A stretch of DNA of 64,000 bases from Variovorax sp. dw_308 (GTDB taxonomy: Bacteria > Pseudomonadota > Gammaproteobacteria > Burkholderiales > Burkholderiaceae_C): contig NZ_JAATOM010000004.1 of assembly GCF_019207085.1 (NCBI RefSeq), positions 496,001-560,000 on the forward strand, read 5' to 3'. The translations under genes and the position numbers were made by a program. Below the pieces are notes generated by a model. The model saw only the letters and a list, made by a program, of their open reading frames with translations, had not been told where the DNA came from and did no database searches. Positions 1-64,000 of this stretch are shown here, one piece after another. The number at the start of each line of letters is the position of its first letter. Within the stretch, counting starts at the first letter, position 1.

Positions 1-2
1 GC

Positions 3-449
3 CTGCGCATGCAGCACGTGCCGTACAAGGAGGTGTCGCAGCTGTACGCCAGCGTCGGCTCGGGCGACATCGCCTGGGCCTTCGCGAGCCTCCCGTCGAG
101 CGCGGGCATCTACAAGGCCGGCAAGCTGCGCTACATCGCGGTCGCCGCGCCCAGGCGGGTGCCTCAGATGCCGGACGTGCCGACCATCGGCGAGTCCGGC
201 GGACCTGCGGGGCTGGAGGTCAACTCCTTCGTGTCGCTGGTCGCGCCCAAGGGCGTGCCGGCGGCCATCAAGGCGAAGATCAACGCGGACATGGCCAAGG
301 TGATCGCCGACCCCGACATCCGCGCCCGCTTCGACACCTTCGCCTTCGAGCCGCTGGCCTGGTCGCCGGAGGAGATCGCGCGGAATGTGGAGGCCAAGTC
401 GAAGGTGTATGGGGAGTTGGTGGTGCGGGGGAATATCAGCCTGGATTGA
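3..449 (+). CDS. Bug-family tripartite tricarboxylate transporter receptor, C-terminal part
   Basis: This is the last 148 residues of a periplasmic solute-binding protein of the Bug (TctC) family; the start lies left of the window. The segment keeps family landmarks: a VPYKE motif, the KLRYIAV strand, a 'PDVPTIGESG' hinge motif and a C-terminal 'GNISLD' ending, very close to the 'GARISLD' ending of the second Bug protein at 41038-42000. Bug receptors bind small carboxylates or aromatic acids and usually lack a linked transporter, as here. No ligand can be inferred. It is convergent with the minus-strand gene ending at 573. Confidence 0.85.
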   Translation: MRMQHVPYKEVSQLYASVGSGDIAWAFASLPSSAGIYKAGKLRYIAVAAPRRVPQMPDVPTIGESGGPAGLEVNSFVSLVAPKGVPAAIKAKINADMAKVIADPDIRARFDTFAFEPLAWSPEEIARNVEAKSKVYGELVVRGNISLD

Positions 450-572
450 GGCGCCATTGCGGTACTCGGAACGGTTGCCTGCCCGTCTTGCACAGAGTAA
501 TTGGCAAGCCCGTCGTCTCGTGACGTACCAGGGCGCGTTGACGCGCGAGCTTGCTCCGACCCGAAACTGAAA

Positions 573-1862
573 CTACGGCGTAGCCCTGACCGCGCGCAGG
601 CATGCACTCCATCTGTCCCGCGCGCCGGCCGGGTCGGAGGCTCGGTTCGAGGCGTATTCGGTGTAGCACGCCCTGCCTGCCACTTGTTGTTCTCGCGACC
701 TGGCGATGCGCTCCTGGGAGATTTGCGCCTGCGTTTTCTGGTTCGCGTCGGGGTCGGAGCCTTCCGCGATGCGGTTGGCCGGCGGAGCGGTTCGCGCGGC
801 GGGCACCGGCCTGCCAAAAATATCGGGCCGCGATGCCTTCCACTGAGCATCGCCTTCCGCGTGCGCCTGTTTCCTCATCTCCTCGGTCGGGAAGATCTTC
901 TGCGGCACCTTGGCGGCCTTGCGCGCATCCTCCTCGAGGGCGGGACACTCTTCGAGGGCGCGATCCTGAACCCGGGTCATGTCGGCCACCCCTCGGGCCA
1001 TGAGCCATTGGACGTTTTCCGGCGGCCGCGATTTCCAGAACAGGTAGCTGCTGTAGTCCTGCTCGCCGTTGGCATTGAGGTACGGGCCGTATTCGCAGTT
1101 GAGCATCAGGGCGCCGGCATCGTCGCTCTTTTTCAGTTCCACCTTGAAGAGCGGCGGCGAATCCTTCAAGCGCATGAAGGTGCTGGGTGGAAGGGGCCTG
1201 GAGGCACGCAGCGGGAGCTTGCGGTCCTTTTCCTCTTGCGTGGGATGTTGTCCGGCCCAACGATTGATCTCCGCCTGGTCTCGTTCGGCACGGTAGGCCG
1301 TGTACTGCGGTTCGGTTGCGCGCAGCGCCTTCGCGAATGCGGCTTCGTCAAAGAGGATCAGTTGATCGTCGCCACGCGCGCCCAGTTCGCCGCGCATGCT
1401 CCTTACCCAGCTCATGAAGGAGCCCTTGGCGGGACGGGGAATGCCGCCGTCGAGTTCGCGCCCTCCATTCAGTGCCGCGGTCAGCTTGTTCACGGCGTCC
1501 GAATGGGGATTGACGCCATCGATGACCAGGACCTGGGCAAGGACGATGTCCTTTTCGAAAAGCCGCGTGGCGAACTCGGCGCCCGCGGCACTTCGGTTGG
1601 CCGGCGGTGCCAGAAAGTAGGCTTCGCGCGCAGCCTGGATCGTGGCCTCGAACTGCGCGGCCTTTCCCTTGTATGCGATCGCATCGCGGATCGCGGCGTT
1701 GGCGTTTTCCCGGAAATAGTCCGCCCCCGTGGGGGTGCCGATCCATTGATCGACGGCCCCTGCTGTGCCGGCGAGGAGCACTGCGGCGAGTGCGAGCAAC
1801 GGCGAGTGGGCGCGGCGCCACGCTGAAGGGGGAACAACGATTGCCCTTGGCGCTGCTTTCAT
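573..1862 (-). CDS. Predicted exported protein of unknown function
   Basis: I do not recognise this 429-residue protein. The ATG at 1862 is preferred over the longer open frame because it gives a Sec-type signal peptide (basic start, hydrophobic LLALAAVLLAGTAGA, cleavage near AGA|VDQ) and follows a GGAGCGG ribosome site. The mature part is hydrophilic, with four widely spaced cysteines, two of them in the last 40 residues ('ACYTEY' and 'SACLRA'), which could form disulfides in the periplasm. There is no transmembrane segment after the signal. It lies 47 bp downstream of the membrane protein at 1910-2428 and is probably cotranscribed with it. Confidence 0.7.
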   Translation of the reverse strand: MKAAPRAIVVPPSAWRRAHSPLLALAAVLLAGTAGAVDQWIGTPTGADYFRENANAAIRDAIAYKGKAAQFEATIQAAREAYFLAPPANRSAAGAEFATRLFEKDIVLAQVLVIDGVNPHSDAVNKLTAALNGGRELDGGIPRPAKGSFMSWVRSMRGELGARGDDQLILFDEAAFAKALRATEPQYTAYRAERDQAEINRWAGQHPTQEEKDRKLPLRASRPLPPSTFMRLKDSPPLFKVELKKSDDAGALMLNCEYGPYLNANGEQDYSSYLFWKSRPPENVQWLMARGVADMTRVQDRALEECPALEEDARKAAKVPQKIFPTEEMRKQAHAEGDAQWKASRPDIFGRPVPAARTAPPANRIAEGSDPDANQKTQAQISQERIARSREQQVAGRACYTEYASNRASDPAGARDRWSACLRAVRATP

Positions 1863-1909
1863 GGTCCGCTCCTTCAAGGTTCGCACGTCGCCTGGTTTCA
1901 AGCCGCCAA

Positions 1910-2428
1910 TTACAGTCCGAGCAGGTGCCTGGCCTTTGCGAGCATCGGCCACAGGTTGATGACGCCCAGCCAGTGCAGGACGATGCCGATGACCAGCAGG
2001 ACCCCGGCGACCTTTGCCGCGACAGCCAGCACCTTGAGCGCGATGTAGAGCGCCGCGCCCGCCAGCGCGCCCGCCACCGCCGCCACCCCCGCGTAGACCG
2101 CAAGGCTGCCGAGCGTCCAGCCCCCTTGGAGCAGCATGTAGCCGACGCAGAGGACCGCGAACAGCCCGGCGCCTGACTTTGCCGAGGTGGCCAGGGTCTC
2201 CGGTTGCACCAGGGTCGGGCCGCCGCCTGCGCTGGCGCCGGGCGCGTGCCAGGTGCCGGGGCGATAGGTATCGGTCGTTCCGCTTGAGTACGGCCTGCTG
2301 GCATGCGCGGTCTCGCGCTGCGCCTGCTCGCGTTGCCGGTCCCGGGCCGCAACGCCTTCCTGGTAGTCGATCGAGCTCTTGTTGCCGCCCACGCCAAGGC
2401 GGCCGTTGTTCATGTCCTGATAGCTCAT
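1910..2428 (-). CDS. Small membrane protein of unknown function
   Basis: This 172-residue protein has a polar, Gln/Arg-rich N-terminal half (residues 1-80) and a strongly hydrophobic second half (about 87-165) with three or four Gly/Ala/Val-rich membrane segments, for example 'LAVYAGVAAVAGALAGAALYIAL'-type sequence split by short loops. The start MSYQDMNN at 2428 is preferred to a GTG-type start eight codons upstream. No family is recognised. It is the first gene of a probable two-gene unit with the exported protein ending at 573. A role at the inner membrane is all that can be inferred. Confidence 0.7.
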   Translation of the reverse strand: MSYQDMNNGRLGVGGNKSSIDYQEGVAARDRQREQAQRETAHASRPYSSGTTDTYRPGTWHAPGASAGGGPTLVQPETLATSAKSGAGLFAVLCVGYMLLQGGWTLGSLAVYAGVAAVAGALAGAALYIALKVLAVAAKVAGVLLVIGIVLHWLGVINLWPMLAKARHLLGL

Positions 2429-2575
2429 TGCTGCGCTCCAATGCGGCCCCACAAGGCGGGATCACAGCCTGAGGGCATCGGCACGCGGGGTCAAGCGACG
2501 AGGGCTCGGTGCGTCATCAAATGAATGGACAGGTCACGCGCTGCGCCTGGGCTGCAGCGCGCGAAGGGCGGATGG

Positions 2576-2902
2576 TCAGTCCACGCCGCGCGACGCCAGC
2601 ACCGCCTTGAGCCTGCGCACTTCATGCTCCAAGTCCAGGATCAGCGCAGCCGCATCCAGCCCCACGCCAAAGTCCCGCTCCAGCCGGCGCGCGGCCAATG
2701 CGCGTTGCAGGTCGCTGCTGCCGAAGCGCCATTGGGCCGGCGGCGCATGCTGTTGTTCGATGCGCGCCTGCACGATGCCCACCTCGACGAGTTGCACCAC
2801 CCAGGCGACGTCGGCGCCACAGGCATGGGCCAACTCGGCCACAGCCAGGGGTTGCGAGGAACTGACCACCGTGGTGGTCGCAATCACGGAACGAGTCGCC
2901 AT
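2576..2902 (-). CDS. cbpM: Chaperone modulator CbpM
   Basis: This 108-residue protein sits 2 bp after cbpA, the usual arrangement for CbpM, a small protein that binds the J domain of CbpA and inhibits its co-chaperone and DNA-binding activity. The sequence has the MerR-like winged-helix pattern of the family (residues 20-75, 'VAELAHACG...VVQLVEVGIV') followed by a C-terminal helix ('ILDLEHEVRRLKAVLA'). The ATG at 2902 has AGTTTGATC upstream with no strong Shine-Dalgarno sequence, so translational coupling to cbpA is likely. Confidence 0.85.
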   Translation of the reverse strand: MATRSVIATTTVVSSSQPLAVAELAHACGADVAWVVQLVEVGIVQARIEQQHAPPAQWRFGSSDLQRALAARRLERDFGVGLDAAALILDLEHEVRRLKAVLASRGVD

Positions 2903-2904
2903 GA

Positions 2905-3867
2905 TCAAACTCCCAGATGGCGGCGTGGGTTGAAGGAAGGCGAGGCCTTGGCGAGCGCCTCGTAGGCGGCTCGGGCGGCATCGCTGTCGGCGGGGGGCAG
3001 CGCGATTTCCAGCAGCAGGTACAGGTCGCCCGGCGTCTTGCCCGGCAGGCCGCGCCCCTTGAGCCGAAGCTTCATGCCGTTGCGCGCATTCGGCGGCACG
3101 GTCACCTCGACCACACCGCCGGTCGGCGTCGGCACTTCGACCTTGGCGCCCAGCGCCGCTTCGCTCGGCGTCACCGGCAGCGTCATGTACAGGTCGCGCT
3201 CCTCGATGCGGTAGTGCGCATGCGGTGCGATGCGCACCTCCAGGTACAGGTCGCCGGCCGGCTCGCCGCCGTGGCCGGGCATGCCCTGGCCCGCGAGGCG
3301 GATGAACTGGCCGGGCCGCACGCCGGGCGGGATCTTCACGCTGAGCGTGCGGTTCTCCCACTGCGGCATGCCTTGCGCGTCGATGGTCTGGGCGCGCAAG
3401 GTGATCTCGCGCTCGGCGCCGTTGAGCGCGTCTTCCAGCGCGATCTCGATGGCGGCGTGATGGTCCTCGCCGCGTGCGCGCATGTTCTGGCGCGCAGCGC
3501 CTCGCCGCTCACCGGCGCCAAAGATCGACGAGAAGAACTCGCTGAAGTCGGCATGGTCAGCCGGGCCGGCGCCGGGGCCGCGGTGGAACTCGTAGCCGGT
3601 GTCCCAGCCCGGTGGCGGCTGGAAGTCGCCCTCGGGCGATCCGCCGCGCGCCACGCGGTCGGCCAGCGCGTCGTAGGCAGCGCGCTTTTCCTTGTCGCGC
3701 AGCACGTCGTTGGCCTCGTTGATGTCGCGCATCTTCACCTCGGCGTCGGCTTCCTTGCTGACGTCGGGGTGGTACTTGCGCGCGAGCTTGCGGTAGGCCT
3801 TGCGGACCTCGTCTTCGGTGGCGCCGCGCTCGAGGCCGAGGGTCTTGTAGTAGTCCTTGAATTCCAT
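2905..3867 (-). CDS. cbpA: Curved-DNA-binding DnaJ-type co-chaperone CbpA
   Basis: This 320-residue class II J-domain protein stimulates DnaK and binds curved DNA in the nucleoid. Residues 1-70 form the J domain with the HPD tripeptide in 'RKYHPDVSK'. A Gly/Phe-rich linker (about 90-130) follows, then two beta-barrel substrate-binding domains (about 145-310, 'IPPGVRPGQFIRLAGQGMPG'). There is no CxxCxGxG zinc finger, which separates it from DnaJ. The length is typical. It is followed by cbpM with a 2-bp gap and lies 9 bp after the phosphatase gene. Confidence 0.93.
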   Translation of the reverse strand: MEFKDYYKTLGLERGATEDEVRKAYRKLARKYHPDVSKEADAEVKMRDINEANDVLRDKEKRAAYDALADRVARGGSPEGDFQPPPGWDTGYEFHRGPGAGPADHADFSEFFSSIFGAGERRGAARQNMRARGEDHHAAIEIALEDALNGAEREITLRAQTIDAQGMPQWENRTLSVKIPPGVRPGQFIRLAGQGMPGHGGEPAGDLYLEVRIAPHAHYRIEERDLYMTLPVTPSEAALGAKVEVPTPTGGVVEVTVPPNARNGMKLRLKGRGLPGKTPGDLYLLLEIALPPADSDAARAAYEALAKASPSFNPRRHLGV

Positions 3868-3876
3868 GGTGTCGGG

Positions 3877-4536
3877 TTATGCAATGGCGGATTCTGCGTC
3901 GCCCTTGGCCTGCAGCGCCCTGATCGACCAGATGGGGCCGTTGCGCTCGAATCGCAATGGCTGCGCGTTGCCGAGGACGCTCAGGTCGATCTTCACGCCG
4001 AGCAGCGCGGCCAGCACGAACAGGCTGCCGCCATGCGCGACCACGAGCACCGGCGCAGGCTGGGCCAGCGCGGCGGCGAGTGCGACGCGCTTGCGGTCGA
4101 CGAACTGCTTGAGCGTCTCGCCGCCCTCCGGCTCGCAGGCCCAGTCGATGTTGGCCGAGGAGGTGCCGATGAGCGCGCCGAAATGCCGCTCGCGCAAGCC
4201 CGCCTCGGCGGCCGGCACCAGCCCGTGCGGCGCCGCCACGGTCTGCGCCGTGACGTGCGCGCGCGGCGCGTCGCTGCAGACGATGCTGCGGATCGTCTCC
4301 CCGGCCAGCACGCTCGCGGCTTGCGCTGCCTGCGCCAGCCCGAGTTCGCTCAGGGGCTCGTCGGCCGCCTGGAAGATGCGCAGCGCGTTGCGCCCGGTCT
4401 GGCCATGGCGCAGGAAATAGAAGTGGTCGCAGGCGGGGGCGATCGGCTCAGCGGCAGCCAGCTGGACCAGCAGGTCGAGCCCGTCAGGATGGAAGTGGGC
4501 GGGGGTGACGAGGGACGTAGAGTGGGTGGTGCTCAT
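3877..4536 (-). CDS. Histidine phosphatase family protein
   Basis: This 219-residue protein belongs to the phosphoglycerate-mutase-like superfamily. It has the catalytic RHG box ('YFLRHGQTGRN', residues about 40-50), the acid/base 'LRERHFG' segment and the second histidine in 'VVAHGGSLF'. These enzymes transfer phosphate through a phosphohistidine; the substrate cannot be told from the sequence. A 40-residue N-terminal extension precedes the RHG box. The ATG overlaps the stop of the GST gene by 4 bp (ATGA), indicating coupling inside the long minus-strand gene run. Confidence 0.85.
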   Translation of the reverse strand: MSTTHSTSLVTPAHFHPDGLDLLVQLAAAEPIAPACDHFYFLRHGQTGRNALRIFQAADEPLSELGLAQAAQAASVLAGETIRSIVCSDAPRAHVTAQTVAAPHGLVPAAEAGLRERHFGALIGTSSANIDWACEPEGGETLKQFVDRKRVALAAALAQPAPVLVVAHGGSLFVLAALLGVKIDLSVLGNAQPLRFERNGPIWSIRALQAKGDAESAIA

Positions 4537-5126
4537 GAAGTCTTGCTGGAGGCTGTACCGAGTTTCATTGCCGCGGGCCGGGCCAGCAGGCGCTTGATGT
4601 AGGAGTCGATCTTGGCGCTGCCCGAATGGCCGCCGAAGAGTTTCTGCCAGATGAAGACGGAGCCGATCATGATGTCGGCCGCGGTGAATTGGGCGCCCAG
4701 CAGCCAGGGGCCGTAGCCCAGTTCGCGTTCCACGACGTGCACCGCCTCCCTGAATCCCGTCCAGCCGCGCGCGGCGGTGGGCGTGATCTTCATGAAGGCA
4801 TCGCTCATCGCGGGTTCGAGCTGCGAGGTCGAATACACCATCAGCGACAGGTAGCGGCCGCGGTCATCCGCGCCCACCGGTGGCGCCAGGCGCTTTTGCG
4901 GAAAGCGCTCGGCCAGGTACATGCAGATGGCCGCGCATTCGAAGAGGCGGGTGTGTCCGTCCACCAGCGCCGGCAGCTTGCCGGCGGGGTTGATCTGCAG
5001 GAAGGCGGGTTGCTTGTGCTCGCGCTTGCTGAAGTCGACGTTCACCAGTTCGTAGTCGATGCCGCATTCGTCCAGCATCCACTTGGCAGTGACGGCGCGG
5101 CTGTGCGGGTTGTAGTAGAGCTGCAT
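4533..5126 (-). CDS. Glutathione S-transferase
   Basis: This 197-residue protein has an N-terminal thioredoxin-like domain (residues 1-80, 'MQLYYNPHSRAV', the cis-Pro in 'AGKLPALVDG', and the 'LFECAAICMYLAE' glutathione-contact segment) and an all-helical C-terminal domain with the N-capping box 'FTAADIMIG'. It should conjugate or reduce substrates with glutathione in the cytosol; the substrate is unknown. The start at 5126 is preferred over an upstream open-frame extension because it begins directly with the first beta strand and follows GGAGAC. It overlaps the phosphatase gene by 4 bp. Confidence 0.9.
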   Translation of the reverse strand: MQLYYNPHSRAVTAKWMLDECGIDYELVNVDFSKREHKQPAFLQINPAGKLPALVDGHTRLFECAAICMYLAERFPQKRLAPPVGADDRGRYLSLMVYSTSQLEPAMSDAFMKITPTAARGWTGFREAVHVVERELGYGPWLLGAQFTAADIMIGSVFIWQKLFGGHSGSAKIDSYIKRLLARPAAMKLGTASSKTS

Positions 5127-5152
5127 GCTTGTCTCCTCATGGCTTGCGCTCC

Positions 5153-5794
5153 TCAGAACTTGGGGATGCGCAGCGTCTTGCTGATCATCAACGTGCCCGA
5201 CAGCGCGAACAGCAAGGCGATCGGGTGCAGCACCCAGGGGCCGAGCGTCCATGCGCCGCCCCAGAGCGAGGCCCCGATATTGCCCTTCCACGCGGCATAT
5301 GCCAACACGCCCACGAGCACCACGCTGGTGGGAATGGGCGTGCCTTCGAAGTACTTGACCTTGTCGGCGCCTTCGGAAAGTGCCTCGGCCGTGACGTTGT
5401 AGCGGGCCAGCCGGCTCACGCCGCAGCAGACGAAATAGATCAGCAGGGCGGCATCCCAGCCGCCGTTGGCGCCGGCGGCAAAGGCCAGCGCCGCGGGCAT
5501 CACGCCGAAGGAGATCACGTCGGCCAGCGAGTCCAGTTCGCGGCCGAGCGCCGAATGCGTCTGGCGCCAGCGCGCGATGCGGCCGTCGAACACGTCGAAG
5601 ATGAAGGCTGCGGGCGCCAGCGCCGCCGCCCACATGAACAGGGGGAGGTCCGCCCTGGCCGCGTAGGCCATGGCAAGGAACACGCCACCGACGCCGCACG
5701 CCGCGTTGCCGAGGGTGAAGGCGTCGGCCAGGTGAAAGCCTCGGATCATCGAGAAGTGCTTGCGGGGCCGGGTGGCGGGGCTGGGCAGGGGCAT
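5153..5794 (-). CDS. pssA: CDP-alcohol phosphatidyltransferase, probable phosphatidylserine synthase
   Basis: This 213-residue integral membrane enzyme has the CDP-alcohol phosphatidyltransferase signature DG-x2-AR-x8-G-x3-D-x3-D, seen as 'DVFDGRIARW' followed by 'GRELDSLADVISFG' (about residues 67-97), and five or six hydrophobic segments. The FG after the signature and the overall pattern fit class II serine O-phosphatidyltransferase, the first step of phosphatidylethanolamine synthesis. The ATG at 5794 follows GGAGGTCC; a second Met ten or so residues later (MIRGFHL) is an alternative. It lies between the amidotransferase and GST genes, all on the minus strand. Confidence 0.82.
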   Translation of the reverse strand: MPLPSPATRPRKHFSMIRGFHLADAFTLGNAACGVGGVFLAMAYAARADLPLFMWAAALAPAAFIFDVFDGRIARWRQTHSALGRELDSLADVISFGVMPAALAFAAGANGGWDAALLIYFVCCGVSRLARYNVTAEALSEGADKVKYFEGTPIPTSVVLVGVLAYAAWKGNIGASLWGGAWTLGPWVLHPIALLFALSGTLMISKTLRIPKF

Positions 5795-5822
5795 GAGGGA
5801 CCTCCGGGGGAACAAGTGCACC

Positions 5823-6584
5823 TTAACGCAAGCGTGACGCCGTTGCGTCCTGCGCCTCGGCCAGCCGGGCGAAACGGCCGAGCAGTTGCGCGGCGGCAGG
5901 CGTCGCTCGGACGTCCTCGCGCAGTGCATCGGGGTCGACGCCTTCGGCGCGCAGGTCCTCGGCCAGCGCGTCGACGTAGCCGCGCATCGCGGCGGCGTCG
6001 AACTCGGGATGGAACTGCACGCCCCAGGCGCGCTCCCCGACGCGAAAGGCCTGGTGGGGCTCGAAGGCATTGCCCGCGAGGCGCACGGCGCCGGGCGGCA
6101 GCCGCAGCGCGCTCTGCCGATGCACCACGTTGGCCGGGAACTCGCGCGGCAGGCCTTGGAACAGCGGATCGTCGGTGGACGCGTCGGTGAGCGACACCGT
6201 CACGGTGCCGATCTCCAGGCCGCCGGGATGGTCGTCCGCCTCGCCGCCGAGCGAATGGGCCAGCAACTGGTGACCCCAGCAGATGCCGAGCACCGGCTTG
6301 CCCTGCCGTACCACGCTTGCGAGCCAGGCCGCGGTGGCCTCGCTCCAGTCCTCGCGGTGCGACACCATCGAATGCGAACCGGACAGCACCACGGCGGACA
6401 GTTGCGCGGGCGCCGGTAGCGTATCGCCGCGGCGCGGATCGAGCACCACCACCGGCAGGCAAGTGTCGCCGAGGCCCTCGGCAATCCAGTGCTCGAAGTC
6501 GCCGTGTTCGTTGCGCAGTTCGTCGAAGGTGTCGCCGGCCTTGACGATGACGAGCGGATGGGGGAGGGCGTCTTCGATGTTCAT
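5823..6584 (-). CDS. Class I glutamine amidotransferase-like protein
   Basis: This 253-residue stand-alone protein of the GMP-synthase-like amidotransferase group has the nucleophile elbow 'LGICWGHQLLA' (GxCxGxQ) and the His-Glu pair in 'WGVQFHPEF'. All three catalytic residues for glutamine hydrolysis are therefore present. No synthetase domain is attached, so the ammonia acceptor is unknown; relatives have been linked to glutathione-like or gamma-glutamyl degradation. The start overlaps the stop of the SRPBCC gene by 4 bp (ATGA). Confidence 0.85.
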   Translation of the reverse strand: MNIEDALPHPLVIVKAGDTFDELRNEHGDFEHWIAEGLGDTCLPVVVLDPRRGDTLPAPAQLSAVVLSGSHSMVSHREDWSEATAAWLASVVRQGKPVLGICWGHQLLAHSLGGEADDHPGGLEIGTVTVSLTDASTDDPLFQGLPREFPANVVHRQSALRLPPGAVRLAGNAFEPHQAFRVGERAWGVQFHPEFDAAAMRGYVDALAEDLRAEGVDPDALREDVRATPAAAQLLGRFARLAEAQDATASRLR

Positions 6585-7123
6585 TCGGTGATGCTTGCTT
6601 CGTACTCGGCCGCGACCTTGTCCAGGTGCGACCAGAAGGGGCGTGGAATGCGACCGTGCAGCACGTCGAGCAGCACGCCCAGGTGCGCATGCCAGCCGGC
6701 CGCCACGTCGCGCGTTTCTGCCACGCCGCGGAGGCCGCTGTGCGTCAGATGCAGCGCGGTCTGCTTGTCGCCCTGGGCTGTCAGTTCGAACCTTGCTTCA
6801 GAGGCCGCAGGGCCATTGGCGTCGCTGCGCCAGGCCAGGACCAGCAGCTGCGGCTCCTCCATCTGCAGCACGCGAGATGCTTGCGACACGGGCGCGCGGA
6901 ACTGCTTGAAGCGCTCGGGCGCCTGTTCGCCGCTGAGCGCCGTGTGGTCGAACAGCAGCTCGAAAGCATCGCCAGGCTGCGTGCCCATGGCGCCACCGGC
7001 CAGCCAATGCGCACGCAATTCAGGCTCGACGAGGTGGGCCCACGCACGGTGAATGCCCACGGGCAACAGCCGCTCGAAGCGCAGGGTGCCAGGCGCTGTG
7101 ACATCGCCAAGGTCTTCCTTCAT
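6581..7123 (-). CDS. SRPBCC / Aha1-like domain protein
   Basis: This 180-residue START/SRPBCC-fold protein of the activator-of-Hsp90 (AHSA1) type shows the N-terminal strand 'LRFERLLPVGIHRAWAHL', the 'ELRAHWLAGG' segment and the closing helix 'AGWHAHLGVLLDVLHG'. Members bind hydrophobic ligands or act on proteins; no catalytic residues define them. The start at 7123 (ATG after AAGGAGCACACCGTG) is 17 bp from the GTPase stop, so it is probably in the same transcript. Confidence 0.8.
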   Translation of the reverse strand: MKEDLGDVTAPGTLRFERLLPVGIHRAWAHLVEPELRAHWLAGGAMGTQPGDAFELLFDHTALSGEQAPERFKQFRAPVSQASRVLQMEEPQLLVLAWRSDANGPAASEARFELTAQGDKQTALHLTHSGLRGVAETRDVAAGWHAHLGVLLDVLHGRIPRPFWSHLDKVAAEYEASITE

Positions 7124-7140
7124 CACGGTGTGCTCCTTGT

Positions 7141-8550
7141 TCAAGACCGCTCGATGGCCGGACGCACGGCGCGTGCCACCTCGTCGACCAGTTCCCGGCG
7201 TTCGGTCGGGGCGAACCAGCGCGTGCCCAGGCCAGCCTCCCAATCCGCGTGGCCGCGCGCCGGCTCGGCGGCTTCGACGATGGCTTCGAGGCGGTGCCCG
7301 ATGAAGGGTTCGCCCTGCGGGTCGGCCGATGCGGCGATGCGGCCCGTGGCTGCGTGGCCGCGTTGCTCCAGCGCATGGACCAAGGCGAGCAGCCAGGCCA
7401 CGAGCACTTGCAGCACGCGGTCTTCCACGGTCAGCTCCTGCACGTCGTTCATCAGGTTGACCAGCTTGCGGCCCATCGGCCCGAAGCCCTGCGACAACGC
7501 CCCGCCAATCGTCGCGCCAAGGGCAGTGGCCGCCCCCAGCGACAGGCCGGCCAATGCCATGTCCGCCACCACGCCGACGGCAGCGCCGACCGCCGCGCCC
7601 TTGCCCAGGCGCAGGCCGGCGTCCTTCATCGCCTCGGCGCTGAAGAAGTCCATGCTCCAGCGGCCTTCGAGCTGCGGCAGCGGCGCCTCGTCGGCGTCGC
7701 CTTCGCGGAAGCCATAGAGCGCAAGCAGGTCGTCTGCGCAACGCTGTGCCTTGCTGGAGACGGTGGCTCGCAGGTCGGCGATGAGCTTCTGGCGCCGCGT
7801 CGGATCGTTGAATTCGCCGGATGGCACGGTGCGGCGCACGGCGGTCACGTCGACCACCAGTTCCGCGATGCGCGCGGCGGCGGCGTCGCGGCGTTCGCCG
7901 GCCTCGGCGGAAAGCGACGTGGCGACGCGGGCGAGTTGCTCGCGGCGGTCGCGCAGCAGCGTGCCCAGGTCCTCGTAGAGCGCGCGTTCGGCCCCCACGA
8001 ACGGCGCGGCGGCGTCGAAGCGCACGACGGCATGCAGGCCGTAGGCGGAAAGCAGTTCGCGCCACGCGGGCTCGCGGCTGGCGTCGCTGCGCACGAAGTT
8101 CAACACCGGCAGCACCGGCCGCGCGCAGGAGTTGAGCAACTCGATCTCGGCACGGAACTTCGGCAGCACCGGTTCGCGCACATCGATCACCAGGAAGGCC
8201 GCGTCGACGTCGAGCATCGCGCGCAGCACCTTGGCCTCCTGCTCGAAGGCGCCATGCGCTTCCGGGCCTTGCAGGAAGGCGCGGATGCGCTCCGGCGGCG
8301 TCGGCGCGCGGGCGGTGAAGGCTTGAAGGTGCTCGCGCAGGCTGACCGCGTCCTCCAGGCCCGGCGTATCGAGGAAGGTCACGGCTGCGCGGCCAGCCAC
8401 TTCCAGCGCGATCTTCTCGACATGGCGCGTGGTGCCGGGGCGCTCCGACACTTCGCCGAATCGAATGCGGCGCGTGAGCGTGCGCAGCAGCGAAGTCTTG
8501 CCGGCATTGGTGTGGCCGACGACGGCGATGCGGATGCTGGTGTCGTTCAT
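7141..8550 (-). CDS. DUF3482 GTPase
   Basis: This 469-residue protein has an Era/TrmE-like GTPase domain at the N-terminus: P-loop 'GHTNAGKTS' (residues 12-20), switch region with 'RPGTTRHVEK', and G3 'DTPG' (61-64). A DUF3482 region follows, ending in Gly/Ala-rich hydrophobic stretches (about 325-380), which could insert into or contact the membrane. Its start overlaps the stop of the DUF2868 membrane protein by 4 bp. This two-gene pairing is conserved in proteobacteria, but the function of the pair is not known to me. Confidence 0.88.
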   Translation of the reverse strand: MNDTSIRIAVVGHTNAGKTSLLRTLTRRIRFGEVSERPGTTRHVEKIALEVAGRAAVTFLDTPGLEDAVSLREHLQAFTARAPTPPERIRAFLQGPEAHGAFEQEAKVLRAMLDVDAAFLVIDVREPVLPKFRAEIELLNSCARPVLPVLNFVRSDASREPAWRELLSAYGLHAVVRFDAAAPFVGAERALYEDLGTLLRDRREQLARVATSLSAEAGERRDAAAARIAELVVDVTAVRRTVPSGEFNDPTRRQKLIADLRATVSSKAQRCADDLLALYGFREGDADEAPLPQLEGRWSMDFFSAEAMKDAGLRLGKGAAVGAAVGVVADMALAGLSLGAATALGATIGGALSQGFGPMGRKLVNLMNDVQELTVEDRVLQVLVAWLLALVHALEQRGHAATGRIAASADPQGEPFIGHRLEAIVEAAEPARGHADWEAGLGTRWFAPTERRELVDEVARAVRPAIERS

Positions 8551-9926
8551 GAGCTTCGCAGTGTCGCCGCAAGGTCGTCGCAGGCTTCGATGCGGTCCAG
8601 CCCCACGTCGCCGAGCCAGCGCCGCCAACGCCCGCGCGCGGCTTCGTCACCGGCCATCAGCCACAGGCGACATTCGCCGCAATGCGCGAGCAATTCGCGC
8701 AGCAGGCGCTCGGTGCCGCGGTCGGGGCTCGATGCGGCGTGGCAGGCCATCAGCAAGGTGCGCGGGCGCAGCCGGCCGATGGTGGCGAGCAGGGCGTGGC
8801 GCTGGCCGGCGCTGCCGTCGACATGCAGCACCGGCGCGACGGCGGGCGGCAGGCCGGCGGGCGGCCACGGCGCTTCTTCCGGCAGTTCGAAGCCGACCAG
8901 CACTTGCTTGTCGCTGGTCTCGCCGGCACCCAGGCCAGTCGGCGAATGTCCACGAACGAAGCCGGGGTCGCCGTCGACGATGCGGGCCGGCGCCATCGCC
9001 TCCAGGCGCGCGAGCAGCTTGACGTAGTAGGGCTGTGCGAGGTCCGGCCGCAGGCGGCGCTTGCGGCGCTGCCATACCAGCGCGCTGACGACGGCGAAGA
9101 ACACGCGCGGCAGCAGGCCGTAGGTCACGATGCAGCCGGTAAGCCAGAGCGCCCAGTCGCGTTGCTCCGCCGCGCCGGCAATGGGGGCCAGCACGGTGCT
9201 CGCGTCCGGCACCGGGAAGCCCAGCAGGCCCGGCGCCCAGCCCAGCCACTTCACGCCATTCACGAAGAAACCGGGTTCGAGGATCGTGGTCTCCCAGTTC
9301 AGCGTGTAGCTGCGAAAGGCCAGCGCGAAGAGCAGCGCGGCCAGCACTACCGCGAAGGACAAGGCCCAGATGCAATGGCTCACGAAGCCGAAGGCCCAGG
9401 GCACCAGCCGCGCGCGCCCGAGCAACTGCGCGGCCGCGCGCAGGAGCATGGGCGTCTGGCCCCGCTTTCCGCCAGCGACGCGCGCGGTCAAGGCCATCCA
9501 CAGCCATCCCAGCGAAGTGTTGAACGAGGTGAGCGGCAGCACCAGCCCGGCCAGCCACAGGAGGAGTGTCAGCAGGTGCACGCCCAGCAGGCTCGCGAGC
9601 GCAACCATGATGTTGATGCGGCGCTCGCTGCCGCCGACGACATTGCCCGCCAGCGACAGCCCGGCCAGCACGACCACCAGCACGATCCCCAAGCCGACCC
9701 AGGGCGCCCAATGCCGCGCACGTCGCAGTTCGGCTTGCAGACCAATGCGCTCGCCAAGCGCAGCGGCGCGACGGGCAATGCGGCCTGCGGGGGATGTTTG
9801 CGTAACGACCGCATCGCGAAGCGCGGCGGCGTCGTCGAGCGGCCCGGCCTGCTCGACGAGTTGCACCGCCTCGGTGACCACCGCATCCTTCAGCAGCCAA
9901 TCGGTTTCGCGCAGCGCGGTGTTCAA
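8547..9926 (-). CDS. DUF2868 membrane protein
   Basis: This 459-residue integral membrane protein begins at a TTG (9926). A soluble N-terminal segment (1-85) is followed by several hydrophobic segments between about 90 and 300 ('WVGLGIVLVVVLAGLSLAG', 'LLGVHLLTLLLWLAGLVLPL' and others) and a soluble C-terminal half. The C-terminal part ('LHVDGSAGQRHALLATIGRL') may be a ligand- or nucleotide-contact region, but no motif is complete. It is coupled to the DUF3482 GTPase downstream. A joint envelope-associated role is inferred. Confidence 0.82.
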   Translation of the reverse strand: MNTALRETDWLLKDAVVTEAVQLVEQAGPLDDAAALRDAVVTQTSPAGRIARRAAALGERIGLQAELRRARHWAPWVGLGIVLVVVLAGLSLAGNVVGGSERRINIMVALASLLGVHLLTLLLWLAGLVLPLTSFNTSLGWLWMALTARVAGGKRGQTPMLLRAAAQLLGRARLVPWAFGFVSHCIWALSFAVVLAALLFALAFRSYTLNWETTILEPGFFVNGVKWLGWAPGLLGFPVPDASTVLAPIAGAAEQRDWALWLTGCIVTYGLLPRVFFAVVSALVWQRRKRRLRPDLAQPYYVKLLARLEAMAPARIVDGDPGFVRGHSPTGLGAGETSDKQVLVGFELPEEAPWPPAGLPPAVAPVLHVDGSAGQRHALLATIGRLRPRTLLMACHAASSPDRGTERLLRELLAHCGECRLWLMAGDEAARGRWRRWLGDVGLDRIEACDDLAATLRSS

Positions 9927-9979
9927 TAGCGTCCCTTGGGCATCAGAGCACTGAAATTATGCCCGGCGCTGCCCCATGG

Positions 9980-10001
9980 AAAAGGGCTGCCAAGGCAGCC
10001 C
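9980..10001 (-). terminator. Hairpin terminator after the 24-aa membrane peptide gene
   Basis: Read on the minus strand this is GGGCTGCC-TT-GGCAGCCC followed by TTTT, a perfect 8-bp GC-rich stem with a U tract. It lies 95 bp after the stop of the small membrane peptide gene and ahead of the DUF2868 gene, so it should insulate the two. Confidence 0.65.
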
Positions 10002-10096
10002 GTCGAGTGCCGCCTTTCGGAGACTCCGATCAAGTCCTCCACGGACCTGGTCAGAGTCCCGTCAGGCGGAATCTCTCTCGTCGAGTGTGGGCGCGT

Positions 10097-10171
10097 TCAG
10101 CGAAGGCCGAAGAACGAAAGCACCGCAACCACGACAACGACCAGCCCGACGATATAGATGATGGAATTCAC
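10097..10171 (-). CDS. 24-residue hydrophobic membrane peptide
   Basis: This short gene begins at a GTG (10171) preceded by AGAGGAGTCCTCC and encodes a 24-residue peptide: 'VNSIIYIVGLVV' then 'VVVAVLSFFGLR' and a stop. Almost all of it is one membrane helix, ending in a short basic tail. Similar tiny peptides with the 'IIYIVGLVV...LSFFGLR' pattern are common in beta- and gammaproteobacteria, but their role is not established to my knowledge. A terminator-like hairpin follows at 9980-10001. The coding call rests on the strong ribosome site, the residue pattern and the terminator. Confidence 0.72.
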   Translation of the reverse strand: MNSIIYIVGLVVVVVAVLSFFGLR

Positions 10172-10257
10172 GGAGGACTCCTCTGTTTAAGACCACTCAA
10201 GTTTTAGGCGCATTGCGCGCCAAAGCTGTCGGCGGGCGTGGTCGCGTGGTGTAGGAA

Positions 10258-12123
10258 TCAGGCCGCTTCTTCTTGCGCTTCCTCGTCGAGCTCGCCCAGG
10301 AAGCCGCCGCTCTGGTGCGACCACAGCCGCGCATAGAGCCCGCCCTGCGCCAACAGCGTCCTGTGGTCGCCTTGCTCCACGATGCGGCCTTCGTCGAGCA
10401 CGATGAGGCGGTCCATGGCCGCGATGGTCGAAAGCCGGTGCGCGATCGCGATCACGGTCTTGCCTTCCATCAACTGGTAGAGGCTGGCCTGGATCGCGGC
10501 CTCGACTTCGGAGTCCAGCGCGCTGGTGGCTTCGTCGAGCAGCAGGATCGGCGCGTCCTTCAGCATCACGCGCGCGATGGCGATGCGTTGCCGCTGGCCG
10601 CCGGAGAGCTTCACGCCGCGCTCGCCTACATGGGCGTCATAGGTGCGGCGGCCGCTGGCGTCGCTGAGGGTCTGGATGAAGTCGTGCGCCTCGGCACGCT
10701 CTGCTGCTGCACGGACCGCCGCGGCGCCGGCGTCGGGCCGGCCATAGGAGATGTTGTCGGCCACCGAGCGGTGCATCAGCGACGTGTCCTGCGTGACCAT
10801 GCCGATGTGCGCGCGCAGCGAGTCCTGCGTGACATGGGCGATGTCCTGCCCGTCGATGAGGATGCGTCCGCCCTGCAGGTCATGGAAGCGCAGGAGCAGG
10901 TTGACCAGCGTGGACTTGCCCGCGCCCGAGCGGCCGACCAGGCCGATCTTCTCGCCCGGCGCGACGGTCAGGCTCATGTGATCGATCACGTTGCGGCCCT
11001 TTTCCGCCTCCGTGCCATAGCGGAACACCGCATGCTCGAAGCGGACTTCGCCGTGCGGCACGTCGAGTGCGACGGCATCGGGCGCGTCGAGCACGCTGCG
11101 CGGACGCGAGAGCGTCTTCATGCCATCCTGCACGGTGCCGATGTTCTCGAACAGGCTGGTCATCTCCCACATGATCCAGTGCGACATGCCCTGGAGGCGC
11201 AAGGCCATCGCGGTCGATGCGGCCACCGCGCCAATGCCCACCGAGCCCTGCGACCACAGCCACAGCCCGGTGCCCGCCATGCCGGCGGTCAGGCCCATGC
11301 TCAGCATGTGGTTGCTGATCTCGAAGGCGCTCACCAGCCGCATCTGGCCATAGCCGGTCTGCATGAAGTCCTGCATCGCGGAGCGTGCGAAGCCGGCCTC
11401 CCGGTGCGTGTGCGAGAACAGCTTGACGGTGGCGATGTTGGTGTAGGCGTCGGTCACGCGGCCGGTCATCATCGCGCGCGCATCGGCCTGGGCCTTGCCG
11501 ATCTGGCCGAGCCGCGGCACGAAGAACCAGAGTTGCACGATGTACAGCAGCAGCCACGCGATGAAGGGCAGCATCAGTTGCCGGTCGAGCACCGCCGCCA
11601 GCACGATCAGGGTGGCGACGTAGACCGCCATGGCCACCAGCACGTCGGCCAGCACGAAGATGGTGTCGCGCACGGCCAGCGCGGTCTGCATGACCTTGGC
11701 CGTGATGCGGCCGGCAAACTCGTCCTGGTAGAAGGCCATGCTCTGGCCCAGCATGAGCCGGTGGAAGTTCCAGCGCAGGCGCATCGGCAGGTTCACCGCC
11801 AGGGTCTGGTGCTTGACGATGGTCTGCAGCGCCACCACGCCGATGCTCGCGACGAGCGCGAAGGCCAGCCACATCAGCGTGCCGCCGCGCTCCTGCCACA
11901 GCCGCGCCGGGTCCTGCCCGCCCAGCCAGTCGACGATGCGGCCGAGCATGGCGAACAGCAATGCCTCGAAGGACGACATGACTGCGGTGAGCAAGGCCAT
12001 CGCCAGGATCTTGCTGCGCACGCCATCCGTGCAGGCCCAGACGAAGGCGAAGAAGCCCGAGGGCGGCAGCGTGGGCTCGGTGGGCGGGTAGGGGTGGAGG
12101 AGTTTTTCGAAAAGGCGGAACAA
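10258..12123 (-). CDS. ABC exporter, fused permease and ATPase
   Basis: This 621-residue half-transporter has an ABC type I transmembrane domain (about residues 30-330, six hydrophobic segments) followed by an ATPase domain with Walker A 'GRSGAGKSTL', signature 'LSGGQRQRIAIAR', Walker B 'ILLLDEATSALD' and H-loop 'AIAHRLSTI'. It belongs to the MsbA/multidrug-lipid group; the substrate is unknown. The TTG at 12123, ten bases after AGGAG, is preferred to a start 31 codons upstream because it gives the usual 'FRLFEKLLHPYPP' N-terminus of close relatives. It is a single gene with no partner half-transporter nearby. Confidence 0.88.
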   Translation of the reverse strand: MFRLFEKLLHPYPPTEPTLPPSGFFAFVWACTDGVRSKILAMALLTAVMSSFEALLFAMLGRIVDWLGGQDPARLWQERGGTLMWLAFALVASIGVVALQTIVKHQTLAVNLPMRLRWNFHRLMLGQSMAFYQDEFAGRITAKVMQTALAVRDTIFVLADVLVAMAVYVATLIVLAAVLDRQLMLPFIAWLLLYIVQLWFFVPRLGQIGKAQADARAMMTGRVTDAYTNIATVKLFSHTHREAGFARSAMQDFMQTGYGQMRLVSAFEISNHMLSMGLTAGMAGTGLWLWSQGSVGIGAVAASTAMALRLQGMSHWIMWEMTSLFENIGTVQDGMKTLSRPRSVLDAPDAVALDVPHGEVRFEHAVFRYGTEAEKGRNVIDHMSLTVAPGEKIGLVGRSGAGKSTLVNLLLRFHDLQGGRILIDGQDIAHVTQDSLRAHIGMVTQDTSLMHRSVADNISYGRPDAGAAAVRAAAERAEAHDFIQTLSDASGRRTYDAHVGERGVKLSGGQRQRIAIARVMLKDAPILLLDEATSALDSEVEAAIQASLYQLMEGKTVIAIAHRLSTIAAMDRLIVLDEGRIVEQGDHRTLLAQGGLYARLWSHQSGGFLGELDEEAQEEAA

Positions 12124-12299
12124 GGGGAGTCGGCTCCTGGCGCAACACGGTCTTCGTGCGTGGAGGTGATTTTGAGCCAAGCGGGGAACCGAGGCTTTGG
12201 CAGGGCGATGGCGCACGTTCCGCCCGCGCTGGTGCGCCAGCGGATCAAGCGGCTGCTGCCGAGGGCGGGCGCCGATCGGCCGTAGGGTGGCGCTAAATA

Positions 12300-13241
12300 C
12301 TATGGCGCGTTGTGCTGACGCGCTTCACCGACGACTCGCACATGCGCAAGATGCGCCGCAGCACTTGAACGCAGCCCGTTGATGCCGGTCTCGTCGTACC
12401 GCGCGACCGTCTCGTTGCCGCTTGAGTCTTCCAGCAGCAGAAAGCCGGTCTCGCGAAGCGTTTCCTCGAGCGTCGCGGGATCGAAGCCCGACAGGAATGC
12501 CTCGCCGGCCGACGAGACCGAAGCCTGGAGCTGTCGAAACGCCTCGCTGCGCGCATGCCCAGGCGTGAAGACCGCGCTGTCCACGTAGCTGAAGACGAGT
12601 TCACTGCCGGGCGCCGCGCACGAGGCGATGGCGCGCAAGGTTGCGAGATTGGCCTCGCGCGTGAGGTACATCGTGACGCCCAGCCATGAGAAGAAGCTGG
12701 GCCGGCCGGGTTGGAACGATGACCTGGCGAGCGCCGCGTCGAGGCCTTCGCTGGCCAGGTCCGCGGCGATGAAGTGCAGGTTGTCCGGCACATGCACGCC
12801 GCACTCGTCCAGGCGCCGCCGTTTCATCCCTTGCGTCGCGGGATGGTCGATTTCGAAGATTGTCATGGCTTCGGCATACGGTGGTTGGCGAAGCGCAAAG
12901 CTGTCGAAGCCCGCACCGACCATCACGTACTGGTCGATGCCGCGCTGCGCAGCCGCTGCCAGCGCGTCTTCCGCATAGCGCGTCCGGAGGATGACGTCCG
13001 CGTAGGCCGCATTGGCGCGCAAGGCGGCGTCCAGCACCGAGTCGGGCGCCTGCAGCGCCTTCGTGCGTGCTTCGGGTTCCATGCGCGCGAGCACGGTCTG
13101 CAGGGCGGCGGCGCGGACGGCGTCCGGCACGAGGCGATCGCCCCAGGGGTCGTCGATCAAGGGCCGGGGTGCCGTGCGCGAATGCACCGCGCGCATCATG
13201 GAGGTGGCAAGCGCGGTGCGGCTGGGGTCTGCGGGATTCAA
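12300..13241 (-). CDS. SAM-dependent methyltransferase, TIGR00027 / leucine carboxyl methyltransferase-like
   Basis: This 313-residue protein begins 'NPADPSRTALATSMMRAVHS', the standard opening of the TIGR00027 putative O-methyltransferase family, with SAM motif I 'MVGAGFDSFALR', motif 'FEIDHPATQGMKR' and a later 'SWLGVTMYL' segment. It should methylate a carboxylate or hydroxyl of an unknown, perhaps secondary, metabolite. The TTG at 13241 seven bases after AGAGGA is preferred to the upstream in-frame start. It is monocistronic; neighbours give no substrate clue. Confidence 0.85.
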   Translation of the reverse strand: MNPADPSRTALATSMMRAVHSRTAPRPLIDDPWGDRLVPDAVRAAALQTVLARMEPEARTKALQAPDSVLDAALRANAAYADVILRTRYAEDALAAAAQRGIDQYVMVGAGFDSFALRQPPYAEAMTIFEIDHPATQGMKRRRLDECGVHVPDNLHFIAADLASEGLDAALARSSFQPGRPSFFSWLGVTMYLTREANLATLRAIASCAAPGSELVFSYVDSAVFTPGHARSEAFRQLQASVSSAGEAFLSGFDPATLEETLRETGFLLLEDSSGNETVARYDETGINGLRSSAAAHLAHVRVVGEARQHNAP

Positions 13242-13421
13242 TGGACTTTCCTCTGGCGTCGAGCGGGACGCGCAGTGTCGAACTGGCTCGAAGTTTTGTA
13301 CAGCGCAGGGGTTGAAGCCGATCACTGCACTCGATGAAATCCTTGCATCCCAATTGCTGGACGGCCTTGCGACGGGCTTGCGGTCAAGGGTGGCAGGGCG
13401 CTGCTGGCCTGATCCGGCACA

Positions 13422-14303
13422 TCACGACAAGCGCTGCGCCAGGAAATCGATGAAGCTGCGCAGCTTCGGCGCCATGTATTGCCGACTGGTGTACACCGCG
13501 AACAGCGTCACCGCGGGCGCGCTGTAGTCGGGCACGAGGCGCGTGAGCAGCCCCTGCGCCAGGTCGTCGTCGACGAGCCATTCGGGCAGGAAGGCCATGC
13601 CCATGCCGGCACGCACCGCGTGCAGGCTGAGCGTGGTGTCGTCGGAGCGCAGCACCGGCGCCAGCCGCAGCGGCGCCTGCCGGCCGCCCGCGGCCTTGAG
13701 CGAAAGCCCTTCGATGTTGACGTAGCTCGGCACGATGGCGCCGAGCCGCGCCAGGTCGGCGGGAACGGCGGGCGTGCCGACGCGTTTCACGAGCGCCGTC
13801 GCGGCCACCAGGTGGAACTGCACCTTGCACAGCGGCCGCGCGATCAATGCCGGCGAAGGCTCGTGGGTGGCGCGCAGCGCCAGGTCATGGCCGTCCGCGG
13901 CCAGGTCGACCTTGCGGTTCTCCAGGTGCATGTCGACCAGCACCTCGGGGCAGCGCTCGCGGTAGTCGGCCAGCAGGCGGGCGAAGCGTGGGGTGGCGCA
14001 CCAGACGGGCGCGCTGACCTTGAGCTGCCCGCGCGGCACCTCGTCGCGCTGGCCGATGGAGGCTTGCGCCGCATCCAGCAAGTCCAGCGCCTGGCTGCTC
14101 TGCGCGTACCAGGCGCTGCCGGCCTCCGTCAGGCTCAGGTGCCGGCTCGAGCGGTTCAGCAGGCGCGCGCCGAGCGACTTCTCCAACTGCGCAACATGCT
14201 TGCTGGCCATGGGCGCGGAGATGGCGAGGCGCGCCGCCGCGGCGGCAAAGCTGCCGGCGTCGACGACCTCGCGGAAGACGCGCAGGCTGGTCAGGCGGTC
14301 CAT
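13422..14303 (-). CDS. LysR-family transcriptional regulator
   Basis: This 293-residue LysR protein has an N-terminal winged helix-turn-helix (residues 1-60, 'FAAAAARLAISAPMASKHVAQLEKSLG' region) and a periplasmic-binding-protein-like effector domain (about 90-290). It is divergent from the DODA-type dioxygenase gene with 94 bp between starts, the normal layout for a LysR activator and its target. The shared interval contains TTGAAT and ATTCGA half-sites that could form part of the binding site. Confidence 0.88.
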   Translation of the reverse strand: MDRLTSLRVFREVVDAGSFAAAAARLAISAPMASKHVAQLEKSLGARLLNRSSRHLSLTEAGSAWYAQSSQALDLLDAAQASIGQRDEVPRGQLKVSAPVWCATPRFARLLADYRERCPEVLVDMHLENRKVDLAADGHDLALRATHEPSPALIARPLCKVQFHLVAATALVKRVGTPAVPADLARLGAIVPSYVNIEGLSLKAAGGRQAPLRLAPVLRSDDTTLSLHAVRAGMGMAFLPEWLVDDDLAQGLLTRLVPDYSAPAVTLFAVYTSRQYMAPKLRSFIDFLAQRLS

Positions 14304-14397
14304 GGATGGTTTCCTGTGGAGAAATGAATCATTGAATCAGTAGCTCTCGAATTCTGCAGGGGAAATCACTACATTCGATGCAACGGAGATCCCCATC

Positions 14398-15231
14398 ATG
14401 AACACGACCCACACGACTACGCGCCTGCCGACCTATTTCATCTCGCACGGTGGTGGCCCCTGGCCCTGGATGAAGAAGGAGATGGGCAATGTCTACGCCC
14501 GGCTGGAGGCGTCGCTCGCCGACATGCCGCGCCAGATCGGCCGCAAGCCGCGCGCCATCCTGATGGTGTCGGCGCATTGGGAGGAGCCTGCCTTCACGGT
14601 GCAGGCGAGCGCCAAGCCGCCGATGATCTATGACTACGGCGGCTTCCCGGCGCACACCTACCAGGTCCACTACGACGCGCCCGGTGCGCCGGACGTTGCA
14701 TTGCGCGTGAAGCAACTGATCGAGGCCGCGGGCCTGCCGGCCGCCATCGATGCCGAGCGCGGCTTCGACCACGGCGCCTTTTCACCGATGGCCGCGATCT
14801 ATCCGGAGGCGGAGGTGCCGATGGTGCAGTTGTCGCTGCGGCGCGGGCTCGATCCGGCGGAGCACGTCGCGCTGGGCCGCGCGCTGGCGCCACTGCGCGA
14901 CGAGGACGTGCTCATCATCGGCAGCGGCCTGAGTTATCACAACCTGCGCAACTTCGGCCCGCAGGCGCATGGGGTGTCGAAGGCCTTCGACGACTGGCTC
15001 GATGAAACGGTGGTGCAGGGCGCAACCACGGATCGTGCACGGCAACTGGGCCAGTGGGCAGCGGCGCCGTCGGCCCGTGCGGCGCATCCGCGCGAGGAGC
15101 ACCTGCTTCCGCTGATGGTTGCCGTCGGCGCGGCCGAGTCGGAGGCGGGCGTCCGCGTCTATCACGAGGACGACTTCATGGGTGGGCTGGTGGTGTCGAG
15201 TTACCGCTTCGGCGCGGCCGCAAACGCCTGA
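14398..15231 (+). CDS. DODA-type extradiol ring-opening dioxygenase
   Basis: This 277-residue enzyme belongs to the LigB superfamily, 4,5-DOPA dioxygenase (YgiD-like) type. Candidate metal and acid-base histidines are in 'FISHGGGPW', 'VSAHWEEP', 'FDHGAFSPM' and 'GSGLSYHN'. It should cleave a catechol next to the ring hydroxyls using non-haem metal; YgiD relatives open L-DOPA, but the natural substrate is unknown. The ATG at 14398 follows CGGAGATCCCC. It is divergent from, and presumably regulated by, the LysR gene at 13422-14303. Confidence 0.88.
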   Translation: MNTTHTTTRLPTYFISHGGGPWPWMKKEMGNVYARLEASLADMPRQIGRKPRAILMVSAHWEEPAFTVQASAKPPMIYDYGGFPAHTYQVHYDAPGAPDVALRVKQLIEAAGLPAAIDAERGFDHGAFSPMAAIYPEAEVPMVQLSLRRGLDPAEHVALGRALAPLRDEDVLIIGSGLSYHNLRNFGPQAHGVSKAFDDWLDETVVQGATTDRARQLGQWAAAPSARAAHPREEHLLPLMVAVGAAESEAGVRVYHEDDFMGGLVVSSYRFGAAANA

Positions 15232-15253
15232 TACGACTTTGCGATCGAACGCA

Positions 15254-16750
15254 TCACCGCCCGTCCTCGTCCCGCGCTCGCAGCCCCGCGCGTGATTGCC
15301 GCCCCCAGCTCCGATTCCCGGTCAGGAAAACCCACCACCCCATCGCCGCCCCCGTGTGCCGCAGGATCTGGAAGCTGAAGGGCTCGACCAGCGCGGCCAT
15401 GACGGCCTGGAACAGCCCGGCCTCGCCGTGCTTGCCGATCCAGCGCCGATAGAGAAACACCGACCACAGGTGAAAGGCCAGGTCGAGCAAGATCTTCGCG
15501 CCGATCACGCCGGCCACCGGCGCCAGCACGCCGAGATCCCCGCGCACCAGGTACACCAGCAGCAGGAAGAACGCGGCCAGGCCATACAGCGGTTGCAGCG
15601 TGTCGATCGCCTTCACCGGCAGCATCAGGGTGCCGAGCCAGCCGTAGCGCCGGTCGCCGACCATCGCGCGGTACAGGTACTGCGTCTGCAGGAAGCCGCC
15701 GAACCAGCGCCGACGCTGGCGCAGGAACGCCGCCACGCTGCTCGGCGCGTCGGTGTGCGCCTGCGCATCACCGAGCACGCGCACGCGCCAGGGCAAGCCG
15801 TGCGCCTGCGCATAGCGGTGCAGGCGGTGGATAAGTTCGTAGTCTTCCACCAGGCATTCGGGGTCGAAGCCGCCGACCGCGCGCACCGCGTCGAGACGGA
15901 AGCCGGCAAAGGCGCCGGAGACCAGCAACAGGCCGTTGAGCCGCATCCATGCATAGCGCGAGAGGAAGTTGCGGATGTATTCGTAGGTCTGGAACCACTG
16001 GAAGCAGCGCCCGCCCAGGCTGCGGCTGCAGACCGGCGTGATGACGCCGGTGGCCGCGACCAGCGACGGTTCCTCGGAGAAGGCACGGCGCACCGCGGCG
16101 ATGGCCTTGTCGTCGAGCAGCGTGTCGCCGTCGACGGTGAGCACGGTGTCGGTGCGGATGCAGAGCATGGCCGCGTTCAGCGCGCGCGCCTTGCCGCCGT
16201 GGGGCAGCCGCAGCCACTGCAGCGATGGATACAAGGCGCTGGCCGGGCTGATCTCGCCCAGCGCGGGGGCGATGAGGCCGTAGCGCGTCTGCAGCAGTTC
16301 GGCGGTGCCGTCGGTCGAGCCGTCGTCGGCAATCACGATCTGGTCGGGCGCATCGGTCTGGGCGAGCAGGGCGCCCAGCGTCACCGGCAGCACGGCGGCC
16401 TCGTTGTGCGAGGCGACGATGACGCCGACGGTGCAGGGTGGCGCGGGCATCGCCAGCCGGGTCTTCGCGCGAAGGATGGGCAAGGTGGCCCACGCGGTGA
16501 ACAGCAGGAGCGCCGTGTCATAGGCCACGTAGGCCATGCCGACGGACCAGCTCCAGACGCCACCGGCCATGAAGGCCATGCTGAACAGCCCGATCCACAA
16601 CAGCAGCACGCCGCCGTGGATGAGCACGCTGCGCCCGGGCGTGGGAGGTGGCGCCAGCCTGGGGGAGGCCGCGGCAAAGGCGTGCTGGAGGGAGTCTTTC
16701 AAATGGGGATCCAGTGGATTCGGGAGGTACGCAGGCCGCGGCCCGGACAA
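15254..16750 (-). CDS. Family 2 processive-type membrane glycosyltransferase
   Basis: This protein of up to 498 residues has N-terminal membrane segments, a GT-A domain with 'IADDGSTDGT' and 'TVDGDTLLD' metal/nucleotide-binding acidic motifs, the acceptor-side 'VEDYEL' and the Q-x-x-R-W box in 'RQRRRWFGG', followed by several C-terminal membrane helices. This is the plan of polysaccharide synthases such as PgaC/IcaA, NodC and hyaluronan synthase. No other exopolysaccharide gene is adjacent. The TTG at 16750 follows GGAG; a TTG at 16702 is an alternative. It is divergent from the cytochrome b561 gene. Confidence 0.85.
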   Translation of the reverse strand: MSGPRPAYLPNPLDPHLKDSLQHAFAAASPRLAPPPTPGRSVLIHGGVLLLWIGLFSMAFMAGGVWSWSVGMAYVAYDTALLLFTAWATLPILRAKTRLAMPAPPCTVGVIVASHNEAAVLPVTLGALLAQTDAPDQIVIADDGSTDGTAELLQTRYGLIAPALGEISPASALYPSLQWLRLPHGGKARALNAAMLCIRTDTVLTVDGDTLLDDKAIAAVRRAFSEEPSLVAATGVITPVCSRSLGGRCFQWFQTYEYIRNFLSRYAWMRLNGLLLVSGAFAGFRLDAVRAVGGFDPECLVEDYELIHRLHRYAQAHGLPWRVRVLGDAQAHTDAPSSVAAFLRQRRRWFGGFLQTQYLYRAMVGDRRYGWLGTLMLPVKAIDTLQPLYGLAAFFLLLVYLVRGDLGVLAPVAGVIGAKILLDLAFHLWSVFLYRRWIGKHGEAGLFQAVMAALVEPFSFQILRHTGAAMGWWVFLTGNRSWGRQSRAGLRARDEDGR

Positions 16751-16785
16751 TGCTGACAGACTCCGCCCAAGCCAGAAAATTCCGC

Positions 16786-17349
16786 ATGCCTTCCATTCCC
16801 GACAAATACACGAAACCCGCCATCGTCCTGCATTGGGTGATCGCCGCGTTGATGGTGGTGAACGTCATCCTGGGCCTGTCGGCCGAAAGCCTGCGCGACG
16901 AGTGGATTCGACCGGTCGTCGACACGCACAAGTCGATCGGCATCACGGTGCTGGGCCTGGCCATCCTGCGGCTGCTCTGGCGCGCCACGCACAAGCCGCC
17001 GCCGATGCCCGGCAGCTACGGCCGGCTCGAGCGCCTGGGCGCGCATGCGGCGCATGGCGTGCTGTACCTGCTGATGTTCATGCTGCCGCTGTCGGGCTGG
17101 ATGCACGATTCGGCCTGGAAGGATGCGGCCACGCATCCGATGCAGTACTTCGGCCTCTTCGAATGGCCGCGCATCGGCTGGATCATGGCCGTCGAACCGG
17201 AGACCAAAGAGCAGCTGCACGACCTGTTCGGCGCGGCCCACATGTGGATCGGCAACGTGCTCTACGTGATGTTCGCGCTGCATGTGCTGGGCGCGCTGAA
17301 GCATCAATTCCTCGACCGCGAAAAAGAACTCCAACGCATGTTGCCATGA
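16786..17349 (+). CDS. Cytochrome b561
   Basis: This 187-residue protein is a four-helix membrane cytochrome b561 of the bacterial CybB type. Haem-ligand histidines are expected in 'IVLHWVIAAL', 'VVDTHKSIG', 'HAAHGVLYLLM' and 'VMFALHVLGALKHQF'. It passes electrons between quinone and acceptors at the inner membrane. The ATG at 16786 (MPSIPDKYTKP) is preferred over an in-frame ATG at 16750 because the first residues match the family. Its stop overlaps the start of the alpha/beta hydrolase gene (ATGA). Confidence 0.88.
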   Translation: MPSIPDKYTKPAIVLHWVIAALMVVNVILGLSAESLRDEWIRPVVDTHKSIGITVLGLAILRLLWRATHKPPPMPGSYGRLERLGAHAAHGVLYLLMFMLPLSGWMHDSAWKDAATHPMQYFGLFEWPRIGWIMAVEPETKEQLHDLFGAAHMWIGNVLYVMFALHVLGALKHQFLDREKELQRMLP

Positions 17350-18209
17350 TGAACTTCGCACCCGATTCCGACTCCGGCGCGCGCGCCGCCATCGAGCGTA
17401 TCGATGCGCTCTCCACGCACCACGACCCGGTGCACGAAGGCGTGCGCGTGCGCTGGCGGCGATTTGGCAGCGACGCCGGCAAGGCGCCACTGGTGCTGCT
17501 GCATGGCGGCCATGGCAGCTGGATGCATTGGCTGCGCAATGTGGAGGCGCTGTCGGCGGCGCGGGCCGTGTGGGTGCCGGACATGCCGGGCTTTGCAGAG
17601 TCCGGCACGCCCCCGGCGCCCGCGCCCGGCGAGGCCGCGATCGATCCGTTGCTGAAGGCCTTGGGTGGCACGCTCGATGCGCTCATCGGCGCCCGCACGC
17701 CGATCTGCCTCGGCGGCTTCTCGTTCGGTGGCCTGACGGCGGCCAAGTTCGCGGTGAAGCGCGGTGCGGTCGAGCGCCTGTTCCTGATCGGCAGCGGCGG
17801 CCATGCCACGTTGCGGCGGTTGAGCATCGAGATGATCAACTGGAAGAAGTCCGTGAATCGCGAGGCGGAGCGCGCCGCCCTTCAACACAACCTTGGCGCG
17901 CTGATGCTGCACGACAAGGCCTTCGACCCGCTGGCCTTCGAGATCCACGACATCTCCTGCCACGGCACGCGCTTTCGCAGCAAGGACGTATCGCTCTCAG
18001 GCGGCTTGCAGGCGGCGCTCGATGCGCTCGCGTGCCCGCAGTTGCTGGTGTGGGGCGAGTTCGACGTGACGGCCGATCCGCGGCCCGTGGTGGCAGCGTT
18101 GGTGGCAGGCCACCCGAACCGCGAGGGCGTGGTGATCGACGGCGCCGGCCACTGGACGCAGTACGAGCGGGCCGCAGAGATCAATGCGTTGTTGCTGCGT
18201 TGGCTCTGA
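17346..18209 (+). CDS. Alpha/beta hydrolase
   Basis: This 287-residue hydrolase of the MhpC-like group has the oxyanion-hole segment 'VLLHGGHGSWMHW', the nucleophile elbow 'LGGFSFGGLTA' (Ser), a likely acid in 'VWGEFDVTAD' and the catalytic His in 'GAGHWTQYE'. It is translationally coupled to cytochrome b561 through a 4-bp overlap. The substrate is unknown; the meta-cleavage type of fold fits with the nearby ring-opening dioxygenase, but the two genes are not in one operon. Confidence 0.85.
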   Translation: MMNFAPDSDSGARAAIERIDALSTHHDPVHEGVRVRWRRFGSDAGKAPLVLLHGGHGSWMHWLRNVEALSAARAVWVPDMPGFAESGTPPAPAPGEAAIDPLLKALGGTLDALIGARTPICLGGFSFGGLTAAKFAVKRGAVERLFLIGSGGHATLRRLSIEMINWKKSVNREAERAALQHNLGALMLHDKAFDPLAFEIHDISCHGTRFRSKDVSLSGGLQAALDALACPQLLVWGEFDVTADPRPVVAALVAGHPNREGVVIDGAGHWTQYERAAEINALLLRWL

Positions 18210-18217
18210 ATACGGGT

Positions 18218-18320
18218 ACCGAACGCAGAAGGAACACAAAACTACGCAAAGGTCGTAAAGAGGAATTCAAAGAGGATTTCTGGATTTTCTTTCGCGACCT
18301 TTGCGACTTCTGCGTTCGGT
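18218..18320. repeat. Imperfect inverted-repeat element between convergent genes
   Basis: The outer arms ACCGAACGCAGAAG (18218-18231) and CTTCTGCGTTCGGT (18307-18320) are perfect complements. The inner arms CGCAAAGGTCG (18245-18255) and CGACCTTTGCG (18295-18305) also pair. The sequence is less GC-rich than its surroundings and lies between the convergent hydrolase and DUF2164 genes. It could act as a bidirectional terminator and looks like a mobile intergenic repeat of the 'gaacgcagaag...cgcaaagg' type, which I recall being scattered in betaproteobacteria. Confidence 0.7.
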
Positions 18321-18351
18321 TCCCGTTCCCTTCCCGCATCCTTCAACGCGC

Positions 18352-18624
18352 CTATCGCGCCTTCTTCGCCTTCTCGTACTTCTGCCAGTACAGGAACGGT
18401 TCCTCGTGCACTTCGATGTCGATCTCGCTGATGCGGGCCTGCAGGCGCTCCTGCACTTCCGCGACGGCTTGGTTGTAGATGAGGGGCCCGACCTCCTCGA
18501 GGAAGAAGCCCAGCAGCGCGCCGGCCGCGATGTTGCCGATGCGCTCCTCCATGTGTTCGTTGAAGTAGCGTTCGATGGAGGCGACAGCCTGCTGGCGCGC
18601 CTCGCGCGGGATCTCGATGGTCAT
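18352..18624 (-). CDS. DUF2164 family protein
   Basis: This 90-residue cytosolic protein of the DUF2164 family is charged and helical: 'REARQQAVASIERYFNEH' is followed by 'GALLGFFLEEVGPLIYNQAV'. The length and residue pattern match the family, whose function is unknown. The ATG at 18624 overlaps the stop of the methyltransferase-like lipoprotein gene by 4 bp, so the two are coupled. Confidence 0.82.
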   Translation of the reverse strand: MTIEIPREARQQAVASIERYFNEHMEERIGNIAAGALLGFFLEEVGPLIYNQAVAEVQERLQARISEIDIEVHEEPFLYWQKYEKAKKAR

Positions 18625-19502
18625 GGCCTGACGAACTTGAGGACGAACTCGTCCTTGGGTTGCAAGGGCTCGGGCGTGTTCTTGTCGCGCGGGTCGTTCG
18701 GGTTTCGCAGGAACTGTCCTTCGGCCACCAGCCTGAAGCCGGCGCTTTCCACTTCGCTGCGCAGGAACGATTCCTCGACCCGGTGCAGCGTGCCAGATTC
18801 GGAGATGCCGGTGCCCGGGCGGCCTGCGTGGTCCGCGATCACGAACACCCCGCCCGGCTTCAAGGCGCGAAAGATGGCGCGGTTCATCTGCGCACGGTCC
18901 ACGCCCATGAAGCCCAGGTCGTGGTAGTTGAACATCAGCGTGACCAGGTCGAGTCCGCCGTTAGCGACCGCGGACGGCACCGGGTCCTCGAAGCGTTGCG
19001 GCACGGCCATGATGGGCGCGGCGAGGGCGTTGGCATCCTTCAGCCTGGCATTGCGTTCGGCCAGCGCGACGGCGGAAGGGCGCGGTCCGGCCGGCGCGCC
19101 CGCAACGGGTGGCGGGTTTGGCGCTGGCGCCGCGCCGCCCGACATGCCCTCCGGGGCGGCGGGTGCCGGGGCGACGCGGTTGGGGTCGCGCTGTGGCATC
19201 TGGCCGTAGACCACGCCCGTCGGCCCGATCGCGCGTGCCAGCAACTCGGTGGTGTAGCCGCCGGCCGCGCTCACATCCAGCGCCACCATGCCCGGACGGA
19301 CGCCGATGAAGGCGAGCATCTGGTCGGGCTTGCGGCGCAGATCGTTGATGCGATCGGGGCCGGTGCGGTCGGGGCTCGAGAGGATGGCGGCGATCCGGTC
19401 CTGCGATATCGCAGGCGGCTTGGTCGCACAGGCGTCCAGCAGGCAGACGACCGCTGCGAGCAGGAGGAAAAAGGCCCCTTGGAGAGTTCTTTGCGCGTAC
19501 AT
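18621..19502 (-). CDS. Exported methyltransferase-like lipoprotein (COG4798 type)
   Basis: This 293-residue protein starts at an ATG (19502) nine bases after GGCAGG; an ATG five codons upstream is possible. The N-terminus is a signal peptide ending in a lipobox-like 'CLLDAC' that fits lipid attachment, although Asp at -2 is not the preferred residue. The rest resembles predicted methyltransferases: motif I 'VALDVSAAGGYTTELLA', 'LDLVTLMFNYHD' and 'LKPGGVFVIADHAG'. A Pro/Ala-rich insert of about 35 residues (roughly 105-140) interrupts the domain. A SAM-fold protein outside the cytoplasm is odd, since SAM is not expected there. Confidence 0.78.
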   Translation of the reverse strand: MYAQRTLQGAFFLLLAAVVCLLDACATKPPAISQDRIAAILSSPDRTGPDRINDLRRKPDQMLAFIGVRPGMVALDVSAAGGYTTELLARAIGPTGVVYGQMPQRDPNRVAPAPAAPEGMSGGAAPAPNPPPVAGAPAGPRPSAVALAERNARLKDANALAAPIMAVPQRFEDPVPSAVANGGLDLVTLMFNYHDLGFMGVDRAQMNRAIFRALKPGGVFVIADHAGRPGTGISESGTLHRVEESFLRSEVESAGFRLVAEGQFLRNPNDPRDKNTPEPLQPKDEFVLKFVRP

Positions 19503-19672
19503 CGGTTGACCTGCCATCCTGTCGAGGTGCGCAGAGTTTAGTCAGCCGCGCCCTTCATGGCGACTGTTCCGTACATTCGAGGATCAGAACGTCGCGTTGG
19601 GAAACATCGCCGGGCGTTGCATCGACGGCCGACCTCCGCAACACTCGGTGGCTTTCCCCAAAGGACCATGCC

Positions 19673-20308
19673 ATGACGATTGCACGCACCCGTACCGTGT
19701 CGGCCGCCGCGCTGCCCATCGTGCTGCTGGCAAGCGCGCAGGCGTTCGCCGCATCGCCCAGCTTCAGCTGTGCCAAGCCCGGTGGCGCCGTGGAAGAAGC
19801 CATCTGCAAGGACGATGCGCTGGCGGCGCTGGACCGCGAGAACGCACGTGTCTACGGCCACGTGCGCGGCACATCCGGCCTGAGCTACGTGAAGAAGAAC
19901 GCGCTCATCGCGACGCAGCGGGGCTGGATCAAGGGGCGAAACGACTGCTGGAAGTCGGAGGATGCGAAGGCCTGCATCCGCGATCAGTATGTGATGCGCA
20001 TCGCGGAATTGCGCGCTGGCTATGCGGCGGCGCGCACGAAAGGCGGCGTCAGCGTCGGCCCCGTGGCTATTAAGTGCCCGGGCACGGTCGCCATGAACGC
20101 GACCTTCGTCAACGTCGACCCGCCGCTGGCCTACCTCGCCGGCGGCGACAACAGCCTCGTGATGACGATCGCCCAGTCAGGCTCGGGTGCGAGGTACACA
20201 GGCAAGTACCCGCAGGGAGAAGCCACGTTCTGGCAGAAGGGGCCCGAGGCCATCGTGCAGCTGCCGGGCGGCAAGGAAATGACTTGCAGTGTCGGGAAGC
20301 TGGACTGA
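19673..20308 (+). CDS. Periplasmic protein with LprI-like and MliC-like domains
   Basis: This 211-residue exported protein has a signal peptide ending near 'AQAFA|ASPS'. Residues 30-115 form an LprI/DUF1311-like helical module with conserved cysteines ('FSCAKPGGAVEEAICKD', 'RNDCWKSEDAKACIRDQY'). Residues 130-210 form a MliC-type beta barrel ('IKCPGTVAMNATFVNVDPP', 'ATFWQKGPEAIVQLPG', final 'MTCSV'). Both families include inhibitors of C-type lysozyme, so the protein probably protects peptidoglycan in the periplasm. It is monocistronic and convergent with the SDR region. Confidence 0.82.
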   Translation: MTIARTRTVSAAALPIVLLASAQAFAASPSFSCAKPGGAVEEAICKDDALAALDRENARVYGHVRGTSGLSYVKKNALIATQRGWIKGRNDCWKSEDAKACIRDQYVMRIAELRAGYAAARTKGGVSVGPVAIKCPGTVAMNATFVNVDPPLAYLAGGDNSLVMTIAQSGSGARYTGKYPQGEATFWQKGPEAIVQLPGGKEMTCSVGKLD

Positions 20309-20342
20309 CGCGACGCCGCGCACCCACTGCGCCTCTACCTCG

Positions 20343-21938
20343 TCAACCCGGCAGGTACTTCGCCAGTTCCCGCTCGATCACCTTCGGGTCGTCCTTCATC
20401 CCTGCGTTGATCCAGGCGGCGAAGTCGCCGACGTAGACCTCCTCGTCGCCGTTCTCCAGCCCCGCGAGCACGGCCCTGGCGACTTCGGCAGGAGAGGACA
20501 TCGGTCCCTGGAAGTCCTTGCTCATCTCGGTATCGACCGCGCCCGGCATCACGGCAACGACCAGCGTGCCCTTGGCCGCCAGTTCGGCGCGCACGCCTTC
20601 GGTCATGCGCAGGCCGGCGGCCTTGGCGGCGCACAGCGAGCCCATGCCCGGGATCGTGACCTTCGCGAGGATCGACATCATGTTGACGATGGCGCCGCTG
20701 CCGTCGAGCTGCGGCGCGAAGGCGCGGCACATGGCCAGCGTGCCCAGGTAGTTGGTCGTGACCTCGGCCTGCGCGTCGTCGAGCGAGCCGGCCGAGAGAA
20801 AGCCCTGGTGGCGGTTGATGCCGGCGTTGTTGACCAACAGGTTGACGTCGGTGCAGCGCGCCTTCACGGCGTCGATCTGTTCGGCGCGCGTGATGTCGAG
20901 GGTCAGCAGTTCGAGCCGGCCCGGATGCGCCTTGGCCAGCGCATCGAGCGATGCGGTGTTGCGCGCGGTGGCATAGACCTTCTTCGCGCCCGCGGACAGC
21001 AACTGCTGGACCAGTTCGAGGCCAATGCCGCGGTTGGCGCCGGTGACGAGGGCGATGGCGTTCTGGATCTTCATGGTGGAGGTCTCTTTCTTCAGTGAAA
21101 CGGGATGCTTCGGCGACAACCAGTCGTCGTCAATTTCAGGCAGGGGAATGGCGTCGAGCAGTGCCTGCGTGTACGGATGCTGCGGATGGGCGAAGACGGA
21201 TTCGGTAGGGCCGTGCTCGAGGATGCGGCCTTCGCGCATCACGACCACGCGGTCGCAGAGCACGCGCACCACCGACAGGTCATGGGTCACGAAGATCATG
21301 CCCATGCCCAGGCGCGCGCGCAACTCGCGCAGCAGCAGGAGGATGCGCGCCTGCGTCGACACGTCGAGGCCCGAGACGATCTCGTCGGCGACGATCAGGT
21401 CGGGCTCCAGCGCGATGGCGCGCGCGATGCCGACGCGCTGGCGCTGGCCGCCCGACAGCTCATGCGGATAGCGGCGGGCAAATTCGGCGGGCAGGCTGAC
21501 CTGTTCCAGCAGGGCCGCGGCCTTGTGCTCGAGCGCGGCCCGGGTCGGCGACGGGCCGAGCGCGCCATAGCTCAGCAAGGGTTGCACCACGATCTCGCCG
21601 ATGCGGCGCCGGGGATTCAATGCCGAGAGCGGGTCCTGGAAGATCATCTGCATGCGGGCGCGCAAGGGCCGCAATTCGACCTCGCCCATGTGCGTGACCT
21701 CGCGGCCGGCGAAGACGATCTCGCCTTGCTGCGGCTCGTAGAGGCGCAGCACCGTGCGCGCGAGTGTGGTCTTGCCCGAGCCCGATTCGCCCACCAGCGC
21801 GACGCACTCGCCACGCGCAACCGTCAGGTCGATCTCGTGCAGGATCGGTCGCAGCGGCGGCTTGCCGAACAGCGGGCGCATCGCCATGTCGGCCAGCGCC
21901 AGCGAGAGACCGCGCACGTCCAGCAGCGCCTCAGCCAT
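20343..21938 (-). CDS. Oligopeptide-type ABC ATPase joined in frame to a short-chain dehydrogenase
   Basis: This single 531-codon open frame has two halves. Residues 1-288 are a DppF/OppF-type ATPase (Walker A 'GESGSGKTTL', signature 'LSGGQRQRVGIAR', Walker B 'LIVADEIVSGLD', C-terminal 'HPQHPYTQALLDA'). From residue 289 (ATG at 21074) a 243-residue SDR starts: 'TGANRGIG' and 'VNNAGI' cofactor motifs, but Leu (137 of the SDR) in place of the catalytic Tyr of YxxxK, 'SLCAAKAA'. No stop separates them. Either a true fusion is made or the SDR also starts internally; its Shine-Dalgarno (AAAGAGA) is modest. The ATPase should power the importer encoded upstream. Confidence 0.8.
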   Translation of the reverse strand: MAEALLDVRGLSLALADMAMRPLFGKPPLRPILHEIDLTVARGECVALVGESGSGKTTLARTVLRLYEPQQGEIVFAGREVTHMGEVELRPLRARMQMIFQDPLSALNPRRRIGEIVVQPLLSYGALGPSPTRAALEHKAAALLEQVSLPAEFARRYPHELSGGQRQRVGIARAIALEPDLIVADEIVSGLDVSTQARILLLLRELRARLGMGMIFVTHDLSVVRVLCDRVVVMREGRILEHGPTESVFAHPQHPYTQALLDAIPLPEIDDDWLSPKHPVSLKKETSTMKIQNAIALVTGANRGIGLELVQQLLSAGAKKVYATARNTASLDALAKAHPGRLELLTLDITRAEQIDAVKARCTDVNLLVNNAGINRHQGFLSAGSLDDAQAEVTTNYLGTLAMCRAFAPQLDGSGAIVNMMSILAKVTIPGMGSLCAAKAAGLRMTEGVRAELAAKGTLVVAVMPGAVDTEMSKDFQGPMSSPAEVARAVLAGLENGDEEVYVGDFAAWINAGMKDDPKVIERELAKYLPG

Positions 21939-22836
21939 GCGGGTCCGCTTTCATGCGGGCGTGGAATGCGAGGTCGTAGCTCCGGGCCCTTGCCCAGAGG
22001 GCATCGGTGACGCCCGGGTCGATCGGCCGCAGCGCTTCCGCCGGGCGGTCGTACCGTGGCGTCGCAGCGAAGAGGGCGCGCGTGTAGTCGGTGCGCGGCG
22101 ACTCGATGATGGCGCGCACGGTGCCGTGCTCGACGATCCTGCCCGAATGGATGACGCTCACGGTATCGCACAGCTTGGCAACCAGCCCGAGGTTGTGGGT
22201 GATGAACAGCACGGCTGCCCCCTCGTCGCGTTGCAGGTCGCGCAGCAGGCGCAGCACCTGGCGCTGCACGGTGACGTCGAGCGCGGTGGTCGGCTCGTCG
22301 GCAATGATGAGCTTCGGCTTGCAGGCGAAGGCCATTGCGATCAGTACGCGCTGGCGCATGCCGCCGGACAACTCGTGCGGGTACTGGCGCACCACGGTGG
22401 CGGGCGAGCGCACTTGGACCGAGTCGAGCAGGTCCACGGCGCGCGCCGTGGCCTGCCTCGCGTCGAGCTTCAGGTGCAGGCGCAGCACGTCGCCGAGTTG
22501 TGCGCCGATCGTGTGGCCGGGGTTCAGTGCGGTCAGCGGATCCTGCGGGATCAGCGCGATGTCGCGGCCGAGGTACTCGCGCCGGGCCGATGGCCGCATG
22601 CCTAGCCAGTCCAGCCCCAGGAAGCGGATGCTGCCCGCAACGACCCGCATTTCCGGTGGCGTGATGCCGAGCACCGTGCGTCCGACCATGCTCTTGCCCG
22701 CACCGGATTCGCCCACGAGCGCATGCACTTCGCCGGCGCCGATGTCCAGGTCGATGCCGCGCAGGATCAGGCGTTCGGCGCGACCTCTCGCTGCACGCAG
22801 CGCAAGGTGAAGGTTGTCGATCTGCAGGACGCTCAT
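21931..22836 (-). CDS. Oligopeptide-type ABC importer ATPase (DppD/OppD-like)
   Basis: This 301-residue ATPase has Walker A 'GESGAGKSMV', signature 'LSGGMRQRVLIAMA', Walker B 'LIIADEPTTALD' and H-loop 'FITHNLGLVA', plus the C-terminal peptide-importer extension. The usual cluster of cysteines for an Fe-S site in that extension is not seen. It partners the second ATPase, whose start overlaps its stop by 8 bp. The two form the ATPase heterodimer of the importer made with the permeases at 22838-24657. Confidence 0.9.
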   Translation of the reverse strand: MSVLQIDNLHLALRAARGRAERLILRGIDLDIGAGEVHALVGESGAGKSMVGRTVLGITPPEMRVVAGSIRFLGLDWLGMRPSARREYLGRDIALIPQDPLTALNPGHTIGAQLGDVLRLHLKLDARQATARAVDLLDSVQVRSPATVVRQYPHELSGGMRQRVLIAMAFACKPKLIIADEPTTALDVTVQRQVLRLLRDLQRDEGAAVLFITHNLGLVAKLCDTVSVIHSGRIVEHGTVRAIIESPRTDYTRALFAATPRYDRPAEALRPIDPGVTDALWARARSYDLAFHARMKADPHG

Positions 22837-22837
22837 C

Positions 22838-23674
22838 TCAGCGCTTCGCCACCAGCGGATCGAGCGATTCGCGCAGGCCGTCGCCCAAGGCATTGCAGGC
22901 CAGCACCGTGAGCGCGATGGCGCCGATGGGCAGGCCCAGCAGCCACGGCGTCTGGTTGACATAGAGGCGGCCTTCCTGCACCAGGCCACCCCATGTCGGC
23001 ATGTCGCTCGACACCGAGAGACCCACGAAGGAGAGGATGGCTTCCACCACAACCGCCACGCCCATCTCCAGCGTGAACAGCGTGAGTAGCAGCGGTACGA
23101 CGTTGGGCAGCACCTCGCGCCACAGGATGGTGCTGCGCGATTGGCCGATGGTGCGCGCCGAGGTGACGTAGTCGAGGCTGGCCTGCACCTGCGTCTCGGC
23201 ACGCACGACGCGGCAGAAGCGGGTCCAGTCGATCACGGCGATGGCGAGCACCACCGACCCGAGTCCGGTGCCGACGACGGCCACCAGCACGATCGACAGC
23301 AGCACCGCCGGGAAGGACATCCAGACGTCGACCATGCGCGAAATGCCGGCGTCGACGAGGCCGCCGTGAAAGCCGGCCCACAGCCCCAGTGCCGTGCCGA
23401 TCAGCGCTGCAAACGTCGCGCCCGCGAAGGCCACGATCATCGCGGGCCGCGCGCCGTAGATGAGGCGCGAGAGGATGTCGCGTCCCAGGCTGTCGGTGCC
23501 GAAGATGTGCGTCGAGTCGCCGTCCGCGCTCCATGCCGGCGGCAGGCTCGCGGCCAGCAGGTCCTGGTCCAGCGGATCGTGCGGCGCGATCCACCTGGCC
23601 AACACGGCGCAGCACAGCACCAGCCCGATCACCACGAGGCCGAACCACACGCGCTTCTGCAAATGAACCTTCAT
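22838..23674 (-). CDS. Oligopeptide-type ABC importer permease (DppC-like)
   Basis: This 278-residue inner-membrane permease has an N-terminal helix ('VWFGLVVIGLVLCCAVLA'), the family motif 'HIFGTDSLGRDILSRLIYG' and the coupling EAA-type loop 'ARTIGQSRSTILWREVLPNV'. Five or six membrane helices are visible. It lies 1 bp from the downstream ATPase start and overlaps the upstream permease stop by 4 bp. It forms the heterodimeric channel with the DppB-like protein. Confidence 0.9.
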   Translation of the reverse strand: MKVHLQKRVWFGLVVIGLVLCCAVLARWIAPHDPLDQDLLAASLPPAWSADGDSTHIFGTDSLGRDILSRLIYGARPAMIVAFAGATFAALIGTALGLWAGFHGGLVDAGISRMVDVWMSFPAVLLSIVLVAVVGTGLGSVVLAIAVIDWTRFCRVVRAETQVQASLDYVTSARTIGQSRSTILWREVLPNVVPLLLTLFTLEMGVAVVVEAILSFVGLSVSSDMPTWGGLVQEGRLYVNQTPWLLGLPIGAIALTVLACNALGDGLRESLDPLVAKR

Positions 23675-24657
23675 CGGCGCAGCTTCGGATTCAGGCGGAT
23701 GTTGATCAGGTCGACCGCGAGATTCACCACGATGAACAGCACCGCGAAGGTCAGGACGATGCCCTGGATCAGCGGCAGGTCGCGGTTGATGACGGCGTCG
23801 ATGGCCATGTTGCCCAGTCCCGGCAGGCCGAACAGCTTTTCGATCAGCACCGTGCCGCCGATCAGGAAAGTGAACTGCACGCCTGTGAGCGTCAAGGCCG
23901 GCCCGAGCGCGTTGCGCAAGGCCTCGCGCCACAGCACCTGCCACGGACTGAAGCCCTTGACGCGGGCGATGAGGATGTAGTCCTGCGCCAGCACCTCCAG
24001 CAGCGAGGCCTTGAGCACGCGCGAGATCATCGCGGCCAGCGGCAAGGCCAGCGACAGTGCCGGCCACAGCATGTGATAGAGGGCCGAGCCAAAGACATCG
24101 AAGCGCCCGCGCAGGAGGCTTTCGAACAGCACAAAGCCGGTCGCCGAATCGAAGCGCAGGTCCGCATCGAGCAAGCCGAACACCGGCAGCACCGGCAGCA
24201 GCACGCCCAGGAACAGGATGCCGGCCAGGCCCCAGAGGAAGTCGGGGATCGCCGTCACAAAACCGGTCCACACGTCGACGCCGCGTTCGATGATGGTGCC
24301 GCGCCAGGTGATCGCCGCCAACGCCGCCGCCCCACCGATCAGCACCGCGAGCAGCAGCGCGAGCATCGACAGCTCCAGCGTCAGCGGAAGGTGCTCGCGC
24401 ACCAGGTCCAGCACGTCGCGCTTCAAGGTGATCGACTGGCCGAAGTGCCCGACAGAAGCCTGCCCCAGGTAGATGAAGAACTGCGCCGGCAGGCTCTTGT
24501 CGAAGCCGTACAGGGCGCGCAGTGCCCGGATGTCGTCCGGCGAGGCGCCCGGCCCGATCATCATCGCGATCGGGTCGCCGGGCGCCACGCGCAGCAGCAC
24601 GAACACCACCACCAGCACGCCCAGCAAGGTAGGCAGCGCCCATAGCAGGCGCCTCAT
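23671..24657 (-). CDS. Oligopeptide-type ABC importer permease (DppB-like)
   Basis: This 328-residue inner-membrane permease has the typical opening 'LLWALPTLLGVLVVVFVLLRVAPGDP', a long periplasmic loop ('LYGFDKSLPAQFFIYLG') and the EAA-type loop 'ARVKGFSPWQVLWREALRN'. It has six predicted helices and normal length. It lies 69 bp after the binding-protein gene and overlaps the DppC-like gene by 4 bp. Confidence 0.9.
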   Translation of the reverse strand: MRRLLWALPTLLGVLVVVFVLLRVAPGDPIAMMIGPGASPDDIRALRALYGFDKSLPAQFFIYLGQASVGHFGQSITLKRDVLDLVREHLPLTLELSMLALLLAVLIGGAAALAAITWRGTIIERGVDVWTGFVTAIPDFLWGLAGILFLGVLLPVLPVFGLLDADLRFDSATGFVLFESLLRGRFDVFGSALYHMLWPALSLALPLAAMISRVLKASLLEVLAQDYILIARVKGFSPWQVLWREALRNALGPALTLTGVQFTFLIGGTVLIEKLFGLPGLGNMAIDAVINRDLPLIQGIVLTFAVLFIVVNLAVDLINIRLNPKLRR

Positions 24658-24726
24658 TCCGCCGCCGCTCCAGCCCGATAGCTTGTCGCGCCGCCTTGAA
24701 CCGGCGACGGAATCAATGGCATGAAA

Positions 24727-26283
24727 TCACGCCTTCGACGCCTTGGTCACCGATTGCGCCAGCAGGTACCCGGCCAGGTGCGGCTTCACTGCGACCGACT
24801 TCTTGAACAGGATGGTCTGCACCTGCTGGTAGAGCGGAAGCACCAGCGCGTTCTCCGCGATGAACTTGTCGACCTTTTTCCAGCCGGCGATGCGCTTGGA
24901 CTCGTCCTTCTCGCCCCACAGCGGGCCGATCATCGCGTCCACATCCTTCGACTTCCAGCCGGAGTGCGGGCTCGGGCCGAACATCGCGAAGCCGGTCGAG
25001 TCGTTGGGGTCGCCGATGGCGTCGCCCCAGTTGTAGAAGGCCATCGGCGCGAGCTTGTGGCTCAGGCGCAGCTCGAAGTGCTTGGCAATCTCGTAGACCT
25101 CGATCTCGGCCTCGATGCCGACCTTGCGCCACATGCCGACGATGGCTTGCACCGTTTCGTAGTCCTTGGGCAGGTAGCCGCGCGTGGTCTGGATCTTGAA
25201 CTTGACCGGCTTGGCCGGGCTGTAGCCCGACTTGGCCAGCAACTGCTTTGCGAGTTCCGGGTCGTACTTGACCTTGGTGCTCGGGTCGAATGCGGCGTAC
25301 TGCGGCGCCTGCAGGGTGTCGATGGCGACGCCGTAGCCGCGCAGCAACTGCTTGACGATGGCCTGCTTGTCGACTGCGTGCACGGCGGCCATGCGCACGT
25401 TGGCATCGGTCATCGGCTCGACGTCGGTGATGAACAGCATCGCGATGTCGGTGATCGGCGAACTCACGCCGCTGAGGTGGGGCAGCTTCCGGAGCCGGTC
25501 GAATTCCTCGAAGGGCACGCCCAGCGTCACGTCGGACTTGCCGCTCTCGATCTCGGCCACGCGCGCGCTCGGGTCGGTCACGAACTTGATCGTCACGCCC
25601 CTGAACGCGGGCTTCGGGCCCCAGTACTTGTCGAAGGCCTTGAGCTTGACATACGAGCCTTGCACGAACTCGTCGATCATGTAAGGGCCCGAGCCGATCG
25701 GCTGCTTTTCGAAGCCGGCCGCGCCCACCTTCTCGTAGTGCGCCTGCGGGATCATGAAGCCGGTGAGGAAGGCCATCCACTTGAAGTAGTCGGCCACGTA
25801 CTGCTTCACGTCGGCGGTGATCTTGTTGCCGGAGACCTGGAAGTTGTCGACGCTCGACCAGATGATCCCGGCCACCGGGTTGCCGGCCTTCGGGTCGCCG
25901 GCGCGCTTGAGGTTCCACACCACGTCGGCGGCGGTGACGGGCGTGCCGTCGTGCCACAGCGCGCCCTGGCGCAGCTCGATCTCGATCTTCGTCTTGTTGG
26001 CGTTCCAGCCCCACTTGCTGATGAGGCCGGGCTTGAAGGACAGGTCGGCTGCCTGGTCGATGTACTGGTCGAACACGGCCTTCCAGATGCCCTGGATCGA
26101 TGGGTTCACTGCCGAGGGGCCGGTGGTCGGGTCCCAGCTGGGCAGGCCGACGTTGTAGGCGATGGTGAGCGTGTCGGCCTGCTGCGCATGGGCCGAGGAC
26201 AGGAGGATGCCGGTGAGCGGGCTGGCGCCGAGGGCAGCCCCGGCTCCGGCCTGGATGAAGCGGCGGCGATCGAATTCGGACAT
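24727..26283 (-). CDS. ABC importer periplasmic substrate-binding protein, family 5 (DppA/OppA-like)
   Basis: This 518-residue exported protein has a twin-arginine-like signal ('FDRRRFIQAGAGAALG', cleavage near 'AHA|QQ'), then an SBP family 5 domain ('LSFKPGLISKWGWNANKTKIEIELRQG'-type start and 'GSGPYMIDEFVQG' in the middle). It delivers a peptide or other large solute to the permease pair downstream. The choice of ligand is open; VOC and SDR genes in the same transcript hint at a small organic compound rather than nutritional peptides. The ATG at 26283 follows GAGGTGCTTCC. Confidence 0.88.
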   Translation of the reverse strand: MSEFDRRRFIQAGAGAALGASPLTGILLSSAHAQQADTLTIAYNVGLPSWDPTTGPSAVNPSIQGIWKAVFDQYIDQAADLSFKPGLISKWGWNANKTKIEIELRQGALWHDGTPVTAADVVWNLKRAGDPKAGNPVAGIIWSSVDNFQVSGNKITADVKQYVADYFKWMAFLTGFMIPQAHYEKVGAAGFEKQPIGSGPYMIDEFVQGSYVKLKAFDKYWGPKPAFRGVTIKFVTDPSARVAEIESGKSDVTLGVPFEEFDRLRKLPHLSGVSSPITDIAMLFITDVEPMTDANVRMAAVHAVDKQAIVKQLLRGYGVAIDTLQAPQYAAFDPSTKVKYDPELAKQLLAKSGYSPAKPVKFKIQTTRGYLPKDYETVQAIVGMWRKVGIEAEIEVYEIAKHFELRLSHKLAPMAFYNWGDAIGDPNDSTGFAMFGPSPHSGWKSKDVDAMIGPLWGEKDESKRIAGWKKVDKFIAENALVLPLYQQVQTILFKKSVAVKPHLAGYLLAQSVTKASKA

Positions 26284-26366
26284 GGAAGCACCTCGGTGGT
26301 TGTGGAGACGGGCGGTTAAGAAAAGATGCCGGTGTCGGCGGGAAGAGGGCGCTTCGCGGCGTCTGC

Positions 26367-26969
26367 TTACTTGTCTGGTGCCTTGGGCGACCAGAGTACC
26401 GTGCGAGCCGTTGCCTCGTAGGCCATGCCGCGCGGATAGCTGATCAGCTCCAGCTGCAGACCCCAAGGCGCGAGGAAGTAGTTGATGACCTGGCCGGCGG
26501 CCGGCCCCTCGGTCACCGGCAACGGACCAGCCAACACACGCACGCCTTGCGCCTTGAGGTACGCGACGGCGGTGTCGATGTCGTCGACGTAGAACGCCAG
26601 GTGGTGGCCGCCGATGTCGCTGTTCTTCGGAATGTCGTTGCGCTGGTCCGGCGCGCTGTACTGGAACAGCTCGATGTTCGATCCCATGCCGCAGCGCAGC
26701 AGCGCGATCTGCTGGATTACCGCGCGCGGATGCACGTTGAGCGTGTCGGCCATGAAGCTGCCGCTGTCGTCGCGGAACGGACCGAAGGTGGTGATCAGCT
26801 CGCAGCCGACCACGTCGACGAAGAAGCGGATGGCAGCCTCGAGGTCGGGCACCGTGATGCCAGTGTGGTCATGCCCGCGCAGGCTCGGGATGCCACGCGA
26901 TGCGGCGGGTGCGCCGGAAGCGCCACCCTTTTCCAATGCCGCCTGCAGGCGATGTGCTTTGCGTTTCAT
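26367..26969 (-). CDS. VOC-superfamily (glyoxalase/dioxygenase fold) protein
   Basis: This 200-residue vicinal-oxygen-chelate protein has a tail of about 30 residues before 'GHDHTGITVPDLEAAIRFFVDVVGCELI', and a second half-module 'GGHHLAFYVDDIDTAVAYLKAQGV' ending in 'GLQLELISYPRGM'. Metal-ligand candidates are His in 'DHTGI', Glu in 'NIELFQY', His in 'GHHLAF' and Glu in 'LELISY'. Such proteins act as lactoylglutathione lyases, isomerases or extradiol dioxygenases. It heads the minus-strand ABC operon and is divergent from the dienelactone hydrolase fusion. Confidence 0.85.
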   Translation of the reverse strand: MKRKAHRLQAALEKGGASGAPAASRGIPSLRGHDHTGITVPDLEAAIRFFVDVVGCELITTFGPFRDDSGSFMADTLNVHPRAVIQQIALLRCGMGSNIELFQYSAPDQRNDIPKNSDIGGHHLAFYVDDIDTAVAYLKAQGVRVLAGPLPVTEGPAAGQVINYFLAPWGLQLELISYPRGMAYEATARTVLWSPKAPDK

Positions 26970-27089
26970 CTCGTTGTCTTCCGTTTTGAGCCGACTGACA
27001 ATTCGGCAAGCAGCTTCCGCGCCAGCAAACTGCTTTACACCTAAACTATATGAGCGTAATGTTTGCCACCCCACTCTGGAGAACCCTAC

Positions 27090-28316
27090 ATGGCAGGTCA
27101 GTACATCGACATGAAGGCCGCTGACGGCAGCGGCACGTTCCGAGGCTATCTCGCGTTACCTGCATCGGGCAAGGGCCCGGGCCTGGTGATCGCGCAGGAG
27201 ATATTCGGCGTCAACAAGACCATGCGCGACGTGGCCGACTACTACGCCGAGGAAGGCTACGTCGTTCTCGTGCCGGACATCTTCTGGCGCCAGGAGCCGA
27301 ATGTCGAACTGGGCTATACCGAGGCCGACTGGCAGCGCGCCTTCGGCTTCTACCAAGGCTTCGACGAAGCCAAGGGCGTCGAAGACATCCAGACCGCGAT
27401 CACGGCGCTGCGGGGCCGGCCCGAAGTGAGCAACAAGAAGGTGGGCGTGCTGGGCTTCTGCCTGGGGGGCAAGCTGGCGTACCTGGCAGCCACGCGCACC
27501 GATGCCGACGTGTCGGTGGGCTACTACGGCGTGGGCATCGACGCCGCGCTGGTCGAGGCCGACAACATCACGAAGCCGCTGGTGCTGCACGTTGCCGAAC
27601 TCGACAAGTTCTGCCCGCCCGAGGCGCGCGACAAGATCGTGAAGGCGCTTAGCGGCCGTCCGAACGTCACGGTCTACCAGTACCCCGGCCAGGACCACGC
27701 TTTCGCGCGCGCCGGCGGCGAGCACTATCACAAGCCGTCCGCGCTGATGGCGCACGAGCGCAGCATCGGCGCGTTGAAGGGCGCGATGGGCCCGCACTAC
27801 GACCTGTCGGCGCTGTGGGACAAGCACTGCGAATACGAGTTCGGCACGCGCAATGTGGACGACACGATGAGCACGATGGTCGCCGAGCCGTACGTGAACC
27901 ACATCCCGACCATGACGGGCGGCGTGGGCTACAAGCAGTTGCACCGCTTCTACAGCGACCATTTCGTCAACAGCAACCCGCCGGACACGGCGCTGGTCCC
28001 GATCTCGCGCACCGTGGGCGCGACGCAGGTGGTCGACGAGATGCTGTTCACCTTCACCCATACGACCGAGATCCCGTGGATGCTGCCAGGCGTGAAACCG
28101 ACGGGCAAGCGCGTCGAAGTGCCCTTGCTCGCGGTGATCAAGTTCCGCGGCGACAAGCTCTACCACGAGCACATCTACTGGGACCAGGCGAGCGTGCTGG
28201 TGCAGGTCGGGCTGCTGGATCCCAAGTTGGTGCCGGCGGCTGGCGTGGAGACGGGCAAGAAGCTTCTGGACGAGACCTTGCCGTCGAACACGTTGATGCC
28301 GGAGTGGAAGGCCTGA
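27090..28316 (+). CDS. Dienelactone hydrolase fused to a SnoaL/NTF2-like domain
   Basis: This 408-residue cytosolic protein starts at an ATG (27090) after CTGGAGAACCC. Residues 1-236 are a dienelactone hydrolase: Glu37 ('AQEIFG'), nucleophile Cys124 ('LGFCLGGKLA'), Asp172 ('ELDKFCPP') and His203 ('GQDHAFAR') form the full triad and its helper. Residues about 245-405 resemble a SnoaL/NTF2-like fold ('GYKQLHRFYSDHFVNSNPP', 'VIKFRGDKLYHEHIYWDQASVLVQVGLL'). The hydrolase opens enol-lactones in ortho-cleavage of catechols; the extra domain may bind product or mediate dimerisation. It heads the catabolic island. Confidence 0.87.
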   Translation: MAGQYIDMKAADGSGTFRGYLALPASGKGPGLVIAQEIFGVNKTMRDVADYYAEEGYVVLVPDIFWRQEPNVELGYTEADWQRAFGFYQGFDEAKGVEDIQTAITALRGRPEVSNKKVGVLGFCLGGKLAYLAATRTDADVSVGYYGVGIDAALVEADNITKPLVLHVAELDKFCPPEARDKIVKALSGRPNVTVYQYPGQDHAFARAGGEHYHKPSALMAHERSIGALKGAMGPHYDLSALWDKHCEYEFGTRNVDDTMSTMVAEPYVNHIPTMTGGVGYKQLHRFYSDHFVNSNPPDTALVPISRTVGATQVVDEMLFTFTHTTEIPWMLPGVKPTGKRVEVPLLAVIKFRGDKLYHEHIYWDQASVLVQVGLLDPKLVPAAGVETGKKLLDETLPSNTLMPEWKA

Positions 28317-28372
28317 TCGCGCTGCGAGCAGTTTGACGCGGGCGCGGCGTCGGCGGCGGCGCATCCCTCTTG

Positions 28373-28409
28373 CTCCCTCTCCCCTCGGGGAGAGGGCAGG
28401 GGTGAGGGG
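28373..28409. repeat. REP-like palindrome, copy A
   Basis: CCCTCTCCCC-TC-GGGGAGAGGG forms a perfect 10-bp stem (28375-28396) followed by the conserved tail CAGGGGTGAGGGG. It has the same architecture as the two copies inside dnaE2 at 49671-49712 and 49752-49793. It lies between the hydrolase fusion and the binding-protein gene, where it may reduce read-through or stabilise mRNA ends. Confidence 0.75.
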
Positions 28410-28520
28410 CGGTCCTCTCCAGAGAACGGATGCCGGATTCGACCAAATCCTGCCGGAACCGGCTTGCGTTGCCGCCCCCTTGGGTTGCACGATACGAAGA
28501 CCCACAACTGGAGCTCCCCG

Positions 28521-29690
28521 ATGAAGTTTCGATCGATTGCGGCCGCGCTGGCCGTTGCCGCCGCCATGGCACCTGCCTGTGCGGCGGACAAGATCAAGGT
28601 GGGCTTCCTGTCCACGCTCTCGGGCCCCGGCGGCGCACTCGGCGTCGACATCCGTGACGGCTTCCAGCTGGCGCTCAAGCACCGCGGCGACAAGCTCGGC
28701 GGCCTGCCTGTCGAACTGAACGTCGTCGACGACCAGCAAAGCGCAGACACCGGCCGCCAGGCCGCCGAACGCATGCTCAAGCGCGACAAGGTGGATGTCA
28801 TGACCGGCATGGTCTTCTCCAACGTGCTGTTGCCGATCATGCCCAGCATCCTCGGCAACGACACCGTCTACCTCTCGACCAACACCGGCCCCGCCGAATA
28901 CGCCGGCGACAAGTGCAACAAGAATTTCTTCGCCGTCGCCTGGCAGAACGAGGACATCCCCGCGGCCATGGGCCAGTACGTGTCCGAGAAGGGCCACAAG
29001 AGCGTGTTCCTCATCGCGCCCAACTACCCCGGCGGGCGCGAGTCCATCGGCGGCTTCAAGCGGCTCTACAAGGGCAAGATCGCCGAGGAGGTCTACGTGA
29101 AGATGGGTCAACTCGACTTCTCGTCCGAGCTGGCGCAACTGCGCGCATCGGGCGCTGACGCGGCCTTCTTCTTCCTCCCGGGCGGCATGGGCATCAGCTT
29201 CATCAAGCAACTGGTCGCCTCGGGGCTGACCAAGGATGTGACGCTCTACGCGCCGGGCTTCTCGGGCGACCAGGACACCATCAAGGCCGTCGGCGAGCCG
29301 ATGCTCGGAATGTTCAATTCTTCGCAGTGGGCCGCCGACCTGCCGGGCGAGGCCAACCAGAAGTTCGTCGCCGACTTCGAGAAGGAATACGGCCGCATCC
29401 CCACGCTCTATGCCTCGCAAGGCTACGACGCCGCGATGCTGCTCGATGGCGCGGTGCGCGACATCAAGGGCAAGATCGAGGACAAGAACGCCTTTCGCAA
29501 GGCACTGCGCGCGGCCAACTTCAAGTCGGTGCGCGGCAACTTCAAGTTCAACGTCAACCAGTATCCGATCCAGAACTACTACCTGCGGGTGGTCGGCCGC
29601 GACAAGCAGGGCCGCATCGCCAACAGGACCATGAAGACCATCCTGGTGGACTACCACGATCCGTTCGCGTCCACCTGCAAGATGCAGTGA
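28521..29690 (+). CDS. Branched-chain-type ABC substrate-binding protein (first of two)
   Basis: This 389-residue periplasmic protein of the LivK/peripla_BP_6 type has a signal peptide ending near 'APACA|ADKI'. The mature start 'IKVGFLSTLSGPGGALGVDIRDGFQLAL' is diagnostic, and the C-terminal part ends 'YHDPFASTCKMQ'. Relatives next to ring-hydroxylating oxygenases bind aromatic acids. It is followed by the oxygenase alpha gene after 38 bp and should serve the LivHMGF transporter at 33089-36472. The second SBP at 37336 is only distantly similar. Confidence 0.9.
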   Translation: MKFRSIAAALAVAAAMAPACAADKIKVGFLSTLSGPGGALGVDIRDGFQLALKHRGDKLGGLPVELNVVDDQQSADTGRQAAERMLKRDKVDVMTGMVFSNVLLPIMPSILGNDTVYLSTNTGPAEYAGDKCNKNFFAVAWQNEDIPAAMGQYVSEKGHKSVFLIAPNYPGGRESIGGFKRLYKGKIAEEVYVKMGQLDFSSELAQLRASGADAAFFFLPGGMGISFIKQLVASGLTKDVTLYAPGFSGDQDTIKAVGEPMLGMFNSSQWAADLPGEANQKFVADFEKEYGRIPTLYASQGYDAAMLLDGAVRDIKGKIEDKNAFRKALRAANFKSVRGNFKFNVNQYPIQNYYLRVVGRDKQGRIANRTMKTILVDYHDPFASTCKMQ

Positions 29691-29728
29691 GCAAGCCACT
29701 CGGGACACGACAACAAGGGGAAGAAACG

Positions 29729-31099
29729 ATGCAACAACGACAGCTGCGGCAACAGCCCTCCGACGCGCAAATCGCCGCCCTGGTGCGGGGCGACAGCGTG
29801 CACAAGTCGGTCTACACCGACCCGGCCCTGTTCGAACTGGAGATGCAGCGCATCTACGGCCGCGTGTGGATCTACGTCGGCCATGAAAGCCAGGTGCCCA
29901 ACCCCGGCGACACGCACACCACGCGCATCGGCAACCAGGACGTGGTGATGGTGCGCGCCGCCGACAGGCAGGTGCACGTGCTCTACAACCGCTGCCCGCA
30001 CAAGGGCGCGAAGCTGGTGGCCGAGGGCGACCACAACGTCGGCAAGTTCTTCCGCTGCCCGTACCACGCGTGGACCTTCAAGCTCGACGGCCAGCACCTG
30101 GCCGCGCCGATGAAGCTCGGCTTCGAGGGCACCTGCTTCGACCCGAAGCATCCGGACTTCTCGATGCGCCAGCTCGCGCGGGTCGAGAACTACCGAGGCT
30201 TCGTGTTCGCCAACCAGTGCGCCGAAGGGCCCGGCCTCAAGAATTTCCTCGGCGGCGTGATCAGCTCCATCGACAACCTCTGCGACCGCTCGCCATCCGG
30301 CGAAGTGGAGGTGGCGGGCGGCGTGTTCCGCGTGCTGCAACCGTCGAACTGGAAGGTGTTCTACGAGAACCTGCACGACACGATGCATGCGCGCGTGACG
30401 CACGAGTCTTCCTTCATGGCCGCGCGCGACGAGGCCAAGGCCATTGGCAACATGCCGCTGGAACTGCACATCATGGACGGCAACGGCGAGCCCTATGAGT
30501 TCTGGGAGAAGCTGGACCTCTGCGCCTACGACAACGGCCACGGCTACATGGAAGGCATCTTCGACCCCGGCGCCGCCGACAAGGACCCGGTCACCCGCTC
30601 GCACTTCGAGTCGCTCAAGCAGGCCTACGGCGAGGAGCGTGCCCGCGAAATCCTCGGCATGAACCGCCACAACACCATCGTCTACGGCAGCGGCTCGCCG
30701 CACACGGTGTTCCAGCAGTTCCGCGTGATCCGGCCCATCTCGGTGGACCGCACGCTGGTGGAGATCCAGGTGTTTCGCCTCAAGGACGCGCCGCCCGCCT
30801 TGTTCAAGCGTGCGCTGGTCTATGCCAACCTCATCAATTCGCCGTCGTCGAACGTCATGCCCGACGACATCGAGGTCTACGGCCGCTGCCAGGACGGCAA
30901 CCTCAACCACGGCGGTGACTGGGTCAGCATGCACCGCTATCACGGCACCGACCGCACCATGGAGGGCGGCATGGTGTCGACCAACGGCACCAGCGAACTG
31001 CCGATGCGCAACCAGTTCAAGGCCTGGAAGCAGTTCATGATGAGCGACAGCGCCTTCCCGCAAGCCGAGCCTGCAAAGGAGCCGGTCCATGCTGCTTGA
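29729..31099 (+). CDS. Ring-hydroxylating oxygenase, alpha (catalytic) subunit
   Basis: This 456-residue Rieske non-haem iron oxygenase has its Rieske cluster motif at Cys89-x-His91 ('CPHKGAKL') and Cys110-x2-His113 ('CPYHAW'). The mononuclear iron motif is Asp207-x2-His210-x4-His215 ('NLHDTMHARVTH'), within the catalytic domain (about 190-430). It should add two hydroxyls to an aromatic ring with electrons from a separate reductase, which is not encoded in this window. The ATG at 29729 follows AGGGGAAGAAACG. It overlaps the beta-subunit gene by 11 bp. The substrate is unknown. Confidence 0.93.
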   Translation: MQQRQLRQQPSDAQIAALVRGDSVHKSVYTDPALFELEMQRIYGRVWIYVGHESQVPNPGDTHTTRIGNQDVVMVRAADRQVHVLYNRCPHKGAKLVAEGDHNVGKFFRCPYHAWTFKLDGQHLAAPMKLGFEGTCFDPKHPDFSMRQLARVENYRGFVFANQCAEGPGLKNFLGGVISSIDNLCDRSPSGEVEVAGGVFRVLQPSNWKVFYENLHDTMHARVTHESSFMAARDEAKAIGNMPLELHIMDGNGEPYEFWEKLDLCAYDNGHGYMEGIFDPGAADKDPVTRSHFESLKQAYGEERAREILGMNRHNTIVYGSGSPHTVFQQFRVIRPISVDRTLVEIQVFRLKDAPPALFKRALVYANLINSPSSNVMPDDIEVYGRCQDGNLNHGGDWVSMHRYHGTDRTMEGGMVSTNGTSELPMRNQFKAWKQFMMSDSAFPQAEPAKEPVHAA

Positions 31100-31622
31100 C
31101 CTCGACTTCGATGTCTCCGTCGACCGGCTGAGTCCGGTGGACGTGCCAATGGAGACCTGGCTGCGCCTGCAGCAGTTTGTCTACCGCGAGGCCCGCCTGC
31201 TCGACGAGCGGCGCTGGGACGAATGGCTGGCCCTGTGGACCGACGACGGCATGTACTGGCTGCCGCAGCAGCACGGCCAGGCCAGCCCCTACGACCACAT
31301 CTCGCTGGCATGGGAAGACAAGATGCTGCGCGAGGTGCGCGTGCGCCGCGTGGAGCATGCGCGCAACTGGTCGCAGCAGCCGCCCACCTACGCGACGCGG
31401 CTGGTGGGCAACGTCAGCGTGGACGGCACCGATGTCGCCGGCAACCTGGTTGTGCGCGCCGTGTTCCAGATGACCGAATGGCGCAAGCGGCAGACGCGCC
31501 AATTGGCCGGCGACTACCTCTACAAGCTCGCTGCCGAAGGGAATGGCTGGCGCATCCGCATGAAGCGCGTGAACCTGGTCAATTGCGACGCGGCGCACGA
31601 GAACCTGGAAATCTTCATTTGA
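31089..31622 (+). CDS. Ring-hydroxylating oxygenase, beta subunit
   Basis: This 177-residue beta subunit is a cone-shaped NTF2-like fold: 'FVYREARLLDERRWDEWLALWTDDGMYWLP' is the classic opening, with 'LAGDYLYKLAAEGNGWRIRMKRVNLVN' near the end. It stabilises the alpha subunits as an alpha3beta3 hexamer and has no catalytic residues. It overlaps alpha by 11 bp and shares one base with the downstream cysteine-hydrolase homologue, so stoichiometric expression by coupling is likely. Confidence 0.93.
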   Translation: MLLDLDFDVSVDRLSPVDVPMETWLRLQQFVYREARLLDERRWDEWLALWTDDGMYWLPQQHGQASPYDHISLAWEDKMLREVRVRRVEHARNWSQQPPTYATRLVGNVSVDGTDVAGNLVVRAVFQMTEWRKRQTRQLAGDYLYKLAAEGNGWRIRMKRVNLVNCDAAHENLEIFI

Positions 31623-32218
31623 TGGACGTGCAATCCAAAGGCGCGCTCCTCGCGCTTCACTATCAGAACGACGTGCTGCATCCGGAGGGGAAGATCCGCG
31701 TCGGCCTGAGCGCCGACAGCCCGGTGCGCAGCGCGGTCATCGCCGCGGCCCAGGCGCTCCTGCAGGGCGCACGGCAGCGGCAATGGCCCATCATGCATGT
31801 GCGCATTGCCTTCCGGCCGGACTTCGGCGACCTGATCCAGAACGCGCCGATCTTTCGCAACGTCGCGGCCATCGGCGCGGTGGTGGAGGGCACGTGGGGC
31901 GCGGCGTTCTATGAATCGCTGGCGCCGGATGCGGCGCGCGCCAATGAGTACGTGGTGCGGCATCGGCGCGTGAATGCCTTCTATGGCACGCAGCTCGAGG
32001 ACCTGCTGCGCATCGTGGATGCGCGGCGGCTGGTCATCGCCGGCGTGGCCACGCATTCGGTGGTCGAGAGCACGGTGCGCCATGCGGTGGACATGGGCTA
32101 CGAGGTGACCGTGGCGGCGGATGCCTGCGCATCGGCGCAGCCGGCCGAGCACGAGGCGTCGCTGCGCAGCATGGACCTGATCGCGCGGATCGCGCGGGGC
32201 GAGGCGGTGTTTTCATGA
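31622..32218 (+). CDS. Isochorismatase-fold protein lacking the catalytic triad
   Basis: This 198-residue member of the cysteine-hydrolase/isochorismatase superfamily is recognised from 'GALLALHYQNDVLH', 'VNAFYGTQLEDLL' and 'GVATHSVVESTVRHA'. All three catalytic positions are changed: the usual Asp is His13, the usual Lys is His114 and the nucleophile Cys is Val147. It is therefore unlikely to be an ordinary amidohydrolase. It might act non-covalently, bind an intermediate or regulate. Its start overlaps the beta-subunit stop (TGATG), tying it to the oxygenase. Confidence 0.85.
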   Translation: MDVQSKGALLALHYQNDVLHPEGKIRVGLSADSPVRSAVIAAAQALLQGARQRQWPIMHVRIAFRPDFGDLIQNAPIFRNVAAIGAVVEGTWGAAFYESLAPDAARANEYVVRHRRVNAFYGTQLEDLLRIVDARRLVIAGVATHSVVESTVRHAVDMGYEVTVAADACASAQPAEHEASLRSMDLIARIARGEAVFS

Positions 32219-32279
32219 GCGCCGCCCGGCCGACCGAAGGCGCTCGCACGGCAGTGCGCAGCACGGAGGTTTTCAAGAA

Positions 32280-33092
32280 ATGAGCGCGGACCTCACAGGC
32301 AAGGTCGCCATCGTCACCGGCAGCACGCAAGGCGTGGGCGCCGATATCGCGCGCGTGTTGTCTGCATCGGGCGCGCACGTCGTGATCGTCGGGCGCACCA
32401 AGGAGGCGGGCCATGAACTCGTGTGGGAACTCACCGAGCGCCCGGGCGTGCAGGCCATCTTCTGCGGCATGGACATCGAGCAGGACGCGCACATCGACCA
32501 GTGCGTGAAGACCACGCTGGAGCGCTTCGGCCGCATCGATATCCTCGTCAACAACGCCTGCATCTATACCGACGAAGGCATTGCCTCCAGCCGTGCGCAG
32601 TGGCACCAGACCTTGGGCGTCAACCTCGTGTCGGCGGCGATCTTCTCGCAGAAGGTGCTGCCCCACATGCAGCGGGGCAGCGTGATCGTCAACCTGGGCA
32701 GCGTCGGCGGCAAGTTCGGCTCGGCGGGGCGGGCGTTGTATCCGGCCTCCAAGGCCGCGATGCTGCAACTCACGAAGAGCATGGCCGTGACCGTGGCGCC
32801 GCAAGGCATCCGTGTCGTGGCCGTGTCGCCGGCCTGGACCTGGTCGCCATCGGTCGAATCGCTGAGCGAAGGCTCGCGAGAGCATGCCGATGCCGTGGCC
32901 GCGCCATTGCATCCGCTCGGACGCGTGGGCGATGGCGCGGAGGTAGGCAACGTGGTGGCCTTCGTCTGCTCCGACGCGGCCTCGTGGATTACGGGCGTGG
33001 ACATCCCGGTGGACGGCGGCTATTCGGTGCTCGGTCCGGACCAGGGCCTTGGGCCACGCGTCTGGTTTGCACGGGCGAACGAGCAGAAGTGA
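32280..33092 (+). CDS. Short-chain dehydrogenase/reductase
   Basis: This 270-residue SDR has 'TGSTQGVG' (cofactor loop, residues 13-20), 'NNAC' (91-94, with Cys replacing the usual Gly of NNAG), Ser141 and Tyr154-x3-Lys158 ('YPASKAA'), so the active site is intact. By position after a ring-hydroxylating oxygenase it is a good candidate for the dihydrodiol dehydrogenase that rearomatises the product to a catechol. It starts after ACGGAGG and its stop overlaps the GTG of livH. Confidence 0.88.
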   Translation: MSADLTGKVAIVTGSTQGVGADIARVLSASGAHVVIVGRTKEAGHELVWELTERPGVQAIFCGMDIEQDAHIDQCVKTTLERFGRIDILVNNACIYTDEGIASSRAQWHQTLGVNLVSAAIFSQKVLPHMQRGSVIVNLGSVGGKFGSAGRALYPASKAAMLQLTKSMAVTVAPQGIRVVAVSPAWTWSPSVESLSEGSREHADAVAAPLHPLGRVGDGAEVGNVVAFVCSDAASWITGVDIPVDGGYSVLGPDQGLGPRVWFARANEQK

Positions 33093-34009
33093 ACGCGACG
33101 CTGCTGCTGGAGCATGCCCTCAACGGGCTGCAGTTCGGGCTGATGCTGTTCCTGCTCGCGGCGGGCCTGACGCTGATCTTCGGCATCATGGATTTCATCA
33201 ACCTGGCGCATGGCTCGCTGTACATGGCGGGTGCGTATTTCGCGGCGACCTTCACCGAGATGAGCGGTTCCTTCTGGCTGGGCCTGCTGGGCGCGGTGGT
33301 CGCCACGGCCATCCTGGGTGCGCTGCTGGAACTGGTCATCTTCCGGCGGCTCTACAAGCGCGACCACATGTCGCATGTGCTCGCGACCTTCGCGCTGATC
33401 CTGATCTTCAACGATGCCGCCCGGATGATCTGGGGGCCGCAACCCCTGATGCTGAACACGCCGCCCTCGCTGTCGAATCCGGTGGAACTGCTGCCCGGCT
33501 TCTCGTACCCGTCGTTCCGCCTGTTCATCATCGGTGCGGGCCTGGCGGTGGCGGGCCTGCTGTACCTGCTGGTGGTGAAGACGCGGCTCGGCATGCAGGT
33601 GCGCGCCGGCGCCTCCAACCGCGACATGGTGCGCGTCATGGGCGTGAACATCCAGCGCATCTTCACGCTGCTGGTGGCGCTCGGTGCAGCCCTGTGCGCG
33701 GTGGCCGGCGCGCTGCTGGGGTCGGTGCTGTCGGTGCAGGTGGGCATGGGCGAAAGCATCCTCATCCTGGCCTTCGTCGTGATCGTGATCGGCGGCATCG
33801 GGTCGGTCCGCGGCGCGCTGTTCGGCGCCATCCTGGTGGGGGTGGTGGACACGCTGAGCCGCAGCCTGCTGCCCGCGGCGCTGAAGGCGATCGCGCCCGC
33901 GGACATCGCGTCCAGCCTCGGGCCGACGCTGGCCTCCATCCTCATCTACGTGCTGATGGCGACGGTGCTGTTCTTCAAGCCCGAGGGCCTGTTCCCCGCG
34001 CGGGGTTGA
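33089..34009 (+). CDS. livH: Branched-chain-type ABC importer permease LivH
   Basis: This 306-residue membrane permease begins with GTG at 33089, overlapping the SDR stop. The family opening 'GLQFGLMLFLLAAGLTLIFGIMDFINLAHG' and the ending 'LFGAILVGVVDTLSR...LFFKPEGLFPARG' are clear, with about eight helices. It pairs with LivM in the inner membrane. In this island it probably imports an aromatic or amino-acid-like substrate rather than leucine. Confidence 0.92.
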   Translation: MNATLLLEHALNGLQFGLMLFLLAAGLTLIFGIMDFINLAHGSLYMAGAYFAATFTEMSGSFWLGLLGAVVATAILGALLELVIFRRLYKRDHMSHVLATFALILIFNDAARMIWGPQPLMLNTPPSLSNPVELLPGFSYPSFRLFIIGAGLAVAGLLYLLVVKTRLGMQVRAGASNRDMVRVMGVNIQRIFTLLVALGAALCAVAGALLGSVLSVQVGMGESILILAFVVIVIGGIGSVRGALFGAILVGVVDTLSRSLLPAALKAIAPADIASSLGPTLASILIYVLMATVLFFKPEGLFPARG

Positions 34010-34014
34010 GGTCG

Positions 34015-35004
34015 ATGAAAGCAAGCATGAAAAGCACCCTGCACCACGCGGTCTCCGCGCCGCTGGCCCTGGCCTTGCTGGCGCTGCTGGCGGCGGTTCC
34101 CATCGTCGCGCAGGCTACGGGGCTGGATTTCTACGTCGGCTTTGCCACGCGGCTGCTCATCTTCTCGCTGGCGGCGACGAGCCTCAACCTCATCCTCGGC
34201 TTCGGTGGCATGGTGAGCCTGGGGCATGCCGCGTACTTCGGCTTTGGCGCGTACCTGGTCGGCATCCTCATGCAGCAAGGCATTGCGTCGGCATGGATCG
34301 CGTGGCCCGTCGTGATGATCGCCAGCGGCGTGCTGGCGCTGGTCATCGGCGTGGTGTCGCTGCGGACCAAGGGCGTGCACTTCATCATGATCACGCTGGC
34401 CTTCGCGCAGATGATGTACTACGTGATGACGTCGCTGAAGGCCTATGGCGGCGACGACGGGATGAGCCTCGCAGGGCGTTCGACGCTGGGCACATCGGCA
34501 CTGGACCTGAGCTCGGAGCCGGTCTTCTACTGGGTCGTGCTGGCCGTGACCGCGGCCGCGTCGTATCTGCTGTACCGGCTCATCAATTCCCGCTTCGGCC
34601 GCGTGATCCAGGCCATCCGCGAGAACGAGGTGCGCATGCAGGCGCTGGGTTATCCGGTGTTTCGCTACAAGCTCGCCTGCCTGGCCATTGCCGGATCGCT
34701 GGCGGGCCTGGCCGGTGCGCTGATCGCCAACCAGAACATGATGGTCACACCCGCGCTGTTGCACTGGTCGCAGTCGGGCACGCTCATGGTGATGGTGATT
34801 CTGGGCGGCATGGGCTATCTCTCCGGCGGCGTGCTCGGCGCGGTCGTGATGCTGGGGCTGGAGGAGATCCTCTCGGCGTACACCACGTACTGGCAGTTCG
34901 CGCTCGGCATCATCCTGCTGTGCGCGGTGATCGCCTTTCCGAAGGGGCTGGCGGGAATGCTGGAACGCATCTTCGCCGGCAAGTCCGGCAAGGGCGGCGC
35001 ATGA
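34015..35004 (+). CDS. livM: Branched-chain-type ABC importer permease LivM
   Basis: This 329-residue membrane permease has the signature 'ATSLNLILGFGGMVSLGHAAYFGFGAYLVGIL', the cytoplasmic coupling helix 'GRVIQAIRENEVRMQALGYPVFRYKLACLAIAG' and a short basic, Gly-rich tail. The start is ATG 34015, with a second ATG four codons later. It lies 5 bp after livH and overlaps livG by 4 bp. Confidence 0.92.
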   Translation: MKASMKSTLHHAVSAPLALALLALLAAVPIVAQATGLDFYVGFATRLLIFSLAATSLNLILGFGGMVSLGHAAYFGFGAYLVGILMQQGIASAWIAWPVVMIASGVLALVIGVVSLRTKGVHFIMITLAFAQMMYYVMTSLKAYGGDDGMSLAGRSTLGTSALDLSSEPVFYWVVLAVTAAASYLLYRLINSRFGRVIQAIRENEVRMQALGYPVFRYKLACLAIAGSLAGLAGALIANQNMMVTPALLHWSQSGTLMVMVILGGMGYLSGGVLGAVVMLGLEEILSAYTTYWQFALGIILLCAVIAFPKGLAGMLERIFAGKSGKGGA

Positions 35005-35756
35005 CCGAGCCGATCCTGCAACTGCACGATCTGGTCAAGCGCTACGGTGGGCTGACCGTCACCGACAGGCTGAACCTCGCCGTCATGCCGCGGCAGGTGC
35101 ACGCCATCATCGGTCCGAACGGCGCGGGCAAGACCACGCTGATCCAGCTCATCGCCGGAGCGCTGAAGCCGAACAGCGGGCGCATCGTGCTGGGTGGGCG
35201 CGACATCACGGCGCTGGCCATGCATGAGCGCGTCGCGCTGGGGCTGGCGCGCTCCTACCAGATCACGAACGTGTTCAAGACCTGCTCGGTGCTCGACAAC
35301 CTGGCGCTGTCGGTGCAGGCGCGCAGCGGCAGCAGCATGCGCTTCTGGCGGCGTGCGATCGACGAGGCGGCGCTGTTCAGGGAAGCCGCCGGTATCGCCG
35401 GGCGCGTGGGCCTGGCGGACCGGCTGCAGGTCATTGCCGCGAGCCTCTCGCACGGGGAGCAGCGCCAGCTGGAACTGGGCCTGGCATTGGCCAGTGCCCC
35501 GCAACTGCTGTTGCTGGACGAGCCGATGGCCGGCATGGGCCCCGAGGAATCGGCGCGGCTGATTCCGTTGATCAAGGAACTCGGCCGGCAACACACCGTG
35601 GTGCTGATCGAGCACGACATGGATGCCGTGTTCCAGCTGGCCGATTGCATCTCGGTGCTCGTGGCGGGGCAGGTGATGGCCACCGGAACGCCTGAACAGA
35701 TCCGCGCCAATGCCGCCGTGAAGAAGGCCTACCTGGGTGATGAGGTCACCCCATGA
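35001..35756 (+). CDS. livG: Branched-chain-type ABC importer ATPase LivG
   Basis: This 251-residue ATPase has Walker A 'GPNGAGKTTL' (38-47), Q-loop 'SYQITNVF', a divergent signature 'LSHGEQRQLELGLAL', Walker B 'LLLLDEPMAGMG' and H-loop 'LIEHDMDAVF'. The 'SHGEQ' form is normal for LivG. It is cytosolic and docks on LivH/LivM. It overlaps livF by 4 bp. Confidence 0.92.
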   Translation: MTEPILQLHDLVKRYGGLTVTDRLNLAVMPRQVHAIIGPNGAGKTTLIQLIAGALKPNSGRIVLGGRDITALAMHERVALGLARSYQITNVFKTCSVLDNLALSVQARSGSSMRFWRRAIDEAALFREAAGIAGRVGLADRLQVIAASLSHGEQRQLELGLALASAPQLLLLDEPMAGMGPEESARLIPLIKELGRQHTVVLIEHDMDAVFQLADCISVLVAGQVMATGTPEQIRANAAVKKAYLGDEVTP

Positions 35757-36472
35757 GCGGGCCCCGGGAAGTCCTCCGCGTCGATGCGATCGACGCCAGC
35801 TATGGCCAGAGCCAGGTGCTGTTCGGCATGCACCTGGCCATCCGCGAGGGCGAGACGGCCACGCTGCTCGGCCGCAATGGCGCCGGCAAGACCACGACGG
35901 TGCGCGCGATCCTCGGGCTTGCGTCACCGGGCAAGGGCAGCATCCACTTCGAGGGCCAACGCGTCGATGCATGGGCCACCGATCGCATCGCGCGCCTGGG
36001 CGTCGCGCTGGTGCCGGAAGGTCGGCAGATCTTTCCGAACCTGTCGGTCACCGAGAACCTGATCGCCTTCGCCGCCAATCGCAGAGGCGCCAAGGACCCC
36101 TGGACGCTCGGTCGCGTGCATGCGCTGTTCCCCCGCCTGAAGGAGCGTGCCCGCAACATGGGCAACCAGCTCTCGGGCGGCGAACAGCAGATGCTCGCGA
36201 TCGGCAGGGCGCTCATGACCAATCCGGCGCTGCTGATCCTGGACGAAGTCACGGAGGGGCTCTCGCCGCTGATCCGCGAGGAGATCTGGGCCTGCCTGCG
36301 GCAGCTCCGCGCGCAGGGCCAGACCGCCCTGGTCATCGACAAGTACGTGGAGCGCCTGCTGTCACTGGCCGACCACCACACCGTGGTGGAGAAGGGCCGT
36401 GTCGTGTGGACCGGCAGCAGCGCGCAACTGCGCGAGGCGCCGGACATCTGGCATCGCTACGTGGGTGTCTGA
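35753..36472 (+). CDS. livF: Branched-chain-type ABC importer ATPase LivF
   Basis: This 239-residue ATPase has Walker A 'GRNGAGKTTTV', signature 'LSGGEQQMLAIGRAL', Walker B 'LLILDEVTEGLSP' (the usual Pro after Glu is Val here) and the usual LivF ending 'IWHRYVGV'. It forms the nucleotide-binding heterodimer with LivG. Its 3' end overlaps by 16 bp the end of the convergent XRE-cupin regulator gene. Confidence 0.92.
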   Translation: MSGPREVLRVDAIDASYGQSQVLFGMHLAIREGETATLLGRNGAGKTTTVRAILGLASPGKGSIHFEGQRVDAWATDRIARLGVALVPEGRQIFPNLSVTENLIAFAANRRGAKDPWTLGRVHALFPRLKERARNMGNQLSGGEQQMLAIGRALMTNPALLILDEVTEGLSPLIREEIWACLRQLRAQGQTALVIDKYVERLLSLADHHTVVEKGRVVWTGSSAQLREAPDIWHRYVGV

Positions 36473-37185
36473 AGCCTCGTCATGACCAGCAGGATCTGCG
36501 CGTCCTTCCTGCTGGTGGACAGGTAGGCATGGCCGATGCCGCTGTCGAAATAGATCCACTCCGACTTCTTCAGCGACACCGTCTCCCCGCTCTCGAAGCA
36601 GAGCTGGATGGCGCCCGACAACACCAGCAGGAACTCCTGCCCCGGATGGGAGCCGTAGTCGTCGAACTCGTCCAGGCTGCGCGCCCTGATCCGGCTGTAG
36701 GCCGGCGTCATGCGCTTGTCCAGGAAGTCATTGGCGAGCAGGTGGTGGTCGTAGTGGTCGCTGGTGTAGTTGGGCGTGGACTCCAGCGACGAGCGGCTGT
36801 AGATCGTCGGCTTGCTGACCTTGCGGGCCGCCCTGGCCTTGGGCTCGGGCTGGAACAGCTGGGCGATGTCGATGCCCAGCGAGAGCGCCACGGCGGCGAA
36901 CTTCTCGTAGCTGATGGACACCTGGCCGAGTTCCATCTTGGAGAGCGTCGGCAGGCTTACGCCGGACTTCTCGGAAAGCTGCTTGAGCGTGAGGTCGCAG
37001 CTCTTGCGGACCTCGCGAATGCGATGGCCCATGGCCTGGCGGTCGATCTGCGTGGCCTGCGCCGGCGCCGCGGCCCGTGCTTTCGCGGTCGACCTGGCGG
37101 GTGCCGGCCGGGCCTTGGCGGCGCGGGCATTCGTTGCCGGGGCCTTCCTGGTTGGAGCCTGCGTGGAGTGAGATTTCTGGGTCAC
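36457..37185 (-). CDS. XRE-family regulator with C-terminal cupin sensor
   Basis: This 242-residue protein has a basic Ala/Lys-rich N-terminal tail (1-45), an XRE helix-turn-helix (about 50-110, 'LTLKQLSEKSGVSLPTLSKMELGQVSIS') and a cupin_2 ligand domain (about 165-235, 'HPGQEFLLVLSGAIQLCFESGETVSLKKSEWIYFDSGIGHAYL' region). Such regulators sense small catabolites. The gene is transcribed towards livF and divergently from the second binding protein, so it is well placed to control the island. Its own start region holds a GAGAATTCTC palindrome. Confidence 0.88.
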   Translation of the reverse strand: MTQKSHSTQAPTRKAPATNARAAKARPAPARSTAKARAAAPAQATQIDRQAMGHRIREVRKSCDLTLKQLSEKSGVSLPTLSKMELGQVSISYEKFAAVALSLGIDIAQLFQPEPKARAARKVSKPTIYSRSSLESTPNYTSDHYDHHLLANDFLDKRMTPAYSRIRARSLDEFDDYGSHPGQEFLLVLSGAIQLCFESGETVSLKKSEWIYFDSGIGHAYLSTSRKDAQILLVMTRLQTPT

Positions 37186-37239
37186 GATTCATTCAGTATG
37201 CCTCCGCGCGGCATTGGTGGAAACCATGTTCTCTCTTTC

Positions 37240-37249
37240 GAGAATTCTC
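37240..37249. promoter_or_regulatory. GAGAATTCTC palindrome in divergent intergenic region
   Basis: A perfect 10-bp palindrome inside an A/T-richer stretch sits 55 bp upstream of the XRE-cupin start and 87 bp upstream of the second Liv-type binding protein. Its position suggests an operator for the XRE protein or an overlapping pair of promoters. There is no direct evidence beyond symmetry and location. Confidence 0.35.
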
Positions 37250-37335
37250 ATTTACGATAATTACCGCGAGTCAACTGAGCGGAGGAATTGCTTTTTCGGC
37301 GGGCTCGCATCAAACAAATTCCTGGAGTCCATCGC

Positions 37336-38475
37336 ATGAAGTCTTCCCGTTTCATTCTCCTTGCCAGTCTTGCCACGACTTGCGCAGCCACCGCCTGGGC
37401 GCAGCAACCGGTCCAGGCCGTCACCATCGGCTACGTCGGTCCTACCTCCGGTTCCATGGCCCACTACGGCGTCGATGCCCGCAACGCCATCACGCTGGCC
37501 ATCGACGACCTCAATCAGCAGGCCCTGGTGATCGACGGCAAGCGAATCGAGTTCAAGCTGGCTGCGGAGGATGACGCGGGCGACCCCAAGCAAGGCACCA
37601 TCGCCGCGCAGAAGCTCTGCGACGCCAAGGTCTCCGGCGTGGTGGGCCACATCAACTCGGGCAGCGCGATTCCTGCCGCGCGCATCTACAACGAATGCGG
37701 CATTCCCCTGATCTCCCCGGGCGCCACCAACCCGCAGTTCACCAAGCCCGGCTACAAGAACGTGTTCCGCCTGGTGGCCAACGACAATGCGCTTGCCACG
37801 GGCCTGGCGCGTTACGCGGCCGAGCAGTTGAAGGTCAAGCGCGTGGTGGTCATCGACGATCGCTCCGCCTACGGCCAGGGCGTCTCCGAGGTGTTCGAGC
37901 GCGAGGCGCGCGCTGCGCACATCCAGATCATTTCGCATGAGTTCACCACCGACAAGGCGTCGGACTTCCAGTCGATCCTGACCAGCATCAAGGCGAAGAA
38001 CGCGCCCGCCATCTTCTTTGGCGGCAATGACGCGCAGGCCGGCCCGATGCTGCGCCAGATGGAGCAACTGGGCATGAGCGACGTGCGCCTCATGGGCGGC
38101 GACGGCATCTGCACCACGCAGCTTGGAAAGCTGGCCCAGAACGCCAAGCCGCTGGCCAACGTCCTGTGCGCCGAAGGTGGACTCGCCGTCGAGAAGATGA
38201 ACAACGGCAAGGCCTGGAAAGCCCGCTACGACCAGCGCTTTCCCAAGGAGTACGTGCTGTTCGCGCCCTATGCGTACGACGGCGTCATGGTGATGGCCGA
38301 CGCAATGAAGCGGGCCAATTCGACGGACCCGGCCAAGTACACGGCGGAACTCGCCAACACCAACTACCGCGGCCTGTCGACGCGCGTGCAGTTCGACAGC
38401 AAGGGCGACCTGAAGAACCCGCAGTTCACGCTGTACAACTACCAGGACGGCGTCAAGACACCGCTCTACGACTGA
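37336..38475 (+). CDS. Branched-chain-type ABC substrate-binding protein (second of two)
   Basis: This 379-residue LivK-type periplasmic protein has its signal peptide cleaved near 'AWA|QQPV'. The mature start 'VTIGYVGPTSGSMAHYGVDARNAITLAIDDLNQQ' and the core 'GGDGICTTQLGKL' match LivK/LivJ closely, including 'GVVGHINSGSAIPAARIYN' that frames the ligand pocket. It is closer to true branched-chain amino acid binders than the SBP at 28521. The ATG at 37336 follows CTGGAGTCC. It is divergent from the XRE-cupin gene. Confidence 0.92.
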   Translation: MKSSRFILLASLATTCAATAWAQQPVQAVTIGYVGPTSGSMAHYGVDARNAITLAIDDLNQQALVIDGKRIEFKLAAEDDAGDPKQGTIAAQKLCDAKVSGVVGHINSGSAIPAARIYNECGIPLISPGATNPQFTKPGYKNVFRLVANDNALATGLARYAAEQLKVKRVVVIDDRSAYGQGVSEVFEREARAAHIQIISHEFTTDKASDFQSILTSIKAKNAPAIFFGGNDAQAGPMLRQMEQLGMSDVRLMGGDGICTTQLGKLAQNAKPLANVLCAEGGLAVEKMNNGKAWKARYDQRFPKEYVLFAPYAYDGVMVMADAMKRANSTDPAKYTAELANTNYRGLSTRVQFDSKGDLKNPQFTLYNYQDGVKTPLYD

Positions 38476-38597
38476 GAAGGTGTGAATCTTTCTACTGCGG
38501 CCACCGATCTCGGGTCTGCGGTCCTCACCGCACGAGAGTGCGGTTCCGGTCCTCAACCCGACCTCGGCGCCCTCGCTACGAAATCTTCACACCTTCT
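38475..38597. repeat. 123-bp element with terminal inverted repeats
   Basis: Perfect 12-bp terminal repeats AGAAGGTGTGAA (38475-38486) and TTCACACCTTCT (38586-38597) bound the element, and similarity extends six more bases inward. An internal CCGCAC-GAGA-GTGCGG hairpin lies near the centre. The left end begins on the last base of the binding-protein stop codon. It resembles a MITE or structured intergenic repeat and may terminate or process the transcript before the aminotransferase gene. Confidence 0.7.
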
Positions 38598-38625
38598 GAG
38601 CCCCAGAACGTTCAGCCGCCACAAC

Positions 38626-39981
38626 ATGATCCTTGACGACTACCTTCGCAAGACCCCCACTTCCGCGCAGTGGTCGCAACGTGCCCGCAAGAGCATGCCC
38701 GACGGCGTCACGGTCGACACGCGCGTGTTCAACCCGTACAGCCTGTACGTGGCACACGCATCCGGCGTGCACAAGACCGATGTGGACGGCAACGTGCTGC
38801 TGGACTTCTTCGGCGGCCATGGCGCCATGGTGCTGGGGCACTGCCATCCGCGCGTCACCGCGGCGGCGACCGAGGCGATGGGGCGCGGCGTCCAGTACGC
38901 CGCATGCCATCCGCTCGAAGTCGGCTGGGCCGAACGCATCATCAAGCACATTCCAGGCGCCGCGAAGGTGCGATTCACCGGCAGCGGCACCGAGGCCACG
39001 ATGCTGGCCATGCGCCTGGCGCGCGCGCGCACGGGGCGCGAGTGCATCGTGCGGGTGGCCACGCATTACCACGGCTGGCATGACTTCGCGACCTCCGGCT
39101 ACAACGCGCACTTCGACGGCTCGCCGGCGCCCGGGGTGCTGGGCGAGGTGGCGGCCAAGACCCTGCTCGTGCCGCCCGACGACATCGCGGCGCTGGACCA
39201 GGTGTTCGCCCAACACGGCGCTGCCATCGCGGGCGTCATCGTCGAGCCGCTGGGTTCGCATTTCGGGCTGGTGCCCCTCGCAGACGCGTACCTGCAGCGA
39301 TGCGCCGACCTGGCACGCGCGCACGGGGCGCTGTTCATCCTCGACGAAGTGGTGTCCGGCTTCCGCATTGCGCCCGGAGGCATCCAGAGCCTGCTGGGCC
39401 TGCGGCCGGACCTCACTTGCCTCGGCAAGGCGGCCACGGGCGGCATGCCGGGCGGCGTGGTCGCGGGCAGCGAGGCTGTCATGGGCATGCTGGAGTCGTC
39501 GTCGTCACGCAAGGTGCTGCACCAGGGCACCTTCACCGGCAATCCGGTCACCGCTGCTGCGGCCATCGCGGCCATCGACGAGATCAGCGAGAAGGACGTC
39601 TGCGCGCACATCAACGCCTTGGGCGACTACGCACGCGAGAGCCTTAACGACATGTTCGATCGCAAGGGCGTGCGCTGGCTCGCCTACGGACGCTACTCGG
39701 GCCTGCATCTCATGCCCGGCCTGTCGCCGCGGGGCTCCGATCCCTTTGCAATCACGCGCGGGGAGATCGCAAAGCCGTCCGCGGAACTGGCGGCCGCATT
39801 GCGCATGGGCCTGATCCTGGAAGGCGTGGACATCGGCGGGCGCGGGACGGTGTTCTTCGCCTACCCGCATCAGCGGGAGCACGTGGACCAACTGGTCGCG
39901 GCGATGGATCGGGTGCTGGACCGCCTGGGCAGGCAGGGCCTGCTGGACGAGCGCGACATGGCGCACGCGACGCCGGCCTGA
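38626..39981 (+). CDS. Class III PLP aminotransferase, glutamate-1-semialdehyde aminomutase-like
   Basis: This 451-residue enzyme has 'TGSGTEATMLAMRLARA' (phosphate-binding GSGTEA), Asp240-Glu241 ('FILDEVVSGFR') and the PLP lysine Lys268 ('TCLGKAATGGMPGG'). It is longer than HemL and lacks its exact motifs, so it is more likely a catabolic aminotransferase or aminomutase that works on the imported amino compound. The start ATG 38626 has no strong Shine-Dalgarno sequence. It lies after the second binding protein, separated by the 123-bp repeat. Confidence 0.88.
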   Translation: MILDDYLRKTPTSAQWSQRARKSMPDGVTVDTRVFNPYSLYVAHASGVHKTDVDGNVLLDFFGGHGAMVLGHCHPRVTAAATEAMGRGVQYAACHPLEVGWAERIIKHIPGAAKVRFTGSGTEATMLAMRLARARTGRECIVRVATHYHGWHDFATSGYNAHFDGSPAPGVLGEVAAKTLLVPPDDIAALDQVFAQHGAAIAGVIVEPLGSHFGLVPLADAYLQRCADLARAHGALFILDEVVSGFRIAPGGIQSLLGLRPDLTCLGKAATGGMPGGVVAGSEAVMGMLESSSSRKVLHQGTFTGNPVTAAAAIAAIDEISEKDVCAHINALGDYARESLNDMFDRKGVRWLAYGRYSGLHLMPGLSPRGSDPFAITRGEIAKPSAELAAALRMGLILEGVDIGGRGTVFFAYPHQREHVDQLVAAMDRVLDRLGRQGLLDERDMAHATPA

Positions 39982-39989
39982 GCTCGGCC

Positions 39990-40925
39990 TCAGTTGCCTG
40001 TCGAATGCAGGGGTCGTGAACCGGCATCGGGCTCGAGCGCGCCGCAGCGCTCCAGCAGCCAGTCCCGGAACGCGACGAGTGCAGGCAGGCCCGCCTTTTC
40101 CTCGGGGTAGCAAAGATAGTAGCCCCAGGGCATGATGCGCCACACGGGAAGCGGACTGTGCACAACCCCGGCATCCAGATCCTGGTGCACGATGCACGCT
40201 GGCAGCAGGCCCAGACCCATGCCGCTGGCGACGGCCTGGACGATCGTGCTGCACATGTCGAGGCAGGGACCCGACAGCGACTTCGCATCGTCCACGCCGT
40301 GGACGCGGCACCAGTCGCGCCAGGCGTTCGGCACGCTCAGGTGGCGCAACAACGGGTAGTGAAGGACATCGGCCGGTTTGGCCAACGGCGGGGACCCGTG
40401 CGCCCGCTTCGATGGCGCGATCACGACGTTGTGGCTGCCAGCAAGGTAGTGGGCGCGGGCGCCGGGCCAGGAACCTTCGCCGAAGCGGATCGCGCAATCG
40501 AGTTCCGGCACCGAGAAGTCGTACGAGCGCACGTAGGGCACGAAACGCAATTCGATATCGGGATGGCGCTCACTGAACTCCCTGAGGTGCGGGACCACAT
40601 GCTTGTCGCCGAAAGACGGGACGCTCGAAATGCCCAGCGTCGTGCCTTGCGCCGCGCCCACCACCACGGACTTCGTGGCCTCTTCGAGTTCGCTGATCAG
40701 CGGTTCGATGCGTGCCACATAACGCTGTCCGGCGGGCGTCAGCCGAAGCTGCTTGCGGATGCGCTCGAACAGCGCCACGCCCAGCAGGTGCTCGAGTTCG
40801 AGCACCTGCTTGCTGACGGCGCTGGCTGTGAGATCCAGGTGAGTGGCCGCGCGCGCCATGCTCCCGAACCTGGCTGTCGCCAGCAGCGCCTGAAGGAGAT
40901 GGTGAGGAGGAACGAACCTTTTCAA
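39990..40925 (-). CDS. LysR-family transcriptional regulator, GcvA-like
   Basis: This LysR protein has the 'PPHHLLQALLATARFGSMARAATHLDLTASAVSKQVLELEHLLG' DNA-binding start and a GcvA-like effector domain. A TTG at 40925 gives a normal 311-residue protein; TTG 40934 or GTG 40988 are alternatives, none with a strong ribosome site. It is divergent from the Bug receptor and convergent with the aminotransferase gene, so either could be its target. Confidence 0.83.
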   Translation of the reverse strand: MKRFVPPHHLLQALLATARFGSMARAATHLDLTASAVSKQVLELEHLLGVALFERIRKQLRLTPAGQRYVARIEPLISELEEATKSVVVGAAQGTTLGISSVPSFGDKHVVPHLREFSERHPDIELRFVPYVRSYDFSVPELDCAIRFGEGSWPGARAHYLAGSHNVVIAPSKRAHGSPPLAKPADVLHYPLLRHLSVPNAWRDWCRVHGVDDAKSLSGPCLDMCSTIVQAVASGMGLGLLPACIVHQDLDAGVVHSPLPVWRIMPWGYYLCYPEEKAGLPALVAFRDWLLERCGALEPDAGSRPLHSTGN

Positions 40926-41037
40926 GGTGACCAAATGGAATGAGTTGCAGCGAATTTGTCGCTGTTCCCCGGCGGGGTGCACATACACAATAGCTCACAT
41001 AAGAAAAAGTTCCTGAAACCACCATGCTGTCACACCC

Positions 41038-42000
41038 ATGCTTCATCGTCGTACCGTGCTTTCGGCCATGCCGCTCCTGGCCATGGCCAAGCCTTCCCTT
41101 GCGCAGTTGCAAGCCTCGATCAAGGTCATCGTGCCGTTTTCCGCGGGCGGGACCACCGACCTGGTGGGCCGCATCGTCAGCGAGGCCTTGTCCAAGGTGT
41201 TGGACACACCCGTCGTGGTGCAGAACAAGGCCGGCGCCGGCGGCGCCATCGGCATGGGAGAACTGGCGAAGGCTGCGCCGGATGGCCTGACGCTGGGTAT
41301 TGCGAACCTGTCGACGCAGGTGGCCATACCGGTCGCCTACAAGAAGCCTCCCTACAACCCGGCCAGCGATTTCACCTATATCGGCGAACTGGCCCTGGCC
41401 CCCGCAGTCCTCCTCGTACGGTCGTCCTTGCCGGTGAACAACATGGCTGAGTTCATCCGGTATGCGAGGGCACGTCCGGGGCAGCTTTCCTATGGCTCGC
41501 CGGGTATCGGTTCGGCCGGACACTTTGGGGCAGAGATCTTCAAGGTATCGACGCGAACCTTCATCGTCCACATTCCCTATCGCGGCGGTGCCGGCCTGGT
41601 CAACGACCTGGTCGCCGGGCATCTCGACATGGGTTTCGATCAGGTCGCGACGGCGCTCCCTCATGTTCGCGCGGGCCGCCTGCGCGCTCTTGCGGTGACG
41701 TGGCCGGCGCGGCTGCCCGAATTGCCCGAGGTCCCGACCTTCGCGGAGGTTTCGCTTCCCGACAACAACGGGCCGACGTGGTTCGGCCTGGTCGGTCCGG
41801 CGGGGATGGCCCAGGGCTTGCGCGACAAGCTGAACGCATCGGTCAACCGGATTCTCGAGACGCCGCATGTGCGGCAGCGCATGGAACCCGTGGGGCTGTA
41901 CCCGAGCGCCTCCTCACCCGATCAATTTGCGTCGCGCGTCGCCAGCGACATCGTCGCGCTGCGGCGAATCGCGCGCGGCGCTCGCATCAGCCTGGACTGA
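41038..42000 (+). CDS. Bug-family tripartite tricarboxylate transporter receptor
   Basis: This 320-residue periplasmic binding protein has a signal peptide ending near 'KPSLA|QLQ'. It shows the Bug hallmarks 'IKVIVPFSAGGTTDLVGRIV', 'VVVQNKAGAGGAIGMGELAKA', 'YGSPGIGSAGHFGAEIF', 'HIPYRGGAGLVNDLVAGHLDM' and a 'RISLD' end. The ligand, probably a carboxylate, is unknown. It lies 4 bp before the N-formylglutamate amidohydrolase gene, suggesting that the protein feeds a formylated or acylated amino acid to that enzyme. Confidence 0.93.
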   Translation: MLHRRTVLSAMPLLAMAKPSLAQLQASIKVIVPFSAGGTTDLVGRIVSEALSKVLDTPVVVQNKAGAGGAIGMGELAKAAPDGLTLGIANLSTQVAIPVAYKKPPYNPASDFTYIGELALAPAVLLVRSSLPVNNMAEFIRYARARPGQLSYGSPGIGSAGHFGAEIFKVSTRTFIVHIPYRGGAGLVNDLVAGHLDMGFDQVATALPHVRAGRLRALAVTWPARLPELPEVPTFAEVSLPDNNGPTWFGLVGPAGMAQGLRDKLNASVNRILETPHVRQRMEPVGLYPSASSPDQFASRVASDIVALRRIARGARISLD

Positions 42001-42004
42001 AGCC

Positions 42005-42841
42005 ATGAGGCCTCCAGTCTCCGTAACGCGCGGCGTACGCGAGAGCGCAGTCCTGATCGATTCCCCGCACAGCGGCGACATCTACCCCCACGATTTTCGA
42101 TTCGGATGCAACTTCGAACACCTGCGGCAGGCCGAGGGCATGTACATCGACAGCATCTTCTCCTTCGCCCCCGCCATGGGCGCGACACTGGTCCAGGCCG
42201 CATTCCCGCGCACCTACATCGACGTCAATCGCAGCGCCACGGACCTCGATCCTGAGGTGGTGCCAGGCGCTACGCCTGCCCCCGATGCGCCTGCGCAGTC
42301 GCGTCTTGGCATGGGCCTGGTCTGGCGCGCGATCGATGGCATGCCTATCTATGACCGGTCGCTGTCGCTCGAAGAAGTGGAAGCTCGCATCGCCAACTAC
42401 TGGATGCCGTACCACTGCGCGCTGGACGAAGCCTGGTTTCGCGTCATCAGGCGCTGCGGCTTCGGCATTCATCTGAGCTGTCTCTCCATGCCTTCGCGGT
42501 CAAGGGTGTATGCGCCGGAGATGGGTGGCGAGATGCCCTACGACATCGTCATCGGCAATCGCGACGGCACCACCGCGGGCAAACTGGTCACGCGCTGTGT
42601 CCAGCGGTTGCTGGAGCGCAGGGGGTACTACGTCGGGTTGAACGATCCGTACAAGGGCATAGAACTGGTGCGCAAGCTGGGCGCGCCGAAGGAGCGGCGG
42701 CACTCGCTGCAGATCGATATCAATCGGCGGTTGTTCATGGACGAGCAGTCGCTGGAGCCCACGGCGGGCCTGCTCGAGGTGCAGCGCGACATGGCCTACC
42801 TGCTCGGCTACCTCATCGACTATTCGGCAGAGCTCGCCTGA
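42005..42841 (+). CDS. N-formylglutamate amidohydrolase family protein
   Basis: This 278-residue protein of the FGase family has 'LIDSPHSGDIYP' near the start and 'FPRTYIDVNRSATDLDP' as conserved segments. The family hydrolyses N-formyl-L-glutamate to glutamate and formate (histidine degradation) or related N-acyl amino acids using a zinc site. Histidine-pathway partners (hutU, hutH, hutI) are absent here, so another N-acyl amino acid from the adjacent island is also possible. It is coupled to the Bug receptor and convergent with the AraC gene. Confidence 0.87.
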   Translation: MRPPVSVTRGVRESAVLIDSPHSGDIYPHDFRFGCNFEHLRQAEGMYIDSIFSFAPAMGATLVQAAFPRTYIDVNRSATDLDPEVVPGATPAPDAPAQSRLGMGLVWRAIDGMPIYDRSLSLEEVEARIANYWMPYHCALDEAWFRVIRRCGFGIHLSCLSMPSRSRVYAPEMGGEMPYDIVIGNRDGTTAGKLVTRCVQRLLERRGYYVGLNDPYKGIELVRKLGAPKERRHSLQIDINRRLFMDEQSLEPTAGLLEVQRDMAYLLGYLIDYSAELA

Positions 42842-42863
42842 AGGGTCGAAGGCGCGAAGCTGG

Positions 42864-43847
42864 CTACGCTGCCCGCAGAGTCTGCAGCGGCGATTCGCCG
42901 TAGCGCTTGCGATAGGCCGTGCTGAACCTTCCGACATGGTTGAAGCCCCAGCGCAGGGCAATGTCGGTGACCTGGGCGCCGGGTGGCGCGCTCACCAGGT
43001 CCTGCCGCGCGCGTTCCAGCCGGGCGGTGCGCACATAGGCCATCGGCGATTCCTGCAGGTGCTTCTGGAAGGCCAGGCACAGGCTGCGGACGCTGGCGCC
43101 GCTTGCCTTCGCAATCATGTCGAGCGTGAGGGTCTCGTACAGGTGCGCGCGGATGAAGTGCTGCGCGGCCCGCACCGCGCGGGGCGCGGCGGCCCGCTGT
43201 GACTGCGACAGGCGCTGCGAATAGTTGCTGCCCTGGCGCAGCAGGAGATGGTGGATGAGGGCTTCCTCCTGCACCGGCAACAGTTGCGGTGCGAAGGCCG
43301 GCGAGGGCATGTGCAGGTTGCAGAAGTGGCTGGCCAGTTGATGCTGCCAGCTGCGGCCCGCGTCGTTGTCGAGCTGCAGTTCCGGGTCGAATTCGATGGG
43401 CCGGGACAGGTCGTCGTCGAGGAGGCCGCGGCAGGTGTTTTCCACACGCTCGCGCGGAATCTTCACGAGCAGCTGGCGGCAGCCTTCATGCCAGTCGAGT
43501 TCCAGGCCAAGGTTGGGCGAGATCACCGCGCCGGTGCTGGGCGAAGCGGCCACGGGCCTGCCGTCCACCCGGATCTCCGCCGAGCCCGCGAGCGGCACCT
43601 GGAACAGCACGAAGCCGTCGAGTTGCCCCGGCTCGATGCGCACCGCCGCACCATACTGGAGGACGAAGAACGAGAGCGAGCCGACATGCGCGCCATACAG
43701 CGCCGCATCGACCTTGCCTTTGCCCCAGAACAGGTCGTGCGCCTTGAAGGCGCCGGTGGTCTGCAGCTTGACCACGTCGGGGTCGGTGGAGACGAACATC
43801 GGCGACTGGCAAATCGGCTGCATTTCCGAACTGAACCACGCTTCCAT
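42864..43847 (-). CDS. AraC-family transcriptional regulator
   Basis: This 327-residue regulator has an AraC-binding-like cupin domain (about 20-200, related to the FeaR/AraC-like ligand-binding family, 'FVLFQVPLAGSAEIRVDGRPV') and two C-terminal helix-turn-helix motifs (about 225-320, 'LTLDMIAKASGASVRSLCLAFQKHLQESP' and 'VTDIALRWGFNHVGRFSTAYRKRYGESP'). It lies between the amidohydrolase and the Tsx-like channel gene. Effector and target are unknown. Confidence 0.9.
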   Translation of the reverse strand: MEAWFSSEMQPICQSPMFVSTDPDVVKLQTTGAFKAHDLFWGKGKVDAALYGAHVGSLSFFVLQYGAAVRIEPGQLDGFVLFQVPLAGSAEIRVDGRPVAASPSTGAVISPNLGLELDWHEGCRQLLVKIPRERVENTCRGLLDDDLSRPIEFDPELQLDNDAGRSWQHQLASHFCNLHMPSPAFAPQLLPVQEEALIHHLLLRQGSNYSQRLSQSQRAAAPRAVRAAQHFIRAHLYETLTLDMIAKASGASVRSLCLAFQKHLQESPMAYVRTARLERARQDLVSAPPGAQVTDIALRWGFNHVGRFSTAYRKRYGESPLQTLRAA

Positions 43848-43992
43848 GAAGTGCCCTTCGCACTGGGTGCCGCCGCAGCGGGATTGAACCGATTTTCGCG
43901 ACGGATTTTAGGAGGCGGGTCGCACTCTTCCATCAGGGTCGCAACCGATGCGGCATGCGGAAATGCGGCCGCCGCGCATCGGCCGACCAGCG

Positions 43993-44820
43993 TCAGAAGT
44001 GGTATTCGGCGCGGATCTGCGGCGTCTTCGCGAGCGAGCCCGGGACGCTGCTGGGGTTGCCGAACTTGTTGCGCCAGTACTGGTATTCCAGGCCCACCCG
44101 GAACTTGTTCTTGCCCCAGTTGAGCGGCACGCCCGCGTCGTACCAGAGGATGCCGTCGAAGTTGGTTTCGGTGGCGGTGTTCACGCCGAACTCGTCCTTG
44201 CCCTTGGGTGCGATCCAGTTCAGGTAGCCCTCGAACGACAGGTTGGTGTCGCCCAGGGGGATCGCCCAGGTCACGCTCAGGGCAGGGTGCGTCTTGTAGT
44301 AATAGCGCTTGTCGATGCTGTTGGGTTCGTTGCTTTCCCACAGGGCCAGCACGCTGACGTTGAGGAAGCCTGGCACGTCCATCATGAAGGTCGGGCCGAG
44401 GACGAGCATCTGCTTGCGCGAGGCGTAGCCGGGATCGTTCTTGTGGTTCCAGTCGAGGCCGCTGGTGATGCCCAGTCCGCGCACCGGTCCCATGGCAAGG
44501 CTGTTGCCGGTGATCTTGCCGAGATCGAGCGTGTTGCGATAGACGATGTACGTTTCCGTCGCGTCGCTGTCCTTGCTGTCGGACTTGAGCACGTCGATGT
44601 TCAGGTAGTTGGTGCCGTACTTGAAGCCATCCGCGTGGGTGAAGTTGACGACGTTCTTCGCGATGTCCTGCTTGTTGAAGGGCTCGCGGAACTGGGTGCC
44701 GTAGCGGTAGCCGAGTGAGGTATCGCTCCAGTCGAGGAAGTCGGCGTGGGCGAAGGAACTGGCGAAGGCGAAGGCGGCGATTGCAACGCCAGCGAACGCA
44801 TTCGCTGCTTTGGATTTCAT
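43993..44820 (-). CDS. Tsx-like outer membrane channel protein
   Basis: This 275-residue exported protein has a signal peptide ending near 'SFAHA|DFLDWSD'. The mature start 'WSDTSLGYRYGTQFREPFN' and the terminal aromatic 'IRAEYHF' (C-terminal Phe) match outer membrane nucleoside-channel (Tsx/OmpK) family beta barrels; alternating hydrophobic strands run throughout. It probably admits small hydrophilic solutes. It is divergent from imuA with 260 bp between; no LexA dependence is expected. Confidence 0.85.
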   Translation of the reverse strand: MKSKAANAFAGVAIAAFAFASSFAHADFLDWSDTSLGYRYGTQFREPFNKQDIAKNVVNFTHADGFKYGTNYLNIDVLKSDSKDSDATETYIVYRNTLDLGKITGNSLAMGPVRGLGITSGLDWNHKNDPGYASRKQMLVLGPTFMMDVPGFLNVSVLALWESNEPNSIDKRYYYKTHPALSVTWAIPLGDTNLSFEGYLNWIAPKGKDEFGVNTATETNFDGILWYDAGVPLNWGKNKFRVGLEYQYWRNKFGNPSSVPGSLAKTPQIRAEYHF

Positions 44821-45048
44821 GGGGAGCACGGTCGGGAAAGGTTGGGAAAGGAGATGAAACAAAACGTGCAGGAAGTGTGCCAGAACTGACTCGCCGGTCA
44901 TTAGGGTGCTGCTGGAGGTCAGTTTATGCAGTTGCCTGACGACCTTCCATTGGCTCTCCGGCCCATTGACAGCCTTTCAGGATCGAGACGTACTGTGCGG
45001 GACAAGCGCTAGGCCCCGCTTGAAAAAGAAAAAACCATGGCGTCAAAA

Positions 45049-45068
45049 TACTGTATAAAAATACAGTA
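45049..45068. promoter_or_regulatory. LexA (SOS) box upstream of imuA
   Basis: TACTGTATAAAAATACAGTA is a near-perfect match to the enterobacterial/betaproteobacterial LexA box TACTGTATATATATACAGTA, with both CTG...CAG half-sites. It ends 12 bp before the imuA ATG, so LexA would cover the promoter. This puts the whole imuA-imuB-dnaE2 cassette under DNA-damage control. Confidence 0.93.
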
Positions 45069-45080
45069 ATCGATTCCATC

Positions 45081-45866
45081 ATGGGCCTTCTTTCCCTCGA
45101 CTCTTTCCTCGCTTCCGGGCGCCACAACGTGTGGCGCGGCGACGAGCTGGGCGGTGCCGACGCGCAGGTCGTCGCCACCGGCCATGCCGCGCTGGATGCC
45201 GAACTGCCCGGCGGCGGCTGGCCCGTCGGCGCCATGACGGAGGTGCTGCAATCCACGCCCGAGGCGCATGTCTGGCAGTTGCTGTTGCCGGCCCTGGCGC
45301 AGGCGGTGCAGGACCGGGGCGGGCCGGTGGTGATGGTCGGTGCGCCGCACGAGCCTTTTGGTCCGGCGCTGGCGGCGGGAGGGTTGCCGGTGGAGGCCTT
45401 GATGTGGATTCGGGGCCAGGCGTCCGGCGCCTGCCTCTGGGCCTGCGAGCAGGCACTGCGCTGCGCCGACGTGGCCGCCGTTCTCGCCTGGCTGCCGCAG
45501 GCGCGCGTGGGCGAACTGCGTCGATTGCAACTCGCGGCGGCGCAGCACGAGGCGCTGCTGTTCGTGTTCCGGCCCGAATCGGTCGCGCAAACGGCTTCCC
45601 CGGCGCGGCTGCGCTTGCAGGTGGTGCGTGACGAGGCCCATATGCAGGTCCACCTGCTCAAGCGCCGCGGCCCGCCGCTGGCCATGCCGCTCACGCTGCC
45701 CGCGCGCAACGGTCGCATGAGCGCGCTGCTGGCCGCCAGCCAGATGCGTCGCAAGGCGCGCCTGCACCCGCAAGGCGCGCCCCTCGAGCTGGGCCCTGTC
45801 GTGGTCCGGATCGACACATGGAAAGGAGCACAAGGTGCATTGGGTCGCGCTCCGGTGGCAGCCTGA
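45081..45866 (+). CDS. imuA: ImuA, translesion-synthesis-associated RecA-like protein
   Basis: This 261-residue SulA/RecA-like protein is the first gene of the mutasome cassette. It shows the family pattern 'TGHAALDAELPGGGWPVGAMTEVL' near the start and 'LQVVRDEAHMQVHLLKRRGPP', with no complete Walker A, as usual. ImuA interacts with RecA and ImuB during SOS mutagenesis. The LexA box lies immediately upstream. The gene overlaps imuB by 32 bp, giving coupling. Confidence 0.93.
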   Translation: MGLLSLDSFLASGRHNVWRGDELGGADAQVVATGHAALDAELPGGGWPVGAMTEVLQSTPEAHVWQLLLPALAQAVQDRGGPVVMVGAPHEPFGPALAAGGLPVEALMWIRGQASGACLWACEQALRCADVAAVLAWLPQARVGELRRLQLAAAQHEALLFVFRPESVAQTASPARLRLQVVRDEAHMQVHLLKRRGPPLAMPLTLPARNGRMSALLAASQMRRKARLHPQGAPLELGPVVVRIDTWKGAQGALGRAPVAA

Positions 45867-47139
45867 ACCCGAACTCCCGCGCGAGGCACTCGGCTGGTGG
45901 GCGCTGCAGTTCACGCCGCGGGTGGCCTGGCTCGACGAGGGCTTGCTCCTCGATGTCTCGGCTTGCGAACGCTTGTGGGGTGGCCGGCTTTCGTTGATGC
46001 GCCAGATTTCCGCTGCAAACCCGTCAGAGGGGCGCGTGCAGCGGGCGCAAGGCGCGACCAGCCTGATCGCGCTGGCCCGCCTGCGCCTGTTCGCCCGCGG
46101 CCAGAAGCCACCCGCAGATGTGCCGGCGGCCTTGCCGCTGGACACCCTCACGGCGGCCCTGCCGCACCTCGACGTGCTGGCCCGCCTCGGCTGCCAGACC
46201 TGGGGCGATGTCGCGGCGCTGCCGCGTGGCGGGCTGGCGCGGCGCTTCGATACGGCCTTGAGGGAAACGCTGGATGTCGCCTGGGGCCTGCGCCCCGACC
46301 AGTACACGTGGCTCACGCTGCCCGACGTGTTCGAGCAAAAACTGGAGTTGCCCGCGCTCGCCGAAACCGCGCCCGAGCTCATGTGGTCGGCCAACCGCCT
46401 GTTGTCCGCACTGCAGGTCTGGCTGCGCGCACGCCAGCGCGGCGCGGTGGCGCTGGAACTGCAATGGACGCTCGACCTCAAGCGCTTCAACGGCGTCAAC
46501 CTGCCGCCGCACCAAAGCTTCACCGTACGCACGGCCCAGCCCACGCAGGACATGGCGCACCTGCGCCGCCTGATGAGCGAGAAACTGGCGCTCACCCAAC
46601 TGGCAGCGCCCGCCAGCTGGCTGCGCCTGCGCACGGTCGAGACTTCGCCGTGGGCCGGCGCCAGCACCAGCTTCCTGCCCGAGGATTCCCGCAAGGGCGA
46701 CAAGCTGCATGAGTTGGTCGAGCGCCTCAGCGCGCGGCTCGGGGCGCAGCAGGTGGTCGTGCCGGTGACGCAGGCCGACCATCGGCCCGAGGCCATGCAG
46801 GGCTGGCAGCCGGCGCTGGCCAGAACCAGCGCCGCCGTGCCCGCCTTGCAGCCCGACGGCCTGTATCCCCCCTGGCTGTTGCGCCAGCCCTTGCCGCTCG
46901 AAATGCGCGGCGGGCATCCGTACTACCGCGGCAAGCTGCGTCGCCTCAGCGGCCCGCAGCGCCTGGAGGCCGGCTGGTGGGGTGGCAAGGAGGAAGAGGG
47001 CGGCCATCCGGCGGTGCGCGACTACTACATCGCCGAAAGCCCGGAGGCCGGACTGGTGTGGGTCTACCGCGAGCGGCTCTCCGCCCCGCTGGCCCTGGAC
47101 CAGGCGCCGCGCTGGTACCTGCAAGGCCTCTATGCCTGA
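45835..47139 (+). CDS. imuB: ImuB, Y-family polymerase-like mutasome hub
   Basis: This 434-residue protein starts at GTG 45835, six bases after AAGGAGCACAAG-type sequence. It resembles Y-family polymerases ('LDEGLLLDVSACERLWGG') but lacks the catalytic carboxylate set of Pol IV/V, as ImuB does. The C-terminal region carries 'GGHPYYRGKLRRLSGPQRLEAGWW'. ImuB links ImuA, DnaE2 and the beta clamp. Its stop overlaps dnaE2 by 8 bp. At 434 residues it is near the short end for the family. Confidence 0.92.
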   Translation: MHWVALRWQPEPELPREALGWWALQFTPRVAWLDEGLLLDVSACERLWGGRLSLMRQISAANPSEGRVQRAQGATSLIALARLRLFARGQKPPADVPAALPLDTLTAALPHLDVLARLGCQTWGDVAALPRGGLARRFDTALRETLDVAWGLRPDQYTWLTLPDVFEQKLELPALAETAPELMWSANRLLSALQVWLRARQRGAVALELQWTLDLKRFNGVNLPPHQSFTVRTAQPTQDMAHLRRLMSEKLALTQLAAPASWLRLRTVETSPWAGASTSFLPEDSRKGDKLHELVERLSARLGAQQVVVPVTQADHRPEAMQGWQPALARTSAAVPALQPDGLYPPWLLRQPLPLEMRGGHPYYRGKLRRLSGPQRLEAGWWGGKEEEGGHPAVRDYYIAESPEAGLVWVYRERLSAPLALDQAPRWYLQGLYA

Positions 47140-50100
47140 ACTCAGCGACAAGCAATTGCAGGCACGCAAGCCGCATCCGCTGCGCGAGCCCCCAAGGCGC
47201 GCCATCGTGCCGGGCCTGCCCGACTATGCCGAGCTGCATGCCTTGAGCAACTTCAGCTTCCAGCGCGGCGCATCGAACCCGGAGGAACTGGTTGAGCGCG
47301 CCTATCAACTCGGCTATCGCGCGCTGGCCATCACCGACGAATGCTCGGTGGCCGGCGTGGTGCGCGCGCATGTCGGCCTGCGCGATCACCTGGAAGCGCT
47401 CACCGAATACGAGCGGACCCATCCCGACGAGGCGCCGCTGCCGCGCAACCCCGGCTTTCGCGTGCTGTTCGGCAGCGAGTTCGCCTTCGGGCGCTTCAGG
47501 CTCGTGGTGATCGCCCATGACCTCGAAGGCTGGGGCAATCTCTGCGAGTTCATCACCGCCGCGCGCAACACCGCGGCGCCCAAGGGCGAATACCGCGTGG
47601 ATTGGGCCACCAGCGAGGTGGCGTCGCTGCAGCATTGCGAAGTGCTGTTCGTGCCGCGGCGCGTGCCCGGCGAGGCGATGGACTTGGCGGTGGCCGGCGC
47701 GGATGTGGCGAGCGCTTTCGAGTTGTTCGGTGCCAACCTGTGGATCGCCGTCGAACTGCTCAACAACCTCGACGACGACCTCTGGCTCGCCTCGCTGCAG
47801 CAACTCGCCAATCAGGCCGGCGTGCCCCTCGTGGCCGCCGGCGACGTGCACATGCACAAGCGTTCGCGCAAGCCCCTGCAGGACGTGGTCACCGCCATCC
47901 GCGAAGGCAAGTCGGTGGCCGAGTGCGGCTTTGCGCTACAGGCCAATGCAGAGCGCCACCTGCGCTCTCGCATGCGCCTGGCCGATCTCTATCCGCCGGA
48001 CTTGCTGGCCAACACCCTGGTCGTGATGGAACGCTGCCGCTTCGACCTCGAACTGATCCGCGAGCATTACAAGTACCCGCTCGAACTCGTCGGCGGCGGC
48101 GAGACACCCACGCAGACGCTGGTGCGCAAGACCTGGGAGGGCGCCCGCGTGCGCTACCCGGATGGCATGGACGACAAGATCCGTTTCCAGATCCAGCGCG
48201 AGCTCGACCTCATCGTCGAGCTGAAGTACGAGATGTTCTTCCTCACCGTCGAGGACATCGTGCGCTTCGCCCGCGAGCGGCACATCCTGTGCCAGGGCCG
48301 CGGATCGTCCGCCAATTCGGCTGTCTGCTTTTGCCTGCAGATCACCGCCATCAACCCCGAGACCGGCAACCTGCTGTTCGAGCGCTTCCTGAGCCGCGAG
48401 CGCCGCGAGCCGCCCGACATCGACGTCGACTTCGAGCACCAGCGGCGCGAGGAGGTCATCCAGTACATCTACGAGAAATACGGCCGCGACCGCGCCGCCA
48501 TCGCCGCCGTCGTCATCTGCTGGCGCACGCGCAGCGCCTTGCGCGACGTGGGCAAGGCGCTGGCCATCGACGAGCGTCTCATCGAGGCCTTCGCCAAGGA
48601 CCACCACTGGTTCGACCACGACGTGCAGGACGAGCGCATCGAGCAGGCGATGCTCACGGCCGGCGTGCGCGAGAGCACGCTCAAGCTGCGCCAGTGGCTT
48701 GAACTCACGCAGCAGCTCAAGGGCTTTCCGCGTCACCTGAGCCAGCACGTCGGCGGTTTCGTGCTCACGCAGAGCAAGCTCACGCGGCTGGTGCCGGTCG
48801 AGAAGGCGTCGATGAAAGACCGATCCGTCATCCAGTGGGAGAAGGACGACCTGGAAGCCATGGGCATGCTCAAGGTCGACGTGCTGGCGCTCGGCATGCT
48901 GAGCGCCATCCGCCGCGCGCTCGACTTCGTCAACCAGTGGCGCGGCACCTCGCTGGAGATGCACCAGATCCCGAACGACGACGACAAGGTCTACGACATG
49001 ATCTGCGAGGCCGACACCATCGGCGTGTTTCAGATCGAGAGCCGCGCGCAGATGTCGATGCTGCCGCGCCTCAAGCCGCGCTGCTACTACGACCTGGTGA
49101 TCGAGGTCGCGATCGTGCGGCCCGGGCCGATCCAGGGTGGCATGGTGCATCCGTACCTCAAGCGTCGCCAGAACCCGAAGCTCGTCGACTATCCCAAGGG
49201 CCTTGAGCAGGCGCTCGGTCGCACGCTGGGCGTGCCGATCTTCCAGGAGCAGGTGATGCAGATCGCGATGATCGCCGCCGAGTTCACGCCCGATGAAGCC
49301 GACAAGCTGCGCCGCTCCATGGCCGCGTGGAAGCGCAAGGGCGGTGTCGGCCATTTCTACGACCGGCTGGTGAACGGCATGGTCGAGCGCGGTTACGACC
49401 GCGGCTTTGCCGAAGCCATCTTCAAGCAGATCCAGGGCTTCGGCGAATACGGATTCCCGGAGAGCCATGCCGCGAGCTTCGCGCTGCTGGTGGTCGCGAG
49501 CTGCTGGCTCAAGCACTACGAGCCGGCCTGCTTCCTCGCGGCCATGCTCGACTCGCAGCCGATGGGTTTCTATTCGCCCTCGCAGCTCGTGCAGGACGCC
49601 CGCCGCCACGGCGTGGAAGTGCGCCCGGTAGACGTCATGGTGAGCCACAACGACTGCACCCTGGAGTCCCCACTCCCGCTCCCGCTTCCGGGAGAGGGCC
49701 GGGGTGAGGGCGGGGGGCCTTCGCCCCTTCCCGCGCGCGGGAAAGGCCAATCACTCCCTCTCCCGCCAGCGGGAGAGCGCTGGGGTGAGGGCGCCAACCC
49801 CCACCAACCCGCCGTGAGACTCGGCCTGCGCCGCATCGTCGGCCTCAGCGAAGCCGGCGCCAAGCGCTTGCTGGAAGCCCGCGCACAACAACCCTTCACC
49901 AGTACCGAAGACCTCGCCCTGCGCGCCGAACTCGACGCCAAGGACATGGCCGCCCTGGCCGGCGCCGACGCGCTCATGGCGCTCTCGGGCCACCGCCGCC
50001 AGCAGGTCTGGGACGCCACCGCCCAGCGCCGCTCTCCCGCGCTGCTCAAGGGCGTGCCGATCCACGAACCCAAGCTGGAACTGCCCCCGGCCCCGGAAGG

Positions 50101-50530
50101 CGAGGAGATCGTCGGCGACTACGCCTCGCTGCGCCTCACGCTGCGCCGCCACCCCCTCGAACTGCTGCGCCCGCGCCTCGCCCGCATGAAGCTTCTCAGC
50201 GCCCGGCAGTTGCATGACCTGCCCAATGGCCGCACCGTGCGTGCCTGCGGCATCGTCATGGGCCGGCAGCGCCCGCAGACCGCCAACGGCACCATCTTCG
50301 TCACGCTGGAGGACGAGACCGGCAACGTCAACGTGATCGTCTGGAGTTCCATCGTCGAGGCTTGGCGCGGCCCGCTCTTGCAGTCGCATCTGCTCGCCGT
50401 GCAGGGCACCTGGCAGCGCGACGTCGACACCGGTGGCAAGGTCTGCCACGTGGTCGCGACGGGCTTTCGGGATTTGACCCCGCTGATGGGTCGGCTGGCC
50501 GCCAACCACAGTAGCCGGGACTTTCATTAG
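47132..50530 (+). CDS. dnaE2: Error-prone DNA polymerase III alpha subunit DnaE2 (ImuC)
   Basis: This 1132-residue C-family polymerase does translesion synthesis with ImuA and ImuB. A PHP domain opens it ('YAELHALSNFSF', residues 32-43). The palm carries 'PPDIDVDFEHQRREE' with the paired aspartates at about 429-433. A tandem HhH region (895-950) and an OB fold (from about 1030, 'RTVRACGIVMGRQRPQTANG') follow. Residues 846-893 are a 48-residue Pro/Gly/Arg-rich insert encoded by two REP-like palindromes; without it the length (about 1084) is normal for DnaE2. The start MPELSDKQ at 47132 overlaps imuB. Confidence 0.95.
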   Translation: MPELSDKQLQARKPHPLREPPRRAIVPGLPDYAELHALSNFSFQRGASNPEELVERAYQLGYRALAITDECSVAGVVRAHVGLRDHLEALTEYERTHPDEAPLPRNPGFRVLFGSEFAFGRFRLVVIAHDLEGWGNLCEFITAARNTAAPKGEYRVDWATSEVASLQHCEVLFVPRRVPGEAMDLAVAGADVASAFELFGANLWIAVELLNNLDDDLWLASLQQLANQAGVPLVAAGDVHMHKRSRKPLQDVVTAIREGKSVAECGFALQANAERHLRSRMRLADLYPPDLLANTLVVMERCRFDLELIREHYKYPLELVGGGETPTQTLVRKTWEGARVRYPDGMDDKIRFQIQRELDLIVELKYEMFFLTVEDIVRFARERHILCQGRGSSANSAVCFCLQITAINPETGNLLFERFLSRERREPPDIDVDFEHQRREEVIQYIYEKYGRDRAAIAAVVICWRTRSALRDVGKALAIDERLIEAFAKDHHWFDHDVQDERIEQAMLTAGVRESTLKLRQWLELTQQLKGFPRHLSQHVGGFVLTQSKLTRLVPVEKASMKDRSVIQWEKDDLEAMGMLKVDVLALGMLSAIRRALDFVNQWRGTSLEMHQIPNDDDKVYDMICEADTIGVFQIESRAQMSMLPRLKPRCYYDLVIEVAIVRPGPIQGGMVHPYLKRRQNPKLVDYPKGLEQALGRTLGVPIFQEQVMQIAMIAAEFTPDEADKLRRSMAAWKRKGGVGHFYDRLVNGMVERGYDRGFAEAIFKQIQGFGEYGFPESHAASFALLVVASCWLKHYEPACFLAAMLDSQPMGFYSPSQLVQDARRHGVEVRPVDVMVSHNDCTLESPLPLPLPGEGRGEGGGPSPLPARGKGQSLPLPPAGERWGEGANPHQPAVRLGLRRIVGLSEAGAKRLLEARAQQPFTSTEDLALRAELDAKDMAALAGADALMALSGHRRQQVWDATAQRRSPALLKGVPIHEPKLELPPAPEGEEIVGDYASLRLTLRRHPLELLRPRLARMKLLSARQLHDLPNGRTVRACGIVMGRQRPQTANGTIFVTLEDETGNVNVIVWSSIVEAWRGPLLQSHLLAVQGTWQRDVDTGGKVCHVVATGFRDLTPLMGRLAANHSSRDFH
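49671..49712. repeat. REP-like palindrome, copy B, inside dnaE2
   Basis: CTCCCG-CTTC-CGGGAG (49679-49694) forms the stem, followed by AGGGCCGGGGTGAGGGCG. This is the same plan as copies A (28373-28409) and C. It is read in frame as part of DnaE2 (codons for 'PLPLPLPGEGRGEG'). It sits in the loop before the helix-hairpin-helix region. Confidence 0.8.
49752..49793. repeat. REP-like palindrome, copy C, inside dnaE2
   Basis: CTCTCCCGC-CA-GCGGGAGAG forms a perfect 9-bp stem (49758-49777), followed by the conserved CGCTGGGGTGAGGGCG tail. Copies B and C are in the same orientation and are separated by about 39 bp containing a further TTCCCGCGCGCGGGAA palindrome, giving a BIME-like unit. It encodes 'PLPPAGERWGEG' in DnaE2. 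Confidence 0.8.
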
Positions 50531-50547
50531 TCATTACGCTTCGCGAA

Positions 50548-51438
50548 ATGTCAGCCGCAATCGCCGCCCACGAGGTGCCTGTCGACCCGCCGCCCACCGG
50601 CGTGCCGCCGATGCCTCCGCCCTACATGCCGCCAGGTCCGCCGCCCGAGGGCGACCCGCCGCCTGTCGTTCCGCCCATTACCGACCCGGGCACCGCGCCA
50701 CCCGTCAAGGACCCGCTCCTCAACACCATCGTACTCGGCCGCGCGCACGCCCGGCGCCTGCGCGACATCCATCGCTCGGCAGGCTGGCCCTGCTGCGACG
50801 TGATCGAGATCGAGTTGCTGGCCGCGGGTCTGCTCGAACGCGTGCGCTCGACGCATGGCCACGAAACCCTGCGCCTCACCGACCGCGGCATTGCCCACGT
50901 CGCAACCTCGCTCGTGGTCAACCGCTCGGCCTTGTCGATGCACGAAGCCCTGGTCGATCAGGTCGCGCGAGAGATGACGCGCGGCGGCCGCATCGCCTGG
51001 CGCGGCCTGAGCCTGCGGGCGCGGCTGGAGCCGTTGGAGGAGGGCGGCAAGCCGCGCTGGTGCATTGCCCGGCCCGATGTCTTCTCGATCCGCAACACCA
51101 CCGTCGAAGCCTATGCACACCCCGTCGTGCACGAGGTCAAGGTCAGCCGGGCCGACCTGCTCGGCGACCTGCGCAAGCCCGACAAGCGGGCGGCCTATCT
51201 CGACCTGGGCGGCCAATGCTGGTACGTGCTGGGCAATGACGCCCGAGGCCGCTGCATCGCCTCGCCTGACGAAATCCCCGAAGCATGTGGTGTGCTCGTG
51301 CTCGAAGCGGGGCGGTTGTCAGTTGCGCGCGCAGCCCTGCATCGCCCGGTGCAACGCATTCCGTTCAGCGTCTGGATGGCGCTGGCCAAGGCGCAGCCCG
51401 TTCAGGGCTTCGACGAAGAGGCGCAAGACGCGCTCTGA
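50548..51438 (+). CDS. MmcB-like PD-(D/E)XK protein with proline-rich N-terminus
   Basis: This 296-residue protein has residues 1-55 that are unusually proline-rich, 60-125 resembling a winged helix ('VIEIELLAAGLLERV...LTDRGIAHVATSL'), and 165-290 resembling MmcB: Pro176-Asp177 ('RPDVFSI'), Glu196-x-Lys198 ('HEVKVSRADLLGDLRKPDKRAAYLDL') and 'IPEACGVLVLEAG'. These give a PD-(D/E)XK nuclease core. MmcB in Caulobacter is SOS-regulated and aids mitomycin resistance. The gene starts 17 bp after dnaE2 without a clear Shine-Dalgarno sequence, so it is probably expressed with the mutasome. Confidence 0.8.
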   Translation: MSAAIAAHEVPVDPPPTGVPPMPPPYMPPGPPPEGDPPPVVPPITDPGTAPPVKDPLLNTIVLGRAHARRLRDIHRSAGWPCCDVIEIELLAAGLLERVRSTHGHETLRLTDRGIAHVATSLVVNRSALSMHEALVDQVAREMTRGGRIAWRGLSLRARLEPLEEGGKPRWCIARPDVFSIRNTTVEAYAHPVVHEVKVSRADLLGDLRKPDKRAAYLDLGGQCWYVLGNDARGRCIASPDEIPEACGVLVLEAGRLSVARAALHRPVQRIPFSVWMALAKAQPVQGFDEEAQDAL

Positions 51439-51439
51439 A

Positions 51440-51467
51440 CCCCGAGGCGCCGCGGGCGCATTCGGGG
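51440..51467. terminator. GC-rich hairpin between convergent genes
   Basis: CCCCGA and TCGGGG pair around an inner GCGCC-GCG-GGCGC stem, immediately after the MmcB-like stop codon and just before the end of the convergent hydrolase gene. There is no T tract, so its strength as a terminator is uncertain, but its position suits a bidirectional stop. Confidence 0.45.
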
Positions 51468-51473
51468 TGGGCT

Positions 51474-52322
51474 TCAGAAAGTGGCGGAGAGCGCGCGATA
51501 GGTCGCGCCGGGCATGCCCGTCGGCGCAAAAGGCTGCCAGTTGTCCTCGGGCTGTGACAGGCGCTCCGCGATGATCCAGAGCACCAGCGCATTGAAGGCC
51601 AGGCCGCAGTGGCTGCCAGGCACGAGGATGTTTTCATGCACCGGCGAGTCATCGTCGACTTGCGCTTCCATTGGCGGCACCACGCCGTCCGAGCGCGACC
51701 ACAGGCAACTCATCGGGTGGGCGGGCGAATGCGACAGGGCCTTGCGCACATGGGGCTGCATCAAGTGCGCATCCGGCCCGAGGCGGTGCGCGACCGCGCG
51801 GTACATCGCAACCACGCTGGGCGCGGCACCGGTGCCAGCGGCGTTGGGCGTCACCGGGCTGCCGAGCGTGATCAGCGAGCGCACGCAATCCGGCGCACGA
51901 TGCGAGGCATAGAGGCCGAACACCCCGCCCAGGCTCCAGCCGACCATGCTGACCTTGCGGCCATGCTGGTGGCGCATGTACTCGAGCTTGTGCTCGAGGG
52001 CTGCGGCGTGCTTTGCCTGGAAGCCGACATTGCGGCCGAAGCCCCAGCTCTCCACCGCATATCCGCGATTCGACAAAAAGGCCTTGAGCGGCACCATCGT
52101 CGACTCGGGCGCCATGAAGCCAGGCACCAGGAGCACCGGATGGCCGTCGCCCTTGGGTGCAGTGGACAGCACGGGCCAGGAGCATGCCGACACGGTCGCT
52201 TCCGCCATGGCGCGAACACCTTCGAGGGCGGTATGCCAGAGGCGGACCTTGTGGCGGCCGGGGGTGACTTGATCCGGGTTGTTCATGATGGGCAAGTGCT
52301 GGGTTTGGTTCTTTGCGGACAT
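51474..52322 (-). CDS. Alpha/beta hydrolase, lipase-like
   Basis: This 282-residue protein has 'VLLVPGFMAPESTM' (oxyanion region), the nucleophile elbow 'MVGWSLGGVFGL' (Ser in GxSxG), Asp in 'WSRSDGVVPP' and His in 'VPGSHCGLAFN'. This arrangement is near that of short-chain lipases and PHA/wax-ester-linked hydrolases. The ATG at 52322 is seven bases after AGTGAGGTG, which lies in the end of the upstream wax ester synthase gene, so the two are coupled. It may hydrolyse products of the acyltransferase. Confidence 0.82.
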   Translation of the reverse strand: MSAKNQTQHLPIMNNPDQVTPGRHKVRLWHTALEGVRAMAEATVSACSWPVLSTAPKGDGHPVLLVPGFMAPESTMVPLKAFLSNRGYAVESWGFGRNVGFQAKHAAALEHKLEYMRHQHGRKVSMVGWSLGGVFGLYASHRAPDCVRSLITLGSPVTPNAAGTGAAPSVVAMYRAVAHRLGPDAHLMQPHVRKALSHSPAHPMSCLWSRSDGVVPPMEAQVDDDSPVHENILVPGSHCGLAFNALVLWIIAERLSQPEDNWQPFAPTGMPGATYRALSATF

Positions 52323-52332
52323 CGGCGTCACC

Positions 52333-53817
52333 TCACTTTGACACGGCACGGGCCGGGCGCTTCTTCCCGGCCTGCGCGCGCCTTGTCTCGACCGCCGCCG
52401 CGTACTCGTCGAAGCTCTCCTGCAGGCATTGCGCGAAAGCCGCCGGATCGGTCAACTGCTCGCGGCACGAGGTGACGGAGATGTTCATCCCGCCGTCGTA
52501 GCTGGTGGCTGCCAGCACCAGGCCCATGCCGTCGCAGATCGGCATCAGGCCGGTGAAGCGTGCGAGGCGGGCGCCGACCAGGTACAGCGGCGTGGAAGGC
52601 CCCGGCACATTGATGATCGAGCAGTTGGCCAGCGGCGCCAGTTGGCGCTGGTCCGACTGCGCCATGCTCAGCACCTTGCCCGACAGGGCCAGCGTGGCCG
52701 ACGACGAATGCTTGTCGCCATCGATCAGGTCGCGTGCGCCCACCGCGCGAGCGCGCAAGCTGGAGGTCTGTGCACAGATATGCGCCAGGCGCTCGGCCGG
52801 ATCGTCGATGGTGGTGCCCAGGTCGACCCGCACCCGGCCGATCTTGTAGCGCTGCGACTGGGCGTAGGTCGCGTTCATGTTGAGATAGGGGACGACCGCC
52901 GACATGCTCAGTTCAGGCAGTTCGCCGTGCTGGTCCAGGTAGCGCCGCAATGCGCCGCCGCACACCGCGAGCACGCAATCGTTGACGGCCGCGTCGCGTG
53001 CCAGTCCGCGCATCTGGCGGAAAGTCTCGAGTTCGAACAGCCGGGTCTCGAAGACGCGGCGCGCGGACACGACGGCATTGAACCGTGACACGGCGTTCGC
53101 TGCCGGCGCTTCCAGCATGCCGTGCACCATCACGCGCGACATCGAACTCAGTCCTTCGAACGCGCGCATCACGGGCCACGCGAAGGCAGCCGGGTCCTTG
53201 AGCGTGCCGAGGCGGGGGCGCAGGTACAGCGATCCGCTGCGTGGCGCGGGCCGCGGAAACCACGGCACCGGCGGCGGGGCGACCGCGACCTGGGCCGTGT
53301 GATCGTGGATCAGCGCGGTGATGCCGTCGGTGCCGTCCATGCCGATGAGGGTGTGGTGCAGCTTGGTGAGCAGCGCGAAGCAGCCGGGCGGCAGTCCGGG
53401 CAGCGTGTCGAGCCCTTCGATGACATGGATCTCCCAGGGCGAGCGGTCCATGTCGAGCACGCGTGCATGGATGCGCGAGGCCATGATGCAGAACTGGCGC
53501 CAGTCGCCCGGCTTGGGAAGTGCCGAATGGCTGACGTGCGATTCGATGTCGAAGCTCTCGTCGTCCACCCAGTACGGCCGGTCGACTTCCATCGGCATGT
53601 GCAGCAGCTTCTGCCGGAACACCGGTGCGCGATGCAGCCGGCTCTCGATCTGCGCCAAGACGGCCTTGAATCGGACCATGCCGCCCGGCGCCGTCGAAGG
53701 GTCGTAGATGTGGACCAGCGTGGCATGGGCGCGCGCATGCGGCGCTTCCGATGCAAGCAGCCGCGCGTCCTCGCCGTTGAGTTGCTGGAACCTGGGTTGT
53801 CCGATCATCGGGATCAT
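52333..53817 (-). CDS. Wax ester synthase / diacylglycerol acyltransferase (WS/DGAT)
   Basis: This 494-residue acyltransferase is recognised by its overall plan: 'RPYWVDDESFDIESHV', 'SPWEIHVIEGL' and 'AVNDCVLAVCGGALRRYL' (the ND motif), plus 'NCSIINVPGP' near the end. The catalytic HHxxxDG motif is altered: His154-His155 is followed by Asp161-Gly162 ('HHTLIGMDGTDG'), giving five residues between instead of three. It should use acyl-CoA to make wax esters or triacylglycerol on membranes. It is flanked by two hydrolases in one minus-strand unit. Confidence 0.88.
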   Translation of the reverse strand: MIPMIGQPRFQQLNGEDARLLASEAPHARAHATLVHIYDPSTAPGGMVRFKAVLAQIESRLHRAPVFRQKLLHMPMEVDRPYWVDDESFDIESHVSHSALPKPGDWRQFCIMASRIHARVLDMDRSPWEIHVIEGLDTLPGLPPGCFALLTKLHHTLIGMDGTDGITALIHDHTAQVAVAPPPVPWFPRPAPRSGSLYLRPRLGTLKDPAAFAWPVMRAFEGLSSMSRVMVHGMLEAPAANAVSRFNAVVSARRVFETRLFELETFRQMRGLARDAAVNDCVLAVCGGALRRYLDQHGELPELSMSAVVPYLNMNATYAQSQRYKIGRVRVDLGTTIDDPAERLAHICAQTSSLRARAVGARDLIDGDKHSSSATLALSGKVLSMAQSDQRQLAPLANCSIINVPGPSTPLYLVGARLARFTGLMPICDGMGLVLAATSYDGGMNISVTSCREQLTDPAAFAQCLQESFDEYAAAVETRRAQAGKKRPARAVSK

Positions 53818-53824
53818 TTTCTCT

Positions 53825-54781
53825 TCAGTCCTGGAGTACCTGTTGATTCGTCATGTGCGGCGCCGGCGTCCCGGGCGCGCCCGCCTGTTCCGCGATGGCG
53901 TCGATGATGGCTGGCCACAATTCGAAGGGCAGGTTGTGTCCCATGCCTTCGAGGATGCGCAGCCGCGCCTTGGGAATGGCCTCCGCAGTGTCGATGCCGC
54001 AGGCCATGGGCACCAGCGCGTCGTCGCTGCCGTGCATGACCAGCGTGGGAATGCGCACCTCGGCCAGCGCCGGCTTGCGGTTTCCGGACGCCAGCACGGC
54101 AGCCAACTGGCGCGCGGTGCCTGCGGGATGGGGACCGCGCGCGAAGAGACGCTGCGCCATGGCCTCGCTGCGCACGGGGTCGAGCGGGTACTTGTAGCCG
54201 CAAAGCACCGACCAGACCCGCCGGTGGCGCGCGAGGTAGCCGGGCCAGTCCGACGGTGTGGGCGTCATCAATGCCGCCATCGCCTCCGGCCGCGCCGGGG
54301 GCAGGCCGGGCTTGCCGGTGGACGACATGATGGACGTCAGCGTGCTGACGCGCCGCGGGTGCCGGATGGCCATCTCCTGGGCGATCATCCCGCCCATCGA
54401 CACACCCGCCACATGCGCGCTGTCGATTCCCAGCGCATCGAGCAGGCCAACGGCGTCATCGGCCATGTCCGGGAGCAGGTAGGGAGCCTGCACGGGCAAG
54501 CCGGCTGCCAATTGGCCAAACATGCAGGCCATGTCGGGAACGCCGCAGTCATCGAGCCGGGTGGAGTGGCCACAGTCACGGTTGTCGAAGCGGATCACCC
54601 GGAAGCCACGTCCAGCCAACGCCTGGCAGAACTCGTCGTCCCACGCGACCATCGATCCGCCAAGCCCCATGACCAAAAGCAGAGGCATGGCAGAACGCCT
54701 GCCGAACTCCTGATACGCCAGCTCGATTCCGTCGGATACATGGGCTCGTGCCTCTGCCGAGGCGGTGTCGATTGAATACAT
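53825..54781 (-). CDS. Alpha/beta hydrolase
   Basis: This 318-residue hydrolase has the oxyanion region 'LLLVMGLGGSMVAWDDEF', the nucleophile elbow 'VAGVSMGGMIAQ', the acid in 'VMHGSDDALVPM' and the base in 'EGMGHNLPFE'. It resembles aclacinomycin-methylesterase/lipase-type proteins often found beside WS/DGAT genes. The start at 54781 (MYSIDTAS) after GGGGGGAACC is preferred to a start 43 codons upstream. It heads the three-gene lipid unit. Confidence 0.86.
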   Translation of the reverse strand: MYSIDTASAEARAHVSDGIELAYQEFGRRSAMPLLLVMGLGGSMVAWDDEFCQALAGRGFRVIRFDNRDCGHSTRLDDCGVPDMACMFGQLAAGLPVQAPYLLPDMADDAVGLLDALGIDSAHVAGVSMGGMIAQEMAIRHPRRVSTLTSIMSSTGKPGLPPARPEAMAALMTPTPSDWPGYLARHRRVWSVLCGYKYPLDPVRSEAMAQRLFARGPHPAGTARQLAAVLASGNRKPALAEVRIPTLVMHGSDDALVPMACGIDTAEAIPKARLRILEGMGHNLPFELWPAIIDAIAEQAGAPGTPAPHMTNQQVLQD

Positions 54782-55105
54782 TGGTTCCCCCCTGTTCACG
54801 GCGTGTCTGATCGCACGCATTGGCAAGCACTCTATGCAGTGCGCAAGCACCTGATGCGAACGGTGGCGACAGTTAGGTGAAAACGCTGCCCGGTCTGTGG
54901 TCAAAATCACGACAACGGCTGCCCCTTCGAGCTGTCGAACCGGCTGGATGCATCAGCGAGGCAAGGGCGGAGCCAGCTCGTGCGTTATTGCGCGATGGTT
55001 ACCGGCGTCGTTACCTCTGTGAACTTTCTGTTGACACTTCGCCTGTAGGATTGCCGGCCCGTCTCGTCAACGCTCCGATCGGCGTGTGCCGCGGTGTTCG
55101 GGAGC
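54782..55105. other. Intergenic region, divergent promoters
   Basis: This 324-bp stretch separates the lipid operon from the LTA-synthase-like gene. I find no gene with a convincing ribosome site and no RNA. A TTGACA hexamer at 55031-55036 could be a -35 element for the plus-strand gene, but no matching -10 at 16-18 bp is evident. Confidence 0.4.
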
Positions 55106-55133
55106 AACAGGAATGAGTAAACAGGAATGAGTA
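55106..55133 (+). repeat. 14-bp tandem duplication of a ribosome site and start codon
   Basis: AACAGGAATGAGTA occurs twice head to tail (55106-55119 and 55120-55133). Each copy has AGGA directly before an ATG. The second ATG (55127) starts the LTA-synthase-like gene; the first opens a five-codon leader frame. Confidence 0.9.
55113..55130 (+). CDS. Five-residue leader peptide overlapping the downstream start
   Basis: ATG AGT AAA CAG GAA TGA encodes MSKQE; its stop overlaps the ATG of the next gene as ATGA. It arose from the tandem duplication. It may act in translational coupling, or it may be a neutral by-product of the duplication. There is no evidence that the peptide itself matters. Confidence 0.4.
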   Translation: MSKQE

Positions 55134-57367
55134 TTTCGCAGCCGGGTGCGCACGTTCGTCCGCCTTCGACGGGCGGGGAACTGGCAAACAGCACCGCGCA
55201 ACGCATGGGACCGTGGAGGCTCGCATTTCTTCTGGTCATTCCGTTGGCCGCATGGCTGGCCTTTGCCAAGACCCTCCTTGTCATGGACGGGCTCTACGGG
55301 GTGCCGAAGGGAGACCTTGGCTTGATGGCCATCGCGGGTTGGCTGGCGTGGTTCCAGCCACTGCGCTTCCTGGCCGCCTTGTTCGTGGGCTGGTGTATTC
55401 AGCGCTTGTTCTTCCGGCGCCAGCGCTGGGTCATCCTGCCTGTCGCTCTTGTCGTGATGCTCGGGCTCGCGCTTGCCTTTACCTTGCGTCAACCGGGAAC
55501 GAGTGTGCTGCCCGTGTTGGCAAGGTGGGCGAGCACCGCTGTCGTCCAATGCTGGGCCTTGGCGGTCTGTCTTTGGCGCGATGCCTTGTCGATTGCCGCC
55601 ACGGTGCTGGTGTTCGGCGCCGTGATCCGGCTCGCCCCGCGCATCGCGCACACGGCCACGATCACCCTGCTGCAGGTCATCGTCATCGCGCTGTGCGCGC
55701 TGGTGGGTATCGACCTGGCCTATCAGTTCGCCACGGGCCAGCCGGCCAACACGATGGTCCTGCTTTTTGCGTTGCAGAACGCGCAGGACATGGTGCCCCT
55801 GGTCAAGTCGGAGGTGACCCCCTTCCGCGTGGTGGGTCTGGTGGGCGGCGTCGTCCTCGCGCTGGCCTGGGCCTGGCGCCAACGTGCGCTCGTGCGCCAG
55901 CCGATGGCCACCGGGCCGCAGGCGTACGTTGGCGGCGCCATCGCGCTGGTCGGGACGCTGGCGCTCCTGCTTCCGGCGCCTTCTCCCGCTGTGATGGAGG
56001 TGCACCGCTATGCCGAGGGGACGCTGGTCACCCTGGCCAGGACGGCCATGCCGTCGGCAGCGTCGGAGGCCGAGGTCAACGTGGAAAACGAATTCCAGCG
56101 TACCGGCAGGCCGCCCTGGTATAGCGCGGGCATGACGTTCAAGGCCACCGACAAGACGCAGCGGAAGAACGTGGTCGTCGTGATGATGGAATCGATCCGC
56201 GCGCAGTCGAGCACCGTGACTACGCCGCAGCTTCCCACCATGCCGTTCCTGAAGCGGCTGGCCGATCAAGGCCTGATGGTCGAGGACATGAGCGTCGTAT
56301 CGCCACGCACGACGATGGCCTGGGTGGCGGTGCTCGATGGGCAGTACCCGCTGGCCAACCAGGGCACGGCGCGATGGGCGGCCGCCAACGAGAATCATCC
56401 GCGCATCCGGTCGCTGCCGTCGGCACTGCGCGAGGCGGGGTATGCCACGAGCTTCTTCACGCCGACCGACATTCAGTTCCTGAGCGACCCGCAAGTCATC
56501 CGGTCCATTGGCTTCGAGCACGTGCAATCAGAGCGCGACCTTGCCAAGCCGGGCGATGAATGGCCGACCTATTTCGGGATCGCCGACGACAAGATGGTCG
56601 ATCCGATCATGGCTTGGACGGCGACGCAGGTGCAGGCGAAGCGACCGTTCATGACAACCATCATGACGAACGTCGGCCACCATGATTTCAGGACGCCGTC
56701 GACGTGGAAGAAGATCCACTTCGAGGGCGTGGACAAGCCCTCTCTGCAGGCTTACTACAACTGCCTGGCCTACATCGACAGCGTGCTGGCCCAACTGATG
56801 GACGGCTACGCGAAACTCGGCGTCCTCGATGACACGATCTTCGTGTTCCTGGGGGACCACGGCGTGATGCTCGAGGAGCACGACGCCAAGCAATCGTTCA
56901 ACATCCTCTATGAGGAAGGCGTGCGCATACCTTTCGTGGTCTATGCGCCTGGCGTGCCCGGGTTGAAGGGGACGAGAGTGCAGGGCGCGCGGCAGCAGAT
57001 CGACATTCTTCCGACGATCGCCCAACTGCTCGGCTACCAGATCGAAGGGGCGCGGCTTCCAGGGCAGTCGCTGCTGGCGCCAGTGGATGCGAATCGGGAT
57101 CTTTACTTCACCAGCAGCATCACCGGCTCCATGCTGGGCACGCGCCGTGGCACACGCAAATACCTCTACCCGCTGGACGGCACGCCGATGCTGACCTTCG
57201 ATCTCGACAAGGACCCGGTCGAAGCGGCGCCGGTGCAGAACGTGCCGGCAGACGAACTCGCGCAGGCCCGTACGCGCATGCTCGAGTGGCAGAAGCGGGC
57301 CCAGCTGTCGCTGTTCGCGAGGCCCGATCCTTCCGCGGGGCCCGACGCTCCCTGGCTCGACAAGTAG
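55127..57367 (+). CDS. LTA-synthase-like membrane sulfatase-family phosphotransferase
   Basis: This 746-residue protein has an N-terminal part (1-290) with about seven membrane helices and a large periplasmic alkaline-phosphatase-fold domain (about 345-735). Visible active-site features are 'VVVMMESIRAQ' (metal-binding Glu), Thr395/396 in 'SPRTTMAW' (nucleophile), 'FVFLGDHGVMLEEHD' (Asp-His pair) and 'TNVGHHDF'. The plan matches LtaS/OpgB/EptA-type enzymes that move phosphoglycerol or phosphoethanolamine onto envelope glycans. It is monocistronic and convergent with a JmjC-like gene. Confidence 0.87.
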   Translation: MSISQPGAHVRPPSTGGELANSTAQRMGPWRLAFLLVIPLAAWLAFAKTLLVMDGLYGVPKGDLGLMAIAGWLAWFQPLRFLAALFVGWCIQRLFFRRQRWVILPVALVVMLGLALAFTLRQPGTSVLPVLARWASTAVVQCWALAVCLWRDALSIAATVLVFGAVIRLAPRIAHTATITLLQVIVIALCALVGIDLAYQFATGQPANTMVLLFALQNAQDMVPLVKSEVTPFRVVGLVGGVVLALAWAWRQRALVRQPMATGPQAYVGGAIALVGTLALLLPAPSPAVMEVHRYAEGTLVTLARTAMPSAASEAEVNVENEFQRTGRPPWYSAGMTFKATDKTQRKNVVVVMMESIRAQSSTVTTPQLPTMPFLKRLADQGLMVEDMSVVSPRTTMAWVAVLDGQYPLANQGTARWAAANENHPRIRSLPSALREAGYATSFFTPTDIQFLSDPQVIRSIGFEHVQSERDLAKPGDEWPTYFGIADDKMVDPIMAWTATQVQAKRPFMTTIMTNVGHHDFRTPSTWKKIHFEGVDKPSLQAYYNCLAYIDSVLAQLMDGYAKLGVLDDTIFVFLGDHGVMLEEHDAKQSFNILYEEGVRIPFVVYAPGVPGLKGTRVQGARQQIDILPTIAQLLGYQIEGARLPGQSLLAPVDANRDLYFTSSITGSMLGTRRGTRKYLYPLDGTPMLTFDLDKDPVEAAPVQNVPADELAQARTRMLEWQKRAQLSLFARPDPSAGPDAPWLDK

Positions 57368-57376
57368 GTCTTGCGT

Positions 57377-58327
57377 TCAGGTGGCCATGCGCCGCGCGCG
57401 CCAGGCCCTTTGCAGCAGGCTGATCGGCACCTTCGCGGCATTCGAGGCCACCACCTTGATCTCGTCGGCGACCGCGCTGTGCCCCACTTCCGCTGGTAGC
57501 CAGCCGCAACGGCGCAACATGTAATTGAACGCGTGCGCGCTGGTCAGCTTGTCGGATTTCTGGGTGCGGAAGGTGAAGGCCAGCGATATCGACAACTCGG
57601 CGCCCGTGGTCACCCGATGCGGCGCGATGAAGGGATGGTGCACGCCGAGCCCCGGCCGCAATTCGTAGGTCATCGCCTTCGATTCGAAGGAGGGCGAATA
57701 GGTGGCCCGCTGGCTGCCGAACATCGAGAGCAGCCGGTCCTTGTCCGCCGGACTCATGACTTCGTCGTCGGCGGGGTCCCACAGCGCCACTGTCTTCGTG
57801 CCGCGCACCTGCATCAGGAAGTTCATCTCGCGGTCCATGTGATAGGGCGTGACCGAATCCTGTGTCGAGATGAAGATGTAGGTCGAATACCAGGTGATGA
57901 CCGGATCACATTCGTCGATGGCTGCCGCCACCTCGGACAGGATGCCCTCCAGGATCGGCCGGTACGCCGGGTCGCGCTCCGGGTTGTAGATGCAGATGTA
58001 GGCCCTGGATTGCTCGAAACGGTCGAGCACATCGTCCAGTGAAAGGCCCTTGCTGAAGCGCGCGTAGGAGGAGTCGAAATCCGCGGTAGCCGGGATCACG
58101 CCGACCCGGTACTTCACTTCGCTCGGCGGCAGGCGCCGGCACAGCGCGAACAGGGACGGCAGCCTGAAGGCGGGATGCTCGTCGAGGTGATGGCTGACCA
58201 GGAAGGGTTGCCGGTTGTAGGACGCCCTGACCGTGTCCGGCGAGAAATCGATCAAGTGTTCCGGCAGGCCGCGTCCCCGCTCTGCCAGTTTTGCAGCCAC
58301 GCTCCTTGGAACGAATTCACCCAGCAT
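57377..58327 (-). CDS. Cupin_8/JmjC-like protein, paralogue 1
   Basis: This 316-residue protein has a JmjC-type double-stranded beta helix with the iron triad His163-x-Asp165 ('TPYHMDREMNF') and His237 ('HPFIAPHRV'). It shares 'NPxxxPAY/xxxG...LWD' order and the 'MDREMNF/IDRENNF' block with the protein at 63067-63996. A C-terminal helical tail (about 270-316) is basic. JmjC-like enzymes of this class hydroxylate proteins or small molecules with 2-oxoglutarate; the target is unknown. Confidence 0.82.
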   Translation of the reverse strand: MLGEFVPRSVAAKLAERGRGLPEHLIDFSPDTVRASYNRQPFLVSHHLDEHPAFRLPSLFALCRRLPPSEVKYRVGVIPATADFDSSYARFSKGLSLDDVLDRFEQSRAYICIYNPERDPAYRPILEGILSEVAAAIDECDPVITWYSTYIFISTQDSVTPYHMDREMNFLMQVRGTKTVALWDPADDEVMSPADKDRLLSMFGSQRATYSPSFESKAMTYELRPGLGVHHPFIAPHRVTTGAELSISLAFTFRTQKSDKLTSAHAFNYMLRRCGWLPAEVGHSAVADEIKVVASNAAKVPISLLQRAWRARRMAT

Positions 58328-59057
58328 GTTTGACTCCTATGGCGAACACACCGGCCACGTTTGCACGCGTTGTTCAACAGTTTGTGCCCGCAAGTCACAA
58401 TCTGTCACTTCGCTCGCGGCGGGTCAACTGGCCGAATGGCCGAGTGAGTCGGTGGCGTGGGGTGTGTCCGCTGATGTGTGCCGCGGCGGTGGAAGCGGCG
58501 CTCGGTTGGTCACGCCCTGTCGCTGGACAGGCCGGCGCACTTGTTCTGGTCCCAGCTGTACGTGAGTTCCAATCGCGGGAGTCGCGCACCGCAGCGCGAT
58601 CCGCCCCGCCGACGCTTGCATCCTTCGAACGAAGGAGCGCCCTGTGCGCGAAGGCGGTCGTGAGTCAGGTGGAAGTCACAAAAGGCTGAACGCGAGGTCC
58701 TAGGCTCGGCCTCCTTGACAGAGGTTGCGGTTTTCGAGACGCTCGTCTCGTCGAAATCACGACACCAAGAACACGGCACTGGTCGACTTGATCGGCACGG
58801 CGCAAGAGGAGGCATTGCATGAAATTCATCGTCAGGAACAGCGACCGGTGTCTTTGCGCCGGGTCGGCCCGCGCGCCTTCGGGGTGCCTGCGGCAAGCTC
58901 GATCCCACCTCCCGCCCCAATCCCACTGACCGCGAGCGCGCGGACGGCGCCGCTTGCCGCCGCACTCGGGCACATCCCGCTCATGTAGTTCCGGGCGTCG
59001 TCGCAGGCGCCCTTCATTCGCCGCCCGGAGAGGCGGCTTTCATCAGGAGGAGGAAAA
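58328..59057. other. Long intergenic region with no confident gene
   Basis: In this 730-bp stretch I see several overlapping open frames but none with both a ribosome site and protein-like composition. The best small candidate is ATG 58819 to TGA 58929 (36 codons, 'MKFIVRNSDRCLCAG...') preceded by AGAGGAGG; its later part is Pro/Arg-rich and unconvincing. A minus-strand tail near 58510 ('LELTYSWDQNKCAGL') could be a relic of a lost gene. Confidence 0.35.
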
Positions 59058-60410
59058 ATTGAGCACCATATCCACCACGGTGCCGACGGCAGGGCATCCT
59101 CGACGGCCGATCCCAGCCGGCAGGAAGCCCTGTACAGAAAGATAGGCTGGCGGCTCATTCCCGTTCTTCTGTTCGGGTACATGATCGCCTACCTCGATCG
59201 CGTCAACATCGGGTATGCCCAGCTCGGCATGAAGAAGTCCCTGCCCTGGGGCGACGAGGTCTACGCGCTGGGCGCCGGAATTTTCTTCGTCGGCTACCTG
59301 ATCTTCGAGGTGCCCAGCAACCTGTTGCTGGTCAAGATCGGAGCACGCAAGACCTTGCTGCGCATCATGGTCCTCTGGGGCTTGATGGCGGCGGGCATGA
59401 TGTTCGTGACCACGCCCACGCAGTTCTACATCGTGCGCTTCCTGCTGGGTGCCTGCGAAGCGGGCTTCTTTCCGGGCGTGATCCTGTACTTCACCTTCTG
59501 GTATCCGTCAGTGCGGCGTGGACAGGTGATCGCCATTTTCATGACGGCCACCAGCCTGATCAGCATTGCCGCAGGGCCCCTCTCGGGCGCGACCCTCAAG
59601 TACATGGAAGGCATGAACGGCTGGCATGGCTGGCAGTGGCTGTTCCTTGTCCAGGGGCTGCCCGCCACGATTCTCGGCGTGATCATCTATGTCTGGCTGG
59701 ACGACAGGCCTGCCGGCGCAAAATGGCTGAGCGACAGCGAAAAGGCGCTCCTGAACTACAACCTGGAACAGGATGCCAGCACCGGTGACAACAAGGGGCA
59801 TTCGTTCGGGCAGCTGCTGCGGGACCCGAAGGTCTACGCCTTCGCGTTGGTCTATTTCCTGCTGATGGGATGCGCCTACACGATCGTCTTCTGGAAGCCC
59901 ACGCTCATCCAGAGCGGGGGCGTCGCTGACCTCTTCACGGTGGGCCTTCTGTCGGCCATTCCGAACATGGTCGGCGTGTTCAGCATGGTGCTGTTCGGCC
60001 GCAGTTCCGACAAGCTCAGGGACCGTCGCCTGCACTTCGGCGTCGCGGCGCTGCTGGCTGCGTGCGGCCTCTGGATGATGACCATGACGCAAGGGAACCT
60101 GCAACTGTCGATGGCCGGCCTGTCGCTGACGGCGGTCTATGCCGCGACCACCCCGCTGTTCTGGGCCGCCGCGACCGAATACCTGCCAAAGGCGTCGGCC
60201 GCCGGCGGCATCGCGCTCATCAGCAGCCTCGGCGCCTTCGGCCCGTCGGTCGCCCCGTCGATGAACGCCGCCCTGACCAAGGCGACCGGCAACGGGAACA
60301 TGAGCATGTATGTGGTGGCGGCCTGCTACGTCCTCGCCGCCATCCTGATGTTCGTGGTGGTCGGCAGCAAGCGGCCGGCGCTGTCAGGTCCCCGCGTAGC
60401 AGTGCACTGA
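59058..60410 (+). CDS. MFS transporter, anion:cation symporter type
   Basis: This 12-helix major facilitator has the ACS-family opening 'WRLIPVLLFGYMIAYLDRVNIGYAQLGM', 'GIFFVGYLIFEVPSNLLLVKIGARKTLLRI' and 'RFLLGACEAGFFPGVILYF'. It probably imports an organic anion. The first ATG of the frame (59181) would remove half of helix 1, so the start must be upstream: an ATT at 59058 right after AGGAGGAGGAAAA, or CTG 59130. A TTG at 59059 has ideal spacing but is out of frame, hinting at a small frameshift. With the ATT the protein is 450 residues, normal for the family. Confidence 0.85.
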   Translation: MEHHIHHGADGRASSTADPSRQEALYRKIGWRLIPVLLFGYMIAYLDRVNIGYAQLGMKKSLPWGDEVYALGAGIFFVGYLIFEVPSNLLLVKIGARKTLLRIMVLWGLMAAGMMFVTTPTQFYIVRFLLGACEAGFFPGVILYFTFWYPSVRRGQVIAIFMTATSLISIAAGPLSGATLKYMEGMNGWHGWQWLFLVQGLPATILGVIIYVWLDDRPAGAKWLSDSEKALLNYNLEQDASTGDNKGHSFGQLLRDPKVYAFALVYFLLMGCAYTIVFWKPTLIQSGGVADLFTVGLLSAIPNMVGVFSMVLFGRSSDKLRDRRLHFGVAALLAACGLWMMTMTQGNLQLSMAGLSLTAVYAATTPLFWAAATEYLPKASAAGGIALISSLGAFGPSVAPSMNAALTKATGNGNMSMYVVAACYVLAAILMFVVVGSKRPALSGPRVAVH

Positions 60411-60765
60411 AACGAGGCGGGGCGTGCTGGCGTCGGCCCGGCGATGCCGGCGCATCGTTACCGGACCGTCATCAGCTGGACGCCGGTCAAGGCCAGCGCC
60501 GCGGTCCAGGCCCGGCGCCGGAGCTTGACGCCCAGCAGGCGAGGCCGCAGGGACCAGAGCGCAGAGCGCGATGCCCGCGTTGCCGGCGCACGGGTGACGG
60601 GCGTGCGCGGCCTGTCGCGGCGCAGCAGGCAGCACGACGCCGCACCGATGAGCAGCATGCCGGCGAGTCCCTGGACCAGCGTGCGGTCAATCGACAGCCC
60701 TGTGCAAACGCAACCGCCACGACGTCGAGGTGACCTTCGGGACAGCCGCTAGAATTGTGGCCAAC
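60411..60765. other. Intergenic region before tRNA-Gly
   Basis: In 355 bp between the MFS gene and the tRNA I see no supported gene. A minus-strand frame of 66 codons (60458-60658) has one hydrophobic segment but no ribosome site. The promoter of the tRNA must lie here; no strong -35/-10 pair stands out. Confidence 0.4.
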
Positions 60766-60839
60766 GCGGGTGTAGTTCAATGGTAGAACGGCAGCTTCCC
60801 AAGCTTCATACGAGGGTTCGATTCCCTTCACCCGCTCCA
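60766..60839 (+). tRNA. tRNA-Gly, anticodon CCC
   Basis: The seven-base acceptor stem GCGGGTG/CACCCGC, D-arm 'TAGTTCAATGGTAGAAC', anticodon loop TTCCCAA (anticodon CCC), T-arm 'GAGGGTTCGATTCCCTT' and encoded CCA are all present, closely matching bacterial tRNA-Gly(CCC). The anticodon stem GCAGC/GCTTC has one C-U mismatch. It reads GGG codons, abundant in this high-GC genome. A terminator follows at 60855. Confidence 0.96.
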
Positions 60840-60854
60840 ATCGAATCCGCGCCA

Positions 60855-60877
60855 AGGCCCCGCAAGGGGCTTTTTCG
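60855..60877 (+). terminator. Rho-independent terminator after tRNA-Gly
   Basis: GCCCC-GCAA-GGGGC forms a tight stem with a GNRA-type loop and is followed by TTTTT (60871-60875), 17 bp after the tRNA CCA end. Confidence 0.85.
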
Positions 60878-60961
60878 TTGGCCATGCAGAAGGCGCCGGG
60901 CCCGAATCGAGGTCGTGGAATTCCTGCTGCGCAGGCCGTTCTTCCTGCAAGTTGCGGCTCC

Positions 60962-61411
60962 TCAGCCCGGCGGCGCGGCGGGCACCAGCCCGAAGCGCTG
61001 CATCGTCGCCATCAGCTTTGCCTTGTCCGGCGGCCCGCCGGCGCCGATGATCGCGCCGACTTCGCGAAAGTACGCCGCGCCGATGTCCGGCGTGTTGATC
61101 ACCAGCGCACGCGCCGGGGCGGCATGCGGATTGCTGAAGGCATGGACCACGCCGCGCGGTGTCGTCATCGAGTCGCCGGGCCGAAGGTCGCGGGTCTCGC
61201 CGCCCACGGAGTAGCGCAGGATCCCCTCCAGCGCATAGACCAACTCCTCGTTGGCCGAATGGCTGTGGGGCGGCGGCACGTTGGAACCCGGTGGAACGAG
61301 CATTTCGAAGCAGCCGATCTGGCGGCCGCTGCCGGCCTCGTGCAGGTAGCGGATCTCGATCTGGCCGACGTGAATGACTTCCTGTTCCGTGGACGCAATG
61401 GCTTCACTCAT
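60962..61411 (-). CDS. Small cupin-domain protein
   Basis: This 149-residue single-domain cupin_2 protein has motif 1 'PPHSHSANEELVYALEG' (metal-ligand His, His, Glu) and motif 2 'PRGVVHAFSNP' (His), with four possible ligands. Substrates of such proteins range from sugars to aromatic acids. The ATG at 61411 follows CACGAGGAGTG. It is divergent from a MarR-type gene with a 36-bp imperfect palindrome between, so it is probably the regulator's target. Confidence 0.87.
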   Translation of the reverse strand: MSEAIASTEQEVIHVGQIEIRYLHEAGSGRQIGCFEMLVPPGSNVPPPHSHSANEELVYALEGILRYSVGGETRDLRPGDSMTTPRGVVHAFSNPHAAPARALVINTPDIGAAYFREVGAIIGAGGPPDKAKLMATMQRFGLVPAAPPG

Positions 61412-61425
61412 GGCACACTCCTCGT

Positions 61426-61461
61426 GTAAAAAATCTGTACGCAACAGTACAAATACTTTAC
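61426..61461. promoter_or_regulatory. Palindromic operator between cupin and MarR genes
   Basis: A 36-bp imperfect inverted repeat has arms GTAAAAAATCTGTAC and GTACAAATACTTTAC, 12 of 15 positions complementary. The perfect core is TGTAC-N6-GTACA. It lies centrally in the 54-bp divergent gap and is A/T-rich, fitting a MarR-family binding site controlling both genes. Confidence 0.65.
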
Positions 61462-61465
61462 GCAA

Positions 61466-61939
61466 ATGTCAACCACCAGAAAGACGACCCGCGTGCGCAA
61501 CGTGAAGCCGTTGGTCATCACCCCGATGATCGGTTCGCTGCTGCGCCTGCCGCACGAGGTGATGGTCGGCCGCATGCTCGAATCGCTGCAGGCACATGGC
61601 TTCCAGGTCACGATGACGGAGCTGCGCGTGTTCCTGTTTCCAGGACCGGACGGCCTGCGTCCGGCCGAGCTTTCGCGCCGGTGCGACATGACGCGCCAAG
61701 CCATGAACTACGTGCTTGCGAGCCTGGAGCGGCAGGACCTGATCGAGCGGCGCGACGGGGCCGACGTGGCCACGCGTGTCGTTCACCTCACCGCCAGAGG
61801 CTGGCGCCTGATCGAGCAAATCCGCGAGTGCGTGGCCACCGTCGAGGGAGAGTGGGCCGCGCTGCTCGGCAAGGAGCGCTTCGAGGAATTGCGCCAGACG
61901 CTGCACGAGCTGTCGAAGCAGCTCGGCAAGGTCAACTAG
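61466..61939 (+). CDS. MarR-family transcriptional regulator
   Basis: This 157-residue winged-helix regulator has the recognition region 'LRPAELSRRCDMTRQAMNYVLASLERQDLIERRDG' (about 65-100) and the wing 'VVHLTARGWRLIEQI', flanked by long dimerisation helices. The N-terminal 'KPLVITPMIGSLLRLPHE' precedes helix 1. It is divergent from the cupin gene and probably autoregulated through the palindrome at 61426-61461. Confidence 0.88.
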   Translation: MSTTRKTTRVRNVKPLVITPMIGSLLRLPHEVMVGRMLESLQAHGFQVTMTELRVFLFPGPDGLRPAELSRRCDMTRQAMNYVLASLERQDLIERRDGADVATRVVHLTARGWRLIEQIRECVATVEGEWAALLGKERFEELRQTLHELSKQLGKVN

Positions 61940-62025
61940 TCTTTGGGGAGGCTTGGCTTGGCATGCGCCTTGCCATTAGCATGCCGGTCTTACAACCAAC
62001 AACAACGCTCGAGGGCAATCGAAGA

Positions 62026-62970
62026 ATGTCTGCTCGTTTCTGGTGCGGCCTGGCAATGGTTGCGTGCGCGGTGTCGCCCGCAGGCGTGTGGGCTCAGAAC
62101 CTCAACATCCTGGGGCCCAGGGTGCAGGACCAGGCCAATGGGGTGCTGGCGCTGATGTCGTATTCAGTGGTGCCCGACCTCACCTCCAGCAACCTGTCGA
62201 TCAAGAACGCCAGCAGCGATAGCAACGGCATCTTCATGACGCAGCTGGGCGGGGGCTTCACCTTCAGCAAGTCGTTTCCCCTTTACCTGGAGGGCGCGGC
62301 GGCCTACAGCCGCTATGACCCGGTCTTCGTCGCCAGCGACGGCACCGAATCGCGCCGCTTGCCGACCCGATGGAACACCCTGAGCGGAACCGGCGGCATT
62401 GGCTGGGATTTCCCGATCACGTCGGAGCTCGCCTTCAGGCCGATCTTCAATTTTTCGCTCGGCACCGTGGCCAGCGACCTGCGCGTTGCGCAGGCCTACG
62501 TGAACCATGTCACCGACCGGCAGATCGAGTTCATCAACGGCGGACGTCTCGATGTCTATGGCCTGGGCGGCGCCGTCATGCTCGACTGGGAGCATTACCG
62601 GGAGGACTACGAGGTCGACGTGGAGCTGCGCTACACCGACATCCGCCTGAAAACCTACGGTGTCGACAACCCGTCCTTGCAGGGCAGCGCCTCGGCGCGC
62701 ACCGCCAATGTCTGGGCCCGCTACCGCGCACCCACCGGGCTGATGGCGCTGGACCGGCCGTTGCGCTATGTGCTGGAGTTTTCGCACTCGCGCTACCTCG
62801 GCAGCCAGGCCGATATCCTGGGCTTCGACCGCCTGACCACGCTGGGTCTCGGGCTCGAACTGGACACCAGCGCGCACGATGTCTTCGTCACGCGGCTGCG
62901 CGCGGTGGTGCGCTATGTGTTCGGGAACAACGTCTCGGGCGTATCGCTCGGGCTGGCAGCGAGTTTTTGA
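62026..62970 (+). CDS. Exported beta-barrel-like protein of unknown function
   Basis: This 314-residue protein has a signal peptide ending near 'AGVWA|QNLN'. The mature part alternates polar and hydrophobic residues in strands, has many Tyr/Trp girdle residues ('LEGAAAYSRYD', 'VDVELRYTDIRL') and ends in 'GLAASF' with terminal Phe, the usual mark of an outer membrane barrel. The start MSARFW at 62026 (after CGAAGA) is preferred over an in-frame ATG 21 codons upstream because it begins the signal peptide. No named family is recognised. Confidence 0.75.
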   Translation: MSARFWCGLAMVACAVSPAGVWAQNLNILGPRVQDQANGVLALMSYSVVPDLTSSNLSIKNASSDSNGIFMTQLGGGFTFSKSFPLYLEGAAAYSRYDPVFVASDGTESRRLPTRWNTLSGTGGIGWDFPITSELAFRPIFNFSLGTVASDLRVAQAYVNHVTDRQIEFINGGRLDVYGLGGAVMLDWEHYREDYEVDVELRYTDIRLKTYGVDNPSLQGSASARTANVWARYRAPTGLMALDRPLRYVLEFSHSRYLGSQADILGFDRLTTLGLGLELDTSAHDVFVTRLRAVVRYVFGNNVSGVSLGLAASF

Positions 62971-63066
62971 TGCCGCAGTGGGGCCGGTCCCCGGTCGAAG
63001 TGGTCTTGCCATCCCGACCAGCTTGATTGCGCGGGCCCAGGCCGCGCCAAGTCCTGCCCGGAAGGC

Positions 63067-63996
63067 TCAGTAGACGCCGGGTGGCGCCTCGGCGCCGGTG
63101 CGGCGGTAGTGCGCCGCGCCGACCAGGCCGCCCAGGCTGGCCTTGAGGCCGTCGCGCAAGGCCGACTCGCCGGGTTCGCGCGGTTGCAGCTTCAGGGCGT
63201 TGCGCATCAGGCGATTGACCTGGTAGACGCGGGCATGCTGGCGCGTGACCGAGGTGTAGAACGTGACTCCCAGCGACACGGAAACGCCGTTGCCGGGCGT
63301 CACCCAGTCGGGCTCCGAGCGGGTCATGTGCGGCGACAGGCTGGGAAAGTAGACGCCGTCGCCTGGCCCCGTGTCGAACTCATGGCTGCGCGGGCGGAAC
63401 TCCTCCTTCAGGCGCACCCGGCTCAGCGTCTTGTCGACGATGAAGTCTTCCACCGTCGCGGCATCCACCACTTCGCGATCGGTGTGGTCCCACACGTTCA
63501 TGGTCTTGCGGCCATGCAACTGCAGCCAGAAGTTGTTCTCGCGGTCAATGTGGAAGGGCGTGACCGATGGCGGCGCGGAGATGAACATGAAGCCGTTGAT
63601 CAGGAAGATCCCCGGCTGCTCGCGCTCGATCTGCGGACGCACCGTGTCAACGATCTGCCCGAGCAGGTGGGCGTAGTCGGGGTTGGCCTCGATGTTGTAG
63701 AGCGCGATCCAGGAGTGCGGCTCATGGATGCGTTCGAACACCTCGTCGATGCTCAGGCCGTCCGGATGCTGGTAGTCGTGCTTGAAGCTCGAGCCCTGCG
63801 TGATGTTCCGACGCACGAAGCGGCACTGCTTCAAGGGCTCCAGGGACTTCGCCAACTGGGCCAATGCCGGCAATTGCAGCATCGGGTGTTCATGGAAGTT
63901 GTGTTGCAGCCTGGCGACCCGACTGGTTGTGAAGCCCGCCTCGTCGACGGGCCGCACGCTGTATTGGGCGCCCGGATCGGGCGAGTTTTGAGACAT
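63067..63996 (-). CDS. Cupin_8/JmjC-like protein, paralogue 2
   Basis: This 309-residue JmjC-type protein has His149-x-Asp151 ('TPFHIDRENNF') and His223 ('FPSLSPHMTR') as the predicted Fe(II) ligands. It shares the first-half pattern ('LSIDEVFERI', 'IALYNIEANPDYAHLL') with paralogue 1 at 57377-58327 but ends in a different Gly/Ala-rich tail. It is convergent with the barrel-like gene. As a likely 2-oxoglutarate-dependent oxygenase, its target (protein or small molecule) is unknown. Confidence 0.82.
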   Translation of the reverse strand: MSQNSPDPGAQYSVRPVDEAGFTTSRVARLQHNFHEHPMLQLPALAQLAKSLEPLKQCRFVRRNITQGSSFKHDYQHPDGLSIDEVFERIHEPHSWIALYNIEANPDYAHLLGQIVDTVRPQIEREQPGIFLINGFMFISAPPSVTPFHIDRENNFWLQLHGRKTMNVWDHTDREVVDAATVEDFIVDKTLSRVRLKEEFRPRSHEFDTGPGDGVYFPSLSPHMTRSEPDWVTPGNGVSVSLGVTFYTSVTRQHARVYQVNRLMRNALKLQPREPGESALRDGLKASLGGLVGAAHYRRTGAEAPPGVY

Positions 63997-64000
63997 AGGG

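Follow-up and report, generated by a model that had tools for sequence, protein, structure and literature searches.

Recurrent presence of dispersed palindromic repeats, read in frame, in one loop of the DnaE2 polymerase of Variovorax and related genera

Introduction

Rickettsia palindromic elements (RPE) are dispersed palindromes that lie in frame in conserved protein genes. Intragenic REPs were described in a 2013 paper whose authors we take to be Di Nocera et al. In the portion of that paper available to us (PMC3733652), DnaE2 and UvrA are named among the proteins concerned by intragenic GTAG/CGTC REPs, RPE are mentioned, and REPs in genes of the same category are found at different sites, except in Xanthomonas recB. 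The same portion shows that the authors speculated on an adaptive role in mutator evolution; neither Variovorax nor Polaromonas nor Acidovorax is named in the main text of the paper.

Here, we studied a repeat block inside dnaE2 in a 64-kb stretch of DNA (64,000 nucleotides, hereafter the window) that is part of contig C50 of a Variovorax genome of 7.9 Mb (G000). Like the intragenic REPs, as far as the consulted part of PMC3733652 describes them, the repeats of this genome, called family A, are short palindromes, often dimers, which follow the reading frame of genes for repair and replication, that of DnaE2 included. Unlike the GTAG/CGTC REPs of that account, family A has no GTRG head. Two further differences from what this source reports are that different repeat families share one DnaE2 site and that a charge bias of the reading frame is seen. 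Family A also resembles RPE as a dispersed palindrome found in frame in conserved protein genes; however, the organism is a different one, and the comparison is one of descriptions.

Results

The dnaE2 gene and its repeat block

The features of the locus are collected in Table 1, with DnaE2 residues numbered from the ATG at 47132. An imuA-imuB-dnaE2-like cassette ends with dnaE2. The LexA box consensus is CTGT-N8-ACAG, and a scan of the 64-kb window gave the box CTGTATAAAAATACAG as the sole match without mismatch. When one mismatch was allowed, five matches were found as compared to 17 expected by chance, so the evidence for an SOS box lies in the position and the perfection of this one sequence. 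Overall, the locus shows the polymerase core, the HHH and OB domains, imuAB upstream and the LexA box of a DnaE2 cassette, an assignment made for ImuB via position only and for ImuA via a sub-threshold match. The name imuA-like follows the cassette order given in the accessible part of PMC3919608.

Table 1. Coordinates of the dnaE2 cassette, of the repeat block and of an intergenic family-A copy in the window
Feature	Position	Strand	Remark
SOS box of the LexA type, perfect, CTGTATAAAAATACAG	45051..45066	+	14 bp 5' of the imuA-like ORF
imuA-like gene	45081..45866	+	SulA-type domain, weak Pfam match under cut-off; name from cassette order
imuB-like gene	45835..47139	+	without Pfam match; named by position only
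dnaE2, error-prone DNA polymerase III alpha homolog, 1132 aa	47132..50530	+	
Beta-strand codons, residues 843-845, 5' of the insert	49658..49666	+	AlphaFold2 model
Repeat-derived block, residues 846-888, 43 aa, 129 bp	49667..49795	+	predicted disordered
Family-A repeat unit 1 (CTCCC...GGGAGAGGGCCGGGGTGAGGGC)	49673..49711	+	
Palindrome between the two units, probably an inverted copy of family A that has decayed	about 49724..49746	-	by-eye comparison
Family-A repeat unit 2 (CTCCCTCTCCC...GGGAGAGCGCTGGGGTGAGGGC)	49754..49792	+	
Beta-strand codons, residues 894-896, 3' of the insert, followed by HHH helices	49811..49819	+	AlphaFold2 model
Intergenic family-A copy	28373..28409	+	

An earlier note on this DNA had described two units of the same orientation with a further palindrome between them, inserted with preservation of the reading frame. 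Both points are confirmed, as the three palindromes are present and the dnaE2 ORF is open across all of them. The extent of the insert had to be revised, from 48 residues (846-893, 144 bp) to the 43 given in Table 1. Indeed, the segment NPHQPAVRL that follows the block is native, because it is present in the related locus L132 and because L140 has nearly the same bases in another frame. The middle palindrome is nearly equal to the stretch that precedes a family-A copy in a uvrA-like gene and, by eye, looks like a decayed inverted copy of family A. The predicted peptide of the block is rich in Pro, Gly and Glu and slightly acidic.

The folding energy of the block RNA was calculated as -89.6 kcal/mol (z -3.05), a value reached by none of 200 shuffles, and an RNA-level effect of the block is possible. 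Such a fold could mean that an mRNA hairpin, or a cruciform in the DNA, slows or limits the synthesis of DnaE2. However, any palindrome of this sort would fold so and the block is located about 2.5 kb into the gene; we regard this explanation as very improbable.

An AlphaFold2 model of DnaE2 (37 sequences, mean pLDDT 69, pTM 0.61) matched Pol III alpha and PolC structures over the whole chain with Z values of 17-22. In this model, pLDDT drops below 50 at residues 851-887, and strands are predicted on either side of this stretch, the second one followed by the HHH helices. In the predicted fold, the insert therefore lengthens a beta-hairpin turn whose two strands stand at the beginning of the HHH domain. 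The Pfam HHH_6 match covers residues 827-957 (877-1007 of the longer ORF). The earlier note was thus right about a loop, while its placement just before the HHH region has to be corrected, since the stretch lies inside the HHH_6 match, ahead of the helices. A PDB sequence search with the 193-residue loop region alone returned nothing meaningful.

Family A in the Variovorax genome

The 21-base core of family A, searched with at most two mismatches, gave 69 matches at 53 sites in the 7.9-Mb genome, as compared to none for the reversed control pattern, and one match was obtained over 100 Markov simulations of the window. The control and the simulations rule out a palindrome arising by chance. Like a REP, family A is an imperfect palindrome of 20-40 bp in many dispersed copies; the intergenic copy reported earlier in the window (Table 1) is real. 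More than one unit is present at 16 of the 53 sites. Orientation alternates as in a BIME, with a forward, a decayed inverted (by eye) and a forward unit in dnaE2, and inverted pairs elsewhere. A scan of 16 bases at the left arm gave GTRG in 2 of the 69 copies, and the consensus lacks it. On these letters, family A is not a member of the GTAG/GTRG REP class.

At least 12 of the 53 sites are in genes, in frame, in nine long ORFs; the copy C82:42846, which is near an open ORF start and may precede the true start, stands outside these 12. DnaE2 is one of the nine. Five others are above the NCBIfam cut-off, as homologs of UvrA, PurL, YgiQ, TssH and the formate dehydrogenase alpha subunit, and matches below the cut-off point to a molybdenum oxidoreductase, an FAD/Fe-S oxidoreductase (GlcD-like) and an MsbA-type ABC transporter. 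Three separate in-frame sites are found in the UvrA homolog (2050 aa, L335:3323-9472, G000:C33) and two in that of PurL. The consensus unit is open in five of its six frames. As with RPE, the dnaE2 block lies in frame in a conserved protein while being absent from close relatives. A REP/BIME-like block appears to have become protein-coding in frame, as had been proposed. The view that this is a rare case could not be kept, given the at least 12 in-frame sites in nine ORFs and a REP-carrying DnaE2 already printed in 2013, as seen in the portion of PMC3733652 at hand.

DnaE2 of other Variovorax genomes

A search of 101 Variovorax genomes matched 99, among the matches listed. Family A is absent from the DnaE2 linker of the 98 others, one of which (G094) is represented only by accessory dnaE2 copies; no relative sharing the stretch, which would have spoken against an insertion, was therefore seen in this set. 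The counted linker window has 57 residues in G000 as compared to 32-33 in the nearest relatives, whose DnaE2 is about 80% identical. The relatives do not have the clean gap that had been expected; rather, they have a native loop of 21-22 residues. The ends of this loop, DCTLE and NPHQPAVRL, are still present in DnaE2 of G000, showing that the block replaced most of it. A clean insertion into a short loop is ruled out by the 32-33 residues of the nearest relatives.

In five other Variovorax genomes (G005, G015, G052, G100, G082), the same loop contains another repeat, family E; the G015 locus (L014) is below the motif-E threshold and was assigned by position and peptide. Beyond the loop, family E has at least 16 copies in G100, at least three in G015 and in G082, and at least two in G005, with none among the candidates scored in G052. 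The dnaE2 gene of G082 (L140 / L334, C5 near 471,342; L140 was read by eye and left out of the tree) shows a frameshift in or beside its family-E repeat. This frameshift may be a real inactivation or a homopolymer sequencing error.

At least two more DnaE2-type loci are present in G000, L201 (C60, 54% identity) and L200 (C32, 53%, with one TAA stop, at the contig end); no recognised repeat was found in either linker. These further copies, and published studies in which DnaE2 is non-essential (PMC3919608, available in part), would fit an insertion that is slightly harmful and merely tolerated. The evolution of the gene, however, argues in another direction. Measured against seven relatives, dN/dS (NG86) is 0.22-0.31 before the block and remains low after it (0.13-0.24), values that mostly reflect the time before the insertion, so that most of the signal may predate the block. 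Among 16 relative-rate counts, one was clearly higher on the G000 branch (upstream part, against L039) and two were clearly lower (downstream, against L010 and L089). Neither the dN/dS nor the relative-rate tests with these seven relatives detected a clear relaxation, and the cassette is preceded by a perfect LexA-type box. Tolerance by redundancy is thus not a likely explanation, and dnaE2 of G000 looks functional as judged from its sequence.

The same loop in other genera

One genome per genus was surveyed in 100 genera of a family that we take to be Burkholderiaceae in the GTDB sense. Matches were obtained in 78 genera; five were weak and DnaE1-like, which left 73 DnaE2 genera in which every linker was read. 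Linker length ranges from 11 to 181 counted residues. The longest linker (L409:410-973, G163) contains a CAGGCA tandem run and family-F repeats. Recognisable repeats were found in the linker of 13 of the 73 genera. They belong to family A in G000 and G116, to family B in G120, G126, G138, G153, G161, G172 and G208, to family C in G174 and G187, to family D in G181 and to family F in G163; for G138, G153 and G181 the score was taken from a named locus whose linker is identical.

In eight of these 13 genomes (G000, G116, G163, G174, G187, G120, G172, G208), at least two copies of the linker repeat are present elsewhere in the same genome. Among the matches listed, G161 has one more copy, and G126, G138 and G153 have none at threshold. 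Outside the 73-genus sample, many copies were found in G103 and G104 (B) and in G107 (C), one in G102 (L095) and none in G106 (L113, scored as B with some doubt). These copy numbers are minimum values, with 40 candidates scored per genome in repeat-rich genomes. Dispersal is established for all five families tested, A, B, C, E and F. Families A and E appear to be branches of a single kind, which gives five kinds of repeat in total; in the 73-genus sample, four of them (A, B, C, F) are dispersed.

Of the 201 distinct linkers (all fetched loci, accessory ones included; 25,251 bases), 20 contain a motif of families A-F, as compared to two weak motif-D matches in 481,773 bases of ORFs outside the linker; since the motifs were defined after viewing the linkers, this comparison is partly circular. 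Independent evidence comes only from copies dispersed at other places of the respective genome. L364 and L368 were judged by visual inspection rather than by the motif scan.

On a FastTree phylogeny of 200 flank sequences, parsimony requires at least 13 changes in the presence or absence of repeats, with minima of 2 for A, 6 for B, 3 for C, 1 for D, 2 for E and 1 for F; being drawn from one tree of short flanks, with losses counted as changes, these figures are a rough minimum. One ancestral insertion is ruled out, as the repeat families differ and the tree requires that many changes. Insertion is best seen in two close pairs, L107 (C, 40 residues) against L104 (28) and L108 (D, 45) against L106 (15).

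Y1 transposases and family B

Among the repeats of the DnaE2 loop, family B (TGGGGTCAGATTCCAATT) was seen most often. It adjoins four (L343, L300, L301, L304, in four genomes) of the six Y1-transposase genes found in six genomes. Family B is thus like the RAYT-associated REPs of PMC2817692, to judge from the part of that source available, in standing beside Y1-transposase genes, and it has been captured in the DnaE2 loop in other genera. The sole PF01797 match of G000 (C2:92769) has family B alongside, and no family-A copy was found within the 4 kb scanned around it. In this respect family A is unlike the REPs described in that partial source, and its mobilisation by a RAYT is unsupported. Runs of family B, often paired, were also observed in L332 and L333 (G104:C180, G103:C21); no tRNA was found in these two clusters, and the ORFs of L332, inspected by eye, showed nothing special.

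Reading frame and charge of the captured repeats

Within linkers, a single frame is used by 14 of 15 family-B copies, by all six of family C and by all three forward copies of family A. Of 11 forward A copies in eight other genes of G000, 10 use the frame seen for family A in the linkers. We ranked the used frame among the open frames by acidity (near-duplicate palindromic matches within 12 bases were dropped here, as in the hydropathy/disorder and codon-usage tests). The mean rank is 0.18 for 31 linker copies and 0.145 with one copy per linker (n=20), in both cases with 0 of 20,000 permutations as extreme; it is 0.075 with one per family (n=6, p 0.0006) and 0.119 for 17 assumed events (0/200,000), this last test using one chosen copy per event where the tree requires 15. 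In the eight other G000 genes the rank is 0.214 (n=21 copies, C82:42846 included, p 5e-5).

Charge was the third property tried, which makes the test exploratory; the acidic-frame result survives correction for three tries. Hydropathy of the used frame was not significant in the linker copies, and disorder gave a weak effect (p 0.004 per copy, 0.085 with one per linker). The codon usage of used frames is no better than chance (ranks 0.54 and 0.47) and rather worse with one per linker (0.61). Neither hydropathy nor codon usage is supported as the cause of the frame bias. Exceptions to the charge rule are the second family-F copy of L409, read in its most basic frame, and the inverted B copy of L405, in a nearly most basic one (rank 0.8); family E agrees poorly with the rule (mean rank 0.45).

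The earlier note had suggested that the insert may alter fidelity or partner contacts. An acidic frame bias and a recurrence of no fewer than 13 changes in the phylogeny could reflect an exaptation. In this view, a disordered arm of acidic character within the HHH region would adjust the DNA binding of the SOS polymerase or its access, and the repeated captures would be adaptive. The more positive DNA groove and the more length-variable core of DnaE2 as compared to DnaE1, reported in the excerpt of PMC3919608 that we used, would agree with this, as would the presence of repeats in both uvrA and dnaE2 of G000. However, family A is also in frame in purL, ygiQ, tssH, an ABC transporter gene and others that share no function, and these genes show the same acidic bias. 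Moreover, the sequence of the block varies among repeat families and the rest of DnaE2 shows no consistent acceleration. Overall, we consider this exaptation unlikely.

Discussion

Intragenic repeats, including in DnaE2, were already known. What is new is their recurrent capture at one site together with a frame rule, for which no earlier report was found in the literature searched, some of it accessible only in part. The reading that we consider probable is a recurrent insertion of repeats into a tolerant loop of DnaE2, filtered for an inert, non-basic peptide. In the Variovorax gene, a three-unit block of family A would have reached a beta-hairpin turn at the start of the HHH domain, by a transposition-like or recombination-based route, and much of the native loop would have been lost. 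Such a block would survive if its total length keeps the frame and if this frame is free of stops, and the stop-free frame would then give the Pro/Gly/Glu-rich, slightly acidic, disordered peptide. The turn would be a standing landing pad, which different dispersed repeats entered repeatedly in Burkholderiaceae. Copies whose frame gives a basic peptide seem to have been purged, presumably by selective removal, and the remaining ones may be near-neutral.

A stronger proposal is that the turn acts as a lineage-wide intake port, where dispersed repeats of unrelated origin would be taken up repeatedly and kept mainly in acidic frames, serving as exchangeable disordered arms by which a mutator polymerase of the SOS response is tuned. 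We consider this unlikely; if true, it would also explain part of the published spread in DnaE2 core length. Repeats captured in this loop are a possible cause of the heterogeneous core length of DnaE2 reported in the available part of PMC3919608.

The dnaE2 loop of the soil bacterium Variovorax is a good site to study how repeats become protein. One polymerase loop offers a replicated natural experiment, with several repeat families and many lineages at a single site, and it makes it possible to test whether neutral tolerance or selection underlies the conversion of non-coding repeats into protein. The data suggest a simple rule, the use of an open frame close to the most acidic one, which can be checked across bacteria.
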